A DNA stretch of 64,000 nt from Thermococcus sp. M39 (GTDB lineage Archaea > Methanobacteriota_B > Thermococci > Thermococcales > Thermococcaceae): the NCBI RefSeq assembly GCF_012027325.1, contig NZ_SNUG01000003.1, forward strand, positions 310,001 through 374,000. Direction: 5' to 3'. Positions 1-64,000 of this stretch are shown here, in pieces (the first letter of the stretch is position 1; each line of letters starts with the position of its first letter). A model generated the notes under the pieces. That model was given only the letters and a program-made list of their open reading frames with translations. It was not told the DNA's origin and did not search any database. A program made the position numbers and the translations under genes.

Positions 1-127
1 AATGGTGAGCAACAAAATTACCGAAAACAAGGTCACCATGGTGTTTGAGGAGAAGAAAATCTGTGGGCCTGGGATTGTCGTGGGATTAGCTTTACTACCG
101 CTGCTTCTGAGAAAACGCAGGAGGTGA
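1..127 (+). CDS. C-terminal end of a CGP-CTERM surface protein (partial)
   Basis: Only the last 42 codons are inside the window, read from base 2. The tail has a Cys-Gly-Pro triplet, then a hydrophobic stretch (GIVVGLALLPLLL), then RKRRR and the stop. This is the layout of the CGP-CTERM sorting signal known from Thermococcales: cleavage or lipid attachment is thought to occur at the Cys, and the hydrophobic segment plus basic end anchors the precursor. The protein is therefore probably exported and tethered to the outside of the membrane. Its main domain lies upstream and cannot be named. The stop overlaps the ribosome-binding sequence of the next gene, so the two may be cotranscribed. Confidence 0.75.
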   Translation, partial: MVSNKITENKVTMVFEEKKICGPGIVVGLALLPLLLRKRRR

Positions 128-131
128 AGCA

Positions 132-1463
132 ATGGATTTAGACTTCTTCTTTTATCCTTCTTCCGTTGCGATATTTGGTTCTTTCAAAAAGGGAGCGATA
201 GCTTATGAAATTCTAAAAAACATTGTTGAGGGAGGCTTTGAAGGGAAGGTAATTCCCATCAATCCAAAAGGGGGAAAACTAGAAATTTCTGGAAAGAAGT
301 TTGGGATAAAGAAAAAGCTCGACGAAAAAGTGGACGTTGCTATAATAGCAATTCCCGCAAAGCTAGTTCCGGAATTAATTGAGGAAATTGGGGACAAAAT
401 TAAGGGTGCCGTTGTTATTTCTGCTGGTTTTAGTGAGATTGGAAATATTGAACTTGAGAGAGAATTGGTTAAAAAAGCGAGAGGGAAGGGAGTTAGAATT
501 ATTGGACCAAACTGTGCTGGAATCTTTGGAGTTCATGGCAAATTCTTCAGTTCCTTTGAGGTTAGGGTTGAAAAAGGAGGCTTAGCTTTAATTTCTCAAA
601 GCGGAGCCTTTGGTGGAGCAGCTTTAGCAATGGGGAATGAAGAAGGAATTGGCTTCTCCGCTTTTGTATCCTATGGAAACGCCGCAGATTTAACGGAGAG
701 CGACTTTTTAAGATACTTCGCTGACGATGAGAATACTAGGATAATAGCTTTGTACATTGAAGGTGTCAAAGATGGGAGAAAGTTCATTGAAGCTTTGAAA
801 TATGCTACATCCAAAAAGCCCGTGATAATTTTAAAAGCTGGAAAGAGCGAGAGCGGTTCAAAGGCTGCTCAGAGCCATACTGGTTCATTAGCTGGCAGCT
901 ATGAAATTTATAAAGCAGCATTTGCCCAGTTTGGCGCAATAGAGGTTGAAGAGATGGAGGAGCTTTTTGATGCCGCCAAGGCCTTTGAGATGTATGAGAA
1001 AGCTGGAAAGAGAATAGCAATTATAACAAACTCTGGCGGGCCTGGAGTTTTGGCAACGGACAAAGCTGAACGCTTAGGCTTGGAGATTGCAAAGCTTAGT
1101 GAGGAAACTGTAAAAGCTCTCAGAGAATTTCTACCTCCCCAGTGTTCCGTTAAGAATCCCATAGACCTAATTGCGGATGCTGATTATGAAAGATACAAGA
1201 GAACAATTGAGATTGTTGGGAAAGATGAAAACGTTGACGCCTTGCTTGTAATCTGTGTGCCTCCAATTTTCATCCCAAGTGAAGAGATAGCAAAAGCTGT
1301 AATTGATGCAAAATGCGAGAAGCCAATAATAGTGAACTTCATGGCTGGAGAGCTCGTTAGAGAAGGAGTTAAGCTTCTGGCGGAGAGAGGAATTAAGAAC
1401 TTTCTAACACCCGAAAGAGCGGCAAAAGCACTGTATTGGCTCAGCTTGAGGGAAAAGATTTAA
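132..1463 (+). CDS. ADP-forming acyl-CoA synthetase, alpha subunit
   Basis: This subunit of ADP-forming acetate/acyl-CoA ligase converts an acyl-CoA plus ADP and Pi to the acid, CoA and ATP, the energy-conserving step of peptide and sugar fermentation in Thermococcales. The order is an N-terminal CoA-binding Rossmann domain (residues about 5-130), a ligase-CoA domain with SQSGAFGG near residue 155, and a second ligase domain. SHTGSLAG near 248-255 carries the histidine that is phosphorylated in this family. The 443-residue length fits a separate alpha subunit without the ATP-grasp beta part, which must be encoded elsewhere. AGGAGGTGA sits just before the ATG. Which acid is preferred among the several paralogues cannot be told from sequence. 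Confidence 0.88.
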   Translation: MDLDFFFYPSSVAIFGSFKKGAIAYEILKNIVEGGFEGKVIPINPKGGKLEISGKKFGIKKKLDEKVDVAIIAIPAKLVPELIEEIGDKIKGAVVISAGFSEIGNIELERELVKKARGKGVRIIGPNCAGIFGVHGKFFSSFEVRVEKGGLALISQSGAFGGAALAMGNEEGIGFSAFVSYGNAADLTESDFLRYFADDENTRIIALYIEGVKDGRKFIEALKYATSKKPVIILKAGKSESGSKAAQSHTGSLAGSYEIYKAAFAQFGAIEVEEMEELFDAAKAFEMYEKAGKRIAIITNSGGPGVLATDKAERLGLEIAKLSEETVKALREFLPPQCSVKNPIDLIADADYERYKRTIEIVGKDENVDALLVICVPPIFIPSEEIAKAVIDAKCEKPIIVNFMAGELVREGVKLLAERGIKNFLTPERAAKALYWLSLREKI

Positions 1464-2018
<555 letters not shown>

Positions 2019-2106
2019 AGAGAATAAGTACCTGTTTTTATGTTTTAAGTTTTGTCAATTTTTCTTGCAAATTCTTTATGTTTACAATAACCCTAAATGT
2101 TTTTAA

Positions 2107-3854
<1,748 letters not shown>

Positions 3855-3884
3855 GTGAATTTATGTGGCTTACTGTCAGATTGC

Positions 3885-5051
3885 CTATACATTAAACAGA
3901 GTTGAACCCTTATTTATGATATCAAAGATTCTAGGGAAGTCAATTATCATGCCATGTCCAGGATAGAACTTTTTTCTAGCGATTTTTCCGAAATATTTAT
4001 CGTAAGCATAGGGAAGTCTGATTCTGTCAAATCTAAAATCTTCCGTGCTTATGTAAAAATTGTACTCTTCCTTCAATTTGTTTTTAATACATTCAAGCCA
4101 TTTGCTTTCATCTAGTAGACACTCATCATTCATAGTCTCCTTCATTGCTTCTTGAATTTTATAAATCTTCGACAAAACTTGATAATGGCCCCCATAAATA
4201 AGCAGAACGTAAGTTACCAAATCCCTAAATTCATTACTATCACTTCCTAATCTCTCCCCCAACAGTAGCAAGTTCAATCCCAGAGCTGTAATCTTACCAT
4301 TTTTGTCAATCAATCCATTTTGGACAAAAAACAATTTGTAATTGAGTATGTATGAATTCTTACTAGCTTCACTAAAGCGTGAAGACAATATTTCTTCCCA
4401 AACACGATTGAATACATCATCCATAATACTCGATGATTCTCTTTTTTCCAACATTACTCTCTCTACTATTTTTAAGACATCATAAACCTCTTCAGGCCTT
4501 GTATCCCTCCAATAAGAATAAGAGCGCTTTATTTTGGTAATCATAGCACTAACAGTATCCGAATCCAGTGTATCATATATAGGCTCAGCTTCTCTTATCA
4601 GCTCAACTTTATTTGGATTATTGCTATTGTATGAGATGATCCCAATTTTCAAATTATGCCTAGTTATGATTTTTTCGACAAACTGAACACCGTCGAAATC
4701 TTCTCTAATCGAGAACTCTGGAATGACGAGATACGAAACAGGAAAAACAAGGGTATATGCCAATGCTTGGCCAATAGCCGTTAAATATTCATGCTTCATT
4801 GCATAAGGAGGCTTTAGCTCAAAGGCTACTGGAACCATAATTCCAGAATCAACACTTACCAAATTTTTAAGTTTTTTAGGTGTAATCTTTCTCATCTCAA
4901 CAAATCTATAGGGCATATATATAAAATCGGGTTTTGGAAAATCGATAGACACATTTGTTATGAACATATCTTTAAAGTGGTCTCGGTACTTCTTCAAAAT
5001 TGCTTGTGAGACCACATCCACCAACTCATTGTGAGTCAAGATTTCATTCAT
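3885..5051 (-). CDS. Putative PD-(D/E)XK nuclease of a restriction-modification cassette
   Basis: I do not recognise a named family. A nuclease-like core is visible in the N-terminal quarter: D42 in KPDFIY, then E78-L-K80 in VPVAFELKPP, then a helix with GQALAYT near residue 95. This matches the D...ExK...Q spacing of PD-(D/E)XK enzymes, where a Gln in the next helix is common. The remaining 270 residues are mixed helical and may recognise DNA. It is the last gene of a minus-strand trio (methylase at 9557-6120, a second nuclease-like protein at 6075-5110, then this gene after a 58-base gap). The inferred role is the restriction subunit, or one of two. The AT-rich codon use of the trio suggests transfer. 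Confidence 0.55.
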   Translation of the reverse strand: MNEILTHNELVDVVSQAILKKYRDHFKDMFITNVSIDFPKPDFIYMPYRFVEMRKITPKKLKNLVSVDSGIMVPVAFELKPPYAMKHEYLTAIGQALAYTLVFPVSYLVIPEFSIREDFDGVQFVEKIITRHNLKIGIISYNSNNPNKVELIREAEPIYDTLDSDTVSAMITKIKRSYSYWRDTRPEEVYDVLKIVERVMLEKRESSSIMDDVFNRVWEEILSSRFSEASKNSYILNYKLFFVQNGLIDKNGKITALGLNLLLLGERLGSDSNEFRDLVTYVLLIYGGHYQVLSKIYKIQEAMKETMNDECLLDESKWLECIKNKLKEEYNFYISTEDFRFDRIRLPYAYDKYFGKIARKKFYPGHGMIIDFPRIFDIINKGSTLFNV

Positions 5052-5109
5052 TTTTTCTCCCCAAATGCGTTATACTAGCATTTTTAAAATATTTCACTTT
5101 CATACGCAT

Positions 5110-6075
5110 TTACCACAATTTTTCCAGTTTCCCGTCCTTTGTAATTTTTATACCATACTTGACTATCCAAGATCCATCAGCCGTTTTTTCAAATGGAAAC
5201 TCTCCAGTTTTAGCCTTCATTTTTTCAACGTCTATCCTTTCAAGGAATTTAATGAGAGAATCATTAGAATTCGGCAACTGTTTTAAGAGATATCTCGCTT
5301 GAGGCAAGCATCCAATGCTCTCAAGCTCACTCTTTAAGGCATTGAGGCCTTTCTTGAACCATAGTACCGGAAAATAAACAACTGTTGCTTTTGTCCCCCT
5401 ATTTCCGCTGTAATAACTTTTATCAGCCAGTCTCATCAATGCAATGTCTTGAGAATATTCATCTTCACAAGCCTCTAAAAATTTTGATGCCTCATCAAAT
5501 TCTATATAGATTCTCTTCTCTTTTCTTCGTATTTCTGATATATACCCTAAAATTTCGTCATCAGTGATTTTCCCGTTAAACTTCACATTATCATAACTTA
5601 AGAAGTCTTGTTTAATTATACCAATATTCTCCTTTGCTTTTTCCCAAAGATCTGAAAATTTAGCCCACAGCCAGATGTCTTTAGATAGCCCACAATTTTG
5701 AACGTATTTTTCAGCCCCCTTTTTACCTTCTGCGTAGTCAACATGTATAACATAGTACACAGGAAGACCTAAGAGTTCCTCGATTTTCAAGTAATCAGCC
5801 AAACGGTATAATTCAATTCCGAAGTGGCAGGTAGAAGTTGGATACTTTCTCTTTATTTCTACCCATACTATCGGACAGTTATCTCTAATAATAAGGGCAT
5901 CTGGGCCAATATATCCACATATTTTGTAAGCTCCGTTCACATTTTGCTGATTTAGCCTAACTTCATAAGAAGAGTGTTTCTCTAATTCATCCTTAAATCT
6001 CAATTCACTTCTCTCTCCCCGCTCTCTATCTCTTGATCTATTTACTGCCCATGGAGTCATTTGATTTTCCTCCAT
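5110..6075 (-). CDS. Putative PD-(D/E)XK nuclease, middle gene of the restriction-modification cassette
   Basis: No named family is recognised. The N-terminal half has a PD-(D/E)XK-like layout: a leading helix ELRFKDELE (about 24-32), GPDALII with D59, then PIVWVEIKRK with E73-I-K75, followed by the helix-strand FGIELYRLADYLKIEE and VYYVIHV. This resembles Holliday-junction-resolvase or restriction-type cores, where a DNA end or site is cut with Mg2+. The C-terminal half (about 170-321) is of unknown fold. It lies 44 bases after the methylase stop and 58 before the next gene start, so the three probably form one transcript. Having two different nuclease-like genes in one cassette is unusual. 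Confidence 0.55.
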   Translation of the reverse strand: MEENQMTPWAVNRSRDRERGERSELRFKDELEKHSSYEVRLNQQNVNGAYKICGYIGPDALIIRDNCPIVWVEIKRKYPTSTCHFGIELYRLADYLKIEELLGLPVYYVIHVDYAEGKKGAEKYVQNCGLSKDIWLWAKFSDLWEKAKENIGIIKQDFLSYDNVKFNGKITDDEILGYISEIRRKEKRIYIEFDEASKFLEACEDEYSQDIALMRLADKSYYSGNRGTKATVVYFPVLWFKKGLNALKSELESIGCLPQARYLLKQLPNSNDSLIKFLERIDVEKMKAKTGEFPFEKTADGSWIVKYGIKITKDGKLEKLW

Positions 6076-6119
6076 AAAGTAATATTGTTATATTTTGAGT
6101 GGTTATAAGTTTAAAAGTA

Positions 6120-9100
6120 TTATTGTATCTTAAAAATCCGTACTAGGGGGTGTGCCTTCAAAGTTGAGAGTACACTTTTAACTAAGATATCATTAACAAC
6201 TCCATTATAACTCCGGATAATCATCCCCAAAATTTCTTTCTTCAGTTCATCTAAGCTGTTTTCCTCTTGCATTCTTTGTTGTGTTAAAGTAGATTCCCAG
6301 TAAAGATGATGATACCTATCATACGGAATTTGTATCAATTTAGAATCTAAATACTCAACGAAACTGTAGAGATTTATATTTCCAACAATCTCCTCTAGAT
6401 ATCCAAGGGAAATAATTGCATTAATTAGGCCTTTAAAGTATCTAGTTATTTTTCGCAGCTCAGAGTCATCATTTAAGGTTTCTAAAAAGAGAATGTAATC
6501 TACCATCCTCTCAACTATCTTTACGAACTTCTCATTCTTTGGAATTAGAATCGGTGTCTGATCCGCGTATTTCCCAACAAAATCCATGCTCCTTATGGCG
6601 TTCACGTAGATGTATTTATAAACGAACCAGTTTAAAATATCAGAATTAAGAAGTGCCACCACGTATTTTGGCGTTATTCCAAGTGCAGCGGCTTTTTCGT
6701 TGAGTTTAAAGTTAGTAACAGTATTAACATTAGGGACGTTGGAAGATGGCGGGATTGTGCTCATTAATTCAATATGAGGCACAGGATTCTCAATGTGTGC
6801 GACAATTCTCTGAGTTATAATATCCCCTGGAGTAAATCCACCTGATTTTTCTAGCATCTTCTTATGAATATAGCCAAACCCTCTTATTTTATACCTCCCA
6901 ATGTCCTTGCCCCTAATTATCGGAATCATATCATTGCTTGACAAAGAATCCTGCACATACCGGTTTAAACTGAGACCCCTATAATTTTTAGAGATTTCAC
7001 CCAATCTGATGCTTTTAGAAGTAATAAGCTCATACAATCTTAACCTATTCTCATCAAATTCCGTAATAAAGCGCTCCGTAGTTAGAAAGCTTCTAGGAAT
7101 CTTTGTTGGTGAAGTAGAATACTTAGATAAGCGGCCAATATACAAGTTATGCACAATTACATGCTCAGAGATGGGAGGTGACTTTTTATAGATGATCGTG
7201 CACATTTCTAATTTCACGTCTCCAAATGCCCTGCTGTTATCCACGACTCTTCTAAGATCAACTTTTGTTAACAGGAGTGCTCTAACTCTGCCCCATTCCT
7301 CAATATACAAAAGGGATTTGGGCACTATCATGCCAAAATACCCCTGATACCTTAATAATTGAAAAGCTCTCTCTATGAACAGCCCTGCAGCATTTCTAGT
7401 TCCTTTCAATTCTCCTTCAGATGTACTGACCACATATAACCGAGTAACGATCCTTTTTTCAATATCTGAAAGTATATCACCATAAGGTGGATTTCCGATA
7501 ATAATATCAAATCCCCTTCTTTCAGCCTTTTTGGACTCGTAGAATACTTCTGGAAACTCCAATATCCAGTGGAAGTATCCAATTTTTTCTAAATCTTTCT
7601 GAGTGAGTATAACTCCTCTTTTCTCGAGGTAATATAAGAATTCCTCGTTAAGGTTACTGTTAAATGCCTCAGTAACATACTCCAAAAGGTCTCGTATTTC
7701 CTTTGCAAACTTTAAATTCAGGGAGACAAGCATAATATTCATCAGTTTGGCTTTGAACTCAAGAACCTTCTTGATACCTTCAACACTAACTGGCTGTTCA
7801 TATATTTTCTTTATCTCTTTAACCAACTCAAATATCCTGATCCCCAATTGTTTATCCATTCTCTTTAAATAATCCTCAAGTTCCTTCGTAATACTCAAAT
7901 GAAGCGATCTTCTTGGTTTTGATATTTCTTTCTTAGTGGTTCTGCTTAGAAACTCTGTTAAGGTTGTCTGTTTTTCTTTTATGGCATTTCTTTCAAAACC
8001 AGAGAAATCAACAAAGCCTATTAAACTATTTCCACTTCTCAGATTAAAGTGGGCGTTAGGAAATTCAACAAAGATTCTCTTTTTAGCATCAAAATGCTTT
8101 GCAAGAGTTAGGAACATCCTAGCCCTCGCAACATTAATGGCACTTCTCTGGATGTCCACACCATAGATGTTCTTTGGGATTATTACGTGAAACTTCACTT
8201 TTAGCTTAAATTCATCTTCATTAGAAATTGAAAACAAATCCTCTCTTTGGATATTGCCGTTTTCATCAGCTATTATTATTGAGAAAATGCCTTCATTGAA
8301 TCCTAGCTCTTCTGCTTTCTTTTTAAGAACTTCATAGATTTCAACTAAAACATCTATCGCAGTCTCTAAAAAGTGCCCGCTTCCACAAGCAGGATCTACT
8401 ATCCTCAAATCCTGCAGAGTCTCATACAGATATTTGTATTTTTCAACATCCCTCTCTTTTTCAAAGAATTCTTGGAGAGTTTTATAATTCGTGCCAAATC
8501 TCTCGTTTATTTTGTCGACGAGATAAGGATATATTGTATTCTCTGAGATGTACCTTGTAATTACTTCGGGAGTATAATAAGCACCTTTTTCTTTTCTTTC
8601 TTCTGCGGTCATCAGCTTCTCAAAGATTGCACCTAGAACAAACTCATCAATATTACCCTCAGCCCAATCCCTACTTTCAAATAAGTTCAGAATTGGCACA
8701 TCCTCTGGAGTAAGCCCCTTAGGGTCCACTTTAATCAATTTTTCGGTAGCGTTATCAATATAAAACACATTATCGGGAATTTCCACCTTTTGCAAAAGAT
8801 CATCAAAGTCCCCATCCTCACTTAAAAAGGGAGCAGGACCTGTAACAACAATTTTCCCAAACCTATCATCAACATCTTTCCTGGGCCCACTTTTCATAAT
8901 TCCAAAAAGGTTAAGCAGAAATTCATAATAGGTTTTGAACCCAAGATTCTTATACTCCCTAAATTTGTCAATAAGATATCTTGGGTTGCCATCCAAAAAG
9001 CCCTTTTCTTGGAGATACCAAATTATCAATAATTGCATCACCAAATTATCTGCGAACTCCTCCTTCTTTTTATCATCAGAGATTCCTCCAATATTTCTGA

Positions 9101-9557
9101 TTAAATTTTCCCTTGCTTTAAGATACAATTGGTAGAATTCCTCAATGACATCTGTTCTATCAAATAGAAATTCCCATCTTTCAGGATCCGCTACATCTTG
9201 CAAAAACTTCTTGAATTTCTTTTCAAACGCGGGGGTTATTTTGTCAAGGGATTTCCTAAGAACAACTACTTTGGGAGCTAAACCCCACATGACTTTTCTC
9301 AAAAAGACAATATAATTATCCACAAAAAGAATACCATATTTCTTTCTCTCATTCCCAACAGATTCTTCAATTTCCTTTCTCAATTTGTCAAGAGACTCTC
9401 TATAACTATCGCCTTTCCTCACAACAAGCAACTCGATTCCAGGCTCACCATCATAAGAACCGATAACAAATTCACCCTCTCTAATTTCTTTATACCCTTT
9501 TTTTCTTAAATATTCTACCAGTCCCTCATATGTTAATAATTTTTTAAATGCAACCAC
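6120..9557 (-). CDS. Eco57I-type adenine-specific DNA methyltransferase (type IIG-like)
   Basis: This large N6-adenine methylase has the Eco57I/type IIG architecture: an N-terminal helical region (to about 310), KGAYYTP near 325, the SAM motif DPACGSGHFL near 390, catalytic motif IV IGNPPYGD near 687, and a C-terminal TaqI-like specificity region to about 1140. Motifs I and IV are intact, so activity is plausible. No convincing PD-(D/E)XK core is seen in its N-terminus, unlike true type IIG enzymes; the two downstream genes may supply cleavage. The frame opens at GTG 9569, but GTG 9557 is preferred because GGTGGT lies just upstream of it. The gene is AT-rich and divides the Kae1/DUF835 block from the NAD kinase operon. 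Confidence 0.85.
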   Translation of the reverse strand: MVAFKKLLTYEGLVEYLRKKGYKEIREGEFVIGSYDGEPGIELLVVRKGDSYRESLDKLRKEIEESVGNERKKYGILFVDNYIVFLRKVMWGLAPKVVVLRKSLDKITPAFEKKFKKFLQDVADPERWEFLFDRTDVIEEFYQLYLKARENLIRNIGGISDDKKKEEFADNLVMQLLIIWYLQEKGFLDGNPRYLIDKFREYKNLGFKTYYEFLLNLFGIMKSGPRKDVDDRFGKIVVTGPAPFLSEDGDFDDLLQKVEIPDNVFYIDNATEKLIKVDPKGLTPEDVPILNLFESRDWAEGNIDEFVLGAIFEKLMTAEERKEKGAYYTPEVITRYISENTIYPYLVDKINERFGTNYKTLQEFFEKERDVEKYKYLYETLQDLRIVDPACGSGHFLETAIDVLVEIYEVLKKKAEELGFNEGIFSIIIADENGNIQREDLFSISNEDEFKLKVKFHVIIPKNIYGVDIQRSAINVARARMFLTLAKHFDAKKRIFVEFPNAHFNLRSGNSLIGFVDFSGFERNAIKEKQTTLTEFLSRTTKKEISKPRRSLHLSITKELEDYLKRMDKQLGIRIFELVKEIKKIYEQPVSVEGIKKVLEFKAKLMNIMLVSLNLKFAKEIRDLLEYVTEAFNSNLNEEFLYYLEKRGVILTQKDLEKIGYFHWILEFPEVFYESKKAERRGFDIIIGNPPYGDILSDIEKRIVTRLYVVSTSEGELKGTRNAAGLFIERAFQLLRYQGYFGMIVPKSLLYIEEWGRVRALLLTKVDLRRVVDNSRAFGDVKLEMCTIIYKKSPPISEHVIVHNLYIGRLSKYSTSPTKIPRSFLTTERFITEFDENRLRLYELITSKSIRLGEISKNYRGLSLNRYVQDSLSSNDMIPIIRGKDIGRYKIRGFGYIHKKMLEKSGGFTPGDIITQRIVAHIENPVPHIELMSTIPPSSNVPNVNTVTNFKLNEKAAALGITPKYVVALLNSDILNWFVYKYIYVNAIRSMDFVGKYADQTPILIPKNEKFVKIVERMVDYILFLETLNDDSELRKITRYFKGLINAIISLGYLEEIVGNINLYSFVEYLDSKLIQIPYDRYHHLYWESTLTQQRMQEENSLDELKKEILGMIIRSYNGVVNDILVKSVLSTLKAHPLVRIFKIQ

Positions 9558-9726
9558 TAATACCACCACACAATACTCTTGTAACTGAGTTTTTTATCGA
9601 TATCGGCTCTAATGTATCTAAAAATCAGTCTGAGTTAATCTTTTTAAAAACACTAAAAACTCCAACAAGATTTGTGTTTCCAATTTTACTCCCCACTTGC
9701 TAACATCATCAGAGAAAAGCAGAAAT

Positions 9727-10563
9727 TCAAAACTTCTTCTTGATTTTCAGAGTGTATTTTGGATATATCTCTTTAGAAAAGCGAATGAACTTTGTTTTTC
9801 TAGGAGACTTTTTAATAGTTATTTCAACATCTGGGCTCAAATATGTATAAAATTGACCATCAATTGCCAGAATGACGTTTCTGTTTAGAGTCATGACTCT
9901 AATGCTGATCTTAGAAGTCGCCGGAACGACCATTGGGCGAGAGCTTAATGCTATTGGAGCAAGAGGAGCTATAACAATTCCATCAATCCTCGGGTCTAAA
10001 AAAGGCCCACCTGCAGACATCGCATAGCCTGTTGATCCAGTGGGAGTTGAAACTATAAGGCCATCAGAGCGAACTTCATCAGCCAACCCATCATCAACGT
10101 AATATTTTAAGTGCATTATCTTACCAGGAATTCCAGTTAAGATTGCAACTTCATTCAAAGCGTCTGGAACGGTGTTTTCTCCATTTAAATAAGTCCTCAG
10201 CTTTATTCTTTCGTCGATGTAGTAATCACCTTCAATCAGCTTATTTATGGCAAAAAATGCTTCATTTGGCTCCACTTCAGTTAAAAAGCCCAACGTCCCC
10301 ATGTTAATCCCTAAAATTGGAATGTCCTTTTTGGTGCGGTGCTCAATCCTTAAGATAGTCCCATCTCCTCCAATCGCAATTATAACATCAACATCCATAT
10401 TCTCAAGAGGAACAACATCTTCCTCGTTAAAATGGGGAAAGTGTTTATGAGTCTCGATATCCACAAAAACCTCAAATCCACTAACCTTGAGGAAATCGTA
10501 AACTCTGTACGCCAGCTTTAATGCCGCCTCCTTATCCCTTCTCGCCACTACGCCAAACTTCAT
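9727..10563 (-). CDS. nadK: NAD(+)/NADH kinase
   Basis: It phosphorylates NAD(H) with ATP or polyphosphate to make NADP(H) in the cytoplasm. It shows the family signature [12 protein letters not shown] with D67 of GGDGT, the loop NMGTLGFL, the catalytic [16 protein letters not shown] segment and the C-terminal beta-sandwich. The length of 278 residues is normal. The frame opens at GTG 10569, but ATG 10563 has GGTGA six bases upstream and is chosen. The start lies inside the end of the Trm112-like gene (about 30 bases overlap), and together with the upstream membrane protein and RNA methyltransferase genes this looks like the tail of one long minus-strand transcript. Confidence 0.95.
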
Positions 10564-10720
10564 TAACACTCACCACAAGCTGAGGAATACCATCAACGAT
10601 GGGATATTTTAAATTACAGCGCTCACAAAATAAATAATTTTCCTTAAGCCCTAACTCACCTCCACAGCGAGGACAGACTAAAATGTTAAGATTTTTCTTT
10701 AATTCCTCCACTTTTAACAC
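10532..10720 (-). CDS. Trm112-like zinc-ribbon protein
   Basis: This is a 62-residue protein with two CxxC knuckles (LVCPRCGG and [10 protein letters not shown]) followed by the Trm112 ending [10 protein letters not shown]. Trm112p-type proteins bind zinc and activate several methyltransferases that modify tRNA, rRNA or release factor; archaeal Trm112 is a hub for many of them. The start is probably the GTG at 10720, with no ATG available. It overlaps the preceding membrane-protein gene by about 35 bases and the NAD kinase gene by about 30, so translation is likely coupled. An RNA methyltransferase gene lies two genes upstream, but no direct partnership is shown by the sequence. Confidence 0.8.
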
Positions 10721-11705
10721 CCAAATAAATGCTCAAAGCTCCACCAACTATGCTCGGAAGCCAGAAGGAAATAAACCTGTCAATCACTGTTGCGGTGACT
10801 GCTAAGCTCTTGTTTATACTCAAGCTTAAGTAGAGGGCCGAATTCACTGCTTCCGTTATGCCAACACCTCCGGGGAGGATGCTTATCATTCCCAACGCTA
10901 TCCCAGCCATCTGAACCATGAGAATTTTGTAAAGCTCAAGAGGATAACCTATGCTCTCAAAGACAAAGTACGTCCTGAGAATCATGAAAATCCAGAGAGC
11001 AAATGAGTAAAACATCGTCTTTATCAAAACTGCTTTGTCTTTTGAAAGTTCAACTAATGTTTCTTTGAACTCAAATATTGATTTTTTGAGCCTCTCTTCG
11101 AGCTTCTCTTCTATATCCTCAAACTTCTTTGGGAAGATCCTCTTTAAGATACCTATGATCCACTTAAGGAACTTCATTGCGAGCTTCTCATTGAAAGACA
11201 ATAGAATTGAAACAGTTAGAATTACCATCAGCGAAACTGTCGAAATTGAAAGAACTAAAAGCAAAATGTGTATCCTCAAGCTCAAGGCATATTTGAAAGC
11301 TATGAACGTAAACACCATAACTGGAATGACGTCGAGGATCCTATCTGCCATTATAGTTGCAAAAACCTGTCCATAGCCGCTTTTGGATTCTTTGCTGATA
11401 ACAACCATCCTTGCAGGTTCCCCACCAGCTCTCGCTCCTGGTGTTATGTTGTTGAAAAACACACCGATGAGGGTGGCCATGAGTATTTGTTTAAATCCAA
11501 CTTGAATGCCCGCTGTTTTCAAAAACACCCCCCACCTCAAAGCCCATGCCAAAGTCGCCAAGATTTGCATTGCCAAAGCTAAGAGAAGATAGTTGATGTC
11601 AGCACTCATCACTAACATTATGGTTTCATCTATCCCAGCCCACCAGATGAGAGCAAATATTACCAAAATTCCAATGATTATCATTGGAATTCTCTTTTTC
11701 TTCAT
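10686..11705 (-). CDS. LPG_synthase_TM (UPF0104) family membrane protein
   Basis: A polytopic membrane protein of 339 residues with about eight hydrophobic helices. The conserved features of the lysylphosphatidylglycerol synthase transmembrane/UPF0104 family are present: an N-terminal IIIGILVIFALIWW helix, LAWALRWGVFLKTAG, FNNITPGARAGGEPARM near residue 90, and the C-terminal PGGVGITEAVNS. Archaeal members include proteins linked to dolichol-phosphate sugar handling (AglD-like fusions) and flippase-like functions; the substrate here is unknown. The start overlaps the end of the RNA methyltransferase gene (ATGA type), indicating an operon. Confidence 0.8.
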   Translation of the reverse strand: MKKKRIPMIIIGILVIFALIWWAGIDETIMLVMSADINYLLLALAMQILATLAWALRWGVFLKTAGIQVGFKQILMATLIGVFFNNITPGARAGGEPARMVVISKESKSGYGQVFATIMADRILDVIPVMVFTFIAFKYALSLRIHILLLVLSISTVSLMVILTVSILLSFNEKLAMKFLKWIIGILKRIFPKKFEDIEEKLEERLKKSIFEFKETLVELSKDKAVLIKTMFYSFALWIFMILRTYFVFESIGYPLELYKILMVQMAGIALGMISILPGGVGITEAVNSALYLSLSINKSLAVTATVIDRFISFWLPSIVGGALSIYLGVKSGGIKEKS

Positions 11706-12856
11706 TCCCTCACCTTCCTCAGCTTTGCTATGAAGAATCCTTGAGTTAAATGTTTGTGAGGATAAAAGCGCTGCACTTCCTTGATTCCTATCCCAGGAGA
11801 GCCTATGAAAATTGATTGCCCTTCAAGCTTCAATCCCTTTTTAAGCATATACTTAACGTTTCCTTCGTTCTCCTCATAGCTAAGAGTGCACGTTGAATAT
11901 ACTAAAATCCCACCATTCCTTAAGCTCTTTATTGCAGCATTTATAAAGTGCCTCTGATAGCGAGCTGTTGCCATTATCTCTTTCGGCGTTCTGCTCTCCC
12001 AGAGTTTAGGTCTGACTCCTAAAGCTGTGCACGGAGCATCGAGCAGAATCTTGTCTGCCTTTAAGCCCAACTCTGGCAGATTCCTTGAGTCCATGTGAAC
12101 TAATTTGACATTTTTAACTCCCAAGCGCTTTAATGTTTCCTCCATCTTCTTAAGTCTGTTTCTAGATTTATCAATTGCGATGATTTCTCCTCTATTCTGC
12201 ATGAGCTGGGCTAAGTGAGTGGTTTTGCCTCCCGGAGCAGCTGCCATATCAATGATTAAGTCATCTTCACTGGGCTCGAGAATCCTGGCAGTTATCATAG
12301 AAGGCAAACTTTGAGGGTAAAAGTAACCTTTCTCGAAGCTTTTGAGCTCACTTAAGCTCGGGAGCTTGAACTTCGGCAGAGTTACTTCAACAGCAACTCC
12401 TCTGGTGGCTTTTATCATCTCCTTTGCGTCCATCTTCGCTATCCCAATTCCAACCAAAAGACCTTTTGGATCTCTTATCTGCACTTCATCGCCCTCTTTA
12501 ATACCCTTATCTGCTTTAAGGACACCCGGAGCATAGAGCATCGCGCCTTGATACACACTTTCAGCTGCATATTTGTTTGCAACAACAGTTGGAAGATTTG
12601 GGTTGTAATTATCAGGGAAATTTGGGCCTTCCCTCTCAAAATAAACGCCTTCTTCAAGATAGGGGCTTCGCTTGGGCTTAAGTCCTTCCCTCTTAAGCTC
12701 TTCAATCAGCCTGTCCCTGCTTATCTTAAGTGTGTTGACCCTTATGTAATATTTCTCCACAGGCTCTCTAAGCTTCTGCATTAGTATTTCAGCCTCTCCC
12801 CCAAATAGCTTTCTATAGTATTCTTGAAGTTCTTCTGGAAATGCGTCAAGATACAT
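11702..12856 (-). CDS. NSUN/RsmB family RNA 5-methylcytosine methyltransferase with PUA domain
   Basis: It transfers methyl from SAM to C5 of cytosine in tRNA or rRNA. The order is an N-terminal cap, an inserted PUA-like domain at about 95-165 (YAPGVLKADKGIKEGDEV, then VGIGIA), and a Rossmann methylase with SAM motif DMAAAPGGKT at 203-212. Two cysteines follow: C276 in DAPCTALG and the nucleophile C323 in STCTLS. Both are intact. The 384-residue length and the PUA insertion match archaeal tRNA m5C methylases of the Trm4/NSUN6 type. Neighbours on the same strand are closely packed (9 bases from the gene upstream, overlap with the one downstream). Confidence 0.92.
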   Translation of the reverse strand: MYLDAFPEELQEYYRKLFGGEAEILMQKLREPVEKYYIRVNTLKISRDRLIEELKREGLKPKRSPYLEEGVYFEREGPNFPDNYNPNLPTVVANKYAAESVYQGAMLYAPGVLKADKGIKEGDEVQIRDPKGLLVGIGIAKMDAKEMIKATRGVAVEVTLPKFKLPSLSELKSFEKGYFYPQSLPSMITARILEPSEDDLIIDMAAAPGGKTTHLAQLMQNRGEIIAIDKSRNRLKKMEETLKRLGVKNVKLVHMDSRNLPELGLKADKILLDAPCTALGVRPKLWESRTPKEIMATARYQRHFINAAIKSLRNGGILVYSTCTLSYEENEGNVKYMLKKGLKLEGQSIFIGSPGIGIKEVQRFYPHKHLTQGFFIAKLRKVRE

Positions 12857-12865
12857 GATACCACC

Positions 12866-13378
12866 TTAGAGATCAAAAAGACCATATTTTTTGATGAGCT
12901 CAATAAACTCAAAGAGATACTCTTTTAGTTCTTCAACACTCAGCTCCCCAACTTCAAAGTTTATGAGCTCTTCATTACTCCCTCTTATCTCCTCAAACAC
13001 TTTATCTAGCTCTTTAGGATGCTGGTAATTGTAAAAATCTTCAAGAAAGTTCTCGCTTCCATAAATATATGATTTTTTGAACTTTTGGACAAACTCCCTT
13101 ATGAATTCTTCACTTATCTTATCTTTGAGAATGCCAAACACAAAGTAAAATCCTTGCAAAGTTGCCCCAATTTCTCCACCTGGCTTAACTTCAAAGGCTG
13201 GATGAGGATAGAGCATTTCCCTCCATTCTCCATCAAGGTAGAGGTAAGCGTTAAATACCTCCTCAACTGGCTCAACTTCAAATCCCAAAGGCTTAAGTTT
13301 TTCCTTCAGCTCTTCATTAAGCCTAAATATCTCCCCCCAGATAAAGTTGAGCAAGTTGTGAATCTCAAGTAAATCCAC
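12866..13378 (-). CDS. Conserved hypothetical Thermococcales protein
   Basis: A 170-residue acidic, soluble protein with no signal peptide or membrane segment. It is alpha/beta in character, with a central segment (AYLYLDGEWREMLYPHPAF, then GEIGATLQGFYFVFGI) flanked by Glu/Lys-rich helices. From memory it resembles the Pyrococcus-type family DUF3201, but I cannot confirm this. No catalytic motif is evident. It lies between the LEA14-like gene and the RNA methyltransferase gene with gaps of 49 and 9 bases, so it is presumably cotranscribed with them. Confidence 0.6.
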   Translation of the reverse strand: MDLLEIHNLLNFIWGEIFRLNEELKEKLKPLGFEVEPVEEVFNAYLYLDGEWREMLYPHPAFEVKPGGEIGATLQGFYFVFGILKDKISEEFIREFVQKFKKSYIYGSENFLEDFYNYQHPKELDKVFEEIRGSNEELINFEVGELSVEELKEYLFEFIELIKKYGLFDL

Positions 13379-13427
13379 CTTCTCACCTCCAGAAAAGAGA
13401 AAGGTAAAGGAAATTTAAAGTTTAGCT

Positions 13428-14324
13428 TTAACCTTGGAGCATAGAATTGATCTGGTCAATGATATCTGTCTTGATTTTCTTTTGGACATCTGCAACTTTA
13501 ATCTTGATGTCGCTGTTCAGAACCTTTGCACGAAGGTATATGTGAATGGACACATCGCTTTCTTCTCCACGTTTTATATGCTCGGCCCAAACTTTTGGAA
13601 GCAGTGATGTGTCAATTTTTATCTTAACTTCAGCAATTGCTGTTCCTTTAGCGGGTAAAATCACTGGTTTAATTAGCTCCCCGTCAGCAACTTTGTATCC
13701 ATCTACCACTGTATCAAACACTACACCAGATACTGGAATTGGAAAGCTGTTTGGGTTGTAAAGCTTGATATTGCTGAAGATTGTTATTGAATCGTTCGTT
13801 ATTGGTCCCCATTTTGAGGAAATTCCTTCAACCGCTGGCGTCTTTATCAAATCTCCAGTACTTTCCGTCGTTATGTTGAAGTAAGATAAGATGTCTGTCT
13901 CAACTTCTTGGGTGAAGTCTTTTTTAAAGAGAGGGACGCCAAATATTGATGCTTGAACAGTGATCTTCACACTGCTTTTTTCATCGTTCTTTATGTGGTT
14001 CTCTAAAGCTTCAATAGCCTTGTAGTTGTCGAGGATCAGAACTCCATCAATCCTGTCCTGCATAAAGCCGAGCTTCATATTCTCAATTTTTCCAATTTTA
14101 ACTCCAGCCCATTCTATTGTAACATTCTTCACATCTATGGAAATCGGTAACCCCCTGCCTAAATATATGTGAAACCACAGTTCAGTTGTCTTATCGCCAA
14201 CATATCCCCACTCAGCAGCTATTTTGGGTTTTAAGCTCATTGCAGAGTACCCTAAATATCCAAGCCACACTATCAGAATTAGCAGCACTCCAATTATTAT
14301 TTTAACAACTCTCACCTCCACCAC
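13428..14324 (-). CDS. LEA14-like (WHy domain) membrane-anchored protein
   Basis: One N-terminal transmembrane helix (VVKIIIGVLLILIVWLGYLG) anchors two beta-sandwich repeats of the LEA type 2 / WHy kind. The second is clear at about 180-260: NIKLYNPNSFPIPVSG, VVDGYKVADGEL, VILPAKGTAIAEVKIKID. Such domains occur in archaeal envelope proteins and are linked to desiccation and stress in plants; here the domain probably lies outside the membrane. The GTG at 14324 gives the longest frame, and GTG 14315 is equally possible. It follows the large CARDB-type protein by 62 bases on the same strand, suggesting that an envelope function is shared with the RND exporter cluster. Confidence 0.75.
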   Translation of the reverse strand: MVEVRVVKIIIGVLLILIVWLGYLGYSAMSLKPKIAAEWGYVGDKTTELWFHIYLGRGLPISIDVKNVTIEWAGVKIGKIENMKLGFMQDRIDGVLILDNYKAIEALENHIKNDEKSSVKITVQASIFGVPLFKKDFTQEVETDILSYFNITTESTGDLIKTPAVEGISSKWGPITNDSITIFSNIKLYNPNSFPIPVSGVVFDTVVDGYKVADGELIKPVILPAKGTAIAEVKIKIDTSLLPKVWAEHIKRGEESDVSIHIYLRAKVLNSDIKIKVADVQKKIKTDIIDQINSMLQG

Positions 14325-14386
14325 CTACATAGATAATCACTACAAAGACCGTTTAAAGTTTTCTAAAAAAAGGAAAAAGGAAAAGC

Positions 14387-17104
14387 TCACTCCCTTCTCT
14401 TTAGGTAAGTAATAATAATTGCCAAAACTGCTAACACTCCAATACCAACGCCAAGATACTTCAGTGTGTGAGCTTGCTTCGTGTTTTCCTCCACTGGAAC
14501 CTTTATGCTGTCCTCAAAGACGTAAACGTTATCATCTCCACTTTCCTTGTCTCCAACAGCCCTGATTCTAACTTGGATTGTATACTCCTTTGGAATCGCG
14601 TCCCTGTTTATGCTCAGCTCTATGACTCCTTCTCCGCTCTTTCCGGGATCGAGAGTTCCTATGTAGTCAGTTCTTTTAGTTAGTGTAAATGGCTGGCTGG
14701 CTTTAACGACTCCCTCAATGATAACATTCTCTGCCTGCTCTCCGCCAACGTTCTTGACTTTGACATAAACTTTGACATCTTCACCCTGCATCGGTGTTTT
14801 GTCGAACCTGACGCTTTCAACTACTATCTTCGGCTTGTCGTTCACTATTATTGGAACAGTTAGAGTTATGCTCTTCGTTTCTCCCAATGAGTCTTTGTAA
14901 GTGATTTCAACTGGAATCTCGTAGGTTCCTCCTTTAATTCCATCTTTTACGTTAATCCTGAAGACAGCTTTAGCTGAATCCCCTTGTCTTAAAGTTCCAA
15001 GGTTTATTACCTGCTCGCTCGTCTCGCTTAGCTCGAATGGATCTTTAGGCTTTGGCTTAAGGAGAATATATCTCGCAGTTCCGCTTCCAATGTTCTCAAC
15101 TTCAAGACTTACCTCAACATTGTTTGTTCCTGCTAAAACTCTGCTTGGGGAAGTTGAAACTTTTGAGATTATCAGTTCCTCCTTTCCAAGGACGTTGATA
15201 CCCATTAAGCGCTCATCGCTCACTTTCTCGTCGTCTGGAGTTGAGAGATACTCAATTCCTATTCTCAGTGGATAAACTCCGTTTTCCAATCTATCGTTAG
15301 CTTTTATGTGGAACTCCAATGTTACCTCCTGATTTGGCTGTATTTCACTGACGTACTTTGAGTTGTCTTCACCAATTGGCAAAAACGCTTCAACGTTCCT
15401 CTTAGCTAACTCCTGCATTATCTGGTTTAAGGCTGTTTGAAGGTTTTCGCCTATAGCTTGGCTTCCTTGGATGGGCAAATTCTGAAGAGATGACAAATCA
15501 ACGTTCTTTATCTCTCCCTGAACTTCAGCTTTGTAGGGCAAAATCTTAAGCTCAAAGGCCCTTGCAGTTTCCTCTCCAACGTTTTTGATCTTAATCTTAA
15601 GCGTGAACTCATCTCCTGGCTCAATTTTCTTTGGACTCATTTCAATGCTTTCAATTTCTATAAATGCCTCTCTTTTTCTAAGCACTTGAACTGAGAACTC
15701 AAAGCTCTGGCTCTTTGACTCCTTTGCGTCTCCACTGTAGTAGGTGAGCTTTAGGTTTACAGGATAGCTTCCAGTCTTTGCGTTCTCAGAAACGTGGAGC
15801 TTGAACTTGTATTCGACTTCCCCATTTGCCCTTACAATCGCAGTGTAGTACTGATTTGAGTTGTTGCTTATTAATATAGCTTTCTCAGGCGAAACTTTTG
15901 GAAGTTGTGAGGAATCCTGAATGTTCGGGGTTATAACTGGCTCAAGAGCTACCAGAACATTCTTAGCTTCCTCTCCACCAACGTTCCTGAGCTTCACTTT
16001 AACCTCAAAGTCCTCTCCCGGATAAACAACATCCGGCTTTTCAACGCTTTCAATTACAAAAGTTGCATCACTTTCCCTTGCAACGGTAATTCCAGCGTAG
16101 TTGAAGCTCTGCATCTGCTGCAAGCTCTCTCCCATTCCAACTGAATAGATTACAGTTACATAAACCGGATAAATGCCTGGAGCAGCATTCTCATTAACCT
16201 TAAATTTGAATTCCAAAGTTTTCTCTTCCTTTCCTTCGAGATACTCTATATACTTCGTTGCAGTATCGACAGGCATTAAAAGACTTTGAACGACACCGCT
16301 TTGAGTTAAAGCTTGAGCTAAAGCATTGCTTGAACTTCCTTGCTCCTCCTCACTCATACTCATTGGCATCGGGGAAACTATAACATTGATGTATCTCGCT
16401 TTTAAAGCACCTTCGTTCTTTAGGTGAACCTTTATCGTGAACTCATTACCGGGATTGACCTTCTCTGGAATTTCTATGCTGGTTGTTATGAAAGCAGGCA
16501 ATGTTGATGCTTTCCATCCATAGGGACCGCTTATGCTGAGCTTTGCACCGTTTGGATATATTTGAAGTGCCGTAATTGTAACTTTCTCACCATCAACATC
16601 AAGCTCAATTGTCTCGTTTTCACTTATGTAGTTGTACTTTATCTGAACGTTGACCAAATCCCGAGGGGTCAACCCGAGTTCTGGATGTGCTTGAATGGTT
16701 GCAAGTATCGCGTTAAATATTTCTTCCTCGCTTGCTGTTTGTAGCCATTGGTAGAATGCCAATTGGTCTTGTGCATCTGTCATGTTGTAGCCGAGCGTTT
16801 CTCCCATTAAGATTAAGAAGGTTTGGTTGCTGAGCAGACTCTGAATTAAAGCTGTATTTGGAGTTATTACTGGAGTTGCAACTGTATTAAGCACTTTTCC
16901 GTCTTTTGTGACAACGATTAAGGCTTGGTATGTATTGTTTAGATAGTTCTTCTGAACATCTGCCACCGTTATCACTAATGGACCAACGAGGAGGTACTCC
17001 CCTTTATTCAAGTAACCTTCAAAGAGCAATGTATCTTGAGCTAAAACTACGTTAAAGAGGCTTGAAATAAGCAAAAGACCAATTAAAATTCCCATTTTTC
17101 TCAT
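14387..17104 (-). CDS. Large exported protein with CARDB/S-layer-like repeats, RND-associated
   Basis: 905 residues with a signal peptide (MGILIGLLLISSLFNVVLA), four or five repeated beta-sandwich domains and a C-terminal helix (YLGVGIGVLAVLAIIITYL) ending KRRE. The repeats share a phrase of the type EKPDVVYPGEDFEVKVKLRN followed by VGGEEAKNVLV; copies start near residues 210, 360, 480, 645 and 760. This is the CARDB/COG1361 pattern of archaeal surface proteins. It overlaps the RND exporter gene by ATGA, so the two are made together. A tether or outer partner of the exporter is the likely role, which is an inference from context. Confidence 0.82.
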   Translation of the reverse strand: MRKMGILIGLLLISSLFNVVLAQDTLLFEGYLNKGEYLLVGPLVITVADVQKNYLNNTYQALIVVTKDGKVLNTVATPVITPNTALIQSLLSNQTFLILMGETLGYNMTDAQDQLAFYQWLQTASEEEIFNAILATIQAHPELGLTPRDLVNVQIKYNYISENETIELDVDGEKVTITALQIYPNGAKLSISGPYGWKASTLPAFITTSIEIPEKVNPGNEFTIKVHLKNEGALKARYINVIVSPMPMSMSEEEQGSSSNALAQALTQSGVVQSLLMPVDTATKYIEYLEGKEEKTLEFKFKVNENAAPGIYPVYVTVIYSVGMGESLQQMQSFNYAGITVARESDATFVIESVEKPDVVYPGEDFEVKVKLRNVGGEEAKNVLVALEPVITPNIQDSSQLPKVSPEKAILISNNSNQYYTAIVRANGEVEYKFKLHVSENAKTGSYPVNLKLTYYSGDAKESKSQSFEFSVQVLRKREAFIEIESIEMSPKKIEPGDEFTLKIKIKNVGEETARAFELKILPYKAEVQGEIKNVDLSSLQNLPIQGSQAIGENLQTALNQIMQELAKRNVEAFLPIGEDNSKYVSEIQPNQEVTLEFHIKANDRLENGVYPLRIGIEYLSTPDDEKVSDERLMGINVLGKEELIISKVSTSPSRVLAGTNNVEVSLEVENIGSGTARYILLKPKPKDPFELSETSEQVINLGTLRQGDSAKAVFRINVKDGIKGGTYEIPVEITYKDSLGETKSITLTVPIIVNDKPKIVVESVRFDKTPMQGEDVKVYVKVKNVGGEQAENVIIEGVVKASQPFTLTKRTDYIGTLDPGKSGEGVIELSINRDAIPKEYTIQVRIRAVGDKESGDDNVYVFEDSIKVPVEENTKQAHTLKYLGVGIGVLAVLAIIITYLKRRE

Positions 17105-19353
17105 TCTCCATCACCTCTAATCCTTTTTCCATAAAATATCTGCAGTAAAGCAGGGGTAACAAGGAAAGCAGCGAACATTGAGGAAAATATACCAACAGCC
17201 AAAGTTTTTCCTAAATCGTGGATTGGAGTTAGCTGGCCAACCAGCAGAGCCAAAAATCCACCAGCAGTTGTTAAACCACCAATCAAGATTCCAGGGCCAA
17301 CGCTTTTGACAGCAGTAACTATTGGGTGCGGATTTCCTTCATCTAGTTCCTCCATGAATCTGTGAGTTAGATGCATTCCGTAGTCCACTCCTAAACCTAC
17401 AATCATTGAGATAATTCCAGCCAGTGTTTGGCTGAATGGAATTCCGGCCCAGCCCATGTAGCCGACAGTCCACAGTGCACCAAGGAACATCGGCATTGCC
17501 ATCGCTACTGAGAGCTTTGCGTTTCTGAAGAGTAGAATGACTATGAGAAGCACAAAGAGCGTTCCGTAGGTTGAGATTTTACCGAGTTCTTGGTTCGTTA
17601 AGTCATCCAAGACATAGCTCAAGTAGGTCTCTCCAGCCAGAGAAACCTGCACTCCTGGTGGAAAGTCGGCATTTTCAACTTCATTCTCAAAATACTTCAT
17701 TATTCCCCTAAACTGATCTTGTGTAACTCCCATGAAGTTTCCTTTAAACTGAATTACTGCCATTGAATAATCTGAGTTCACCAAGCTCTGCCCTTGATAT
17801 TCCTCCAGAGCTTTCTTTATCTTCTCCTTATCATTGGGAATGTAGCCGTACTTCTGAATCACAATGTCGGCGATGCTATTAGCTTCAAAGACGTTGTTAT
17901 AGTAAGAATCTGCTTTAACGCTCTGTTCAAAGCGGTAAATGGCCCTAACGACGCTTGGATCTCTAACGTCATCTGCTTTCACCAAAACATCTACTTCATC
18001 TTGACCGCCGAATTCATACCTAACGTCTTTCATCACCTCTATCTCTGGTATTCCCTCTGGAATCATCTTCTCAAGCCTGACCTCAGTAGTCACTTTGGTC
18101 AAGCCGTACCCAAAGAACAGAGTCACAATAAGCACTAACGCCAAGAAGCTCTTTGGATGATCCCTAACTGTTCTTCCAAGGCTTTCAAAAACCCTAGCCA
18201 CAACTCCTGAATGAGCTCTAATCTCTGGAATCTCATACTGACCAGTGAACTTTTTCCTTAAGTCCTCCTCCAGAATTATGATCGCTGGAGTTATCACCAC
18301 AGCGTTCAATGCTGCTAAGCTCAAACCCATTATTAAAGCAACACTCAACCTCTGCAGTGAAGGCAATATGGAAAGGCTTAACGCTGCAAATCCAGCTATG
18401 GTTGTCAACGCAGCTCCAAGCAGAGCTTTACCTGTTTCAGCTATGGCTTCTTCTGCTGCATCTTCAATGCTCCTTCCCTTCTTTCTCTCTTCGTAATATC
18501 TGTTCGTTACGTGAACACCATAATCAATACCCATACCTATCAGCATAGCACCGACGGTTGTAGTTGCCATGTCAAGGGGAATGCCCAAAAGCCCCATAAA
18601 TCCGAGAGTCATTATAACCCCAAAGATGAGGGGAATAAGGGGAACTGCGGCTTTTATTGGAGAGCGATAGAAGTAGAGCAGTATCAAAACGACAATCAGA
18701 AAAGCAACTCCCATAGTTTTATTTAAATCGCTCTGCAAAAGCTTCAAAAGTCTATAGGCAATTCCAACAGTTCCAGTTTGAACAACTTCAACGTTTTTAG
18801 GAAACTTTACTTCATTAATGTCCTCTTGGAGTTCTTCATAAACCCTCTGCAAGACTTTAGAATCTTTTTCTCTGTTTAAGGTCACCACTATCATCGTTGT
18901 TCTATAATCAGAGCTTATCAATCCTTGTTTAGCTTCCTCAGGGAGCATATCCAGAACGAACCGCACTTCATCTTCGTTTTCTGGCAATCTTCCAAGAGTT
19001 TGAACATATATGTCAGCTATGCTTATTGTGCCCGTTACATATTCATGTTGTCTAAGCCTCTGCTCAAGCTCGTAGATTGCCTGGATTACTTGCGGATCCC
19101 TTATGTCATAAACACCCCCTTCCTCTACGCTGTTAACCTTCACTATAATTATGGCAACATCTCCGCTTTGGAATTCATCCTGAAGTGCATAATAGTCCTT
19201 TACTGCCCTCAAGTTTTCAGGAAGCTGTTTAGATAGATCACTCTCAAAGCTGAGCTTTGTCATGCCGTAGAATGAAAGGATGAGCAAGAATATCGCAATT
19301 AAACCGAAGGCAACTCTGTACTCGACGATGATCTTTGATAATTTTTTGAGCAT
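17101..19353 (-). CDS. RND superfamily exporter (HAE3/MMPL-like)
   Basis: 750 residues with the internally duplicated RND layout: TM1, a large outer loop (about 30-195), five clustered helices (about 200-360), then TM7, a second outer loop (about 410-580) and five more helices. Conserved stretches include MLIGMGIDYGVHVTNRYYEE in the first half and MIVGLGVDYGMHLTHRFMEE in the second. These carry the membrane-embedded Asp residues that relay protons in RND and SSD proteins. The archaeal HAE3 group probably moves lipids, isoprenoids or hydrophobic compounds. It is the first gene of the minus-strand run, and a perfect palindrome lies 12 bases before its start, so it is probably repressed by the divergent regulator. 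Confidence 0.9.
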   Translation of the reverse strand: MLKKLSKIIVEYRVAFGLIAIFLLILSFYGMTKLSFESDLSKQLPENLRAVKDYYALQDEFQSGDVAIIIVKVNSVEEGGVYDIRDPQVIQAIYELEQRLRQHEYVTGTISIADIYVQTLGRLPENEDEVRFVLDMLPEEAKQGLISSDYRTTMIVVTLNREKDSKVLQRVYEELQEDINEVKFPKNVEVVQTGTVGIAYRLLKLLQSDLNKTMGVAFLIVVLILLYFYRSPIKAAVPLIPLIFGVIMTLGFMGLLGIPLDMATTTVGAMLIGMGIDYGVHVTNRYYEERKKGRSIEDAAEEAIAETGKALLGAALTTIAGFAALSLSILPSLQRLSVALIMGLSLAALNAVVITPAIIILEEDLRKKFTGQYEIPEIRAHSGVVARVFESLGRTVRDHPKSFLALVLIVTLFFGYGLTKVTTEVRLEKMIPEGIPEIEVMKDVRYEFGGQDEVDVLVKADDVRDPSVVRAIYRFEQSVKADSYYNNVFEANSIADIVIQKYGYIPNDKEKIKKALEEYQGQSLVNSDYSMAVIQFKGNFMGVTQDQFRGIMKYFENEVENADFPPGVQVSLAGETYLSYVLDDLTNQELGKISTYGTLFVLLIVILLFRNAKLSVAMAMPMFLGALWTVGYMGWAGIPFSQTLAGIISMIVGLGVDYGMHLTHRFMEELDEGNPHPIVTAVKSVGPGILIGGLTTAGGFLALLVGQLTPIHDLGKTLAVGIFSSMFAAFLVTPALLQIFYGKRIRGDGE

Positions 19354-19365
19354 TTCAATCCCCCC

Positions 19366-19389
19366 AACTTTCGGAAATTTCCGAAAGTT
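19366..19389. promoter_or_regulatory. Perfect 24-base palindrome, probable operator of the RND operon
   Basis: The half-site AACTTTCGGAAA is followed at once by its exact reverse complement. It lies between the RND gene start (19353, minus) and the small Lrp-domain gene (19443, plus), next to a TATA-like GTTTTATAATTAAG that could serve the plus-strand gene. The GbsR/MarR-like regulator encoded at 19676 is the natural candidate to bind it. The symmetry is seen directly; the binding protein is inferred. Confidence 0.65.
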
Positions 19390-19442
19390 TTATAATTAAG
19401 AAAGCTTAAAAATCTTTTGGTACAATCTTAGGAGGTTTGAAA

Positions 19443-19670
19443 ATGATAGCATTTATCCTAATTACAGCCCAAAACGGGAGGGAAAATGAAATTGCAGAAA
19501 ACCTCAAAAAGATTCCGGAGGTTAAAGAGGCATACGTACTATATGGGGACTATGATGTCATTGCCAAAGTGGAAGTTGAAGATCTGAAAAGACTAAACGA
19601 GCTTAGAAACGAAATTTTAAAAGAAAATAGAGGTATTTTATATACTGAGACTCTAATCTCTGCGAGGTGA
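19443..19670 (+). CDS. Stand-alone Lrp/AsnC ligand-binding (RAM) domain protein
   Basis: A 75-residue protein with only the effector domain of Lrp/AsnC regulators (AFILITAQNGRENEIAENL, YVLYGDYDVIAKVEVEDL, and a final TETLISAR strand) and no helix-turn-helix. Such SMART/RAM proteins assemble into ring oligomers, bind amino acids or modulate full-length Lrp proteins. ATG 19443 is chosen because GGAGGT lies eight bases upstream. The stop overlaps the ribosome-binding site of the regulator gene that follows, so the pair is an operon facing away from the RND genes. Confidence 0.8.
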   Translation: MIAFILITAQNGRENEIAENLKKIPEVKEAYVLYGDYDVIAKVEVEDLKRLNELRNEILKENRGILYTETLISAR

Positions 19671-19675
19671 TTGTG

Positions 19676-20218
19676 TTGGGAATCGAAGAAGCTAGGAGAA
19701 TCATAATGAACCACTTTGCAAATGCCGCAAGAAGGTTTGGACTGAGCGAGCTCTATGGGTACATTTACGGCGTCTTGTTCTTTGCAGATGAACCGTTAAG
19801 TTTAGGTGAAATCGCAGAGAAAACAGGATATTCAATTTCTCATGTAAGCTCTGCTTTAAAGCTCCTCGAAAGCGTCGGCTTAGTTACAAGGGTTAAAAAG
19901 CCGGGAGATAAAAAGGCCTACTTCACAGCAATAAAAAACCTAAAAGAGTGGAGGAAAGCAGCATATTACAACAAGCTCCTTGAAGATATCCACCAAACAA
20001 AGATAAATGTTCAAAAAGCTCTTGAAGAAATTAAGAATGATAAAAGTGAAGAAGCACAAAAAATACGGGAAAAGCTTAAATTTATGCTCAAAAGGAACGA
20101 GATAACTGAAAAAATTGTAAAGCTACTCATAAGGAGTGATGAAGAAAAGCTCCTTGAGAAGCTGATACTATACCTGGAGGAGCTTGAAAAGGAAGAGCTT
20201 AAAAAGGAAAGCAAGTAA
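19676..20218 (+). CDS. GbsR/MarR-like winged-helix transcriptional regulator
   Basis: The N-terminal winged helix (about 20-95) contains FFADEPLSLGEIAEKTGYSI followed by SHVSSALKLLESVGLVTRV, typical of GbsR-like regulators related to MJ1563. A charged helical C-terminus, probably a coiled-coil dimerisation region, fills about 100-180. The start is TTG 19676 (or GTG 19673), with GAGGTGA immediately upstream at the stop of the preceding gene. The divergent position and the adjacent perfect palindrome suggest it represses the RND exporter operon and itself. The ligand is unknown. Confidence 0.8.
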   Translation: MGIEEARRIIMNHFANAARRFGLSELYGYIYGVLFFADEPLSLGEIAEKTGYSISHVSSALKLLESVGLVTRVKKPGDKKAYFTAIKNLKEWRKAAYYNKLLEDIHQTKINVQKALEEIKNDKSEEAQKIREKLKFMLKRNEITEKIVKLLIRSDEEKLLEKLILYLEELEKEELKKESK

Positions 20219-20235
20219 ATCATACAGGTGGTTAA

Positions 20236-20742
20236 ATGAATCCTCTGCTTGAGGCACTTTGGTACATTCTCCCAGCATACTTCGCAAATGCATCTCCGGT
20301 GATATTTAAAGGAAGAACCCCCATGGATTTTGGAAAGAAGTTCAGAGATGGTAGACGAATTTTAGGAGATGGGAAAACTTGGAGAGGATTCTTTGGAGGA
20401 TTGTTCACAGGAACCCTTATCGCTGTTGTTCAGTATTATATAACTCCCAATTTCTACGGCTCTTTCACCATGGCGCTAAAATTAGGATTTGCTCTATCGT
20501 TAGGAGCTCTTCTCGGCGATTTAATTGGTAGCTTCATAAAGAGAAGAATAGGAATGCCCCGTGGTTATCCAGCTGTAGGCTTAGACCAGTGGGGATTCCT
20601 AATCACAGCTTTAATTTTGGCGTATCCCATAAAGACACTTTTAACTGGGCAAGTTTTGTTTTTACTGACAGTCACACCTTTCATTCACTGGTTTGCCAAC
20701 ATATTTGCATACAAAATGAAGTGGAAGAGCGTTCCTTGGTAA
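20236..20742 (+). CDS. carS: CDP-archaeol synthase
   Basis: CarS is the membrane enzyme that activates unsaturated archaetidic acid (digeranylgeranylglyceryl phosphate) with CTP to give CDP-archaeol, the branch point for polar head groups of archaeal lipids. The protein has 168 residues with four or five helices and the DUF46 signatures: PVIFKGRTPMDFGK near residue 25, RILGDGKTWRGFFGG near 40-52, LGDLIGSFIKRRIGMPRG near 95-110, and LDQWGF near 115. The start follows the regulator stop by 17 bases with AGGTGGT upstream of the ATG. Confidence 0.93.
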   Translation: MNPLLEALWYILPAYFANASPVIFKGRTPMDFGKKFRDGRRILGDGKTWRGFFGGLFTGTLIAVVQYYITPNFYGSFTMALKLGFALSLGALLGDLIGSFIKRRIGMPRGYPAVGLDQWGFLITALILAYPIKTLLTGQVLFLLTVTPFIHWFANIFAYKMKWKSVPW

Positions 20743-20802
20743 ACATTTAAGCTTTACACAAACTTTTTTTAAAGTGAGATGGTTAAATCTCTTGGTGATA
20801 AC

Positions 20803-21066
20803 ATGAAGGTTAAGGTAAAGTATTTTGCCCGCTTCAGAGAGCTGGCAGGAGTTAGCGAGGAGATTATAGAGCTCCCAGATGGCGCTAAGGTGAGAGATTT
20901 AATCGAAATTATAAAAGAAAGGCATCCAAAGTTCAAGAATGAAGTTTTTGCCCAGAATGAAGATGCTGACGTTAATGTTTCGAGAAATGGAAACTATGTA
21001 AGCTTTGATGAAGAACTAAAAGATGGAGACGTTGTTGCCCTCTTTCCGCCGGCAAGCGGTGGTTGA
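20803..21066 (+). CDS. moaD: MoaD/ThiS-family sulfur carrier protein
   Basis: An 87-residue ubiquitin-fold protein that ends in the di-glycine tail needed for adenylation and thiocarboxylation (LFPPASGG). MoaD works with MoaE to add dithiolene sulfur to the tungsten/molybdenum pterin; archaeal relatives can also feed tRNA thiolation or act as SAMP modifiers. ATG 20803 is chosen because GGTGAT lies just upstream, although the frame opens at 20779. The following gene is the matching E1-like enzyme and begins directly after the stop. MoaE is at 25527. The W-dependent GAPOR at 31848 is a likely user of the cofactor. Confidence 0.85.
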   Translation: MKVKVKYFARFRELAGVSEEIIELPDGAKVRDLIEIIKERHPKFKNEVFAQNEDADVNVSRNGNYVSFDEELKDGDVVALFPPASGG

Positions 21067-21067
21067 G

Positions 21068-21766
21068 ATGCTAACCGAAAGAGACCTTGAAAGATATGAC
21101 AGGCAAATTAGAATTTTTGGAGTAGATGGTCAAGAAAAGCTCAAAAAAGCCAAGGTAGCTGTCGTTGGAGTTGGAGGGCTTGGAAGTCCAGTTGCCTATT
21201 ATTTGGCAGCTGCAGGAGTTGGAACTTTACTTCTAATTGATGAGCAGACTCCAGAGTTGAGCAATTTAAACAGGCAGATACTCCACTGGGAGGAGGACAT
21301 AGATAAGAATCCAAAGCCAATATCGGCCAAGTGGAAGCTTGAGAGATTCAATTCAGACATAAAAGTTGAAACATTTGTAGGAAGGCTTACAGAAGAGAAT
21401 ATTGAAGAAGTTCTGGATGATGTTGACGTTATTGTTGATTGCCTAGATAATTTTGAAACAAGGTATCTTTTAGATGAGTTCGCACACAAAAGAGGAATTC
21501 CTCTGGTTCATGGAGCCGTTGAAGGCATGTTTGGGCAGGTTACAACCATAATTCCTGGAAAGACAAAATGTTTGAGAGAGATATTTCCAAAACCCCCAAA
21601 GAAAAAAGAAAAGTTTCCGATTTTAGGAGCAACCGCTGGAGTCATTGGAACCATCCAAGCAGCTGAAGTCATTAAGCTGATTACGGGTTATGGGGAAGTG
21701 CTAGCAAACAAGCTATTGATAGTGGATTTAGCCCATGGCTCCTTTGAGATTGTTGAGCTCATCTAA
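21068..21766 (+). CDS. moeB: MoeB/ThiF-type adenylyltransferase (E1-like)
   Basis: It activates the C-terminal glycine of the MoaD-like protein as an acyl-adenylate. The 232 residues include the ATP-binding motif VGVGGLGSPVAYYLAAAG near 35-52, LSNLNRQILHWEEDI with the catalytic Arg, and VDCLDNFETRYLL near 115-127. The CxxC zinc pairs seen in many bacterial MoeB proteins are absent; only KTKCLREIFP has a lone Cys. ATG 21068 is preferred, with GGTGGTTGAG upstream. It converges on the lipoprotein gene with a four-base overlap of stops. Confidence 0.88.
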   Translation: MLTERDLERYDRQIRIFGVDGQEKLKKAKVAVVGVGGLGSPVAYYLAAAGVGTLLLIDEQTPELSNLNRQILHWEEDIDKNPKPISAKWKLERFNSDIKVETFVGRLTEENIEEVLDDVDVIVDCLDNFETRYLLDEFAHKRGIPLVHGAVEGMFGQVTTIIPGKTKCLREIFPKPPKKKEKFPILGATAGVIGTIQAAEVIKLITGYGEVLANKLLIVDLAHGSFEIVELI

Positions 21767-22779
21767 GCCCTGACTTCCCCTTTTGGAGCTTCAACTTTCT
21801 TCCTCACATTAACTTCTTTTATCACAAATTCGTCGTACTCCTTACCTATCTCGATGATTTCCATCGGCTTTCCTTCCAAGTCTTGAGCTTTTATTCTAAT
21901 CTCCATATTGTACATCAGTCTACCGCCGTAGAGCTGTCCATTCTTGAAGACTACCTCCATTATTCCGTTGCTGAAGCTTATTGTCATGTTTTCGTTTTCA
22001 GCAGTTCCAAGGAATGCCTCAATAATGCACTTTAAGTCCTCATCACTTATGTTGTAGTAGAAAATCTGGCTTCCGTTAACGATGGTTGCATTTTGAGGTT
22101 CTTTTTGTAGGTAGAGCTTAACAAGGCTCACAAGGTTGTACTTCCAAGTTAAATTGAGCAACTTCTCTGGAGGTACCCCTAGGGTTTCGTTAGTGAGCTT
22201 TTGCCACATTCCGTTGGCATAGAGGTAAACTTCCCCATTTTTTATTATCTGCCTTGTAAAGCTCGAGCCCCCTCCAGGAAAAGTCGTCATAGTTGTGTTT
22301 ATGTCTGCCTCATAAGCTTCTAAATCAATGTAGCCAACTTTCTTTGAAATTATGCTTACTTCACCAGCGTTAACTGTGGTATTTCCTTGCTCTATTTTCA
22401 CATCAAATGTTACACTTGTGTTCTCCAAGTATGTAAAGCTCTTTATCTTTTCCAAGTTTTCCAAGAGCTCTTCCCTTGTGTAAATTTTTGGCTTGACTTG
22501 TGTTTGAGTTGGAGTTGTAGATTGGGTTTCTGTTGGGGTCATTGTTTTAGTTGACGTTGTAGTTGTTGATGATGTCGTTGACGTTTTTGTGATGCTGGAC
22601 GTTGTTGAAGATGTCATTGTTTCTGATGTCTCTGAGTGGGTTGTTGAAGTTGCTTGAGTTAAGTGTGTTGGGGTTTGAGTAGTCGTTGATGTTGTGGAAG
22701 TCGATTCTTTTTCTCCAATACAACCAGCAACTAAACCAACTAAAAGTATTCCAACCAGCAAAATTCCCAACTTTCTCAT
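21763..22779 (-). CDS. Lipoprotein with Thr/Ser-rich linker
   Basis: An N-terminal signal with a lipobox (LLVGLVAGC) is followed by about 75 residues almost entirely of Thr and Ser with some Gln and Pro (about 24-95), then a beta-rich domain of about 230 residues. The linker is typical of archaeal surface lipoproteins and probably O-glycosylated. The outer domain contains YLENTSVTFDVKIEQ, GEVYLYANGMWQKL and YNMEIRIKAQ strands, reminiscent of LolA/outer-membrane-type sheets, but no named family is assigned. The start overlaps the peptidase stop by ATGA, so it is cotranscribed with the M48 peptidase. Confidence 0.75.
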   Translation of the reverse strand: MRKLGILLVGILLVGLVAGCIGEKESTSTTSTTTQTPTHLTQATSTTHSETSETMTSSTTSSITKTSTTSSTTTTSTKTMTPTETQSTTPTQTQVKPKIYTREELLENLEKIKSFTYLENTSVTFDVKIEQGNTTVNAGEVSIISKKVGYIDLEAYEADINTTMTTFPGGGSSFTRQIIKNGEVYLYANGMWQKLTNETLGVPPEKLLNLTWKYNLVSLVKLYLQKEPQNATIVNGSQIFYYNISDEDLKCIIEAFLGTAENENMTISFSNGIMEVVFKNGQLYGGRLMYNMEIRIKAQDLEGKPMEIIEIGKEYDEFVIKEVNVRKKVEAPKGEVRA

Positions 22780-23930
22780 TCCTCTACCTCCTCAAGATGC
22801 TTCACCCTCTCTTCAATTGAAGGATGCAGGCTCAAAAAGCTAAACCACTTTCCGGTTTTCTTTGGCGTTAGATTCACCTCGGCGAGCTTTTCGAGGGTTT
22901 TTATTACCGTTTCCTTCCCAACGACTTTTGCCGCGAACTCATCGGCTTTAAACTCATTCCTCATCGATATCTTGCCCTGAATAACGACGAAGTAAAGGAT
23001 GTAAGCAGAGAAAAAGACACCGAAGAACACAGCTGGAGACAGGATGTCCACGTTGAGCTTGGCCAAAAGAAACACCACGCCCATCCAGAAGACAAACCAG
23101 CCTATCGCAATCATGGCGTTTATCCAGAGGTGCCTCCCTTTTATGTGGCCTATCTCGTGAGCTATTACCGCCTTTATCTCCTCCGGGTCAAAGGTTTCGA
23201 GCATGTACTCGGTTATGAAAATGTATCTGTATCCGGGAATTATGCCAGTAATGCCCGCGTTCGCTATTTTGTATTTCTTCTTTCCAGTTACCCTTATGTC
23301 CCTAACTTTAAAGCCCAAGCTTTCGCAGAACTTTAAAAGCTCGCTCCTAAGGGGTTCCTCCAGCGGTCTTGGCTTGCTGAAAAGCCTCGTCCAGTAGGGG
23401 GCGAGAGCAAAAAATGCCAGGATGTAAACGGCGAAGACCCCCAAGTCTGCCAAGGAATTGTTCCTTATGTTCCCAGGAAGGTGAATGTAAATTGTGAACC
23501 AGATGAGCCCCGGCGCTATTAGAAGGACGATGACTTTTAGGATGTCCTTGGCGATTTCGGAAGTTTTTACGCCGAGCCCCTTGACTTCAACTTCCACCCT
23601 TGAAGCGACAAGAGTGATGACCAGTATCGAAATTATAACCGGTCCAATAAGTATTCCGGCAAAAAGCAGAGCGCCGAGGGAGATACTACTCACGTGGCTG
23701 TCCACGAGTTTCATCATTTTACCCAGGAGCCCCAGCGCTATCACGGGAGGAAAGTAGATAACCACCGCCATGAACATACAGAGAATCAGCATTCTGACAC
23801 CCCTGTACATCTTCTCCTCCTTCAGAAGGTCGCTTTTTAGAATCCTGTCCGCGTAGATTTTCATAACCAGGGCAGGCACCGCAACGGTAACCATAGAGAT
23901 TACAAGAAAGGGTATAAGCCGGCTATCCAT
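22776..23930 (-). CDS. M48-family (HtpX-like) zinc metalloprotease
   Basis: An integral membrane peptidase with several N-terminal helices, the zinc motif VIAHEIGHIKGRH near residue 255, a following membrane hairpin, and FKADEFAAKVVG, whose Glu is the third zinc ligand. HtpX-like enzymes degrade misfolded membrane proteins at the cytoplasmic face. The frame runs up to 23951, but ATG 23930 has GGGGGAGGAG just upstream and gives 384 residues. The gene is visibly more GC-rich than its neighbours, which may mean recent acquisition. It is translationally coupled to the lipoprotein gene. Confidence 0.88.
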   Translation of the reverse strand: MDSRLIPFLVISMVTVAVPALVMKIYADRILKSDLLKEEKMYRGVRMLILCMFMAVVIYFPPVIALGLLGKMMKLVDSHVSSISLGALLFAGILIGPVIISILVITLVASRVEVEVKGLGVKTSEIAKDILKVIVLLIAPGLIWFTIYIHLPGNIRNNSLADLGVFAVYILAFFALAPYWTRLFSKPRPLEEPLRSELLKFCESLGFKVRDIRVTGKKKYKIANAGITGIIPGYRYIFITEYMLETFDPEEIKAVIAHEIGHIKGRHLWINAMIAIGWFVFWMGVVFLLAKLNVDILSPAVFFGVFFSAYILYFVVIQGKISMRNEFKADEFAAKVVGKETVIKTLEKLAEVNLTPKKTGKWFSFLSLHPSIEERVKHLEEVEE

Positions 23931-24012
23931 TTTTCTCCTCCCCCTCATCAATCAGAAAGATCAACCCGAATCCAAAGATAAAGGGTGAGTTACCAGTTTC
24001 TCTTTGAGAGCT

Positions 24013-24186
24013 TTAGTCTTCATCATTACCGTCACCATATAACACCCCCAGTATTACCATGAAAATCCCGAACCCGGCTAAATCTCTATCCCACGCAAAG
24101 GCACCGAGACCTACTATCAGGAGCCCCATCGAGACTATGGAATTGCTCCGTATCCACCTCAGGATTTCATCCCGCTCTTTTTTCAT
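24013..24186 (-). CDS. Small two-helix membrane protein (57 aa)
   Basis: This frame is short but looks real: it begins with ATG, ends with TAA and has a charged start (MKKERDEILRWIRSN), then two hydrophobic helices (IVSMGLLIVGLGAFAWD and GFGIFMVILGVLYG) and an acidic end. Its layout and several positions match the 86-residue protein just upstream (NPFLLMGLLMIALGVLSW...), so the two appear to be tandem paralogues. The genes overlap by 20 bases. Function is unknown; being next to the membrane protease gene, it could be a small membrane regulator or substrate, which is speculation. Confidence 0.5.
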   Translation of the reverse strand: MKKERDEILRWIRSNSIVSMGLLIVGLGAFAWDRDLAGFGIFMVILGVLYGDGNDED

Positions 24187-24427
24187 TGTTGAATCCCCTT
24201 GTTAACAGTACTATCATTATCACCAGGAAGCCGCCCATCCAAACCAGTACTTTGTTCCAAGACAGGACACCTAAGGCTATCATCAACAGCCCCATTAAGA
24301 GAAAAGGATTTTCTTCAATCTCTTTTAGGAACTCATTCCACTCCATCTTTTTCCACTCCCAAGAGCTTTTAGGTGATTTGCCTCTATTGAAGAAAAGTGC
24401 CATAATTGAAAGTTCATTCATGTTCAT
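24167..24427 (-). CDS. Small two-helix membrane protein (86 aa)
   Basis: A soluble N-terminal segment (about 35 residues, with WEWKKMEWNEFLKEIEENPF) precedes two membrane helices (LLMGLLMIALGVLSW and VLVWMGGFLVIMIVLLT). The ATG at 24427 overlaps the stop of the frame upstream (ATGA), with GGAGG before it. A second ATG two codons in, and one at the MEWNEF position behind GGGAGTGG, are alternatives. It resembles the 57-residue protein downstream, which suggests duplication. No known family is recognised. Confidence 0.5.
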   Translation of the reverse strand: MNMNELSIMALFFNRGKSPKSSWEWKKMEWNEFLKEIEENPFLLMGLLMIALGVLSWNKVLVWMGGFLVIMIVLLTRGFNNEKRAG

Positions 24428-24600
24428 TCCTCCAGTCTCTGGAGAAGGTCCTCCTTATTTAAGTTTTTCGCCAATCCAAGCTCCAATGCATGTTTAAGCA
24501 GATATTCTGGGAATTCAGAATCTTCAAAGAATGCTCTAACCCCTATTTTTGGAACATAGAAAAAGTAAGCTCTTTTTACCTCTCGTCCTATTTTTGCATT
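24424..24600 (-). pseudogene. 58-codon frame without start codon, probable degraded small gene
   Basis: The frame reads like coding sequence (for example AYFFYVPKIGVRAFFEDSEF then PEYLLKHALELGLAKNL and a final LQRLEE) and ends in an ATGA overlap with the next small gene. Yet it has no ATG, GTG or TTG near its beginning and an in-frame TGA directly upstream. A second frame just upstream (ATG near 24650, reading MSKVLSRQGLHTS...) stops within a few bases of it, so a single-base shift may have split one gene. It is too short for firm assignment; a small antitoxin-like protein is one guess. Confidence 0.4.
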
Positions 24601-24702
24601 TCAGCTAAAATTGATGTGTGTAAACCTTGTCGACTTAAAACTTTTGACATCAGTGGTAAGGTTTAAAGTCCTGCACTAAGAATTAGCTGTTGAGGGATTA
24701 AG

Positions 24703-25524
24703 ATGAGTCTTGAAGAACTCTATGAGTTTCTTCATTGGCCCATGCACCCAGATGATGAAGGTGCAAGAAAAAGATTTGAGAAAATTGTGAGAGTTTTTAG
24801 CAGTTTAATCGAAGATAGAATTATCGAGAGCAAAGAGGAAATCGCAATTCTAGACTTAGCGGCTGGAACTGGAATTGCTGGTGTTGCATTAGCCAAGGTT
24901 CTTGGTGAGAGAGGAGTTAAAGTTGAGCTGACGGCTGTTGACCTTAGGGAAAAAGACCTGCATTTCGTTGATAGGTGGATTAAAGCATATGAAGTTAAGA
25001 ATGCAAAGGCAAACACTGTGACAGCAGATATCAGAGAGCTGCATAGATATTTTGAAGAATCTCATTATGATGTTGCCATGTTATGGGGATTAACAATGCC
25101 CCATTTTGACCCTTTTGAAACCATAAAGATTTTTGCTAACGTCTCTTATGCTCTTAAAGAAGATGGTATTTTCCTAATGGAGGAATCAGACAGAGTGTTC
25201 AACATTCTCTACAGGGTAGGTTACAGAGATTTCCTTGTCGAAACTAAGACAGAGGAGTATACTCTAATTTCAGTTCACGAAGGATATAATTTAAAGAGAG
25301 GCACGTTCAAGAGAACGTACTACAAGATACCTGGCTTTGAAAAAGTTAGCGAAGATGAGCACAGACTCTGGGATATAGCTGGAATATTAGGTATAGGGAG
25401 CATTTTCTTTAAAGATTTCAAACTCATAACTAAGATGGAACATGAAGTCTTTGGAGTTTCAGATGTTTTAGTTTTCAAAAATCCAAGGAAAAATCTGCCG
25501 CTTAATGAATTTCTGGAGGGTTAA
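24703..25524 (+). CDS. Class I SAM-dependent methyltransferase
   Basis: 273 residues with a Rossmann methylase core: motif I ILDLAAGTGIAGVALA near residue 50, the acidic end of strand 2 (TAVDLREKD) near 80, motif III-like ANTVTADIREL near 105, and YDVAMLWGLTMPHFDPF in the motif IV position. The substrate is not evident. It precedes MoaE by two bases, so the pair is a transcription unit, but a role in cofactor synthesis is only suggested by position. Confidence 0.8.
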   Translation: MSLEELYEFLHWPMHPDDEGARKRFEKIVRVFSSLIEDRIIESKEEIAILDLAAGTGIAGVALAKVLGERGVKVELTAVDLREKDLHFVDRWIKAYEVKNAKANTVTADIRELHRYFEESHYDVAMLWGLTMPHFDPFETIKIFANVSYALKEDGIFLMEESDRVFNILYRVGYRDFLVETKTEEYTLISVHEGYNLKRGTFKRTYYKIPGFEKVSEDEHRLWDIAGILGIGSIFFKDFKLITKMEHEVFGVSDVLVFKNPRKNLPLNEFLEG

Positions 25525-25526
25525 AA

Positions 25527-25961
25527 ATGTTTGCAAAGCTGTTTAAAAAGCCAGAGGATTTTGACGTTGATAAAGCTATTGAGCTGGTTACTTCAAGAAA
25601 AGCTGGAGGCATTGTAATCTTCTTGGGCAAAGTCAGAGAGGAAAGTCATGGACGAAAAGTGAAAAAGTTAATCTATGAAGCTTACGAGGAAATGGCACTC
25701 AAGGAGATGGAAAAGATAAGGCAAGAAGCAAAGGAAAAGTTTCCAATTGAGGAAATCTTGATATGGCATCGCTATGGGGAGCTTGAAGTCGGGGAAAATA
25801 CAATATTAATAGTCACAGCCGGAAAGCACAGAAGAGAAGCTTTTGAAGCCTGCATGTGGGCAGTTGACGAAGTCAAAAAAAGAGTCCCCATTTGGAAGAG
25901 AGAGGTAACTGATGAGGGCGAATTCTGGATAGAAGGGGACAAGGTAATACCCGCAGACTAA
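25527..25961 (+). CDS. moaE: Molybdopterin synthase catalytic subunit
   Basis: MoaE inserts two sulfurs from MoaD thiocarboxylate into precursor Z to form the pyranopterin dithiolene. It shows AGGIVIFLGKVREESHGRKV near residues 28-47, LIYEAYEEMA near 50, the active-site segment IWHRYGELEVGENTILI with the conserved His-Arg-Gly region, and the C-terminal KKRVPIWKRE with the catalytic Lys. The length (144) is normal. It supplies the pterin needed by the tungsten-containing GAPOR in this window. The intergenic stretch after it holds the strong promoter of the SPASM-protein gene. Confidence 0.94.
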   Translation: MFAKLFKKPEDFDVDKAIELVTSRKAGGIVIFLGKVREESHGRKVKKLIYEAYEEMALKEMEKIRQEAKEKFPIEEILIWHRYGELEVGENTILIVTAGKHRREAFEACMWAVDEVKKRVPIWKREVTDEGEFWIEGDKVIPAD

Positions 25962-26027
25962 TTGCTGTACATTTCTGTACTCTTCATTTTTTGCAAACTA
26001 AGTGCTGTAGTAATAAAAATCCGCATA

Positions 26028-26043
26028 GAAAAAGTATATATAG
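26028..26043 (+). promoter_or_regulatory. TATA box of the SPASM-protein gene
   Basis: The sequence GAAAAAGTATATATAG combines a purine-rich BRE-like start with a strong archaeal TATA element, 34 bases before the ATG at 26077. GGTGGAG follows as ribosome-binding site. It is one of the clearest core promoters in the window. Confidence 0.6.
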
Positions 26044-26076
26044 CTCCGTTTCCCTATTCTATTCCCGGTGGAGCTA

Positions 26077-27009
26077 ATGGAGAAGGTAATCAGTGTCAAT
26101 GTTCCTCAGGTCGGCATAAAAGGAACATGGAACATCGCAACTATAGCAAAGCCACCGTGGAGCAACTACTCTCATTCGGGGAAGCTTGAGCGGTTAATAT
26201 TTCAGCTCGGTAGTGGTAAAGGGAAATTCTCCGAAGTTACGGGTATCCCAAGATCTATTGGGTGTATTGGGAACAATAACTTCATATTAAGAAGGGAGCC
26301 ATTAAGCGTTGAAAGAGTTAAAGAACTCATTAAAGAGTTTTATTTTGCTAGAGGAAGAGAGATTTACCTAACTAACTATGACAGTGTTGAGTATCTTGTC
26401 AGAATTGCAAGGTATGCCGCTGCTCTTGGGATTAAGGAAGTTTACGCCATCGTTAGATTAGAAGATGTTGAAAAGATATACCCGGAAGAAGACATTAACT
26501 TTATAGTAGAACTCGAATACTCTCAAGAAAACCTCAAAAAGCTTGAAAAACTTAAGTGGGTACATGGAGCACTCATAATGCTGACATATGACCAATACAA
26601 AGAGTTCATAAAGCATCCACCCCAGTTCCAGGGTGAGGTATATCTTGACATACTCTACCCAGGGTCGCTGAGACACATTAATTTCAACATCATTGAGATG
26701 AAGAGAATCCATACACCAACTGCCAACACTTATCATGACTGCCTTGCTGGAACGCTAGCAATTACAGCTGATGGATACGCTTTGCCTTGTCCACTCCTAA
26801 GAAACTATATCGTTGGGGATGCCAAGAAGGAAAGCATAAAGCAGCTTTTGAGGAAGAAAAGACTCAAAAACTTCTGGAAGCTGACTAAAGACAGCATTAA
26901 AGGCTGCAGCACTTGTCCATTCAAATATCTCTGCCATGACTGCAGAGCACTTGAATACCAAGCGAGCGGAGATATATTTGGGGTTGAATACTGCAATTTA
27001 GAACTCTAA
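26077..27009 (+). CDS. SPASM-domain protein lacking the radical-SAM cysteine motif
   Basis: The C-terminal 80 residues have a SPASM-like iron-sulfur cysteine array: YHDCLAGTLAITADGYALPC, then GCSTCPFKYLCHDCRA and VEYCNLEL. The middle region (residues about 70-220) looks like the second half of a TIM barrel with repeated strand-helix units (GREIYLTNYDSVEYL, VYAIVRLEDVEKIY). The N-terminal CxxxCxxC that binds the catalytic SAM cluster is missing; only one Cys (IGCIGNN) is near. SPASM proteins usually mature peptides or enzymes, so this one may be a non-catalytic partner or an electron carrier. It converges on a regulator gene with a 12-base overlap. Confidence 0.65.
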   Translation: MEKVISVNVPQVGIKGTWNIATIAKPPWSNYSHSGKLERLIFQLGSGKGKFSEVTGIPRSIGCIGNNNFILRREPLSVERVKELIKEFYFARGREIYLTNYDSVEYLVRIARYAAALGIKEVYAIVRLEDVEKIYPEEDINFIVELEYSQENLKKLEKLKWVHGALIMLTYDQYKEFIKHPPQFQGEVYLDILYPGSLRHINFNIIEMKRIHTPTANTYHDCLAGTLAITADGYALPCPLLRNYIVGDAKKESIKQLLRKKRLKNFWKLTKDSIKGCSTCPFKYLCHDCRALEYQASGDIFGVEYCNLEL

Positions 27010-27900
27010 AATTGACCTATATCCACTTCCATCCTTTTTTACCCTCTCTGAAAACTTGTAGTTTGGCTCAATTCCTTCCAGCAAGTCAAAATAGTAAATT
27101 GCAACCTTCTTAACATATCTGCTGAATTCGAATATCTTAGCCCCAATATCCTCTTTCGAAGAGAAATACCACTCAACAAGATATCCTCTAGGCTTTAGAA
27201 CTCCAAGGAGAATTTCATAATCCCTAAACTTCTTAAGAATAGCATCAGAAAGCTCATCAGTTATGCCACAGAAGCCTCTGTCATATGCAGTCATATCAAC
27301 CATTGCGTGGTATCCTCTAATTATTCCTAATTCTTCGAGCCTTTTAATCATGTAGTTAATTGTAGGTCTAGATTTTCCCAAAATCTCTGACATTTTTGTT
27401 GGACTAGTTCTAGCATCATATTTCAGTATGTCCATTAAAACAGCATACTCATAGCTTAAATTCCAATCTCCAAACTCCTTAGGTTTCTCCGGATAAGCTC
27501 TCACTTCGTAATATTCATAGTCATCAGAGTATCTTGATAAGAGCTCATCTATCAGATTTGTCTGTTCTTTTGGGACGTGGAGAACAGCGGAAATACCGTT
27601 TTTAAATCCAAACATCGCTGCTATTGAAGGAATAAACGGATTCTTGGACATTTGAAGTGCAACCATTCTTATATCTTCTCTAGGGACAGATAGAAAAGCC
27701 ACATAGCTCTTTAATCCAAGCTTTGCAATATCATAGATGGCAGAAACATGAACATATTTACCATAATACCTGTCATAAAGCCTCTTAAGCTTATAATAAT
27801 CTATGCCCTCGTTCTTTGCTATCTTTAAAAGACTCTCACGCGGATACTTTTCCAAGATTTCAACTAGATACTCGACTTCTTCAATTTTTACCTCGCTCAT
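26998..27900 (-). CDS. Lrp-like transcriptional regulator with two helix-turn-helix segments
   Basis: 300 residues. An N-terminal HTH-like segment (YPRESLLKIAKNEGIDYYKL) is followed by a RAM-like alpha/beta region. A second, better winged helix lies at about 170-205 (DARTSPTKMSEILGKS then RPTINYMIKRLEELGIIRGY), followed by a C-terminal effector domain. The doubled arrangement is common in Thermococcales Lrp relatives. The ATG follows GGGAGGT. It is convergent with the SPASM gene and divergent from the adenosine-specific kinase gene; its targets are unknown. Confidence 0.7.
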   Translation of the reverse strand: MSEVKIEEVEYLVEILEKYPRESLLKIAKNEGIDYYKLKRLYDRYYGKYVHVSAIYDIAKLGLKSYVAFLSVPREDIRMVALQMSKNPFIPSIAAMFGFKNGISAVLHVPKEQTNLIDELLSRYSDDYEYYEVRAYPEKPKEFGDWNLSYEYAVLMDILKYDARTSPTKMSEILGKSRPTINYMIKRLEELGIIRGYHAMVDMTAYDRGFCGITDELSDAILKKFRDYEILLGVLKPRGYLVEWYFSSKEDIGAKIFEFSRYVKKVAIYYFDLLEGIEPNYKFSERVKKDGSGYRSILEF

Positions 27901-27959
27901 TCGACCTCCCTAAGAAAAAGTTTTATGTCCTCATAATTAAATTATTTTTGGTGGTGGTT

Positions 27960-28448
27960 ATGGTTAAGATTGAGGTTGTTGATATTGAAAAACCAGAAGG
28001 CGTTGAATGCATTATCGGACAAGGAAATTTCTCAATATTCACAGTCGATGACCTGGCAAGAGCACTGCTGACAACCGTTCCAGGGATTAAATTTGGAATA
28101 GCTATGAATGAAGCAAAACCACAGCTGACAAGATATACCGGGAATGACAAAGAACTAGAGGAGCTTGCTGCAAAGAATGCTGTAAGAATTGGTGCTGGGC
28201 ATGTGTTTGTAATTCTTATGAGAAATGCATTTCCAATAAACGTTCTCAACACAGTTAAAAACCACCCTGCAGTTGCTATGGTTTATGGGGCAAGTGAAAA
28301 TCCAATGCAAGTTATAGTTGCAGAAACAGAGCTGGGAAGAGCCGTACTTGGAATAGTTGACGGTAAAGCAGCAAACAAAATTGAGACAGAAGAACAGAAG
28401 AAAGAGAGAAGAGAACTCGTTGAAAAGATTGGCTACATTATTGACTGA
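27960..28448 (+). CDS. Adenosine-specific kinase family protein
   Basis: A 162-residue protein of the PF04008 family, whose crenarchaeal member was described as adenosine-specific and structurally novel. The conserved blocks are present: IIGQGNFSIFTVDDL, GIKFGIAMNEAKPQLTRYTG, AVRIGAGHVFVILMRNAFPI and VYGASENPMQVIVAETELGR. ATG 27960 is the start, with GGTGGT upstream; the open frame continues upstream into the regulator region but is not translated. The physiological role is uncertain. Confidence 0.88.
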   Translation: MVKIEVVDIEKPEGVECIIGQGNFSIFTVDDLARALLTTVPGIKFGIAMNEAKPQLTRYTGNDKELEELAAKNAVRIGAGHVFVILMRNAFPINVLNTVKNHPAVAMVYGASENPMQVIVAETELGRAVLGIVDGKAANKIETEEQKKERRELVEKIGYIID

Positions 28449-28546
28449 ATGATATCAATCCCTTTTCTTCTTTGTTATCTCTATGTTTTTAATTACAAAA
28501 ACTTTTATTTTGGGGTTGAAGTACCTGACCGTTATTGGTGAGGAAT

Positions 28547-29101
28547 ATGGAAATAGTGTTCATAACTTCAAACAAAGGTAAAGTCGAAGAAGCTCAAAAA
28601 TATTTCACACCTTTAGGAATCAAAATTATTCAGAAAAAAATTGAATATCCAGAAATTCAAGCAGAAGATCTTGAAGATGTTGTTGAATTCGCACTTAACT
28701 GGCTCAAAGATAAGCTTGACAAACCGTTTTTTATAGATGATTCAGGGCTATTCATTGAGGCATTAAACGGATTTCCAGGAGTTTATTCTGCATATGTCTT
28801 TAAAACCCTTGGGAACGAGGGAATTCTAAAGCTCATGGAAGGCGTTGAGAACAGAAAAGCATACTTCAAGAGCGTTATTGGGTATTATGATGGGGAGATG
28901 CATATCTTTAAGGGGATTGTGAAGGGAAGAATTGGATACGAAAAGAGAGGAAGCTTAGGTTTTGGATTTGACCCAATATTCATCCCAGAAGGCTTTGACA
29001 AAACTTTTGCCGAAATGACAACTGAAGAAAAGAACAAGATATCACATAGAGGGAGGGCACTTGCAACATTCTCAAAATGGCTAAAAGAAAACCTTATATA
29101 A
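28547..29101 (+). CDS. rdgB: XTP/dITP diphosphatase (HAM1/RdgB family)
   Basis: It hydrolyses non-canonical purine triphosphates (dITP, XTP) to monophosphates and so cleans the nucleotide pool. It contains the N-terminal substrate loop [13 protein letters not shown], the metal-binding [20 protein letters not shown], the [10 protein letters not shown] strand, and the C-terminal [15 protein letters not shown] plus [15 protein letters not shown] 28547 is chosen (GGTGAGG upstream); the frame opens 12 bases earlier. 184 residues is the usual length. Confidence 0.94.
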
Positions 29102-29165
29102 TGGTTAAACGACAAAAATGATAGGTCATAAATTGGAGAAATGACAACAAGGTGAGGGACTAAGA

Positions 29166-29618
29166 ATGGGGGAAGTCTTGGATAGAATTGATTTAAGACT
29201 CCTTGAAGAGCTGAAAGAAAACGCGAGAGAGAACATAGCAACACTCAGCAAAAAGTTGGGCATACCCAGAACAACCGTTCACTACCGCATAAAGAAGCTC
29301 GTTGAGGAGGGGATTATAGAAAGGTTCACTATAAAACCAAACTACAAAAAGCTTAACCTAGGGACAACGGCATTCATACTAGCACGCTATGATCCAGATT
29401 CCGGATTAAGTCAGAGAGAAGTTGCAGAGAGAGTAGCCAGTATTAATGGTGTTTACGAAGTACACATTATAGCCGGAGAATGGGATCTGCTCATAAAGGT
29501 TAGAGCCCCCTCAGCTGAAGATATTGGAAAGATAGTCATTGACAAGCTACGGGAGATAAAGGGTATTGACCAAACTGTAACGATGGTTTCGTTTGTGACT
29601 GTAAAAGAGGAGATATGA
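29166..29618 (+). CDS. Lrp/AsnC family transcriptional regulator
   Basis: A standard 150-residue Lrp: an N-terminal winged helix (LDRIDLRLLEELKENAREN then IATLSKKLGIPRTTVHYRIK) and a C-terminal RAM domain with TAFILARYDPDSG, VYEVHIIAGEWDLLIKV and a final VSFVTVKEE strand. GGTGAGG lies upstream of the ATG. Which genes and amino acids it senses cannot be inferred; it ends directly before a candidate box C/D RNA. Confidence 0.9.
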   Translation: MGEVLDRIDLRLLEELKENARENIATLSKKLGIPRTTVHYRIKKLVEEGIIERFTIKPNYKKLNLGTTAFILARYDPDSGLSQREVAERVASINGVYEVHIIAGEWDLLIKVRAPSAEDIGKIVIDKLREIKGIDQTVTMVSFVTVKEEI

Positions 29619-29624
29619 TTATCT

Positions 29625-29687
29625 AGGGCGATGATTACCGTTCTCCTTTCTGATTTTTATGATGACGCGAGGAATTGAATGAGCCCT
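29625..29687 (+). ncRNA. Candidate box C/D guide RNA
   Basis: A 63-base segment has the archaeal C/D layout. It has a terminal stem AGGGC (29625-29629) with GCCCT (29683-29687), a C box ATGATTA (29631-29637, one mismatch to RTGATGA), a 12-base guide, D' box CTGA (29650-29653), C' box ATGATGA (29659-29665), a 13-base guide, and a D box ATGA (29679-29682, one mismatch to CTGA). The spacing and the paired ends are right; the two imperfect boxes lower confidence. No rRNA or tRNA target was identified by eye. It starts seven bases after the Lrp stop. Confidence 0.45.
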
Positions 29688-29964
29688 GCACAAGCTTTGT
29701 AGAGCAAAGTTTGATCAAAGTGTAACTCTCTTCCAAAAAGCTGGGATGAGTTTGTACGTCTTTTATTAACGGCCAACCAATGTGGGCTCAATCCAAAATC
29801 AGAACTTTAGATTTTGTCCCTCTTCTTTCCGCACCCAAAGGGCGATATTTTGAGTTAAACACTCTAAAACTGCCAATTTAAAAGTGAGTCCACGTTTAAG
29901 ACTAGTAATTCAAAAGAGACATACGAACCTTAATTAAACTTCGCACAGACAAAGTTTGAGAGAA
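29688..29964. other. Gene-free stretch between the candidate sRNA and tRNA-Trp
   Basis: About 280 bases with no convincing reading frame. A short hairpin CTTTG-TAGAG-CAAAG sits near 29694-29708 and is followed by GTTTGATCAAAG; a related CAAAGTTTGA recurs at about 29950. The stretch may hold the 3' side of the tRNA transcript, including T-rich stops for the minus strand. Confidence 0.3.
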
Positions 29965-30104
29965 TGGTGGGGGCGCGGGGATTTGAACCCCGGTCCGCGG
30001 GTTTCTCCGGGTCAGAGCTCCAAAGGCTCATCCCCAATCAGCAAACCCGCCTGTCTTCACACCTCTGGAGCCCGCGATGATGGACCAGGCTACACCACGC
30101 CCCC
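29965..30104 (-). tRNA. tRNA-Trp (CCA) with intron, encoded CCA end
   Basis: On the minus strand the 5' acceptor GGGGGCG pairs with CGCCCCC, followed by A and an encoded CCA (29967-29965). The D arm (GTGTAGCCTGGTCC), anticodon stem GCGGG/CCCGC with loop CTCCAGA (anticodon CCA at 30068-30066), and T arm (CCGGGGTTCAAATCCCCG) are complete. A 62-base intron interrupts the loop between positions 37 and 38 (30064-30003), the canonical archaeal site cut by the splicing endonuclease at a bulge-helix-bulge. The 5' end is at 30104. Confidence 0.95.
30003..30064 (-). ncRNA. Box C/D guide RNA inside the tRNA-Trp intron
   Basis: The intron has GTGAAGA (C-like), CTGA (D'), GGATGA (C'-like) and CTGA (D). 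In Euryarchaeota the tRNA-Trp intron is known to guide 2'-O-methylation of positions 34 and 39 of its own precursor. Applying the rule of five bases upstream of the box, the guide before D (ending GGAGCT) pairs with the anticodon loop and selects C34. The guide before D' (GCGGGTTTG) pairs across AAACCCGC and selects C39. Both predictions fall on the expected positions. Confidence 0.85.
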
Positions 30105-30206
30105 GTACCCAATACTCCTTAGCTATGCATCAACTTATAAGTTTTACCCTTAATTTTGCGGAAAGTTTTATTAACTTTAGCTTACAAAAATATTGTAGTG
30201 GTAGAA

Positions 30207-30440
30207 ATGACTGTAATAATGATTGGACAAGATAAATTTAAGATTAGCGAAGATGAGGTGGCCAAGAGGGAACTTAAGGTCATGAAGGTCAGTGATGATG
30301 TCATACAAGTACAAGAAGAGATTCACGGAATTATAGCTCTAGTGGGAGCAACAAGCAGTGTGAACATCAAGAAAGAGGAGCTCAAAAACCTAATCAAAGT
30401 TGTTAAAGAGGAGTTTGGATGGACTGATATCTGCAAGTGA
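30207..30440 (+). CDS. Small conserved-looking hypothetical protein (77 aa)
   Basis: The likely start is ATG 30207 (GTGGT upstream; the frame opens 17 codons earlier without a good site). The protein is a compact beta-rich sequence (VIMIGQDKFKISEDEVAKRE, VMKVSDDVIQVQEEIHGII, ALVGATSSVNI) with a final helix ending FGWTDICK. No membrane segment or known motif is seen. It has its own AT-rich promoter region after tRNA-Trp. I do not recognise a function. Confidence 0.6.
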   Translation: MTVIMIGQDKFKISEDEVAKRELKVMKVSDDVIQVQEEIHGIIALVGATSSVNIKKEELKNLIKVVKEEFGWTDICK

Positions 30441-30521
30441 TAAATATAAAGAATCTTCCCCAGTTCTTTTATATTTTACAAGTAAATGTTTTCATAAATC
30501 AGCAACTTTTTCGGATTTTTG

Positions 30522-30538
30522 TATCATTTGTAGTGATA
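30522..30538 (+). promoter_or_regulatory. TGM-like site upstream of the fbp TATA box
   Basis: TATCAT-TTGTA-GTGATA differs from the Thermococcales glycolytic motif TATCAC-N5-GTGATA at one base. It lies about 20 bases upstream of a TATA-like ATTTTATAAGG (about 30557), the position from which Tgr/TrmBL1 is known to activate gluconeogenic genes. The site and spacing are seen directly; the regulator assignment comes from published Thermococcales work. Confidence 0.75.
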
Positions 30539-30599
30539 CATTTTTGCCTAACAAAATTTTATAAGGCTAAAATAACATAGGGTTACTTGGTGACGAACA

Positions 30600-31724
30600 A
30601 TGGCAGTTGGAGAAAAAATAACAATTAGCGTTATAAAGGCAGATATTGGAGGCTGGCCAGGGCATCACAAGGTTCATCCAGCCTTGATAGAGAAGGCAAA
30701 GGAAGTTTTAGCACAGGCAAAAGAAGAGGGAACAATCATTGACTTCCACGTCACATACTGTGGTGACGATTTGCAATTGATAATGACACACAAGAAGGGA
30801 GTTGACAGCCCAGATATCCATGGCTTGGCTTGGAACGCATTTAAAGAGGCAACTGAAGTAGCCAAAGAGCTTGGCCTTTATGGAGCAGGACAAGATTTGC
30901 TAAAAAACGCATTCAGTGGAAATATTAGAGGAATGGGCCCAGGAGCAGCTGAGATGGAAATTACCCTAAGGAAAAGCGAGCCGATAGTTACGTTCCACAT
31001 GGACAAAACTGAGCCAGGAGCATTCAACCTGCCAATCTTCAGAATGTTCGCTGACCCATTCAACACTGCTGGACTTGTAATTGATCCAAACATGCACATG
31101 GGCTTCAGATTTGAAATCTGGGACATCAGAGAACATAAGAGAGTTATTCTAAACTCCCCAGAGGAACTCTACGACATCTTGGCATTGATTGGTGCAAAGT
31201 CAAGGTACGTAATCAAAGGAGTATTCCCCAAGGAAGGACACAAAATCCCAAAAGACGAGCCAGTTGCTGTTGTCAGCACTGAAAAGCTCTTTGAAATTGC
31301 CGGCGAGTACGTAGGAAAAGACGACCCAGTTGCAATAGTAAGAGCCCAGAGCGGTTTGCCAGCTTTGGGAGAGGTCTTAGAGCCATTCGCATTCCCACAC
31401 TTGGTAAGCGGTTGGATGAGAGGTTCTCACAACGGCCCAATAATGCCTGTCCCATTAAAGTACGCAACACCCTCAAGGTTTGACGGTCCTCCAAGGGTAA
31501 TAGCTTTGGGTTGGCAAATAAACAAAGATGGAAAGCTAATTGGCCCAGTTGACCTCTTTGATGATCCAGCATTTGATTGGGCAAGACAAAAAGCACTGGA
31601 GATTACAGATTACATGAGGAGACATGGACCATTCGAGCCACACAGATTGCCACTTGAAGAGATGGAGTACACAACCCTACCACACGTTCTTGAAAGACTT
31701 AAAGACAGATTTGAGCCCCTCTAA
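30600..31724 (+). CDS. fbp: Fructose-1,6-bisphosphate aldolase/phosphatase (class V)
   Basis: The bifunctional archaeal enzyme condenses DHAP and glyceraldehyde-3-phosphate and dephosphorylates the product to fructose-6-phosphate, making gluconeogenesis one-way. Family blocks are intact: ISVIKADIGGWPGHHKVHP at the start, VTYCGDDLQLIMTH, GNIRGMGPGAAEMEI, TEPGAFNLPIFRMFADPFNT and GSHNGPIMPVPL. The Asp-rich Mg sites and the Schiff-base Lys/Tyr loop region are within these. 374 residues is standard. The promoter carries an upstream TGM-like site, so expression should rise when sugars are absent. A T-rich stretch follows the stop. Confidence 0.97.
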   Translation: MAVGEKITISVIKADIGGWPGHHKVHPALIEKAKEVLAQAKEEGTIIDFHVTYCGDDLQLIMTHKKGVDSPDIHGLAWNAFKEATEVAKELGLYGAGQDLLKNAFSGNIRGMGPGAAEMEITLRKSEPIVTFHMDKTEPGAFNLPIFRMFADPFNTAGLVIDPNMHMGFRFEIWDIREHKRVILNSPEELYDILALIGAKSRYVIKGVFPKEGHKIPKDEPVAVVSTEKLFEIAGEYVGKDDPVAIVRAQSGLPALGEVLEPFAFPHLVSGWMRGSHNGPIMPVPLKYATPSRFDGPPRVIALGWQINKDGKLIGPVDLFDDPAFDWARQKALEITDYMRRHGPFEPHRLPLEEMEYTTLPHVLERLKDRFEPL

Positions 31725-31817
31725 AGCCTTTATTCTTTTTAATTTTCACGTACTTATTTGTACATACTTTTGGGAACTTTCTCAATTCAAAAACCTTAAA
31801 TAATTCTTTTCTAAAAC

Positions 31818-31834
31818 TAACACTCAGAGTGATA
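31818..31834 (+). promoter_or_regulatory. TGM-like site downstream of the gor TATA box
   Basis: TAACAC-TCAGA-GTGATA has one mismatch to TATCAC-N5-GTGATA. It lies about 15 bases downstream of a TATA-like CTTAAATAATT (about 31794-31804), over the expected transcription start. In Thermococcales this placement is linked to repression of glycolytic genes by Tgr/TrmBL1 when sugar is absent, opposite to the fbp site. Confidence 0.7.
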
Positions 31835-31847
31835 CGGAGGGATTAGT

Positions 31848-35547
<3,700 letters not shown>

Positions 35548-35555
35548 ATTATCCC

Positions 35556-36668
35556 TCAAATTATCGCTTTTTCAGTGCTCTTATCAAAGACATGAATGTT
35601 ATCGAGGTCTATGATTATGCTAATTTCCCTCTTTAACTCCACTGGTACATGACCAGGTATTTTAACTTTTATGATTTTACCTCCAACCCTTGCATGGATT
35701 ATTGTATCAGTTCCTAACGCTTCTACGAAATCAACCACACCCTTAATCTTGGCTTTTCTTTTGACGTGCAGAAATTCGGAGATGCCTTCAACAGTCATGT
35801 GCTCTGGTCTTATTCCAAACACAACAGTTTTATTAATGTAATCTCTAAGCAGTTCTCCCAAATCTTCAGGAAGATGTACTTCAAATCCCTCCCCCTCTAA
35901 AACAACGCCCCTATCGGTTTCTTTAACAGTAACATCAACAATGTTCATCTCTGGAGCTCCTATGAAAGTTGCAACGAAGATTGAATTTGGCTTGGAGTAA
36001 ACTTCAACTGGAGGTCCTACTTGTAGAACTTTTCCTTGCTTCATCACAGCAATTCTATCGCCCATTGTCATTGCCTCAACTTGGTCGTGGGTAACATAAA
36101 TTGTCGTAACCTTAAGCTGAGCTTGGAGCTTTTTAATTTCAGCACGCATCATGACTCTGAGCTTTGCATCTAAGTTTGAGAGAGGTTCGTCCATTAAGAG
36201 AACGTCAGGCTCAACAACAATAGCCCTAGCAACCGCCACTCTCTGTCTCTGACCACCACTTAGCTGTGCAGGATATCTATCTAAAAGCTCCCCTATCTGC
36301 AAAAGCTCAGCAACCCATTTGACTTTCTTTCTAATTTCATCTTCCGGATATTTCTTTATCCTCAATGGAAACGCTATGTTGTCGTAGACTTTCATATGCG
36401 GCCATACTGCATAGCTCTGAAAGACCATCGAAATGTTTCTGTCTTTTGGAGGCAGATACGTTACATCCCTGTCTCCAAACCATATCTTTCCTGCCGTTGG
36501 CACCTCTAGTCCAGAGATCATTCTAAGCGTTGTTGTTTTCCCACAGCCACTCGGTCCTAAAAGGACCAAAAATTCACCATCCTTTATCGTTAGGTTTATT
36601 CCATCAACTGCTTTTACCCGTCCCTTATCAAAATACTTCTTGAGGTTTTCAAGTCTAACCTCAACCAT
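35556..36668 (-). CDS. Sugar ABC transporter ATP-binding protein (MalK/UgpC type)
   Basis: 370 residues with Walker A GPSGCGKTT at 38-46, Q-loop VFQSYAVWPHM near 84, signature LSGGQRQRVAVARA near 136, Walker B VLLMDEPLSNLD near 158, the H-loop TIYVTHDQVEA near 193, and a C-terminal TOBE regulatory domain (about 240-365). It energises sugar import through the two permeases encoded just upstream. It is in an operon with the binding protein, permeases and TrmB regulator, all on the minus strand. Confidence 0.94.
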   Translation of the reverse strand: MVEVRLENLKKYFDKGRVKAVDGINLTIKDGEFLVLLGPSGCGKTTTLRMISGLEVPTAGKIWFGDRDVTYLPPKDRNISMVFQSYAVWPHMKVYDNIAFPLRIKKYPEDEIRKKVKWVAELLQIGELLDRYPAQLSGGQRQRVAVARAIVVEPDVLLMDEPLSNLDAKLRVMMRAEIKKLQAQLKVTTIYVTHDQVEAMTMGDRIAVMKQGKVLQVGPPVEVYSKPNSIFVATFIGAPEMNIVDVTVKETDRGVVLEGEGFEVHLPEDLGELLRDYINKTVVFGIRPEHMTVEGISEFLHVKRKAKIKGVVDFVEALGTDTIIHARVGGKIIKVKIPGHVPVELKREISIIIDLDNIHVFDKSTEKAII

Positions 36669-36677
36669 TTTAACACC

Positions 36678-37511
36678 TCACTTGAGCGTTATACCCCACA
36701 TTGTGATTAGATACTTCCTTGCGAAGAAGATGAACAACATAGCTGGAAGCATCATTATAAATGCAGCAGCAAATTTGTAATAATCAGGTGCAGCCCCACC
36801 GGTAGCTCCTGCCATTATTGATAATATTTGAGCAGGCAGAGTTCTGCGCTGAAGAGTTAAAACTGATGCAACAAAGACCTCGTTCCACGACATGACAAAG
36901 GTGAACATTGCAGCTGCTGCCAATCCTGGAAGAGCTAATGGAAGGGTTATCTTAAGGAATGCTCCGAGCCTTGTTAGCCCAAAGACCATTGCAGCCTCTT
37001 CAAGCTCAGTAGAAACTCCAGCAAAAATGCTCGATGTTATGAGAACAACAAAGGGAAGAGCCATTGCAGTGTGAGCTAATGCAACACCAAGTAAAGTATC
37101 TATGAGATTCAGCCTAATGTAAAGCACAACCAAAGGTATCGCCATAACAGGGATTGGAAACATTCTTAATGCAATTATTGAGAGCTTTATAGTATCCTTT
37201 GCTGGGAATATGAACTTTGCTATTGCATAACCTGCGGGAATTCCAAGAGCAAAGCTTATAATTATTGTCAAAACTGCCACGATGATGCTGTTTTTAATAG
37301 CATCAAGAGCTCCGAGTACAAATAGCAAAGTATTGACCCACTGTTTTGTATAGTGGAAGGGGATTATCTTGCTAGGGTCATAGTAATCAAGCTTTGAAGA
37401 AAATGCATAAAGGGTTGCCACTATCAATGGCACAACTATCCAAGCAACGACCGTAAAAACGAACGTGTAAAAGGCTATTTGCTTAAGCATAAACTTTGTC
37501 TTCTCATTCAT
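36678..37511 (-). CDS. Sugar ABC transporter permease (MalG type)
   Basis: 277 residues with six hydrophobic helices and the EAA loop ELEEAAMVFGLTRLGAFLKI near residue 170, which contacts the ATPase. The N-terminus begins with a helix at about 12-34 followed by an outer segment (YDPSKIIPFHYTKQWVN). It pairs with the upstream MalF-type permease, whose stop overlaps its start (ATGA type). The sequence does not show which sugar is carried; maltose/trehalose-type transporters of Thermococcales are the closest class. Confidence 0.92.
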   Translation of the reverse strand: MNEKTKFMLKQIAFYTFVFTVVAWIVVPLIVATLYAFSSKLDYYDPSKIIPFHYTKQWVNTLLFVLGALDAIKNSIIVAVLTIIISFALGIPAGYAIAKFIFPAKDTIKLSIIALRMFPIPVMAIPLVVLYIRLNLIDTLLGVALAHTAMALPFVVLITSSIFAGVSTELEEAAMVFGLTRLGAFLKITLPLALPGLAAAAMFTFVMSWNEVFVASVLTLQRRTLPAQILSIMAGATGGAAPDYYKFAAAFIMMLPAMLFIFFARKYLITMWGITLK

Positions 37512-38362
37512 TCTTTCACCTCCAAATACTCAGCTCTCATGAACTTGATGTACATGGCTCCAAGGACAATTGAAAGCGCAGCTATTGTTAATGCATAAAT
37601 TGAAGCGACGCCGTAATCCTTAATCTCGGTAAGCTGATAGAAACCTTCTCCAGCCAAAATTGGGATATCCCTTCCTGCTAATATCCAGACGATACCAAAG
37701 ACCTGCATTGCAAAGAGCGTCCTTATGATTAAGGCACTCTGAATGCTTGGTTTCAATAGTGGAATCACTATTTTCCTTAACTTTGTCCAATAATCCGCCC
37801 CAAACACTTCCGCTACCTCAAGGTACTCTGGACTTATCATCTGCAAACCAGCGAGGATAATAACGAATACAATTGCAGTCGCCCTCCAAAGCTCTGCTAG
37901 AACTATTGCCAAAAATTCCATGTGCCTAAATTGATAGCCGAAGAAATAAACCGGATTGTCAATTAATCCAATATTTAGAAAAAGTTTATTCAAAAATCCG
38001 CTTGGAGAAAGCATGGCATACCAAATCAAACCTGCAGCAACATCACTAATCGTAAGAGGAATTATTAAAGCATAAAGAGCTAAATCTTTACCTCTAAAAG
38101 CCCTGTTCATTACGAGAGCCAAAATCAGTGCTAAAACAACTTGGGTAGGCACAATCACAGCAGCCAAACCGATAGTATATTTAAGAGCATCCCAAAAGCG
38201 AGGGTCGCTAATCGTTCTGCTAACAGTCGCAAGAGAAAAGGCACCGTTTTCAGTGAAAGCCAAATACAGAGCTTGAATAAGAGGATAACCAACAAAGAAC
38301 ATCAGATATGCAAAAGCCGGCAAAATTAAAAGATAGGGAAGATGGGAGACCTTAACCTTCAT
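37508..38362 (-). CDS. Sugar ABC transporter permease (MalF/UgpA type)
   Basis: 284 residues with six helices and the EAA loop EYLEVAEVFGADYWTKLRKI near residue 180. The first helix LLILPAFAYLMFFVGYPLIQ and the following periplasmic-side segment FTENGAFSLATVS are typical of the CUT1 family. It is 9 bases after the binding-protein gene and overlaps the second permease gene by four bases. Confidence 0.92.
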   Translation of the reverse strand: MKVKVSHLPYLLILPAFAYLMFFVGYPLIQALYLAFTENGAFSLATVSRTISDPRFWDALKYTIGLAAVIVPTQVVLALILALVMNRAFRGKDLALYALIIPLTISDVAAGLIWYAMLSPSGFLNKLFLNIGLIDNPVYFFGYQFRHMEFLAIVLAELWRATAIVFVIILAGLQMISPEYLEVAEVFGADYWTKLRKIVIPLLKPSIQSALIIRTLFAMQVFGIVWILAGRDIPILAGEGFYQLTEIKDYGVASIYALTIAALSIVLGAMYIKFMRAEYLEVKE

Positions 38363-38371
38363 ATTCCCCCC

Positions 38372-39679
38372 TCATGGAACTTCTACGCCTTGTTCCTCAA
38401 AGAGTGCAATAAGCTTTGGCTTGAGCTCCTTTGTAACCGCTACTGGGTCTTCGCCCTTGAGGACAATTCTCTCAAATGCTGTTCTGTAGATGTCCTTGAA
38501 TTCACCACCTTTTGCTCCAAGGTTCGGAATCATTGCAACAACTGCATCTGGCGTTGCGGACTGTGCAGCAACACCCTCAGCCAGAATCTTAAGCGGTCCT
38601 TCTGGTAATACACCACTTGCTTCTTTGACTGTTGGGAAGAATCCAACCTTCTCGAGAACTTTAACTTGTGTCTCTGGTCTTGTGAGGTAATCAATTAATT
38701 TCCATGCTTCTTCTGGATGTGGAGCACCCTTTGGAATTGCCAATCCTGCAACTACTAAGATAAACCCTCTCCCCTTTGGTCCTCTCGGCACTGGAACAAC
38801 TACAAATTGATCTGGGCTTGTCTCAATTGCATTCTTAATTCTTGCAGTGTGATCCCATGCAATAAGGACTTCCCCTCTTAAGAGTGGCTCAGCCATTGCA
38901 TCCCAAGTTGTGCTTGCTGGATTTACATACGGCCAGAGCTCTTTGAGGTAGTTCCACATTGTAATTGCCTCTGGGCTGTCAAATGCCTTTGCTTGGTAGC
39001 CTGTGTAAGCTGGGTAGATGTATCCGTGGAGGAATCTAACGAACAATCCTTTTGGTCCGGCTGGGAATCCAACTTGCGGCTTTCCTGTTGCCTCTTTAAG
39101 CTTCTTAGCCCAAGCTAAGAATGCATCGTAAGTCCACTTGTCAGTTCCCTTCATAACATCCTCCTTTGTGAGTCCATCTGGTAAGTAATCAAATGCCTTC
39201 TTGTTGATCACCATGACGTATGTAGCACTCATCCATGGGACGTAAACCTTCTTTCCTCCAATTGTCGCATACTTCTCAAAGGTTGTTATGAAAGTCCTTC
39301 CCTCAAGCTTCGGCATTCCGCTTAAGTCCATAAGCCAGCCTTGTGAGTTGAAGTAATCAAGACCACCGTGCAAGTCGCCGATGACATCAATAGTGACCTT
39401 TCCAGCTTTTTCCTCAGCCTCAAGCCTTGTAGCCATATCAGAATAACTTATGGGTATGAAATCAACGTCAATTCCTGTCTCTTTCTTAAATTCGCTAAGG
39501 AGTTGCTCTTGAACAAAAACTCTCTCCTCAGGTGGATTCAGCTGTGTCGAAAGCCAAATAAGCTTTACCGCTTCAGAAGTAGTCGGCGTTGTTGTCTTTT
39601 CACCACCTATGCAACCACTTACTATCGCTCCTAAAATGACAAAAACCAAAAGCCCTACAATTTTTGCTTTTCGGTTCAT
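38372..39679 (-). CDS. Sugar ABC transporter substrate-binding lipoprotein
   Basis: 435 residues. A signal with lipobox (VFVILGAIVSGC) gives a lipid-anchored start, followed by a short Thr-rich linker and a family-1 solute-binding fold (LLSEFKKETGIDVDFIPISY, VIGDLHGGLDYFNSQGWLMDL, VPWMSATYVMVINKKAFD, then a long C-terminal lobe). Several exposed Trp and Tyr residues fit carbohydrate stacking. It is the first gene of the transporter operon. Its promoter has CTATATAAGG-type TATA (minus strand CCTTATATAG) near 39727-39736, with the shared motif at 39747-39763 just upstream. Confidence 0.93.
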   Translation of the reverse strand: MNRKAKIVGLLVFVILGAIVSGCIGGEKTTTPTTSEAVKLIWLSTQLNPPEERVFVQEQLLSEFKKETGIDVDFIPISYSDMATRLEAEEKAGKVTIDVIGDLHGGLDYFNSQGWLMDLSGMPKLEGRTFITTFEKYATIGGKKVYVPWMSATYVMVINKKAFDYLPDGLTKEDVMKGTDKWTYDAFLAWAKKLKEATGKPQVGFPAGPKGLFVRFLHGYIYPAYTGYQAKAFDSPEAITMWNYLKELWPYVNPASTTWDAMAEPLLRGEVLIAWDHTARIKNAIETSPDQFVVVPVPRGPKGRGFILVVAGLAIPKGAPHPEEAWKLIDYLTRPETQVKVLEKVGFFPTVKEASGVLPEGPLKILAEGVAAQSATPDAVVAMIPNLGAKGGEFKDIYRTAFERIVLKGEDPVAVTKELKPKLIALFEEQGVEVP

Positions 39680-39746
39680 TAACCCTCACCTCAGTACAGT
39701 AAATCACTAAAAGTTACACGACTCAACTATATAAGGATTATGATAA

Positions 39747-39763
39747 AACCACTTTTAGTTGTT
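39747..39763. promoter_or_regulatory. Shared operator-like motif upstream of the ABC transporter operon
   Basis: AACCA-N7-TTGTT lies inside a 26-base stretch that is nearly repeated at 41893-41909 (AACCA-N7-TGGTT), including the same trailing GTTGTATTTT. It sits about ten bases upstream of the TATA box for the binding-protein gene (minus strand). The match between two promoters 2 kb apart supports a common regulator, perhaps the TrmB protein encoded in the transporter operon. Confidence 0.5.
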
Positions 39764-39804
39764 GTATTTTGTCAAGGAAAACAAAAAGAAATTTAGAGGT
39801 CAAG

Positions 39805-40809
39805 CTAAAGCTTCACAACCTTTCCCGTCCTTGAGGATTCATAAGCTGCCAACACTATCTCCAAGTTCCTCTTTGCGTCCTCTCCAGTTATTGGAGGTTC
39901 TTTATCCTCAAGTATGGACTCTATAAAGCATCTAACGATATTTTCAACATCCGCTCTCTCCCAATATATCTTTTCAGCCCTATCTTGATATACTGTGAAA
40001 TCGGGATACGCTGTCCTTATGTCCAAAAAGCCGTCTTTTCCAAGAATGTAGTACTTTATTTCGAGTCCATAGAGATACCCTCTTGGATTGCCCCAGCCAG
40101 CATTTAAGACGGCAGTAACTCCGTTCTTGAACTCTAAAACCGCAGTTCCAACGTCATCAACTGGGAATCCATAAATCTTTGAGCCAATATCAGCGTAAAC
40201 CCTCTTAACATCGCTCTCTGTCAACCAGAGGAGAGAATCAATTCCATGTGGTGCAGTGTCCATAAAACCCCCGCCACCAGACTTTCTAACATCGAGGAAC
40301 CAAGTCATGTCCAAGCCTTCCAAGAATATTGGCGGCTTAACATACTCCGAAATTGCATAAATGTATTCCAACTTCCCTATTTCTCCGTTTTCAATCATGC
40401 TCTTTGCTTTTCTAAGGGGAATTGTGAATCTCGGATTGAAAGGCACCATCAGTTTAACTCCAGCTTTCCTAGCCGCTTTGATAATTTCGTCAGCATCTTC
40501 AAGAGTCAAAGCAATTGGCTTTTCTAGGAGAAGATGTTTCCCCTCTTCAATAACTCTAAGAGCAACTTCCTTATGGCGGTAGGTCTCGATTGCGACATAA
40601 ACAGCATCAACTTTCTCATCCTTCAGCAACTCTTCATAGTTTTTGTAGAATTTAGCTTTAAGTCTCTGAGCTTCCCTTTTAGCAACATCAGAATTAGAAC
40701 CATCCCCGGAAATTGCATAAAGCTTAGCTTTTGGGTTGGAAGCAAAAGTTGAGCCGTATCTGATGGCATGAGGATGAGCATAGCTTATAATCCCAATGTT
40801 AATTTTCAT
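39805..40809 (-). CDS. Gfo/Idh/MocA family oxidoreductase
   Basis: 334 residues with an N-terminal NAD(P)-binding Rossmann fold (INIGIISYAHPHA, DAVYVAIETYRHKEVA), the family EKP motif at E96-K97-P98 (LLLEKPIAL), and a C-terminal beta-sheet domain whose GGGGFMDTAPHGIDSLLWL carries the active-site Asp/His positions. Such enzymes oxidise or reduce sugars, inositols or sugar acids. The nucleotide loop is not the textbook GxGxxG (it reads GIISYAHPHA), which suggests an altered cofactor site. It overlaps the next gene upstream (ATGA). Confidence 0.88.
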   Translation of the reverse strand: MKINIGIISYAHPHAIRYGSTFASNPKAKLYAISGDGSNSDVAKREAQRLKAKFYKNYEELLKDEKVDAVYVAIETYRHKEVALRVIEEGKHLLLEKPIALTLEDADEIIKAARKAGVKLMVPFNPRFTIPLRKAKSMIENGEIGKLEYIYAISEYVKPPIFLEGLDMTWFLDVRKSGGGGFMDTAPHGIDSLLWLTESDVKRVYADIGSKIYGFPVDDVGTAVLEFKNGVTAVLNAGWGNPRGYLYGLEIKYYILGKDGFLDIRTAYPDFTVYQDRAEKIYWERADVENIVRCFIESILEDKEPPITGEDAKRNLEIVLAAYESSRTGKVVKL

Positions 40810-41837
40810 GCTATCACCCCCTTGAGGTCAATAGGTTCCCCTTTGTGAGCAGATTCAATGGCTTTTTCAGCAATTTGAAGTGCTATTAGTGCATCTCTTG
40901 CTGTAATCACTGGCTCTTCCTTTCCAAGGATCACATTGAAGAAATGCCTCAGTTCTCTCTCAAAGGCATCTGGAAATGTCGAGAGCATCGGTGAAAAGCG
41001 AGGCATTTCAAAGTGGCTCTTAACGACACCGACAACTGGGGTGTCCATTGGAGTGTATCTTATTCTTCCATTTTTGCCAAGAATGTCGAGATGATGATAA
41101 AACACACCATAACGGGCTGGATATGAATATGCCCAGCTCACCTCGGCTATTCCAGTCTTTCCTCCCTCAAACTGTATCATCATGACAAAGTGATCGTATG
41201 TGTTGTTAACCCTCGCTTCCTTCCTTATTGCTTTTCCAATTCCAAGAACCCTAATAGGTTCGCTCTCAAAGAACCACCTCAAGAAATCAGTGACATGAAC
41301 TCCTAAATCAATTGCAACCCCACCACCTTTGTGAGGCTTCCAGTACCATGCAGTTTTCGGGAAAGGAAGTCTTTGAACCTCTGCTTTTCTAATTTGCATT
41401 GGCAAGATGTTCCTCTTTTTGATAATTTCCTTTATCTGCATCCATCTCTTATCAAATCTCCTCGTGTGTCCAACCAAAAGCCACAATCCTTCTTTTTCTG
41501 CAACTTTAATCATCTTTTCAGCTTCTTCACTTCTTAAGGCGATTGGCTTTTCAACAATAACATGCTTGCCAGCTTTCAGTGCTTTAATTGCAATCTCAGC
41601 ATGAGTATAAGTTGGGGTTAGAATTTCAACAACATCCAAATCTAAGTCAAGAAATTCGTCCAAATTTGTAAAATACTTAGCATTAAACTCTTTTGCAGCT
41701 TCTTTTGCTTTCTTTCCCTTAATGTCCATAACGGATACAACTTTTATTGTTTCGATGTTCTTAAGAGCATTTTTGTGGGCTAAATTGAAGATATTTCCAC
41801 AGCCTACAACGCCTACTCTCAATTTACGCTCTGGCAT
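40806..41837 (-). CDS. Gfo/Idh/MocA family oxidoreductase, paralogue
   Basis: 343 residues with canonical GVVGCGNIFNLAHKNAL (GxGxxG-like loop), the EKP motif at E96-K97-P98 (HVIVEKPIAL), and GGGVAIDLGVHVTDFLRWF in the catalytic sheet domain. It is the first gene of a two-gene operon and diverges from the glycosyltransferase gene. A TATA-like GTTATATAC on the minus strand (about 41870-41880) and the shared motif at 41893-41909 lie in front. A sequential oxidation and reduction by the paired enzymes (for example epimerisation of an imported sugar) is a reasonable inference. Confidence 0.9.
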   Translation of the reverse strand: MPERKLRVGVVGCGNIFNLAHKNALKNIETIKVVSVMDIKGKKAKEAAKEFNAKYFTNLDEFLDLDLDVVEILTPTYTHAEIAIKALKAGKHVIVEKPIALRSEEAEKMIKVAEKEGLWLLVGHTRRFDKRWMQIKEIIKKRNILPMQIRKAEVQRLPFPKTAWYWKPHKGGGVAIDLGVHVTDFLRWFFESEPIRVLGIGKAIRKEARVNNTYDHFVMMIQFEGGKTGIAEVSWAYSYPARYGVFYHHLDILGKNGRIRYTPMDTPVVGVVKSHFEMPRFSPMLSTFPDAFERELRHFFNVILGKEEPVITARDALIALQIAEKAIESAHKGEPIDLKGVIA

Positions 41838-41892
41838 AGGACATCACTAATATTGGGAAGCAAACAAAAAGTATATAACATTTTTCATTATA

Positions 41893-41909
41893 AACCACTT
41901 TAGATGGTT
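41893..41909. promoter_or_regulatory. Shared operator-like motif between dehydrogenase and glycosyltransferase genes
   Basis: AACCA-CTTTAGA-TGGTT is a 5-base inverted repeat with a seven-base spacer, followed by GTATTTT as at 39747-39763. It lies upstream of the TATA of the minus-strand dehydrogenase operon and over or just downstream of a TATA-like CATTATAAACC for the plus-strand glycosyltransferase. One bound regulator could control both directions. Confidence 0.5.
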
Positions 41910-41929
41910 GTATTTTTCAGGTGATAAAA

Positions 41930-43072
41930 ATGAAAGTTATGGTGGGGATACCCAGCTACAACAACGCTGACACCATAGGCTTTGTAGTTAAGCAAGCTGC
42001 TGAAGGATTGAAAAAATACTTCGGAGGAGGCATTATAGCAAACGCAGATGGTGGAAGTAGTGATGGAACGAGAGAAGTCGTTATGAAGACCAAAGTCCCA
42101 GAAGGAGTGGAAGTGATGAGCTTCGTTTATAAGTGGCCAATTCCCGGCAAAGGCAGTGCAATGAAAGAGCTTATGGAGCTTGCAAAGGAAAAAGGTGTTG
42201 ATGTTCTTGTTTTTGTTGACAGCGATTTGAGGAGCATAACCCCAGAGTGGATTTACAAATTTGCTAAGCCTATTGAAGATGGCTACGATTTCGTCGCTCC
42301 GCTCTATATAAGGCACAAATATGATGGAACGATAACGAACAACATCGCCTATCCAATGACAGCATCTCTCTATGGCTACAATGTTAGACAGCCAATTGGG
42401 GGAGACTTTGGGATTAGTGCGAAGCTGATTGATGTTTATTTAGCGGATGAAGAAATTTGGAAGACAGATGTTGCAAGATTCGGTGTTGATATCTTTTTAA
42501 CCACAACAGCCCTAGCTGAGGGATTCAGAGTAATCCAAACAGCTCTAGGTTTAAAGATTCACAATCCAAAGGATCCAGCTGCTTCTCTCGGCCCGATGTT
42601 CAACCAAGTTGTTGGGACTCTGTTTATGTTAATGAGAAAATACGAGGAGAAGTGGAGACCAGTTAAGGAAATTAAAAAAGTTAAAACTTTTGGGAGCATT
42701 AAATGGCAAGAGCCAGAAGAAGTTAAAGTTACCATCGAGCTTTTAAAACAAAAATCTAGGGAGCTTTTCAAGGAAAATGAAGCAATTTTAAAGAAAGCCC
42801 TAAGTGAGGAGACATTTGCTCAAGTTACCAAAGCCCTTGAAACATTTGAGTTTGATGATACTCTATGGAGCCACGTTCTCTTTGATGGAGCAGTTGCATA
42901 CAAGAACGGAATCCTCAAGAACGCTGAACCACTAATTCCGCTCTACTTTGCAAAGACTGCTGATTTCGTTGAAAAGACGAAAGAGTTAACAACGGCGGAA
43001 GCAGAGACAATCATCCAAGAGAGAGCAAAGATTTTCTTGAAGGAAAAAGAATATCTGCTTGAGAAGTGGTGA
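41930..43072 (+). CDS. GT-A glycosyltransferase resembling the GT78/GT81 glycerate-glycoside group
   Basis: 380 residues. The N-terminal GT-A domain has MVGIPSYNNADTIGFVV, IIANADGGSSDGTREVV, PGKGSAMKELM and the DXD-type VFVDSDLRSITPEW. QPIGGDFGISAKL near residue 160 and TDVARFGVDIFLTTTA fit the acceptor region of GT78 mannosylglycerate synthases and GT81 glucosyl-3-phosphoglycerate synthases. A helical C-terminal part of 130 residues follows. Such enzymes make compatible solutes under heat or salt stress, so this may be the product arm of the neighbouring sugar uptake genes. ATG 41930 has GGTGAT upstream; GTG 41921 is the alternative. The exact donor and acceptor are unknown. Confidence 0.7.
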   Translation: MKVMVGIPSYNNADTIGFVVKQAAEGLKKYFGGGIIANADGGSSDGTREVVMKTKVPEGVEVMSFVYKWPIPGKGSAMKELMELAKEKGVDVLVFVDSDLRSITPEWIYKFAKPIEDGYDFVAPLYIRHKYDGTITNNIAYPMTASLYGYNVRQPIGGDFGISAKLIDVYLADEEIWKTDVARFGVDIFLTTTALAEGFRVIQTALGLKIHNPKDPAASLGPMFNQVVGTLFMLMRKYEEKWRPVKEIKKVKTFGSIKWQEPEEVKVTIELLKQKSRELFKENEAILKKALSEETFAQVTKALETFEFDDTLWSHVLFDGAVAYKNGILKNAEPLIPLYFAKTADFVEKTKELTTAEAETIIQERAKIFLKEKEYLLEKW

Positions 43073-43228
43073 GCTTTTGTTCCTTTCCTATTCTTAAAGG
43101 TTTCAAAAGAAGTTTCTGCATCATTTTCAACTCCGATCGTGCAGAAAATAAACTGACCCAACTAGAGGATAAAATCTAGACCCTCGATGATACCCTTCGC
43201 CAGCTAGATCCACAAAAATTCGGATTCC

Positions 43229-44038
43229 TTATTGTGTTGATTTTTCGATTAAGTAGAGAACAATCATCCTCTGGAACATCGGTATGAACGGAAGCCTTAC
43301 GATCAGACCTTTTAGTATTTCTCCCTCCCGGTAGACCATAATAGACTCCCGTCCATCTCTAATAAAGATCCCCTCCACGCTGTAAGACATCTCGCTTGTG
43401 AATAGTGCCTTCGTGAGTAATTCAAAATTCCCCTGTTCCTCGTCTAGAGCCTTTTCTATGGATATCAGAAACACTTCTCCAAGCTGACTTAAAGTATCGA
43501 TATAGCGTTTATTTCCCTTGGGTTTGGGGAGGACTATTTTTGTATCCAGTCCTTTACGCTTTGCAATTTCGAACGCTTTCTTGAACTTAAACCCTAGTTT
43601 CCAGTCAACAAGTGCTGAGATGAACTCCTCCTCAGCTCTCTCTGCTAAATCCTCAACGTTACGTTTTATGTTCCACTCGCCCTGTAAATACCAGATTGGA
43701 AACCATTCTTGTCTCTGTTCCTTTTGATAACTCTTCAGCTTGATTATGACATCCTCTGCCGATTTAATGTACATATCCCTAAGGGAGGCAACCACTTTTT
43801 CAGGATCAGTAGCCTTAAAGTATGTAGGACTTCCCTCGCTTATATCCACAAAACCCTTCTTATGAAGCTCTTTTAAGACATCGTAAACCTTTGGCCTCGG
43901 AACTTCACTTTCCTTAGCTATCTCACTCGCTTTCGAAGGCCCAAGGATTACTAAAGCGGCATAGACCCTTGCCTCGTACTCCTTGAGACCAAGAAGCTTA
44001 AGTTTCTCAATAATCTCCTGTTCAATCACCGTAATCAC
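43229..44038 (-). CDS. TrmB-family transcriptional regulator (short type)
   Basis: 269 residues: a winged helix (LLGLKEYEARVYAALVILG then PSKASEIAKESEVPRPKVYDVL) followed by a PLD-like dimer/effector domain with GSPTYFKATDPEKVVASL. It lacks the long C-terminal sugar-binding domain of the maltose regulator, so its ligand may not be a sugar. GTG 44038 is the start, with GGAGGGG upstream. It sits downstream of the MFS exporter and the rifampicin-phosphotransferase-like gene on the same strand and may regulate them. A TATA-like AGATATATATTTA lies before it. Confidence 0.82.
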   Translation of the reverse strand: MITVIEQEIIEKLKLLGLKEYEARVYAALVILGPSKASEIAKESEVPRPKVYDVLKELHKKGFVDISEGSPTYFKATDPEKVVASLRDMYIKSAEDVIIKLKSYQKEQRQEWFPIWYLQGEWNIKRNVEDLAERAEEEFISALVDWKLGFKFKKAFEIAKRKGLDTKIVLPKPKGNKRYIDTLSQLGEVFLISIEKALDEEQGNFELLTKALFTSEMSYSVEGIFIRDGRESIMVYREGEILKGLIVRLPFIPMFQRMIVLYLIEKSTQ

Positions 44039-44132
44039 ACCCCTCCAATTCCTATAGCTCCCCAGCTAAATATATATCTTTGCTTGAGCCGCTGGCGTTT
44101 GCATAAGCAAAAAATAAACGCAGAGAGTTCTT

Positions 44133-45509
44133 TTAATCCTTTAGAACTTCTTCTGCAAAAAATATCGGGATCAGCACTATCAGAAACATCGCAATCACTA
44201 TTGAGAAGTTAACATAGTATGCTGTTGGGGAGGGAACAGTATCAGCACGGTATATCGTGAGAATCACTCCGCCCACAGGAGGAGCTATGGAAGAGCCAAT
44301 GTTTCTAAAAGTGGTAAAAAGGGCCGTTGTTAATCCCAGCCTCTCCCGGGGAGCGGAGAACGTTAACAGGTTAATTAGAGACACGTTCAGGAGAGCCATT
44401 CCCATAGAACCCACACTCATAAATCCTAGCACATACATAACTCCATCATAGAGGTGGAGAACGGCCAGCGAGTATCCCAACACTGCCGTTAAGATTCCAA
44501 AAACGGAGAGGGTTTTTGCCCCCACCCGGAGTATAACGCGACCTGCTATAGGAGCGGTTACCAGATATGTTAAAACAAGAGGTGTCATATAAAGGCCAGC
44601 CTTGAACACGGGAAGCCCGTATCCATGGGGTTTGGGCATCTGTAGCAAATACGTCAGAGTCAGCGAGTTTATCTGAAATGCAAATGCCACGACAAAAGTC
44701 GCAAAGACAGCGGCCTTAACATTCCTGTTAAAGATCTCTCGAGGAATAAAAGGATGCTCAGTTTTGGCCTCATGGAAAAGGAATGCAAAAAGGGAAATGA
44801 CGGAGAACATTATCAGAAAGATAACCTTTTCAGATGTCCATCCCCACTGAGGACCTTTTGATAAGGCTATCAAGAAGGACACCAGAAAGATTGCGAAAAG
44901 AGCTATTCCTGCCAAGTCTATCCTCTTATCATGCTGGATGAACTTGCTTTCCCGTACGTATAGAGCGATTAATACAACCAGTAGGATAGCAAAAGGAGCA
45001 ACCGTGTGGAAAGTGGTCCTCCACCCGTAGTTTTGTGCAATCCATGCCCCTACCGGAAACGCAATTATGATTCCGACCCCATTCATGGCGGAGATGAGCC
45101 CTTGAGCCATAGGTGCAAGCCGCCGGGGGAACTGCTCTCGGACTAAAGAGTAAGCGAGGGGCAACATGGCCATGCCCACGCCTTGTACGGCCCTTGAGAG
45201 AAGCAACGCTCTAAAGGTGGGAGCGTACCCATTAAGTATCAGGGCGAGTGTGTAAAGAGAAAGGGCCGTTAAGAGGAGCTTCTTTTTCCCGTACATATCA
45301 CCCAAGGTACCAAAGATCAGCGCACAAATTGTCCCTGTGATTAAATAGGCCGTGAGGATCCACGACACATCGGCCTGCGTTATGTTAAATTCCCGCTGGA
45401 TATAAGGTAAGCTCGGTATTAACATTGCCTCAGTATAAAGAACAAGGAGGGATGCAAGACTGAGGAGAGGGGTGACTCTCCAGGCGTATTTGACATCGTA
45501 GTCCGTCAT
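44133..45509 (-). CDS. MFS multidrug exporter, DHA2 (EmrB/QacA) type
   Basis: 458 residues with about 14 hydrophobic helices. It has the MFS loop GDMYGKKKLLLTALS after TM2, motif SRAVQGVGMAMLPLAYSLV near residue 110 and the drug:H+ antiporter motif GVGIIIAFPVGAWIAQNYGW near 150. DHA2 proteins export lipophilic drugs or organic ions. It overlaps the upstream enzyme gene by ATGA, so an antibiotic-modifying type enzyme and an efflux pump are made from one transcript. The segment is richer in GC than the sugar genes before it. Confidence 0.9.
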   Translation of the reverse strand: MTDYDVKYAWRVTPLLSLASLLVLYTEAMLIPSLPYIQREFNITQADVSWILTAYLITGTICALIFGTLGDMYGKKKLLLTALSLYTLALILNGYAPTFRALLLSRAVQGVGMAMLPLAYSLVREQFPRRLAPMAQGLISAMNGVGIIIAFPVGAWIAQNYGWRTTFHTVAPFAILLVVLIALYVRESKFIQHDKRIDLAGIALFAIFLVSFLIALSKGPQWGWTSEKVIFLIMFSVISLFAFLFHEAKTEHPFIPREIFNRNVKAAVFATFVVAFAFQINSLTLTYLLQMPKPHGYGLPVFKAGLYMTPLVLTYLVTAPIAGRVILRVGAKTLSVFGILTAVLGYSLAVLHLYDGVMYVLGFMSVGSMGMALLNVSLINLLTFSAPRERLGLTTALFTTFRNIGSSIAPPVGGVILTIYRADTVPSPTAYYVNFSIVIAMFLIVLIPIFFAEEVLKD

Positions 45510-48034
45510 TTGCTCACCTCCTCTCGCTCGGTCTCAACGGAGAAAACCAACCCCCTGTTGCCGTCAACCCGGATGTACTGCCCGTCCTTGAGCACTTTTG
45601 TAGCTATTCCCGTCCCCATAACTGCAGGAATGCCGTACTCGCGTGCGACAATTGCGGCGTGGGACAATGGCCCACCGGTATCAACCACCACCGCCACTGC
45701 CAGCCGGAAGAGGGGTGTCCAGGCTGGAGTTGTGTAAGGTGCAACTAGCACATCTCCAGGCCGGAGCTTGTGGAACTCCGAGCTGTCTCTGATTATACGG
45801 GCATAACCTTCTGCCACTCCTGGACTGCCAGGTATGCCAACCAGCAGGGCCCTCTGTGCATCCTCAGAGTTATCTTGGACGTACAACAACCGCGGGTCTA
45901 TGAAGGGCTTGTCCTTTAGGCTCGCCCATTTTTCCTTCCTCCGAGACACGAGAGCACGGAGTTTCTCTGCAGTATCTTCTGAGAGTGGCCACTTCTTTAT
46001 CTGCTCTATTTCACTTAGCTTTAGGTAGAAGATGTCCTGAGGAACCTCCAGTACTCCGGCATCTACTAGGCGTTTGCCCATTGTCAATAGAGCGCGTCTT
46101 AGTATCGGTATTGGCATCATAGCGTAAAAGCGCCCGTCCTCACGGAGTCTGTGGAGCTGACGCGCTTCTTCAAGAACGCTCAGAAACATGGAGCGGAAAA
46201 GCCGTAAACGCAACAGTGGATGAGCTAGTACTTGATCGAGGGCCTCTCTAAATCTCGCGCAAGAGTTTCCATGTTCCAACTTCGAGATGGCGAGACTTTT
46301 GACTATTCCAAGAACAACCTCCGGCTCCTCCTTCCACGTCCCATGGGAAATCAACGCCGAGCCCCTGGCTTCACGATGTCCGTATTTTTCGAGGAATGCC
46401 TCGAATTCGGATAGGAATTTTTGACCTGCTGGTGTTTTTTCAAGAACAGAAATCAGCTGTTTCGGCTCATATGTACGGAAGAGCTCTATGAGTTCAGGAT
46501 TTTTCCTTACTATCTCTGCGAGCTTCTCCAGTTCAGCATTTGCCTCGGTAACTTTTGTGTTAATGCACGTGAAGAGGAGGGTTGAGAGCAGTTGCCTGCG
46601 CCTAAGCATCCTCAGTGAGAGAGCTATTATCCCAGCAGATATCAATGCTCTGGGGAGATACCGTTTACGTATTTCACCCGCCAGAGACGGTATTGAGAGT
46701 GCCTCGTGCACCGTATCAAGAAGCTCCTCCCACGTGCTTCCTTCCAGATCGCGCTTTTTCAGTGAATCAACATGGGCTTGAATCTCGGAGAGGAGCGGGT
46801 CGGATTCCCATTTTGCTGAGTCGTACCGTAAAGCTAACCATATCAGCCGGAAGGGTGCCAGCAACACCCCCAATGAGGGACGTATGGAGAAGTCAGGACG
46901 AACTTTCACAGGTATACCGTCTTCCTCCACGAAGATCTGTTCCAAAGCGGGCACTTTGATGCCGAAATAACGTGCAATCTTGCCTACTGCATTGGAGAAA
47001 ATGGTCTCAATCCATGCCAAGTCCAGCGGATAGGGCCTCTCCGGGATTATCTCTGCCAGCGTCCTTATGAGCATCCTGTTGAGTTTACCCACTTTCGGCA
47101 GAGGTTCGGGGAGTGTAGTGATGGGACGTGCTTGGAGGATGAATATTTTCCCGTTGGCCAATGCCCACTCAATGTCCTGCGGCCTGCCAAAATAGCTCTG
47201 GATTTTAACGCCGAGGTCTGCGAGCTTTTTTAAAATATCGTCCGACACAACCGGTTGAGTGACATTCGATGTTTTGATCTCTTCAACTCCCCCCTCAGCC
47301 TTGGGCTTGACAACAACTTCTCTCCGACCAAGACGTCTCTCCACAATGCGCCAGCCAAAACGGGTTTTGCGGAGGACGTAGTGATCGGGTGTTACCAAAC
47401 CAGATACAACGGCTTCACCAAGCCCAACGTTCACATTTATGACTACTTCATCTCGTGCCCCCGTGATAGGGTTAGCTGTGAACATAACACCCGAGGCCTC
47501 AGCTGGTACCATGCGTTGAACTACAACGGCCATTTTTGCCATTCTGTGGTCTATTCCCATCTTCTCACGGTATGTTATTGCACGATCGTCCCATAGAGAA
47601 ACCCAGCAACGGCGTACGGCCTCTATAACAGCATCGGCACCGACTACGTTAAGAAAAGTCTCATGCTGTCCCGCAAATGCAGCATGAGGCATGTCTTCAG
47701 CCGTCGCACTCGAACGCACGGCAACAGGACCAGACCCCATAGTTTGATAGGCAACACGAATAGCTTGTGCCACCTCTTCAGGTATTGGGGCGCTTAGGAA
47801 TGCTTTTCTAATGGCCTCACCATCAACGGGTCTCTCTTTCAGGGCGCGCTCAATGACCTCGTCCAGATGGTTCTTTGATACAAAAAGATCATAGGCAAGA
47901 GTCGTCACAACGAAACCCGGCGGAACTGGAAAACCTGAAGCCAACAGCTCGCCAAGGGTAGCGGCCTTGCCGCCGACGAGAGTGATATCTTTTCTGCTAA
48001 TCTCTTGTAGATTCAGGACATAACGCTTGTTCAT
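45506..48034 (-). CDS. PEP-synthase-like rifampicin phosphotransferase family enzyme
   Basis: 842 residues: an ATP-grasp domain (KAATLGELLASGFPVPPGFV, AVRSSATAEDMPHAAFAGQH near 105-125, VINVNVGLGEAVVSGLVTPD, DIEWALANGKIFILQARPI), a helical middle domain (about 325-720), and a C-terminal swivelling domain with the phosphohistidine H792 in GGPLSHAAIVAREYGIPAVM. This three-part order is that of Rph, which moves the beta-phosphate of ATP to rifampicin, rather than PEP synthase, which needs a TIM barrel at the C-terminus. The natural substrate in an archaeon is unknown. A 17-base palindrome precedes the TATA box. Confidence 0.85.
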   Translation of the reverse strand: MNKRYVLNLQEISRKDITLVGGKAATLGELLASGFPVPPGFVVTTLAYDLFVSKNHLDEVIERALKERPVDGEAIRKAFLSAPIPEEVAQAIRVAYQTMGSGPVAVRSSATAEDMPHAAFAGQHETFLNVVGADAVIEAVRRCWVSLWDDRAITYREKMGIDHRMAKMAVVVQRMVPAEASGVMFTANPITGARDEVVINVNVGLGEAVVSGLVTPDHYVLRKTRFGWRIVERRLGRREVVVKPKAEGGVEEIKTSNVTQPVVSDDILKKLADLGVKIQSYFGRPQDIEWALANGKIFILQARPITTLPEPLPKVGKLNRMLIRTLAEIIPERPYPLDLAWIETIFSNAVGKIARYFGIKVPALEQIFVEEDGIPVKVRPDFSIRPSLGVLLAPFRLIWLALRYDSAKWESDPLLSEIQAHVDSLKKRDLEGSTWEELLDTVHEALSIPSLAGEIRKRYLPRALISAGIIALSLRMLRRRQLLSTLLFTCINTKVTEANAELEKLAEIVRKNPELIELFRTYEPKQLISVLEKTPAGQKFLSEFEAFLEKYGHREARGSALISHGTWKEEPEVVLGIVKSLAISKLEHGNSCARFREALDQVLAHPLLRLRLFRSMFLSVLEEARQLHRLREDGRFYAMMPIPILRRALLTMGKRLVDAGVLEVPQDIFYLKLSEIEQIKKWPLSEDTAEKLRALVSRRKEKWASLKDKPFIDPRLLYVQDNSEDAQRALLVGIPGSPGVAEGYARIIRDSSEFHKLRPGDVLVAPYTTPAWTPLFRLAVAVVVDTGGPLSHAAIVAREYGIPAVMGTGIATKVLKDGQYIRVDGNRGLVFSVETEREEVSK

Positions 48035-48084
48035 ACAGCAACCCCCAACGAGAACGTGAAAGAAGTTCGAGATATAAAATTTGT

Positions 48085-48101
48085 GTAACTAGGGTAGTTA
48101 C
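48085..48101. promoter_or_regulatory. 17-base palindrome at the promoter of the Rph-like operon
   Basis: On the plus strand GTAACTA-GGG-TAGTTAC is a perfect 7-base inverted repeat with three central bases. It lies immediately upstream (in minus-strand sense) of a TATA-like ATTTTATATC at 48071-48080, about 50 bases from the ATG at 48034. It is a good operator candidate for the TrmB-type regulator at 44038. Confidence 0.55.
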
Positions 48102-48174
48102 AGTTTTTAGCCTCAAGCAAATTAAGAACTACAGCAGGAAATCAGCTAATTCTAAGGCTCCTAAACTGAGAGTT

Positions 48175-48534
48175 TTAAGATGCTAAAGAGAGGCATATCT
48201 TTTCATCACCCGTTAGGATAGTTGTTACCCTCTTGTAGTTCTTAATGTGCTTCTCTGTGAGATGGGGTTTTAATGGGAGTCTAAGGAACGCTATGAAAAA
48301 GTATCGTGGGCGTTTTGCCCACGTAGTTAGAGTAACGTGAGTAACGCCATTTAGTCGGAGAGCAGTGAACAAACCAAAATACCACTGTGAAGTCTTCTTG
48401 TCCATAGCCATCGCAATTAACTCGTAGACACTCGGCTGGGAATCTGAGAGAAATTCTTCAAGTGTTTTAACATAATAAACGCCACGGAAAATTCCGATGA
48501 TGCAACCTTGGTACTGACGATAATTAAGCCATTG
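48175..48534 (-). pseudogene. Degraded AbiEi-like antitoxin gene
   Basis: The open frame has no start codon and begins abruptly near 48534. Its N-terminal part (IFRGVYYVKTLEEFLS, QPSVYELIAMAMDKKTSQWY then FGLFTALRLNGVTH) aligns well with the intact AbiEi-like protein at 61701 (LRGIYYVKTPVEFS, MSKITKNWYFGLFTALILNG). After that the reading departs and ends early. Both ends are therefore lost. It lies next to the integrase gene, whose insertion may have cut the 5' end. An internal ATG at 48411 could give a 78-residue product, but this is unlikely to be functional. Confidence 0.7.
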
Positions 48535-48545
48535 TCAAATTTTAT

Positions 48546-49820
48546 GTGAGGTGGTTCTGTGTGTTGCATATACGTAATGGCAATACGTATTCTGTACAGA
48601 AGTGTACAGCAAAGAAGGTAACACTGTCTGTTCGTGCCGATTTAGTGGAATTAGCGAAGCAAAATGGCGTTAATATGACAAAACTGTTTGAGGAAGTGTT
48701 AGAAGAAAGATTAAAGTCTGGAGCCCGGGTTAATGGTAGCCCCGCGGGGATTCGAACCCCGGTCGCGGGATCCAAAGCCCGTCGGAAAAGCCTTTATTCG
48801 TCGAATGAAGGTCTTACATGGCTTATTTCAGAAGAAGCCATGAAAATGCCCCAACAGGCATTTCCAGCCATAGGACATGTTTTCCACAGTAGTGGTAAAC
48901 AAGACTACTACAGAAGGCTCCTTCAGGTTCAGAATCCAAACCAGTACTACATCATCACAGAGGAAGACATCAACAGGCTCTTCCTGGAGTTCGAAGCAAA
49001 GGGAGTCACCCACTCCCACAAACGAAGCGTTGAGTACATCATCACAATGTTCCTGAAGGAAGCCACGAAAGAGAACCACGGAAGATACATTTTCACAATG
49101 AAAGACCTGAAAGAATACCTGACCCTGATACGACAGTCATACTCCCCCTCCTTTTACCGCAAAAACATCACATACCTCAAAAAGCTCTTCAGAATCGCAC
49201 AGATAGACCTTGCAGAATCCCTCAAGGCACCAACAGAGCTTAACGTGGACCTAACCATTGTGACTGTTGATGACATCAAGAGCCTCATTCAGCTCGTTGA
49301 TTCTCTCCACCTAAGCAACCGTTTTGAGGACTGGAAGAGGGATCAGTTTATCACAGCAATGCTCCTCATGGCAGTGAGTGGAATGAGGGTAAGCGAACTC
49401 GAAAGGGTTCCCTTGAAGGAGATTGACATTGAAAACAGGCGGATTCGCCTTAACACGCACCAGACAAAAACAAGACAGGCAAGGGTCGTCTTTTTCACGT
49501 CGGAGGTTCAGGAGTTGCTGGAGGACTACATCAGAACTCACAGACCAAACGTGAATCTGCCCTTGGCTACGATAGCCCAGTTGCAGAGGCCCTTCCGCAA
49601 AAAAAGCCCCCTTAGAAACCAGAAACTCAGACCAAAACACATGCGGAAATTCTTCGCTCAGGAATGGGATCGACGGAACGGAAATGCGACTATCAAAAAG
49701 ATGCTGATGGGTCATTCAATAAGATACGATATCAATGCACTGCATTACTCACACCATACTGTTGATGAACTACAAGATGCGTACAACAAGATCTTTGGTA
49801 ATCTACGATTCCTAAGATAA
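48546..49820 (+). CDS. int: SSV-type tyrosine recombinase (integrase)
   Basis: Up to 424 residues. An N-terminal ribbon-helix-helix-like part (KKVTLSVRADLVELAKQN) is followed by a segment encoded by tRNA-Gln sequence (residues about 63-77), a core-binding domain and the catalytic domain. Active-site positions are R281 in VSGMRVSELE, a Lys-containing hairpin near 310, HMRKF near 360, GHS near 383 and the nucleophile Y401 in LHYSHH. The frame opens at GTG 48546; GTG 48561 behind GAGGTGG is an alternative. Unlike most integrated SSV-type elements, the gene is not split at its attachment site. It probably served a plasmid or virus-like element lying to its right. Confidence 0.88.
   Translation: MRWFCVLHIRNGNTYSVQKCTAKKVTLSVRADLVELAKQNGVNMTKLFEEVLEERLKSGARVNGSPAGIRTPVAGSKARRKSLYSSNEGLTWLISEEAMKMPQQAFPAIGHVFHSSGKQDYYRRLLQVQNPNQYYIITEEDINRLFLEFEAKGVTHSHKRSVEYIITMFLKEATKENHGRYIFTMKDLKEYLTLIRQSYSPSFYRKNITYLKKLFRIAQIDLAESLKAPTELNVDLTIVTVDDIKSLIQLVDSLHLSNRFEDWKRDQFITAMLLMAVSGMRVSELERVPLKEIDIENRRIRLNTHQTKTRQARVVFFTSEVQELLEDYIRTHRPNVNLPLATIAQLQRPFRKKSPLRNQKLRPKHMRKFFAQEWDRRNGNATIKKMLMGHSIRYDINALHYSHHTVDELQDAYNKIFGNLRFLR
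48734..48777 (-). repeat. Attachment site: 3' half of tRNA-Gln (UUG) inside the integrase gene
   Basis: Read on the minus strand, the 44 bases give the anticodon loop CTTTGGA, the 3' anticodon stem TCCCG, a full T arm (CCGGGGTTCGAATCCCCG), CGGGGCT of the acceptor, A and CCA. The sequence beyond the loop does not continue as tRNA, so this is a partial copy and not a gene. SSV-type integrases carry attP in exactly this way. The expected intact tRNA-Gln (UUG), the attB, is not in the window. Confidence 0.8.
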
Positions 49821-49957
49821 ACCCCTAAGATAAAACTTTTCCTTTCTTTTTGTTCCTGCTGTTTAGGTATCAGTTCTAGAACTTTCTTGGTGAGTTTGGA
49901 ATATTCCTAGAAAACCTAGCAAGAAGAATTCTCAATGAAAAAGATAAGAAAGTGAAC

Positions 49958-51046
49958 TCACTCTTCTTTCACTATTGTGAATGTTTCGAACACATCTCGC
50001 ATGAAGTCAACTGTTTGCTGTACTGCCTTTTCCTCATCCTTGAGCCAAGAATAATTAAATTTCAATACTTCAAGAGCATTGTTCCAAATTTGCAGATCAT
50101 TTACTAAGAACTCATGGAGATTCTCAAACTCGCGTAAATACTTCCAGTTGGCCAGCTTGACATCATTGCTTTTAATACTATCAAACCTCGCGTTGATTCT
50201 GTAGAACTCAGCACTAACATCATCAGTATAATTAACCATCTCATCAGCCTTCAAACTATCCACAGCCTGTATTAACCTCTCTAAATCAATCGTAAAATAC
50301 TTCAACTTTGAAAGCTTCACCTCAAGCTCCCAAAGAACCTCCTCACTCAAATCGTTTACAATTCTCGGAACATTCAAAAACTCAAACTTAACTGGCTTAA
50401 ACATTCCATAGGTTCTAACTCTCGGCAACGTAATTCGGAGAGGAATAAAACGAAACACTAATTCAGAAGGAGCTATCTTTGAGATCGGAATAACCTCACA
50501 CTTATCATACTTACCCAAAAGCTCCTTCCCCCAGTTGTGCCTGTACTGTTGCTCAATGACCTTCGTGTTAGTTTTGACACTCCTGATAACATCATAAAGA
50601 TTCCTCAAATGCAGGTCTTGAAGCACAAGAGGTTCATCAATATTTCCAAAGACTGCCGAAATTATTGAAGTCTTTCCTACAGCCTGACTGCCAAAAACCA
50701 AGACTCGAAACTTTGTAAATCTCGCATACATCAACGCCACTGCCGCAATTTCGTGAGTTGAAAGCCTCCAACCAAAATCTCTCAAGGTCTTAAAGAACTT
50801 CAGCTTCAAGTCATAGTAACTTTTAATCTCGCTAAGGTCAATCTCAACAATATTGGATCCTACGAACCTGTATGCCAGTGGCTTCTCAGAAACAAGTTCT
50901 ATCACTCCTTCTCTAATAAGCTCCTCTAAGGCAACCGTCAAACTCTTACCCGATTTCCCAACAGCCCTCATAATTTCATTTCTGGTAGCAATATTCACTT
51001 GTTCGAGGTATTTAAGAATTTTTGACTTGAGTTCAGCTGACACCAC
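49958..51046 (-). CDS. Plasmid-type P-loop ATPase with N-terminal winged helix
   Basis: About 362 residues. An N-terminal winged helix (LKSKILKYLEQVNIATRNEI then MRAVGKSGKSLTVALEELI) precedes a P-loop domain with Walker A FGSQAVGKTSI near residue 130 and a likely Walker B PLVLQDLHL. The C-terminal 150 residues are helical. Such proteins occur in Thermococcales plasmids and integrated elements and may act in partition, replication control or packaging. GTG 51046 is chosen since GGTGGTG lies six bases upstream; the frame opens at 51076. Its location next to the integrase supports a mobile origin. Confidence 0.65.
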   Translation of the reverse strand: MVSAELKSKILKYLEQVNIATRNEIMRAVGKSGKSLTVALEELIREGVIELVSEKPLAYRFVGSNIVEIDLSEIKSYYDLKLKFFKTLRDFGWRLSTHEIAAVALMYARFTKFRVLVFGSQAVGKTSIISAVFGNIDEPLVLQDLHLRNLYDVIRSVKTNTKVIEQQYRHNWGKELLGKYDKCEVIPISKIAPSELVFRFIPLRITLPRVRTYGMFKPVKFEFLNVPRIVNDLSEEVLWELEVKLSKLKYFTIDLERLIQAVDSLKADEMVNYTDDVSAEFYRINARFDSIKSNDVKLANWKYLREFENLHEFLVNDLQIWNNALEVLKFNYSWLKDEEKAVQQTVDFMRDVFETFTIVKEE

Positions 51047-51076
51047 ATGTTCCACCACCACTGCGACGTAGCACAA

Positions 51077-51750
51077 AAGGAAAATTAAATCTAGCTTTTC
51101 ATGTGTTGATTAAAACCAACGACATTCAAAACTCTATTATCTATTTATTCTGCTGTCATTGCTATTTTTGGCAAAAGAAAATCTTGGCACTGTTTGGTAG
51201 GCTTTGAAAAGCCCTGGCACGCTTTTCTACTGTTTAACATTAAACTAAACACAAATAAAAATAGTAAAAATTTTAATACTTTTACAAAAATCGAAACTAA
51301 AGAAAACAAAATTAGAATTCCAAAATTTTCTATGTATTGAGTTTTTATTTACTGTATTCTATTATGCAGACCAAAGATACCATAGGCTTCAATTTTCAAA
51401 TTCTCCAAGCATCTTGTGCCAAATTCATGCCAAACAGTAATTTTTCCCGTAGAATAGGAAATAATCCCTAAATAATCTCTATCTGACTAAAACTCTGACT
51501 AAAATCTCTTCAATAAATAAAGATTTTAACGATTATCTTAACTTTTGCTCGCTTAACTTCAGTTGAAACTTCAAAACTAAGGTTTGGTATGGAGAATTTA
51601 TCATTAAAACGTAGCTACATCGAGAACAGCTCCCACGCGCAATTTAATTCACAAATGACAAACACATTCACAAATAACCACTCACTTCCAAAATGCTAAA
51701 CAGAAAAGCATGGTAATAAAGGCAACGATTCAGTGAAAAATTAAAGAAAA
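51077..51750. other. Gene-free AT-rich stretch in the mobile region
   Basis: No credible gene is seen in about 670 bases. It contains a short palindrome GGCTTTGAAAAGCC (51200-51213) and a separated inverted pair ACTGTTTGG (51189-51197) / CCAAACAGT (51430-51438), amid long A/T runs. Composition and repeats would fit a plasmid replication origin or regulatory region, but no Orc1 boxes could be identified. Confidence 0.3.
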
Positions 51751-52077
51751 TCAGAGAAGGTCAGCACTCGAAAAGAGCTTGACTGCAACAAGCTGCCTAA
51801 CATCATTAGAATAAACTTCGATCCAATCCTTCTTATGTTCATTCATTATGAATAATAAGTGAGCCTCATCTCTGAATTTTCTCTCAATTAACAGCATTTC
51901 AAAAAACTGAATAATTACTTCGGCAAATTCATCATCAACTCTCTTTAACTTTCTCCTCTTCACTATGTCCTTTAACTCCTCTCTCGTGCAACCTTTAGCT
52001 CTAAGCTGTTGCGAAATAGTGTTGAACTCAAAGACAAGGAAGTACTCGAACGACGTTGCTTCTCCCCCCATTTTCAA
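51751..52077 (-). CDS. Hypothetical protein of the mobile region (108 aa)
   Basis: An all-helical soluble protein (FEYFLVFEFNTISQQLRAKG, CTREELKDIVKRRKLKRVDD, FAEVIIQFFEMLLIERKF) with no known motif. TTG 52077 or the ATG at 52071 may be the start; the ribosome-binding site is weak. It diverges from the next gene across a 125-base AT-rich gap, as pairs of plasmid regulators often do. I do not recognise a family. Confidence 0.45.
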   Translation of the reverse strand: MKMGGEATSFEYFLVFEFNTISQQLRAKGCTREELKDIVKRRKLKRVDDEFAEVIIQFFEMLLIERKFRDEAHLLFIMNEHKKDWIEVYSNDVRQLVAVKLFSSADLL

Positions 52078-52201
52078 AATCTTAACAAGAGAGAATAAAT
52101 TTAGCTGAAAAATTCCATTGATTCAAAATGTTTAATACACACTACACTAACTTTTTAAACAGTGCCTATTTATGCCTTCATTTTTCTTGGGGGGATTTCT
52201 T

Positions 52202-52597
52202 ATGGAAGAACTTCTAACATACATTGAATTGAAGAGCAAAGAAGAGAAAGAGAGAGCATTAGAATTCATGAAGAAAATTACTTCCACAAAAAATGAGGAA
52301 AAGAGAAGGTATGAGGTCGAGATGGCTTATCATTGTGGAAAACTCTTGGCTTATGCTGAAATTAGTAAGATAATAAATCATGACAAAACTGCAAAAGATG
52401 AACTGAGAAGACTCATCGATAAAATTGCAGATGAAGTAATTATTAAAAAGAAACTTGAGAGGTTCAGGAAAATTTCAAAGAACCCGGCACTTAAAGCTGA
52501 CTTGGGGTCATTTGAAGAAGGGGTGGAAGAATTCAAGTTTGAGCTTTTCAAAGCTCTTGACCTGCTAGACGATGTAACAATCATTGAAATAACGTGA
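52202..52597 (+). CDS. Hypothetical helical protein of the mobile region (131 aa)
   Basis: Start ATG 52202 is supported by GGGGGGAT upstream. The protein is highly charged and helical (ELLTYIELKSKEEKERALEF, KNEEKRRYEVEMAYHCGKLL, DELRRLIDKIADEVIIKKKL), probably a coiled coil. No enzyme motif is evident. It is divergent from the 108-residue gene and belongs to the same plasmid-like module by position and AT-rich composition. Confidence 0.5.
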   Translation: MEELLTYIELKSKEEKERALEFMKKITSTKNEEKRRYEVEMAYHCGKLLAYAEISKIINHDKTAKDELRRLIDKIADEVIIKKKLERFRKISKNPALKADLGSFEEGVEEFKFELFKALDLLDDVTIIEIT

Positions 52598-53180
52598 TGC
52601 TCTATGCCTCTCTGATTCTTATTTTTAAACCACCACATACAAAGTTTTTAGCGCCACACTAAATATCAACACATAACCAACACACCATTTTCCAGCATTA
52701 TTCGAAAAATATTCCTTTTTACTTTGAGAATTAACTTAGCCAGGAGTAACACAGCCTTAATTAATCAATTTTCGCAGTTTTATGCTGTTTTTTATTTCTA
52801 AGCCCAACCCAAAAGCAGCCCTCTCGTGCCTTCTTTTTACACATGAATAAAATTTCATGTTTCTAAGGAAAACCATTGTGGTCAAAATACGTGCATTGTC
52901 TCCAAACTTTGATGTTACAAATTGCCTCAAATTGAGCTCTCAGAAAGCCCCTTTTCAAGTTACTTGAAAGAACTCTCGCATTGTCCCGGATTCGAGATGC
53001 TATTTCCCGCTAACCAAGTCAAGCGCAACCTTCAAAGCATTAACCCTTATGTTTAAACCTTTTAGGGAACTCTCAAAAAGCTTGATTTCTTTATTCGCTG
53101 GACAATAATTTTTACCCTTTTGGGTTAACCAAAAATCGTGACGTTTTTAACCGATTTTTAACTAACTTTGACCATAAGGT
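52598..53180. other. Gene-poor stretch with decayed sequence
   Basis: About 580 bases with no intact gene. A minus-strand open frame of 48 codons at 53000-53146 reads like protein (IKLFESSLKGLNIRVNALKV then ALDLVSGK at the end) but lacks a start, so it may be the tail of a lost gene. Upstream of the next fragment are repeats of TTTTTAAC, possibly remains of a promoter operator. Confidence 0.3.
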
Positions 53181-53390
53181 TTAAGGTTAAAATATCTGCT
53201 AGCTGAGTATGGTGGAAAAGCCCTCACTCGCAAGGAACTTGGAAAGATTGCCCCAACTCTTGGAATATTAAACTTTGACAGCTGGAAAGAATATCTTCTT
53301 AAAAAAGGCCACTTAGTTCGTGGTGTAAAGAGAGTTTACTACGTCAAAATCCCGTCCCTATTTCCGTTTTTATTCTCACTCATTTATTAA
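53181..53390 (+). pseudogene. N-terminal remnant of an AbiEi-like antitoxin gene
   Basis: The frame reads LKYLLAEYGGKALTRKELGK and later LLKKGHLVRGVKRVYYVK, matching the N-terminal winged helix of the intact AbiEi-like protein at 61701 (LVSTYGGKVITREELEK, VIRILRGIYYVK). No ATG, GTG or TTG precedes it in frame and the rest of the protein is absent; the frame ends at TAA 53388. It is the second of four AbiEi-type copies in the region. Confidence 0.6.
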
Positions 53391-53974
53391 TCCCTTAAGA
53401 GAGTCAATGAATCTGTCCAAGCCGGAACTCTTTAAGCCCCTTTTCCTTAAGATTCCCTGGACAACTAACATCTTCTCAAGGAGAAGACCCACCAACCAAT
53501 CAAACCTCTTGGGCTCAAGGACTTTCCTCTGAGCCATAACCTCATCAAAACCAACCCAAAACTCAAGAAGCCTCAAAATATCATGATAAGCCTTTCCATG
53601 AGCTCGTTGAGAACCCTGTAAAGTGTTGCCCTGCTCACGTTTGCTTTGAGCTGAATAGGCCATAGTGACTGGGGTTTCTCAACTTTAAAGGCCGAGAGTA
53701 CTTTAAGGCTACTTCCACTGAGGACCTCTAGAGCTCTGCCCTCTGGGAACATCAAGAGAACTTTCCTTAGGAGTTCAGTTGCCTTGTTATCGGAGAGCCT
53801 AACTTTAAGTGGCTTCTTTCTTCAATCACAACGAGGGCCTTTCGTTCGAGGGAGTGCAGTAGGATTTGATAGAGTACCCTTGGAGAGGTTCAGTTTACGG
53901 GACAACTCTTTGAGCGTGAGAGGTCCCGACGTTAGTGCCAAGAGCACTTTGAGCTCCGCCATCGTGAGTGTCAT
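53376..53974 (-). pseudogene. Frameshifted helix-turn-helix regulator gene
   Basis: Reading from ATG 53974, coding continues through at least three frames. MAELKVLLALTSGPLTLKEL is followed by SRKLNLSKGTL; a shift leads to HSLERKALVVIEERSHLKL; another to NKATELLRKVLLMFPEGRAL and KANVSRATLYRVLNELMER; and a last one to LRLLEFWVGFDEVMAQRKVL, ending LIDSLKGLINE-like at 53376. Two winged-helix segments are recognisable, so the ancestor was an archaeal DNA-binding regulator. The three shifts within 600 bases make it a clear pseudogene unless sequencing errors are involved. Confidence 0.65.
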
Positions 53975-54055
53975 GTCTCAAAATTACAAACAACTTAATA
54001 AAAACATTTAGGTTTTTAAGACAACAAACATAGCCCCCAAACACTTTAGATTAAA

Positions 54056-54086
54056 TGAAGCCCCGTCACCGGTGATGGGGCCTTCA
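54056..54086 (-). terminator. Strong inverted repeat after the decayed AbiEi gene
   Basis: TGAAGCCCCGTCACC pairs with GGTGATGGGGCCTTCA, with one G-T wobble and one bulged C, forming a long stem with almost no loop. It begins 12 bases past the gene stop at 54098 on the minus strand and is followed there by a T-rich TTCATTTAAT. A transcription stop or a remnant element end is likely. Confidence 0.5.
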
Positions 54087-54097
54087 TTGTTTCATCT

Positions 54098-54815
54098 CTA
54101 CCACTTCAGTTCACCCCAGTAATCCTCGGGAACGTTCACTCTGAGGCCCCATCTGCGGTCAAAACGGCCCTTCGGGGGTATGGTTGGGTCCAGCAGAGAA
54201 AAGCTTCTGGGGTTCTTTTCGGGTATTTTTATTTTCCCCCTCAAGACCGAGACCGAGCCTTTCGCTGAGGAAACCGAGCCTCTTCAGGATTGCCCTGTTC
54301 CTCATTCGCTCCGCGTACTCCAATAGGGTTTTCCTGCCAAACACGCTATTTCTCAATGCCTTCATGACCTCACTGATGCCCCCACAGTACTGAGGCTTGT
54401 CAAGGCAGTCAATCAGAGTCTTTTCCGAGTCAGTTATGTCAACGTTCCTTCCACCGATTCTGATGGTGCTCAGTCCGAAAAACTTGTGGGGCCTGACCGT
54501 CACGACTCTGAATCTTTGCCCGCCGATGCTTATCCTCCCGGGTATCCTCTCTTTCTGGGGGTCTGGATGAACGTTGTCTGCGGAATCTGCTCCGTGAGTC
54601 CGTAGTAGTTGAGGGCGCTCCAGTAGGCTATGGTCAGAGGGTTTCACGACTAACGATGCCAATAGGAAGTTGTCTACCACAGGTGGCTGGCCTGGGTTGG
54701 GGGTTACGGTGTAGATCTGAATCTTATCGCCTATGCCCAGCTTTTCCTTGGCTTCTCTGACGGTGAATGCCTCCCCTAGCTCCATGAGCTTTTTCAGCAC
54801 TTCCACCTTGTTCAT
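54098..54815 (-). pseudogene. Frameshifted AbiEi-type antitoxin gene
   Basis: From ATG 54815 (KVEVLKKLMELGEAFTVREA) the gene reads into TVDNFLLASLVVKP-like sequence. It then shifts to TIAYWSALNYYGLTEQIPQ then TTFIQTPRKRG, shifts back to ISIGGQRFRVVTVRPHKF, FGLSTIRIGG and DITDSEKTLIDCLD, and finally shifts again to DPTIPPKGRFDRRWGLRVNV, ending at TAG 54098. The AbiEi/COG5340 C-terminal signature is clear. Two of the shifts cancel, so a 256-residue frame (54159-54929) stays open but its middle part is scrambled. No nucleotidyltransferase partner is adjacent. Confidence 0.75.
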
Positions 54816-55073
54816 TTTTTCTCGCCTTATGCTAAGGATTTTGGGTATTATTTGAGAACTTTTGAATTTGAGAGTTTTGTGTGAAACATAATCTGTGCTC
54901 CAGGTACGAGGATAAGAGTTGAACCACAAAACTGCAATTATGTAAGAGTTCTGTTTCTACCATGACACGGTTGTGGTGCTTCCATTGCACTCTCCCCAAG
55001 TCTTCCAGCCAAAATTTAAAAACATCGGAATCGAAAATTAAGGCGGTTTAAACTCATTGGGGGAGTGATCATT

Positions 55074-58000
55074 ATGATGACAACCGAAAGTAAAAGCCTC
55101 GTGGATGAAGCCAAAACCGTTGAGTCTCTTCTCAAGCGCCTCGAAACTGAAACCTCAATTAGCGATGTCATGGAAACGTTTAGGAAGATTTTCGAGCACT
55201 GGGGTTTTGAGCACGAGGATGAGGACATTGAGAGGGATTACCTCGACGACTTTGTGGATGAGAACACGGGCGAGTTGAGGATAATCTCTGTTGCTTCATC
55301 TGATCTTGGCCTAAACTTCTACGTCATCTACGCCGAGACCTGGAAAGACACGCTTAAGTACCGTCAAAAGCTCGTGAAGAACCTGTTGAACTTTACGTCA
55401 TTTACATCTGACATCTCATTCGCTAACTTCATTCTCATCCTGGATGTGATAGAGAACCCAAAAAGCAAGAGGCACAAGTACTGGAAGCTCATCATTCCCA
55501 TCTATCAGAGAAAGCTTGAGAGCGCGAAGCTCAACGTCTACGTAATCGACCCAGAGGAGAAGAAGTTCAGGACGCTGGCAACGAACATCGCGAAAGTCGC
55601 CATGGAGCTCAGGGGGCACGATACGCTCTCCGCCAGCCTAATTAGGGATGCACTGAGTGAGTACATGCTCGTTAGACCCTTGACTGAGGAGTTCTTTAAG
55701 GAGTACAAGAGGAACTACTACGACCTTAAAAACTGGATTAAAAAGATATACGGCCCCAAACTGAGAGCCCTCTGCCCAGATGACTACCTCCTCACCGATG
55801 AATTGACGGAGATCCCCAAAGCAAAGAGGGAAGAAATATTCGTTGAAAGGGCTGCCAAAACCTTCGCCCACACGTTCTTCAACAGGCTGATGTTCGTCTA
55901 CTTCCTCCAGAAGAAGGGATGGATAGTTGACCTCAGTGCCCTTAGAAAGGATCTCAGGGATGAAGTTGACGTCAGGAACTTCGTCAAGTGGCTCCACGAC
56001 CAGTATGAAGAACATGGCGGTAACTTCTACCGGGACTACCTTAGGGTTCTCTTCCTCTACGCGATGAACCGTCCGAGGAGGGGCTACAGCCGCAAGGATA
56101 TTGATGCTATCAAGAGCGTTCCATCCCCAGTCGTCAGAGACGTCTTTCTCTACGGTGTTCCTTACTTTAACGGCGGACTCTTCAGCCCGGTTGAAATCGC
56201 GGGCGTTAACCTCGACGAGGTTATCACGGAGATAGACGACAGGCTCATGACCGAAATCGTGATGGGTTTCTTCGAAGAGTACAACTTCACCGTCACGGAG
56301 GAGACACCTTACGAGGTTGAGGTTGCCGTTGACCCGGCCATGCTCGGCAAAATCTACGAATCCCTGATTGCCGAGGAAGAGCAGGTCGAGAGCGAGGAAG
56401 AGAGAAGAGCCTCTGGAATATTCTACACCCCAAGGAGCGAAGTTGACTTCATGTGCAGGATGGCCATTTACGAGTACCTCGAGAGGAACACCAAACTTGA
56501 TAAAAACGTCCTTAGGCGGTTCGTGTTTACCCCATCCTATGAGTGGGACCCAAAGAGTCTCTCTTGGGAAGAAATAGACGCCCTCGAGAAGGCTCTTAAC
56601 GAGGTTAAGATCGTTGACCCAGCCGCTGGAAGCGGTGCGTTTCTCGTTGGAATGTACCATCTCCTCATAGAGCTCCACGAAAAGCTCACCGAGGACAACA
56701 GAGTTACCTACAAGAAGAAGCTTGAAATCATCAGGGACAACATCTACGGTGTCGACATAAAGGACTGGGCGATAAGGGTGGCAAAGCTCAGGCTATGGTT
56801 AGCGCTCATTGAAGGTGAAGGGAGGATTCCAAACGAGCCAATTTTACCCAACCTTGAGACGAAGCTCGCCGTCGGGGATTCTCTCGCTCCGCCACACTTC
56901 GTTCTGAAAATCGGCAACAAGAAGAAAGTCATTGAGATACCCTTGGCCAAATTCAGGGAGAGCCTTAAGCTTCTCTGGGCCAAGAAAGGTGCGAGTGAGG
57001 CGATAGTCGCTTACAAAGAGCTCGTGAGAAAGTACTACATGGGAGAGAAGATAGACGGGAAGCCTGTAACCCTGAGGGACATCGAGAGGGCCAAGTGGGG
57101 TGCGCTCCAGGAGTTTCTTGAAAGGGCCCTTGAGGAGGAGCTGAAGGCTAAGGAGAAGAAAGAAGTTAAGCTGCTCCTTGAAGCCGTCAAGAACGAGGAC
57201 TTCTCGGCCCTTGAGAAGCCCCCCTTCATCTGGGAGCTTGACTTTCCGGATGTCATGCTTGAGAAGAGGGGTTTCGACATCGTGATAGCTAATCCCCCCT
57301 ACGTGAGGCAGGAGAAGATTTACCCGGAGTACTACGATTTAGCAGAGTTCCAAATGCTGCCAAAGAAGGAGCAGAACAAGCTCAAGAAGGACTACAAGAA
57401 CAAGATAAAGACCCACATGGAGACCATCATAAATGAGAAGTTCAAGAGCGATATGGCCCTTCCCGGCAGGAGCGACCTCTATGCGTACTTCTTCATCCAG
57501 GGCGTCAACCTGTTGAATCCAAAGGGAGCGCTGGTCTTCATTACATCCAACTCCTGGCTCGACGTTGACTTTGGAAAGGCTCTGCAGGAGTTCTTCATTA
57601 GAACCACCCACTTGAAGGCGGTTATCGACTACACGAGGAGGAGCTTCGAGCAGGCCGATGTAAACACTGTGATAACCGTTCTCACAAGGAAACCTCCCAA
57701 GCTCTTCAATCTGCTGGACGAGAAGTCCTTCACGAACTTCGTCCTCCTCAAGAGGGACTTCGGCGAGGTTGACATGGAGACCCTGAACAAAATCCTCGAG
57801 CCCCACTTTGACGAGAAGGGAATCGAGGTCTTTGGAGGAATAGTTCACAGCTCCGAGGACGATGACGTCAGGGTGAGGAGCGTTAAAGCGGTAGAGCTGG
57901 CGAAGATGGGTGGTTTTAAGGTTCAGGAGTTCCTCAAGGGAACATACACGCTCCAAGGTGAATACAAGGGCATGAAGTGGGGAGGGATACTGATTAGGGC

Positions 58001-59021
58001 TCCAAGGATATTCTATGTAATTCTGGACAAGGGCAAGGGGAAGCTTGTAAGACTGGGAGAGATTGCCGAGGTCAGAAGGGGCTTTACAACTGGAGCAAAT
58101 GAGTTCTTCTACCTTGAACCTATTAAGAACCCAAAGGAGTGGCCCGTTTGTAAGATATGCGGAAGGGTTCACAAGCCTGGCGAAGGCCTGGTCGCGGTGA
58201 AGAATAAGGCTGGCTGGGAAGGCTACATCGAGGAGGAGTTTTTGAGGCCTGTTGTGAAGAGCCCGCAGGAGATACGGACATACAGGATCAGGCCGGAAGA
58301 CCTTAAGCTCAGGGTGTTCCTATGTAACCTCTCGAAGGAGGAGCTTAAGAAACAGGGGAAAGTCCACGCGTTGGAGTACATTGAATGGGGAGAGAACAAG
58401 GGATATCAAAACAAACCTACATGTAGAGCAAGAAATCCATGGTGGGCGTTAGGGGACAGAAAAATCGGAAGTTTGGCCTCCATGATGAGTTATAACACCA
58501 GGTTTCCTTTCTGGTTAAATGATATTGCTCTATGTGATGCACGGCTTTATGACATCTACAAAAAACTGGATATCTCATCAGAGCTTTTAGCCAGTGTATT
58601 AAATACAACTCTAGTTCCAATAATCATTGAGCTTACAGGAAGAGCTAATTTAGGAGAAGGTGCTTTGGACTTCAAAGTTTATGAGACTGCTGAAATTCTT
58701 GTTGTGAATCCAAAAATATTCTCACAGAGTCAAACTCAACAACTCCTCCAAGCCTTCGAACGCATGGCCAACCGCGAAATCAAGTCCATCTTCGAGGAGC
58801 TCGGCCTCCCGAAGCCAGACCGCGATTTGAGCAACATCAATCCAAAGGACGTCTCCCTTGACAGGGTTCTCCCGGACAGGCGCGAGCTCGACAAGGTCAT
58901 CTTCGAGGCCCTCGGCTTAACAGAGGAGGAGCAGCTTGAGGTTTACAGAGCTGTGGTGGAGCTCGTGAAGGCGAGGCTGGTGAAGGCAAAGACGTTTTCG
59001 AAGAAGAAGGGGAAGAGGTGA
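55074..59021 (+). CDS. Large Eco57I-type DNA methyltransferase of a defence island
   Basis: About 1315 residues. A long N-terminal region (to about 440) includes VERAAKTFAHTFFNRLMFVY then FLQKKGW. ASGIFYTPRSEVDFM near 450, SAM motif I DPAAGSGAFLVGMYHLL at about 515, IYGVDIKDWAIRVAKLRLWL near 565, motif IV IVIANPPYVRQEKI near 740 and a TaqI-like specificity domain follow, with cysteines CKICGRVH near 1025. The enzyme probably methylates adenine; a nuclease activity in the N-terminus is possible but not shown. ATG 55074 or 55077 is the start (GGGGGAG upstream). The gene is GC-rich except for about 58390-58745. Its stop region supplies the GAGGTGA for the kwaA-like gene. Confidence 0.85.
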   Translation: MMTTESKSLVDEAKTVESLLKRLETETSISDVMETFRKIFEHWGFEHEDEDIERDYLDDFVDENTGELRIISVASSDLGLNFYVIYAETWKDTLKYRQKLVKNLLNFTSFTSDISFANFILILDVIENPKSKRHKYWKLIIPIYQRKLESAKLNVYVIDPEEKKFRTLATNIAKVAMELRGHDTLSASLIRDALSEYMLVRPLTEEFFKEYKRNYYDLKNWIKKIYGPKLRALCPDDYLLTDELTEIPKAKREEIFVERAAKTFAHTFFNRLMFVYFLQKKGWIVDLSALRKDLRDEVDVRNFVKWLHDQYEEHGGNFYRDYLRVLFLYAMNRPRRGYSRKDIDAIKSVPSPVVRDVFLYGVPYFNGGLFSPVEIAGVNLDEVITEIDDRLMTEIVMGFFEEYNFTVTEETPYEVEVAVDPAMLGKIYESLIAEEEQVESEEERRASGIFYTPRSEVDFMCRMAIYEYLERNTKLDKNVLRRFVFTPSYEWDPKSLSWEEIDALEKALNEVKIVDPAAGSGAFLVGMYHLLIELHEKLTEDNRVTYKKKLEIIRDNIYGVDIKDWAIRVAKLRLWLALIEGEGRIPNEPILPNLETKLAVGDSLAPPHFVLKIGNKKKVIEIPLAKFRESLKLLWAKKGASEAIVAYKELVRKYYMGEKIDGKPVTLRDIERAKWGALQEFLERALEEELKAKEKKEVKLLLEAVKNEDFSALEKPPFIWELDFPDVMLEKRGFDIVIANPPYVRQEKIYPEYYDLAEFQMLPKKEQNKLKKDYKNKIKTHMETIINEKFKSDMALPGRSDLYAYFFIQGVNLLNPKGALVFITSNSWLDVDFGKALQEFFIRTTHLKAVIDYTRRSFEQADVNTVITVLTRKPPKLFNLLDEKSFTNFVLLKRDFGEVDMETLNKILEPHFDEKGIEVFGGIVHSSEDDDVRVRSVKAVELAKMGGFKVQEFLKGTYTLQGEYKGMKWGGILIRAPRIFYVILDKGKGKLVRLGEIAEVRRGFTTGANEFFYLEPIKNPKEWPVCKICGRVHKPGEGLVAVKNKAGWEGYIEEEFLRPVVKSPQEIRTYRIRPEDLKLRVFLCNLSKEELKKQGKVHALEYIEWGENKGYQNKPTCRARNPWWALGDRKIGSLASMMSYNTRFPFWLNDIALCDARLYDIYKKLDISSELLASVLNTTLVPIIIELTGRANLGEGALDFKVYETAEILVVNPKIFSQSQTQQLLQAFERMANREIKSIFEELGLPKPDRDLSNINPKDVSLDRVLPDRRELDKVIFEALGLTEEEQLEVYRAVVELVKARLVKAKTFSKKKGKR

Positions 59022-59027
59022 ATCTGT

Positions 59028-59606
59028 GTGCTTAAAGGATGGGCAAAGCTCGTTTTAGGTTTATTAGCTTATTCTCCTCTCTTTGTGATAATACTGATAA
59101 AAAACCTTCCTTTGGTGTGGGGACTTATTGCTGGTGCGGGAGTATTTATCATTATTTTTCTGTTGTCTCGGGCAGTTATAAACTCCGTGAAGAAAACAAG
59201 TGGACAGTTGATACTAGTTAGGATAGATAGAGAGATCAATGAACAATATGTCGGTTTTATTATCACGTACATAGTTCCATTTATTGGGACTATTAAGACT
59301 GTGAATGACATAATTTCTATGGGAATTTTGCTCGTCGTCATATTTGCTTTGTATCTAACGACGTCTCTATTTGCCGTTAATCCTCTATTGAAGTTACTCT
59401 TTGGGTACAACCTTTATCTATGCACTATTAATAATAAAGATGGAATACTATTGTCAATGGAAAAACTTAATAGGGATGAGGAATTATTTTTGCCAGCATA
59501 TTGCTTAGATTCGGGATCTCACATTTTCATTCATCATAGGGGAGGCGTGATGAAACATGAATCAGGTAACAGCGGAGATGGTGGAAAAGACTCCAACAAG
59601 GATTAA
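59028..59606 (+). CDS. kwaA: KwaA-like four-helix membrane protein
   Basis: 192 residues with four hydrophobic helices (about 6-25, 28-49, 74-93, 97-122), then a short soluble tail (FGYNLYLCTINNKDGILLSM, LPAYCLDSGSHIF). Size, topology and the position directly before a KwaB-like gene match KwaA of the Kiwa anti-phage system, in which membrane-embedded KwaA senses infection and KwaB acts on DNA. GTG 59028 has GAGGTGA six bases upstream, inside the methylase stop. It overlaps the kwaB-like gene by 50 bases. The gene is far more AT-rich than the methylase gene. The family assignment rests on context and topology more than on motifs. Confidence 0.6.
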   Translation: MLKGWAKLVLGLLAYSPLFVIILIKNLPLVWGLIAGAGVFIIIFLLSRAVINSVKKTSGQLILVRIDREINEQYVGFIITYIVPFIGTIKTVNDIISMGILLVVIFALYLTTSLFAVNPLLKLLFGYNLYLCTINNKDGILLSMEKLNRDEELFLPAYCLDSGSHIFIHHRGGVMKHESGNSGDGGKDSNKD

Positions 59607-60624
59607 AGTTTCAGAACTTGAATTTCACCCATTAGATGGAGTCCCGGTAATTACTCCAAGAATGTTTATCATCAAACGGTATCGTACCCAAAAAGAGGAG
59701 AGCACTCCCTACAAGTACCTATTTTATCCCGCCACCATTACTGATGAAGTGGCAGAAAGCTTTAAAGAAATCCTATCTACTTACATTGATTCCATTTCAA
59801 AGCTAGAAACAGAGAGTATTCCAGTGTATCACCCAGATTTGGAAGAATTTCCTTGCTATGTTGAATTAACTTCAGATAGTTTTCCATACTGGTCACATTT
59901 TGTCAATGTCCTGAAGTTGGACTATGAGACAAGAGCTCCCAAGAATATTGAGAGTAATCTCTGGGGGTATCTGTTTTATCTACGTGCTCCATACTACGCA
60001 ATAGGGTATGCGAAGAGATTATCAAAAACCAAAATTGTCAAGAAGAAACGTTTTTTAAAAGGTGGCCTTGTTGATAGAAATATCGTCTTTAATGCAGTCG
60101 AAGAAATTGATGGAATAGAATTTGATGACTCTGTAGACTTTTTATTTGTTGTAGAGTTTAACAAGGGCAATCCCAATCAAGTAGAATCTTCATGGGGGAT
60201 AATTTGGAGCAAGAACGGTTTTGAGTCCATGTTAGATGTCTATGAGCATCAAAAGCAAAAAGCTTTGGAGGTTTTAAACCGGTGTCGCACCCTTCCATCT
60301 ATTCTCTTTGACGACGACCTTGAGAGATTTAAAGAAGTTGTAGAATCCAACAGACAGCTTCACAGGATGCTATTAAACCCCGTAACTGAAAAATACATGA
60401 ATGAGGTTAAACTGGAGGACTTTAAACAGGTAAAAGAAAAGTTTGGTGATGAGGTCTCATTTGACGTCGATGAAGAGCAGGGAAAAGTGGTACTCCCCGC
60501 TCCAGATTCTAATAGGGAGTATCTAAAGGCTATTCGGGAGATTTTAAGCGTGCTTGGTGCTCGTTTCACAAAAACTCTTAACGATGACCATATTTTAAGA
60601 GGAAAACCGGAGGAACTGAGATGA
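59557..60624 (+). CDS. kwaB: KwaB-like (DUF4868) anti-phage protein
   Basis: 355 residues. The C-terminal two-thirds resembles DUF4868: YAIGYAKRLSKTKIVKKKRF, then DSVDFLFVVEF, IIWSKNGFESMLDVYEHQKQ, ALEVLNRCRTLPSILFDDDL, then IREILSVLGARFTKTLNDDH and ILRG. In Kiwa, KwaB binds DNA and blocks late phage replication and transcription. The N-terminal 130 residues are less conserved. ATG 59557 lies inside the preceding gene behind GGGGAGGCGTGA, and its stop overlaps the next ATG (ATGA), so three genes are translationally linked. A Kiwa operon in a hyperthermophilic archaeon would be notable. An alternative is an unrelated family with a similar end. Confidence 0.6.
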   Translation: MNQVTAEMVEKTPTRIKVSELEFHPLDGVPVITPRMFIIKRYRTQKEESTPYKYLFYPATITDEVAESFKEILSTYIDSISKLETESIPVYHPDLEEFPCYVELTSDSFPYWSHFVNVLKLDYETRAPKNIESNLWGYLFYLRAPYYAIGYAKRLSKTKIVKKKRFLKGGLVDRNIVFNAVEEIDGIEFDDSVDFLFVVEFNKGNPNQVESSWGIIWSKNGFESMLDVYEHQKQKALEVLNRCRTLPSILFDDDLERFKEVVESNRQLHRMLLNPVTEKYMNEVKLEDFKQVKEKFGDEVSFDVDEEQGKVVLPAPDSNREYLKAIREILSVLGARFTKTLNDDHILRGKPEELR

Positions 60625-61622
60625 AAAAGGATAACAACATAAGCCTTAAACAGTTTGTCATGGACTTAAATAATGGATTAACACAAATAATTCAAAGGTT
60701 CCGTCAACCAAGGGAAAAAGACATTGTTGAACAATACATCAGCAAAATAAAACAGAGCTATGAAAACAAAAAACTTCGAATAAGCATGCCTTCAGGGGAA
60801 GAGTATCATCTAAAAATTAGAACTAAGTTTGTTCATGGAAATCCACGTGTAAAATTTAATCCTATCTCAGGTCCCTGTGGGAAAAAGGAAATAGAGTTAG
60901 GAGATATCCTTTTTGTCGTTAAATACCAGGATCCTTCTTTAGTACACTCTCAGGATCCTCTTCACCTCAAGCAGGCTAGAATGTCACTTTTGCAAGTTAA
61001 ATTGAATAAAGGAGGAAAATTAACACCACTCAAACGGTACCAGTTCAAAATTAAAGTCCCATCAGGGGTCTGGAAGATAGAGAGTCATCAACAGGAATTC
61101 ATGATTAATCCTTCTAGTTATCCATTTACATTCGGTGAAATCAAAAATCAAAAGATAAGCTCTAAGTCCAACTGGCTGTTTACTTATCTGTTAATAACCA
61201 ACAAGAAGATTCCTAGTCTAGCTGTAAGTCCTAGGTTAATAGAGGATTTACTGAAAAAGAAAGACTGTGAATATCACTCGCTTCCTTTAAGGTTTTTTAT
61301 TTCAGTGTTTAATTCCAAAGATCCGGCATTCTCTGGATTGATTTGGGAAAGCACCTTTGTGGGGGGAGGATATGCACTGTGGCTTTACAAATTTCTTAAG
61401 GAAGATAGTCTTGGAGGATACATAATAAATGATGGCAAAATCGTTAACCCCGAATTAAAAAATCTGTGGGATGCTATTTACAGATTTGCAAAATTCACCC
61501 CTGATCCTCCCGGGGAATTTGACGAATACACAGGGGAAGGTCCTTTTGGTGTCGTTGAGTTTACATTTGCCCCCTCTGAGGAGGTTATGAAACAATACAA
61601 AGAGTCCAGAGAGACTATGTGA
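60621..61622 (+). CDS. Unrecognised protein with nuclease-like E..D...QxK signature
   Basis: 333 residues; no named family is recognised. The segment KKEIELGDILFVVKY (E90, E92, D95) followed by ARMSLLQVKLNKGG (Q125-V-K127) looks like a PD-(D/E)XK variant in which the catalytic Glu is replaced by Gln, as seen in several restriction and repair nucleases. The next strands (PLKRYQFKIKVPSGVW) and a C-terminal helical half end with FGVVEFTFAPSEEVMKQY. It overlaps the KwaB-like gene by ATGA and shares its AT-rich composition, so it is a third member of that system. A nuclease or DNA-end sensor is the working guess. Confidence 0.6.
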   Translation: MKKDNNISLKQFVMDLNNGLTQIIQRFRQPREKDIVEQYISKIKQSYENKKLRISMPSGEEYHLKIRTKFVHGNPRVKFNPISGPCGKKEIELGDILFVVKYQDPSLVHSQDPLHLKQARMSLLQVKLNKGGKLTPLKRYQFKIKVPSGVWKIESHQQEFMINPSSYPFTFGEIKNQKISSKSNWLFTYLLITNKKIPSLAVSPRLIEDLLKKKDCEYHSLPLRFFISVFNSKDPAFSGLIWESTFVGGGYALWLYKFLKEDSLGGYIINDGKIVNPELKNLWDAIYRFAKFTPDPPGEFDEYTGEGPFGVVEFTFAPSEEVMKQYKESRETM

Positions 61623-61656
61623 TTCTCTCCTCTATTTTTCATGATTTTAGTTTAAC

Positions 61657-61686
61657 TAACAACCACTAACTTTTTATGGGTTGTTA
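61657..61686. promoter_or_regulatory. Inverted repeat at the AbiE operon promoter
   Basis: TAACAACC (61657-61664) and GGTTGTTA (61679-61686) form an 8-base inverted repeat 15 bases before the AbiEi ATG. AbiEi antitoxins are known to repress their own promoters by binding inverted repeats, so this is the probable autoregulatory operator. Confidence 0.6.
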
Positions 61687-61700
61687 GCTAAATTGAAAGT

Positions 61701-62324
61701 ATGAAGCCCGTCATTCAGCTACTCGTCTCGACATATGGAGGTAAGGTAATAACCCGCGAAGAACTTGAAAAACTTGCCTCCTACTTCAATGAGGACGTTG
61801 ATTATCTGGTGAACTATCTTATTCAATACGGTTACGTTATTCGTATCTTGCGGGGCATCTACTACGTGAAAACGCCGGTGGAGTTCTCAACCGGTGGTTC
61901 TCCTTCAATTTACAGGCTTCTCTCCCTTGGAATGAGTAAAATAACGAAGAACTGGTACTTCGGTCTCTTCACGGCCCTGATTCTCAACGGCCTTACCCAT
62001 GAAACCTACACGACGATCTTCATAATAAACGACAGACTCGCAAGACCAAGGCCTATCCAGGTGAATGGAACCCCAGTAAGGATAATCAGGAGCAGAAGGG
62101 ATATCTTCGACTTTGGGATAGTCACCAGAGACTCCCTCCGGTTTTCAGACCTAGAAAAGACGCTCCTTGACTTCTTCTACTTCGCCAACTATGGAACTTT
62201 GCCTAAGAGCTTGGCGTGGAGACTATGGAAGGAATATTATGGGATGGCAGACCCCACGAAACTCAAAGAGTATTCCAAAAAATATTCCCGTTCAATACAG
62301 AAGGTGATCGAAAATGTTGAATGA
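61701..62324 (+). CDS. abiEi: AbiEi-type antitoxin (type IV toxin-antitoxin system)
   Basis: 207 residues. An N-terminal winged helix (LVSTYGGKVITREELEKLAS, then YVIRILRGIYYVKTP) is followed by the COG5340-like domain (MSKITKNWYFGLFTALILNG, RIIRSRRDIFDFGIVTRDSL, RFSDLEKTLLDFFYFANYG). AbiEi represses the operon and counters the AbiEii toxin without forming a tight protein complex. The reading frame is intact. It overlaps abiEii by 11 bases. The winged helix matches decayed copies at 48175 and 53181. Confidence 0.85.
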   Translation: MKPVIQLLVSTYGGKVITREELEKLASYFNEDVDYLVNYLIQYGYVIRILRGIYYVKTPVEFSTGGSPSIYRLLSLGMSKITKNWYFGLFTALILNGLTHETYTTIFIINDRLARPRPIQVNGTPVRIIRSRRDIFDFGIVTRDSLRFSDLEKTLLDFFYFANYGTLPKSLAWRLWKEYYGMADPTKLKEYSKKYSRSIQKVIENVE

Positions 62325-63330
62325 TTCACTTCTAATAGAGATTCGCAGGAACGAACGGAGGGGCTTTGCAAACTTCGTTTCAAAGAAAACCGGAATAAAA
62401 TCCGTTGACCTCGTGGAATGGGATTACATAATCCACACGATTCTGAAAGAACTTGAGAAAGACCCGGCTTTCAGAGATAACTACGTCTTCAAGGGTGGAA
62501 CCTGCCTTGTGAAATGCCATCTCGGTTACTACCGCTTCAGCAGGGACTTGGACTTCGCGTATCGGCACACCGATGAGCTCAGGGAGATAAGCAGGAGCAA
62601 GCTCAAAAAATTTCTGAACGAAGAAACCGGTAGAATCGCGGAGATTTTGAGATGTGTGGCTAGGGATTTGGGCCTTGAATTTCAATACAGGAACCATAGT
62701 GACTTCAACAACCACAGGTATTTCAGTTTTCTCCTCGGTCCCGGCTGGTTCAGGGAGATAATACTCTACTCCCCTCTTGGGGAGAAGATAAAAATCGAGA
62801 TAAACTACGCTGAAAGATTGGCCTTCAAGCCAAAAACCCTAAAGGCAAACACCATCCTCTCTTGGAAGCGTGTTGAACTCACTTCAAGAGACTACGAAAA
62901 ATACATTGAGTTCCTCGGTAACTATTATCCCGTTCCCCTCGCGGCTTATTCTGACAGAGAGATTCTCGTGGAGAAGGTTAGAGCCCTCCTGACGAGGAAA
63001 GAGTTCAAACTCAGAGACCTCTATGACCTTTACAAGCTTCACCAGAGGGGTCTCAGGATATCACGTTACAGCAAAGAAATAGGAGGCAAAATCAAGGATT
63101 ATCTCAACTTGAGTTCCACCGCCTCTGAAAACCTGAAGAACTCGATAGAAGCCCTTAAGGAGAGAAGCTTTCTTAGCAACCTCGAACCCGAGATAGAAAG
63201 AGATATTGGACTCATCGTTGAGCCCTTCTCAAGGGAAGAGTTTTTGAACTTCGTTAGGGAGTTACGGTTAGAACTCTTGGACATTATTGAGGGGCTAGAG
63301 GACTTAGTCGGGGTGAAAACCGATGGCTGA
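62314..63330 (+). CDS. abiEii: AbiEii/AbiGii-type nucleotidyltransferase toxin
   Basis: 338 residues with the DNA-polymerase-beta-like toxin signature: FKGGTCLVKCHLGYYRFSRD then LDF at 59-81 (GG-T, then S76-R77-D78-L79-D80), YSPLGEKIKIEINYAERLAF near 150, and the C-terminal EKVRALLTRKEFKLRDLYDL near 210-229. Related toxins add nucleotides to tRNA ends or bind GTP and stop growth. All hallmark residues are present, so it is presumably active unless restrained by AbiEi. It overlaps the PLD-protein gene by 8 bases, tying the toxin to the rest of the island. Confidence 0.88.
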   Translation: MLNDSLLIEIRRNERRGFANFVSKKTGIKSVDLVEWDYIIHTILKELEKDPAFRDNYVFKGGTCLVKCHLGYYRFSRDLDFAYRHTDELREISRSKLKKFLNEETGRIAEILRCVARDLGLEFQYRNHSDFNNHRYFSFLLGPGWFREIILYSPLGEKIKIEINYAERLAFKPKTLKANTILSWKRVELTSRDYEKYIEFLGNYYPVPLAAYSDREILVEKVRALLTRKEFKLRDLYDLYKLHQRGLRISRYSKEIGGKIKDYLNLSSTASENLKNSIEALKERSFLSNLEPEIERDIGLIVEPFSREEFLNFVRELRLELLDIIEGLEDLVGVKTDG

Positions 63331-64000
63331 ATCGGCCATACACCTTCTCGACAAACACGGTCTCGTTGACAACAAACGGGTGATGTTGATAGATGTTCTC
63401 AGGGAGGTTTTGACCTCAGGAGACTACAACCAGATAGACGTTGCCGTGGGTTTCCTCTTCATAAGTGGCATGAAGGAGATTCAAAACGAGCTTGAGGAAT
63501 TCTTCTCGAACGGGGGCAAGATGAGAATTGTGATAGGTAACCAAACAAACAGGGAAACCTTCGAGCAGCTTAGTATGGTCTACCATTCCCTTGAGACCCT
63601 CAAGAAGATAAAACGCCGTGAGAAAAGTGTAGAAACGAACCTTGACCAACAGAGCGAGGACATCGAAAAGAACGCCAACTTCATGGAGCAAACCGAGGAG
63701 AACGAGAGGTTTCTGAGGAGGCTTATGGACTGGATTCAGAACGAGAAACTTGAGATTAGAATCTACATCAAGGAATTCATGCACGCTAAAGCGTATCTAT
63801 TCTACCCTTCAAGGCCGTCCGTAACCCGGATGGGGCTCGTGGGTTCAAGCAACTTTACGCTGGCAGGGTTCTCCGGCAACACCGAGCTGAACGCCATCGT
63901 GCAGTCAACCCACTTCGAGAGCCTGAAAAAGTGGTACGATGAGATTTGGGAGGAGGCCCTTCCATTTAACCCGAAGCTCCTAGAGATAATAGAAAATAGC
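63323..64000 (+). CDS. Phospholipase D-domain protein, N-terminal part (possibly a helicase)
   Basis: The first 226 residues are in the window. They form a PLD-like domain: QIDVAVGFLFISGMKEIQNE, GGKMRIVIGNQTNRE, then the HKD-type motif HAKAYLF at H154-A-K156 and GLVGSSNFTLAGF near 172, followed by WYDEIWEEA. Proteins with this beginning commonly continue into an SNF2/DEAD helicase and are found with large Eco57I-type methylases in archaeal restriction and DISARM-like systems. ATG 63323 overlaps the AbiEii stop. Whether a helicase follows cannot be seen. Confidence 0.75.
   Translation, partial: MAESAIHLLDKHGLVDNKRVMLIDVLREVLTSGDYNQIDVAVGFLFISGMKEIQNELEEFFSNGGKMRIVIGNQTNRETFEQLSMVYHSLETLKKIKRREKSVETNLDQQSEDIEKNANFMEQTEENERFLRRLMDWIQNEKLEIRIYIKEFMHAKAYLFYPSRPSVTRMGLVGSSNFTLAGFSGNTELNAIVQSTHFESLKKWYDEIWEEALPFNPKLLEIIENS

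Follow-up and report, generated by a model that had tools for sequence, protein, structure and literature searches.

In this study, a stretch of 64,000 nucleotides of Thermococcus sp. M39 (in the following, the window) was analyzed with respect to a group of closely packed genes at its end. The third gene of the group is named 'kwaC' (product 'KwaC') provisionally and only in the present work. The locus comprises the following genes and features:

55065–59021, plus strand: gene of a large N6-adenine DNA methylase (1,318 aa, Eco57I/type IIG-like), opening the operon
59015–59021, plus strand: Shine-Dalgarno-like GAGGTGA of kwaA, read directly from the DNA and overlapping the methylase stop
59028–59606, plus strand: kwaA (192 aa, GTG start), predicted membrane protein and Kiwa sensor subunit
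59557–60624, plus strand: kwaB (355 aa), by homology the DUF4868-type DNA-binding Kiwa subunit
60621–61622, plus strand: third Kiwa gene kwaC (333 aa), family-less, directly after kwaB in relatives
61651–61692, no strand: inverted repeat whose arms enclose a TATA-like CTTTTTATG, probable operator/promoter of AbiEi
61701–62324, plus strand: abiEi-like gene (PADLOC AbiEi, 4.2e-104), separate cargo module
62314–63330, plus strand: gene of an abiEii-like nucleotidyltransferase toxin (Pfam AbiEii, 3.2e-24; PADLOC, 3.9e-135), separate cargo module
63323–64000, plus strand: 5′ part of a PLD-SNF2 helicase gene (PLDc_2, 3.2e-13; RE_NgoFVII, 4.2e-08), closing the operon

The helicase gene continues beyond the window on the same contig to about position 66703 (seen in L008/L009). 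The three open reading frames of a preliminary description (192, 355 and 333 aa) were found at exactly these coordinates, together with the overlaps reported there, i.e. 50 nt between kwaA and kwaB and 4 nt (ATGA; 60621–60624) between kwaB and the third gene. Also, its placement of a ribosome binding site inside the methylase stop was confirmed, as GAGGTGA contains the TGA (59019–59021) and lies 6 nt before the GTG. The 4-nt overlap of kwaB and kwaC is particular to this genome, the relatives having gaps of 4–7 nt. All three genes are real, since the open reading frames are kept open in relatives, dN is well below dS wherever dS was estimable, and the gene order recurs. We infer that the genes of the operon are co-transcribed.

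The 192-aa protein matched twelve PADLOC KwaA models (best 6.5e-18), the NCBIfam KwaA family under its cut-off (2.1e-13), and two solved KwaA chains (best PDB 9mrg, 4.9e-05). On these profile matches, it is assigned as a KwaA homologue. Of the four membrane helices ascribed to it previously, three appear as strong hydrophobic peaks (residues 6–24, 29–47 and 99–117), while a fourth is possible and stays under the hydropathy cut-off. A tblastn search of plasmids with KwaA gave one open reading frame (Vibrio europaeus), and the adjoining next gene is annotated as KwaB-like.

For the 355-aa protein, the proposed resemblance to DUF4868/KwaB was borne out by sequence profiles and gene order. It matched PADLOC KwaB with 2.4e-07 over residues 37–324 (288 residues, near full length), as did five of six scanned family members in total (best 4.5e-09). 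Pfam KwaB (PF16162) matched the homologue in genome G039 alone, which is 81% identical, with 9.9e-06, just under the cut-off. The protein is therefore best classed, by profile comparison, as a divergent KwaB under the Pfam threshold. The G039 homologue (L005:11087-12163) resembles the window KwaB up to about residue 235 (85–90%), and past this point it resembles those of G041, G053 and L028 (85–98%). This change of affinity makes it a hybrid with a switch near residue 236 and marks a recombination inside kwaB.

The order methylase-KwaA-KwaB-KwaC recurs in three other archaeal genomes (G039, G053 and G041) and on one contig of a metagenome-assembled genome (MAG; L028), so that the search of archaeal genomes for the three-gene order proposed with the preliminary description yielded four genomes plus one MAG contig. 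The latter is 5 kb long and binned as Helicobacteraceae; because the similarity of its methylase and Kiwa genes to the archaeal ones is so high, it is probably a contamination of that bin. In all six methylase-linked loci, kwaA lies immediately upstream of kwaB, and in five of them kwaC follows kwaB with a spacing of −4 to +7 nt. In the sixth (G033), methylase, KwaA and KwaB are directly followed by a coiled-coil gene without KwaC. Among the 18 genomes with the methylase, KwaC is confined to Kiwa carriers (4/5 versus 0/13 without Kiwa; 0.0016 in a simple hypergeometric calculation that ignores relatedness). KwaC was absent from the three Kiwa loci inside type I systems, from G021, and from the two bacterial plasmid Kiwa loci examined. 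Its lack in G033, in the type-I-nested loci and in G021 indicates that Kiwa does not need KwaC everywhere. The known KwaC members are few and mutually related. The locus represents a three-gene Kiwa variant with a coupled third gene, restricted to Thermococcaceae and one probable contaminant contig.

The methylase matched Pfam Eco57I (8.4e-32) and PADLOC REase_MTase_IIG (8.9e-55), its translation carries the DPAAGSGAFLVG and NPPY motifs, and it is present in 18 of 115 genomes of the phylum. In its stretch 58065–58815, some pairs are only about 50% identical at the DNA level, and the identity to the otherwise more distant G033 is 78–96%; the stretch probably encodes a target-recognition region that has been swapped between relatives. 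Wherever the contig allows, the fetched loci have the same PLD-SNF2 helicase after the methylase, with variable genes in between; a full-length relative of the helicase (L007) matched PADLOC C3a139 (HKD+Snf2; 5.8e-60). This slot holds Kiwa, an AAA_15 ATPase, a coiled-coil gene, AbiE, or a pair of ATPase_2 and RAMA genes, and nothing in G012. Plasmids of Thermus and Halorussus carry a similar methylase followed by a helicase-related gene. As Kiwa nests in a cargo slot bracketed by methylase and helicase, the earlier claim of a new three-gene architecture coupled to a methylase holds for the three genes, while the methylase belongs to the host operon and is not specific to Kiwa.

Three other Thermococcaceae (G049, G022 and G037; type I domains checked for G049) have a different Kiwa, placed between the hsdM and hsdS genes of a type I system, and this operon (L025:5820-15297, L026, L027) also holds a GmrSD-like gene. 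A profile comparison of methylase-linked with type-I-linked KwaB revealed no significant link, so that either the distance between the two Kiwa lineages is large or the few sequences make the method too weak. In G021, KwaA and a KwaB-PKD fusion lie between housekeeping genes; a KwaB with a fused C-terminal PKD domain was recorded at L024:8553-9878. Altogether, eight of the ten confident KwaA loci of the phylum are inside restriction operons of two different types.

With respect to the other cargo, the core of the AbiEi inverted repeat (TAACAACCACTAA...GGTTGT) persists in six relatives with different upstream genes, and it is therefore probably an AbiEi operator travelling with the module. A second AbiEi-like gene lies upstream of the methylase on the minus strand (54159–54929; PADLOC 1.1e-38, residues 130–241), where no AbiEii partner was noticed. 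The island adjoins Cdc6/Orc1 and both DNA polymerase D subunits, the large one bearing an intein, and a tyrosine integrase is found on its other side (coordinates listed for this surrounding: L009:5743-14416 and about 48546–49820 in the window); its position may mark a site of integration close to an origin of replication. The helicase is followed by a DUF365 gene here, in G041 and in T. profundus, and G053 has an EVE-domain gene on the upstream side of its methylase (coordinates listed for these observations: L009:1755-2213, L006:14939-15370).

KwaC itself had no family match in Pfam, NCBIfam or PHROGs and one marginal match in PADLOC (0.0043 over 28 residues); with loose thresholds, these four collections yielded nothing useful. 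Relatives with 47–50% identity are located directly after kwaB in G039, G053, G041 and L028. No KwaC was detected among viral contigs, phages or plasmids, nor in 399 genomes akin to the L028 bin, weak matches being noise upon inspection. A collection of genome contigs, from which close relatives of the window may be missing, gave L028 only. Beyond the Kiwa-linked members, 396 archaeal genomes gave only two credible distant homologues (G034 and G045), labelled DivC, which each adjoin an OLD/AriA-like ATPase-TOPRIM gene (domain content checked for G045). Comparison of the KwaC and DivC profiles resulted in a probability of 90.6% and an E-value of 1.3e-06 over 130 columns. The DivC loci (L054:2955-4151 and L055:8167-9276) are arranged divergently from the ATPase-TOPRIM gene, with which DivC possibly forms a new two-gene defence pair. 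Across KwaC and DivC, an early E, then E92-x-G-D95 and then Q125-x-K127 are invariant; in the core, the strongest conservation falls on charged or polar residues (E, E-x-G-D, R, Q-x-K), which KwaC and DivC have in common at an identity of about 20%.

Wherever an estimate of dS was obtained, dN/dS was roughly 0.05–0.09 for KwaA, 0.12–0.21 for KwaB and 0.18–0.43 for KwaC. By these estimates, KwaC is under purifying selection yet evolves faster than the other two proteins. The window and G039 share 93% protein identity in KwaA, 81% in KwaB and 47–48% in KwaC, and within kwaC conservation at the DNA level is lowest in the first half of the gene. KwaC of G039 is closer to the second lineage (about 58% to G053) than to the window, less markedly so than the end of KwaB. 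Since physical linkage alone could explain this pattern, it hints only weakly at a functional link between KwaB and KwaC.

We consider it fairly probable that KwaA, KwaB and KwaC form an archaeal three-part Kiwa, carried as cargo of a methylase/PLD-SNF2-helicase restriction-modification operon. In its favor count the homology of KwaA and KwaB, the tight spacing of kwaC after kwaB, the confinement of KwaC to Kiwa carriers, the purifying selection on it, the profile match and invariant residues common to KwaC and DivC, the AAA-TOPRIM gene of defence type beside DivC, and the description of two-gene Kiwa as binding DNA uncut. The Kiwa loci lacking KwaC, the poor structural models and Mrr comparison, and the few, related KwaC members count against it. 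Here, KwaA would sense the entry of a virus at the membrane and anchor KwaB, which would bind the incoming DNA. KwaC would work with KwaB on the bound DNA, perhaps as the nuclease missing from two-gene Kiwa, and the system would thereby protect the cell against viruses. The methylase/helicase pair would be a separate layer restricting unmethylated DNA and sharing its transcription with Kiwa.

The residues E92-x-G-D95 and Q125-x-K127 can be set beside the PD-(D/E)XK pattern (acidic residue, G-D, then E/Q-x-K, placed on successive strands), a likeness of motif only. The two AlphaFold models of KwaC had low confidence (pLDDT 38.7 and 57.2), and a Foldseek search gave nothing significant; matches to SET domains and others had a probability below 0.2 and were discarded as meaningless. 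Kinship to Mrr-type nucleases found no support, the profile comparison being no better than column-shuffled controls. Thus, with Foldseek on the low-confidence models and the Mrr comparison giving no support, KwaC was not filed as a PD-(D/E)XK member. That KwaB, within a three-subunit archaeal Kiwa, recruits KwaC as a dedicated nuclease from a new family to membrane-entering DNA consequently seems unlikely; if true, Kiwa would shift from a DNA-binding block to a DNA-cutting defence.

Somewhat better placed, though still less likely than not, is a non-catalytic role of KwaC within Kiwa as a regulator or adaptor, e.g. restraining KwaB or recognizing a signal of archaeal viruses. Its faster change compared to KwaA and KwaB and the low DNA conservation of the first gene half fit such a role, as does the lacking fold support for a nuclease, but the invariant charged and polar core common to DivC would rather be expected of an active or binding site.

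It is doubtful that KwaC is an independent, stand-alone defence gene which came to adjoin Kiwa by chance as slot cargo in a few related genomes. The slot does house many unrelated modules, homologues occur away from Kiwa beside the OLD/AriA-like gene, and in G033 this slot contains Kiwa but no KwaC. However, KwaC in the slot is always right after kwaB (overlap or gap of at most 7 nt) and never without Kiwa; by contrast, the coiled-coil and AbiE neighbors do occur without Kiwa. Even less likely is a methylase acting as a functional part of Kiwa, by protection of self DNA or by PrrC-like sensing of restriction failure, for which the eight of ten confident KwaA loci in the two types of restriction-modification operon and the precedent of PrrC inside a type I system (PMC12707154) can be adduced, whereas the same methylase/helicase backbone exists with other cargo or none (L053), Kiwa exists without this backbone in G021 and on two bacterial plasmids, and immune operons are known to harbor unrelated defences as a general pattern (Payne et al. 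2024, cited in PMC12988326).

Under the preferred reading, the Kiwa of heat-loving archaea may consist of three parts, with the extra protein contributing an activity that is otherwise missing. With a quickly changing third gene added right after kwaB, this lineage offers a natural experiment on the needs and deficits of Kiwa, and KwaC is a defined candidate for tests. As Kiwa is nested repeatedly in restriction operons of two kinds within a single archaeal family, it may also be asked whether both defences work better together.

In comparison with known systems, the restriction part has the Eco57I-type methylase and the PLD and SNF2 domains of restriction by SauUSI-/DISARM-related PLD-SNF2 helicases with a type IIG-like methylase; N6-adenine methylase motifs, PLD-type nuclease and helicase domains were all found, which points to a restriction-modification system of this kind. 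Different from these, a slot for variable cargo lies between the two genes. DISARM and BREX were rejected, with no DrmA, DrmB, PglZ or BrxC among the operon proteins and large neighbors scanned. As in known cases of embedded defences (guilt-by-embedding; PrrC in type I systems), a complete unrelated defence module resides inside a restriction operon, the embedded module here being Kiwa with an extra gene. A literature search gave no description of Kiwa in Thermococcales or of an embedded Kiwa with an extra gene. In two-gene Kiwa, membrane KwaA tetramers are bound by KwaB dimers, which bind incoming DNA without cutting it (PMC12904381). The locus shares with it the KwaA membrane protein followed by an overlapping KwaB/DUF4868 protein, both matching family profiles. 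It differs by the nesting in a restriction-modification operon, the divergent KwaB, the archaeal host, and the third coupled gene, which is found in five of the six methylase-linked loci and sets this Kiwa apart from the bacterial two-gene system as a variant and not the canonical form.
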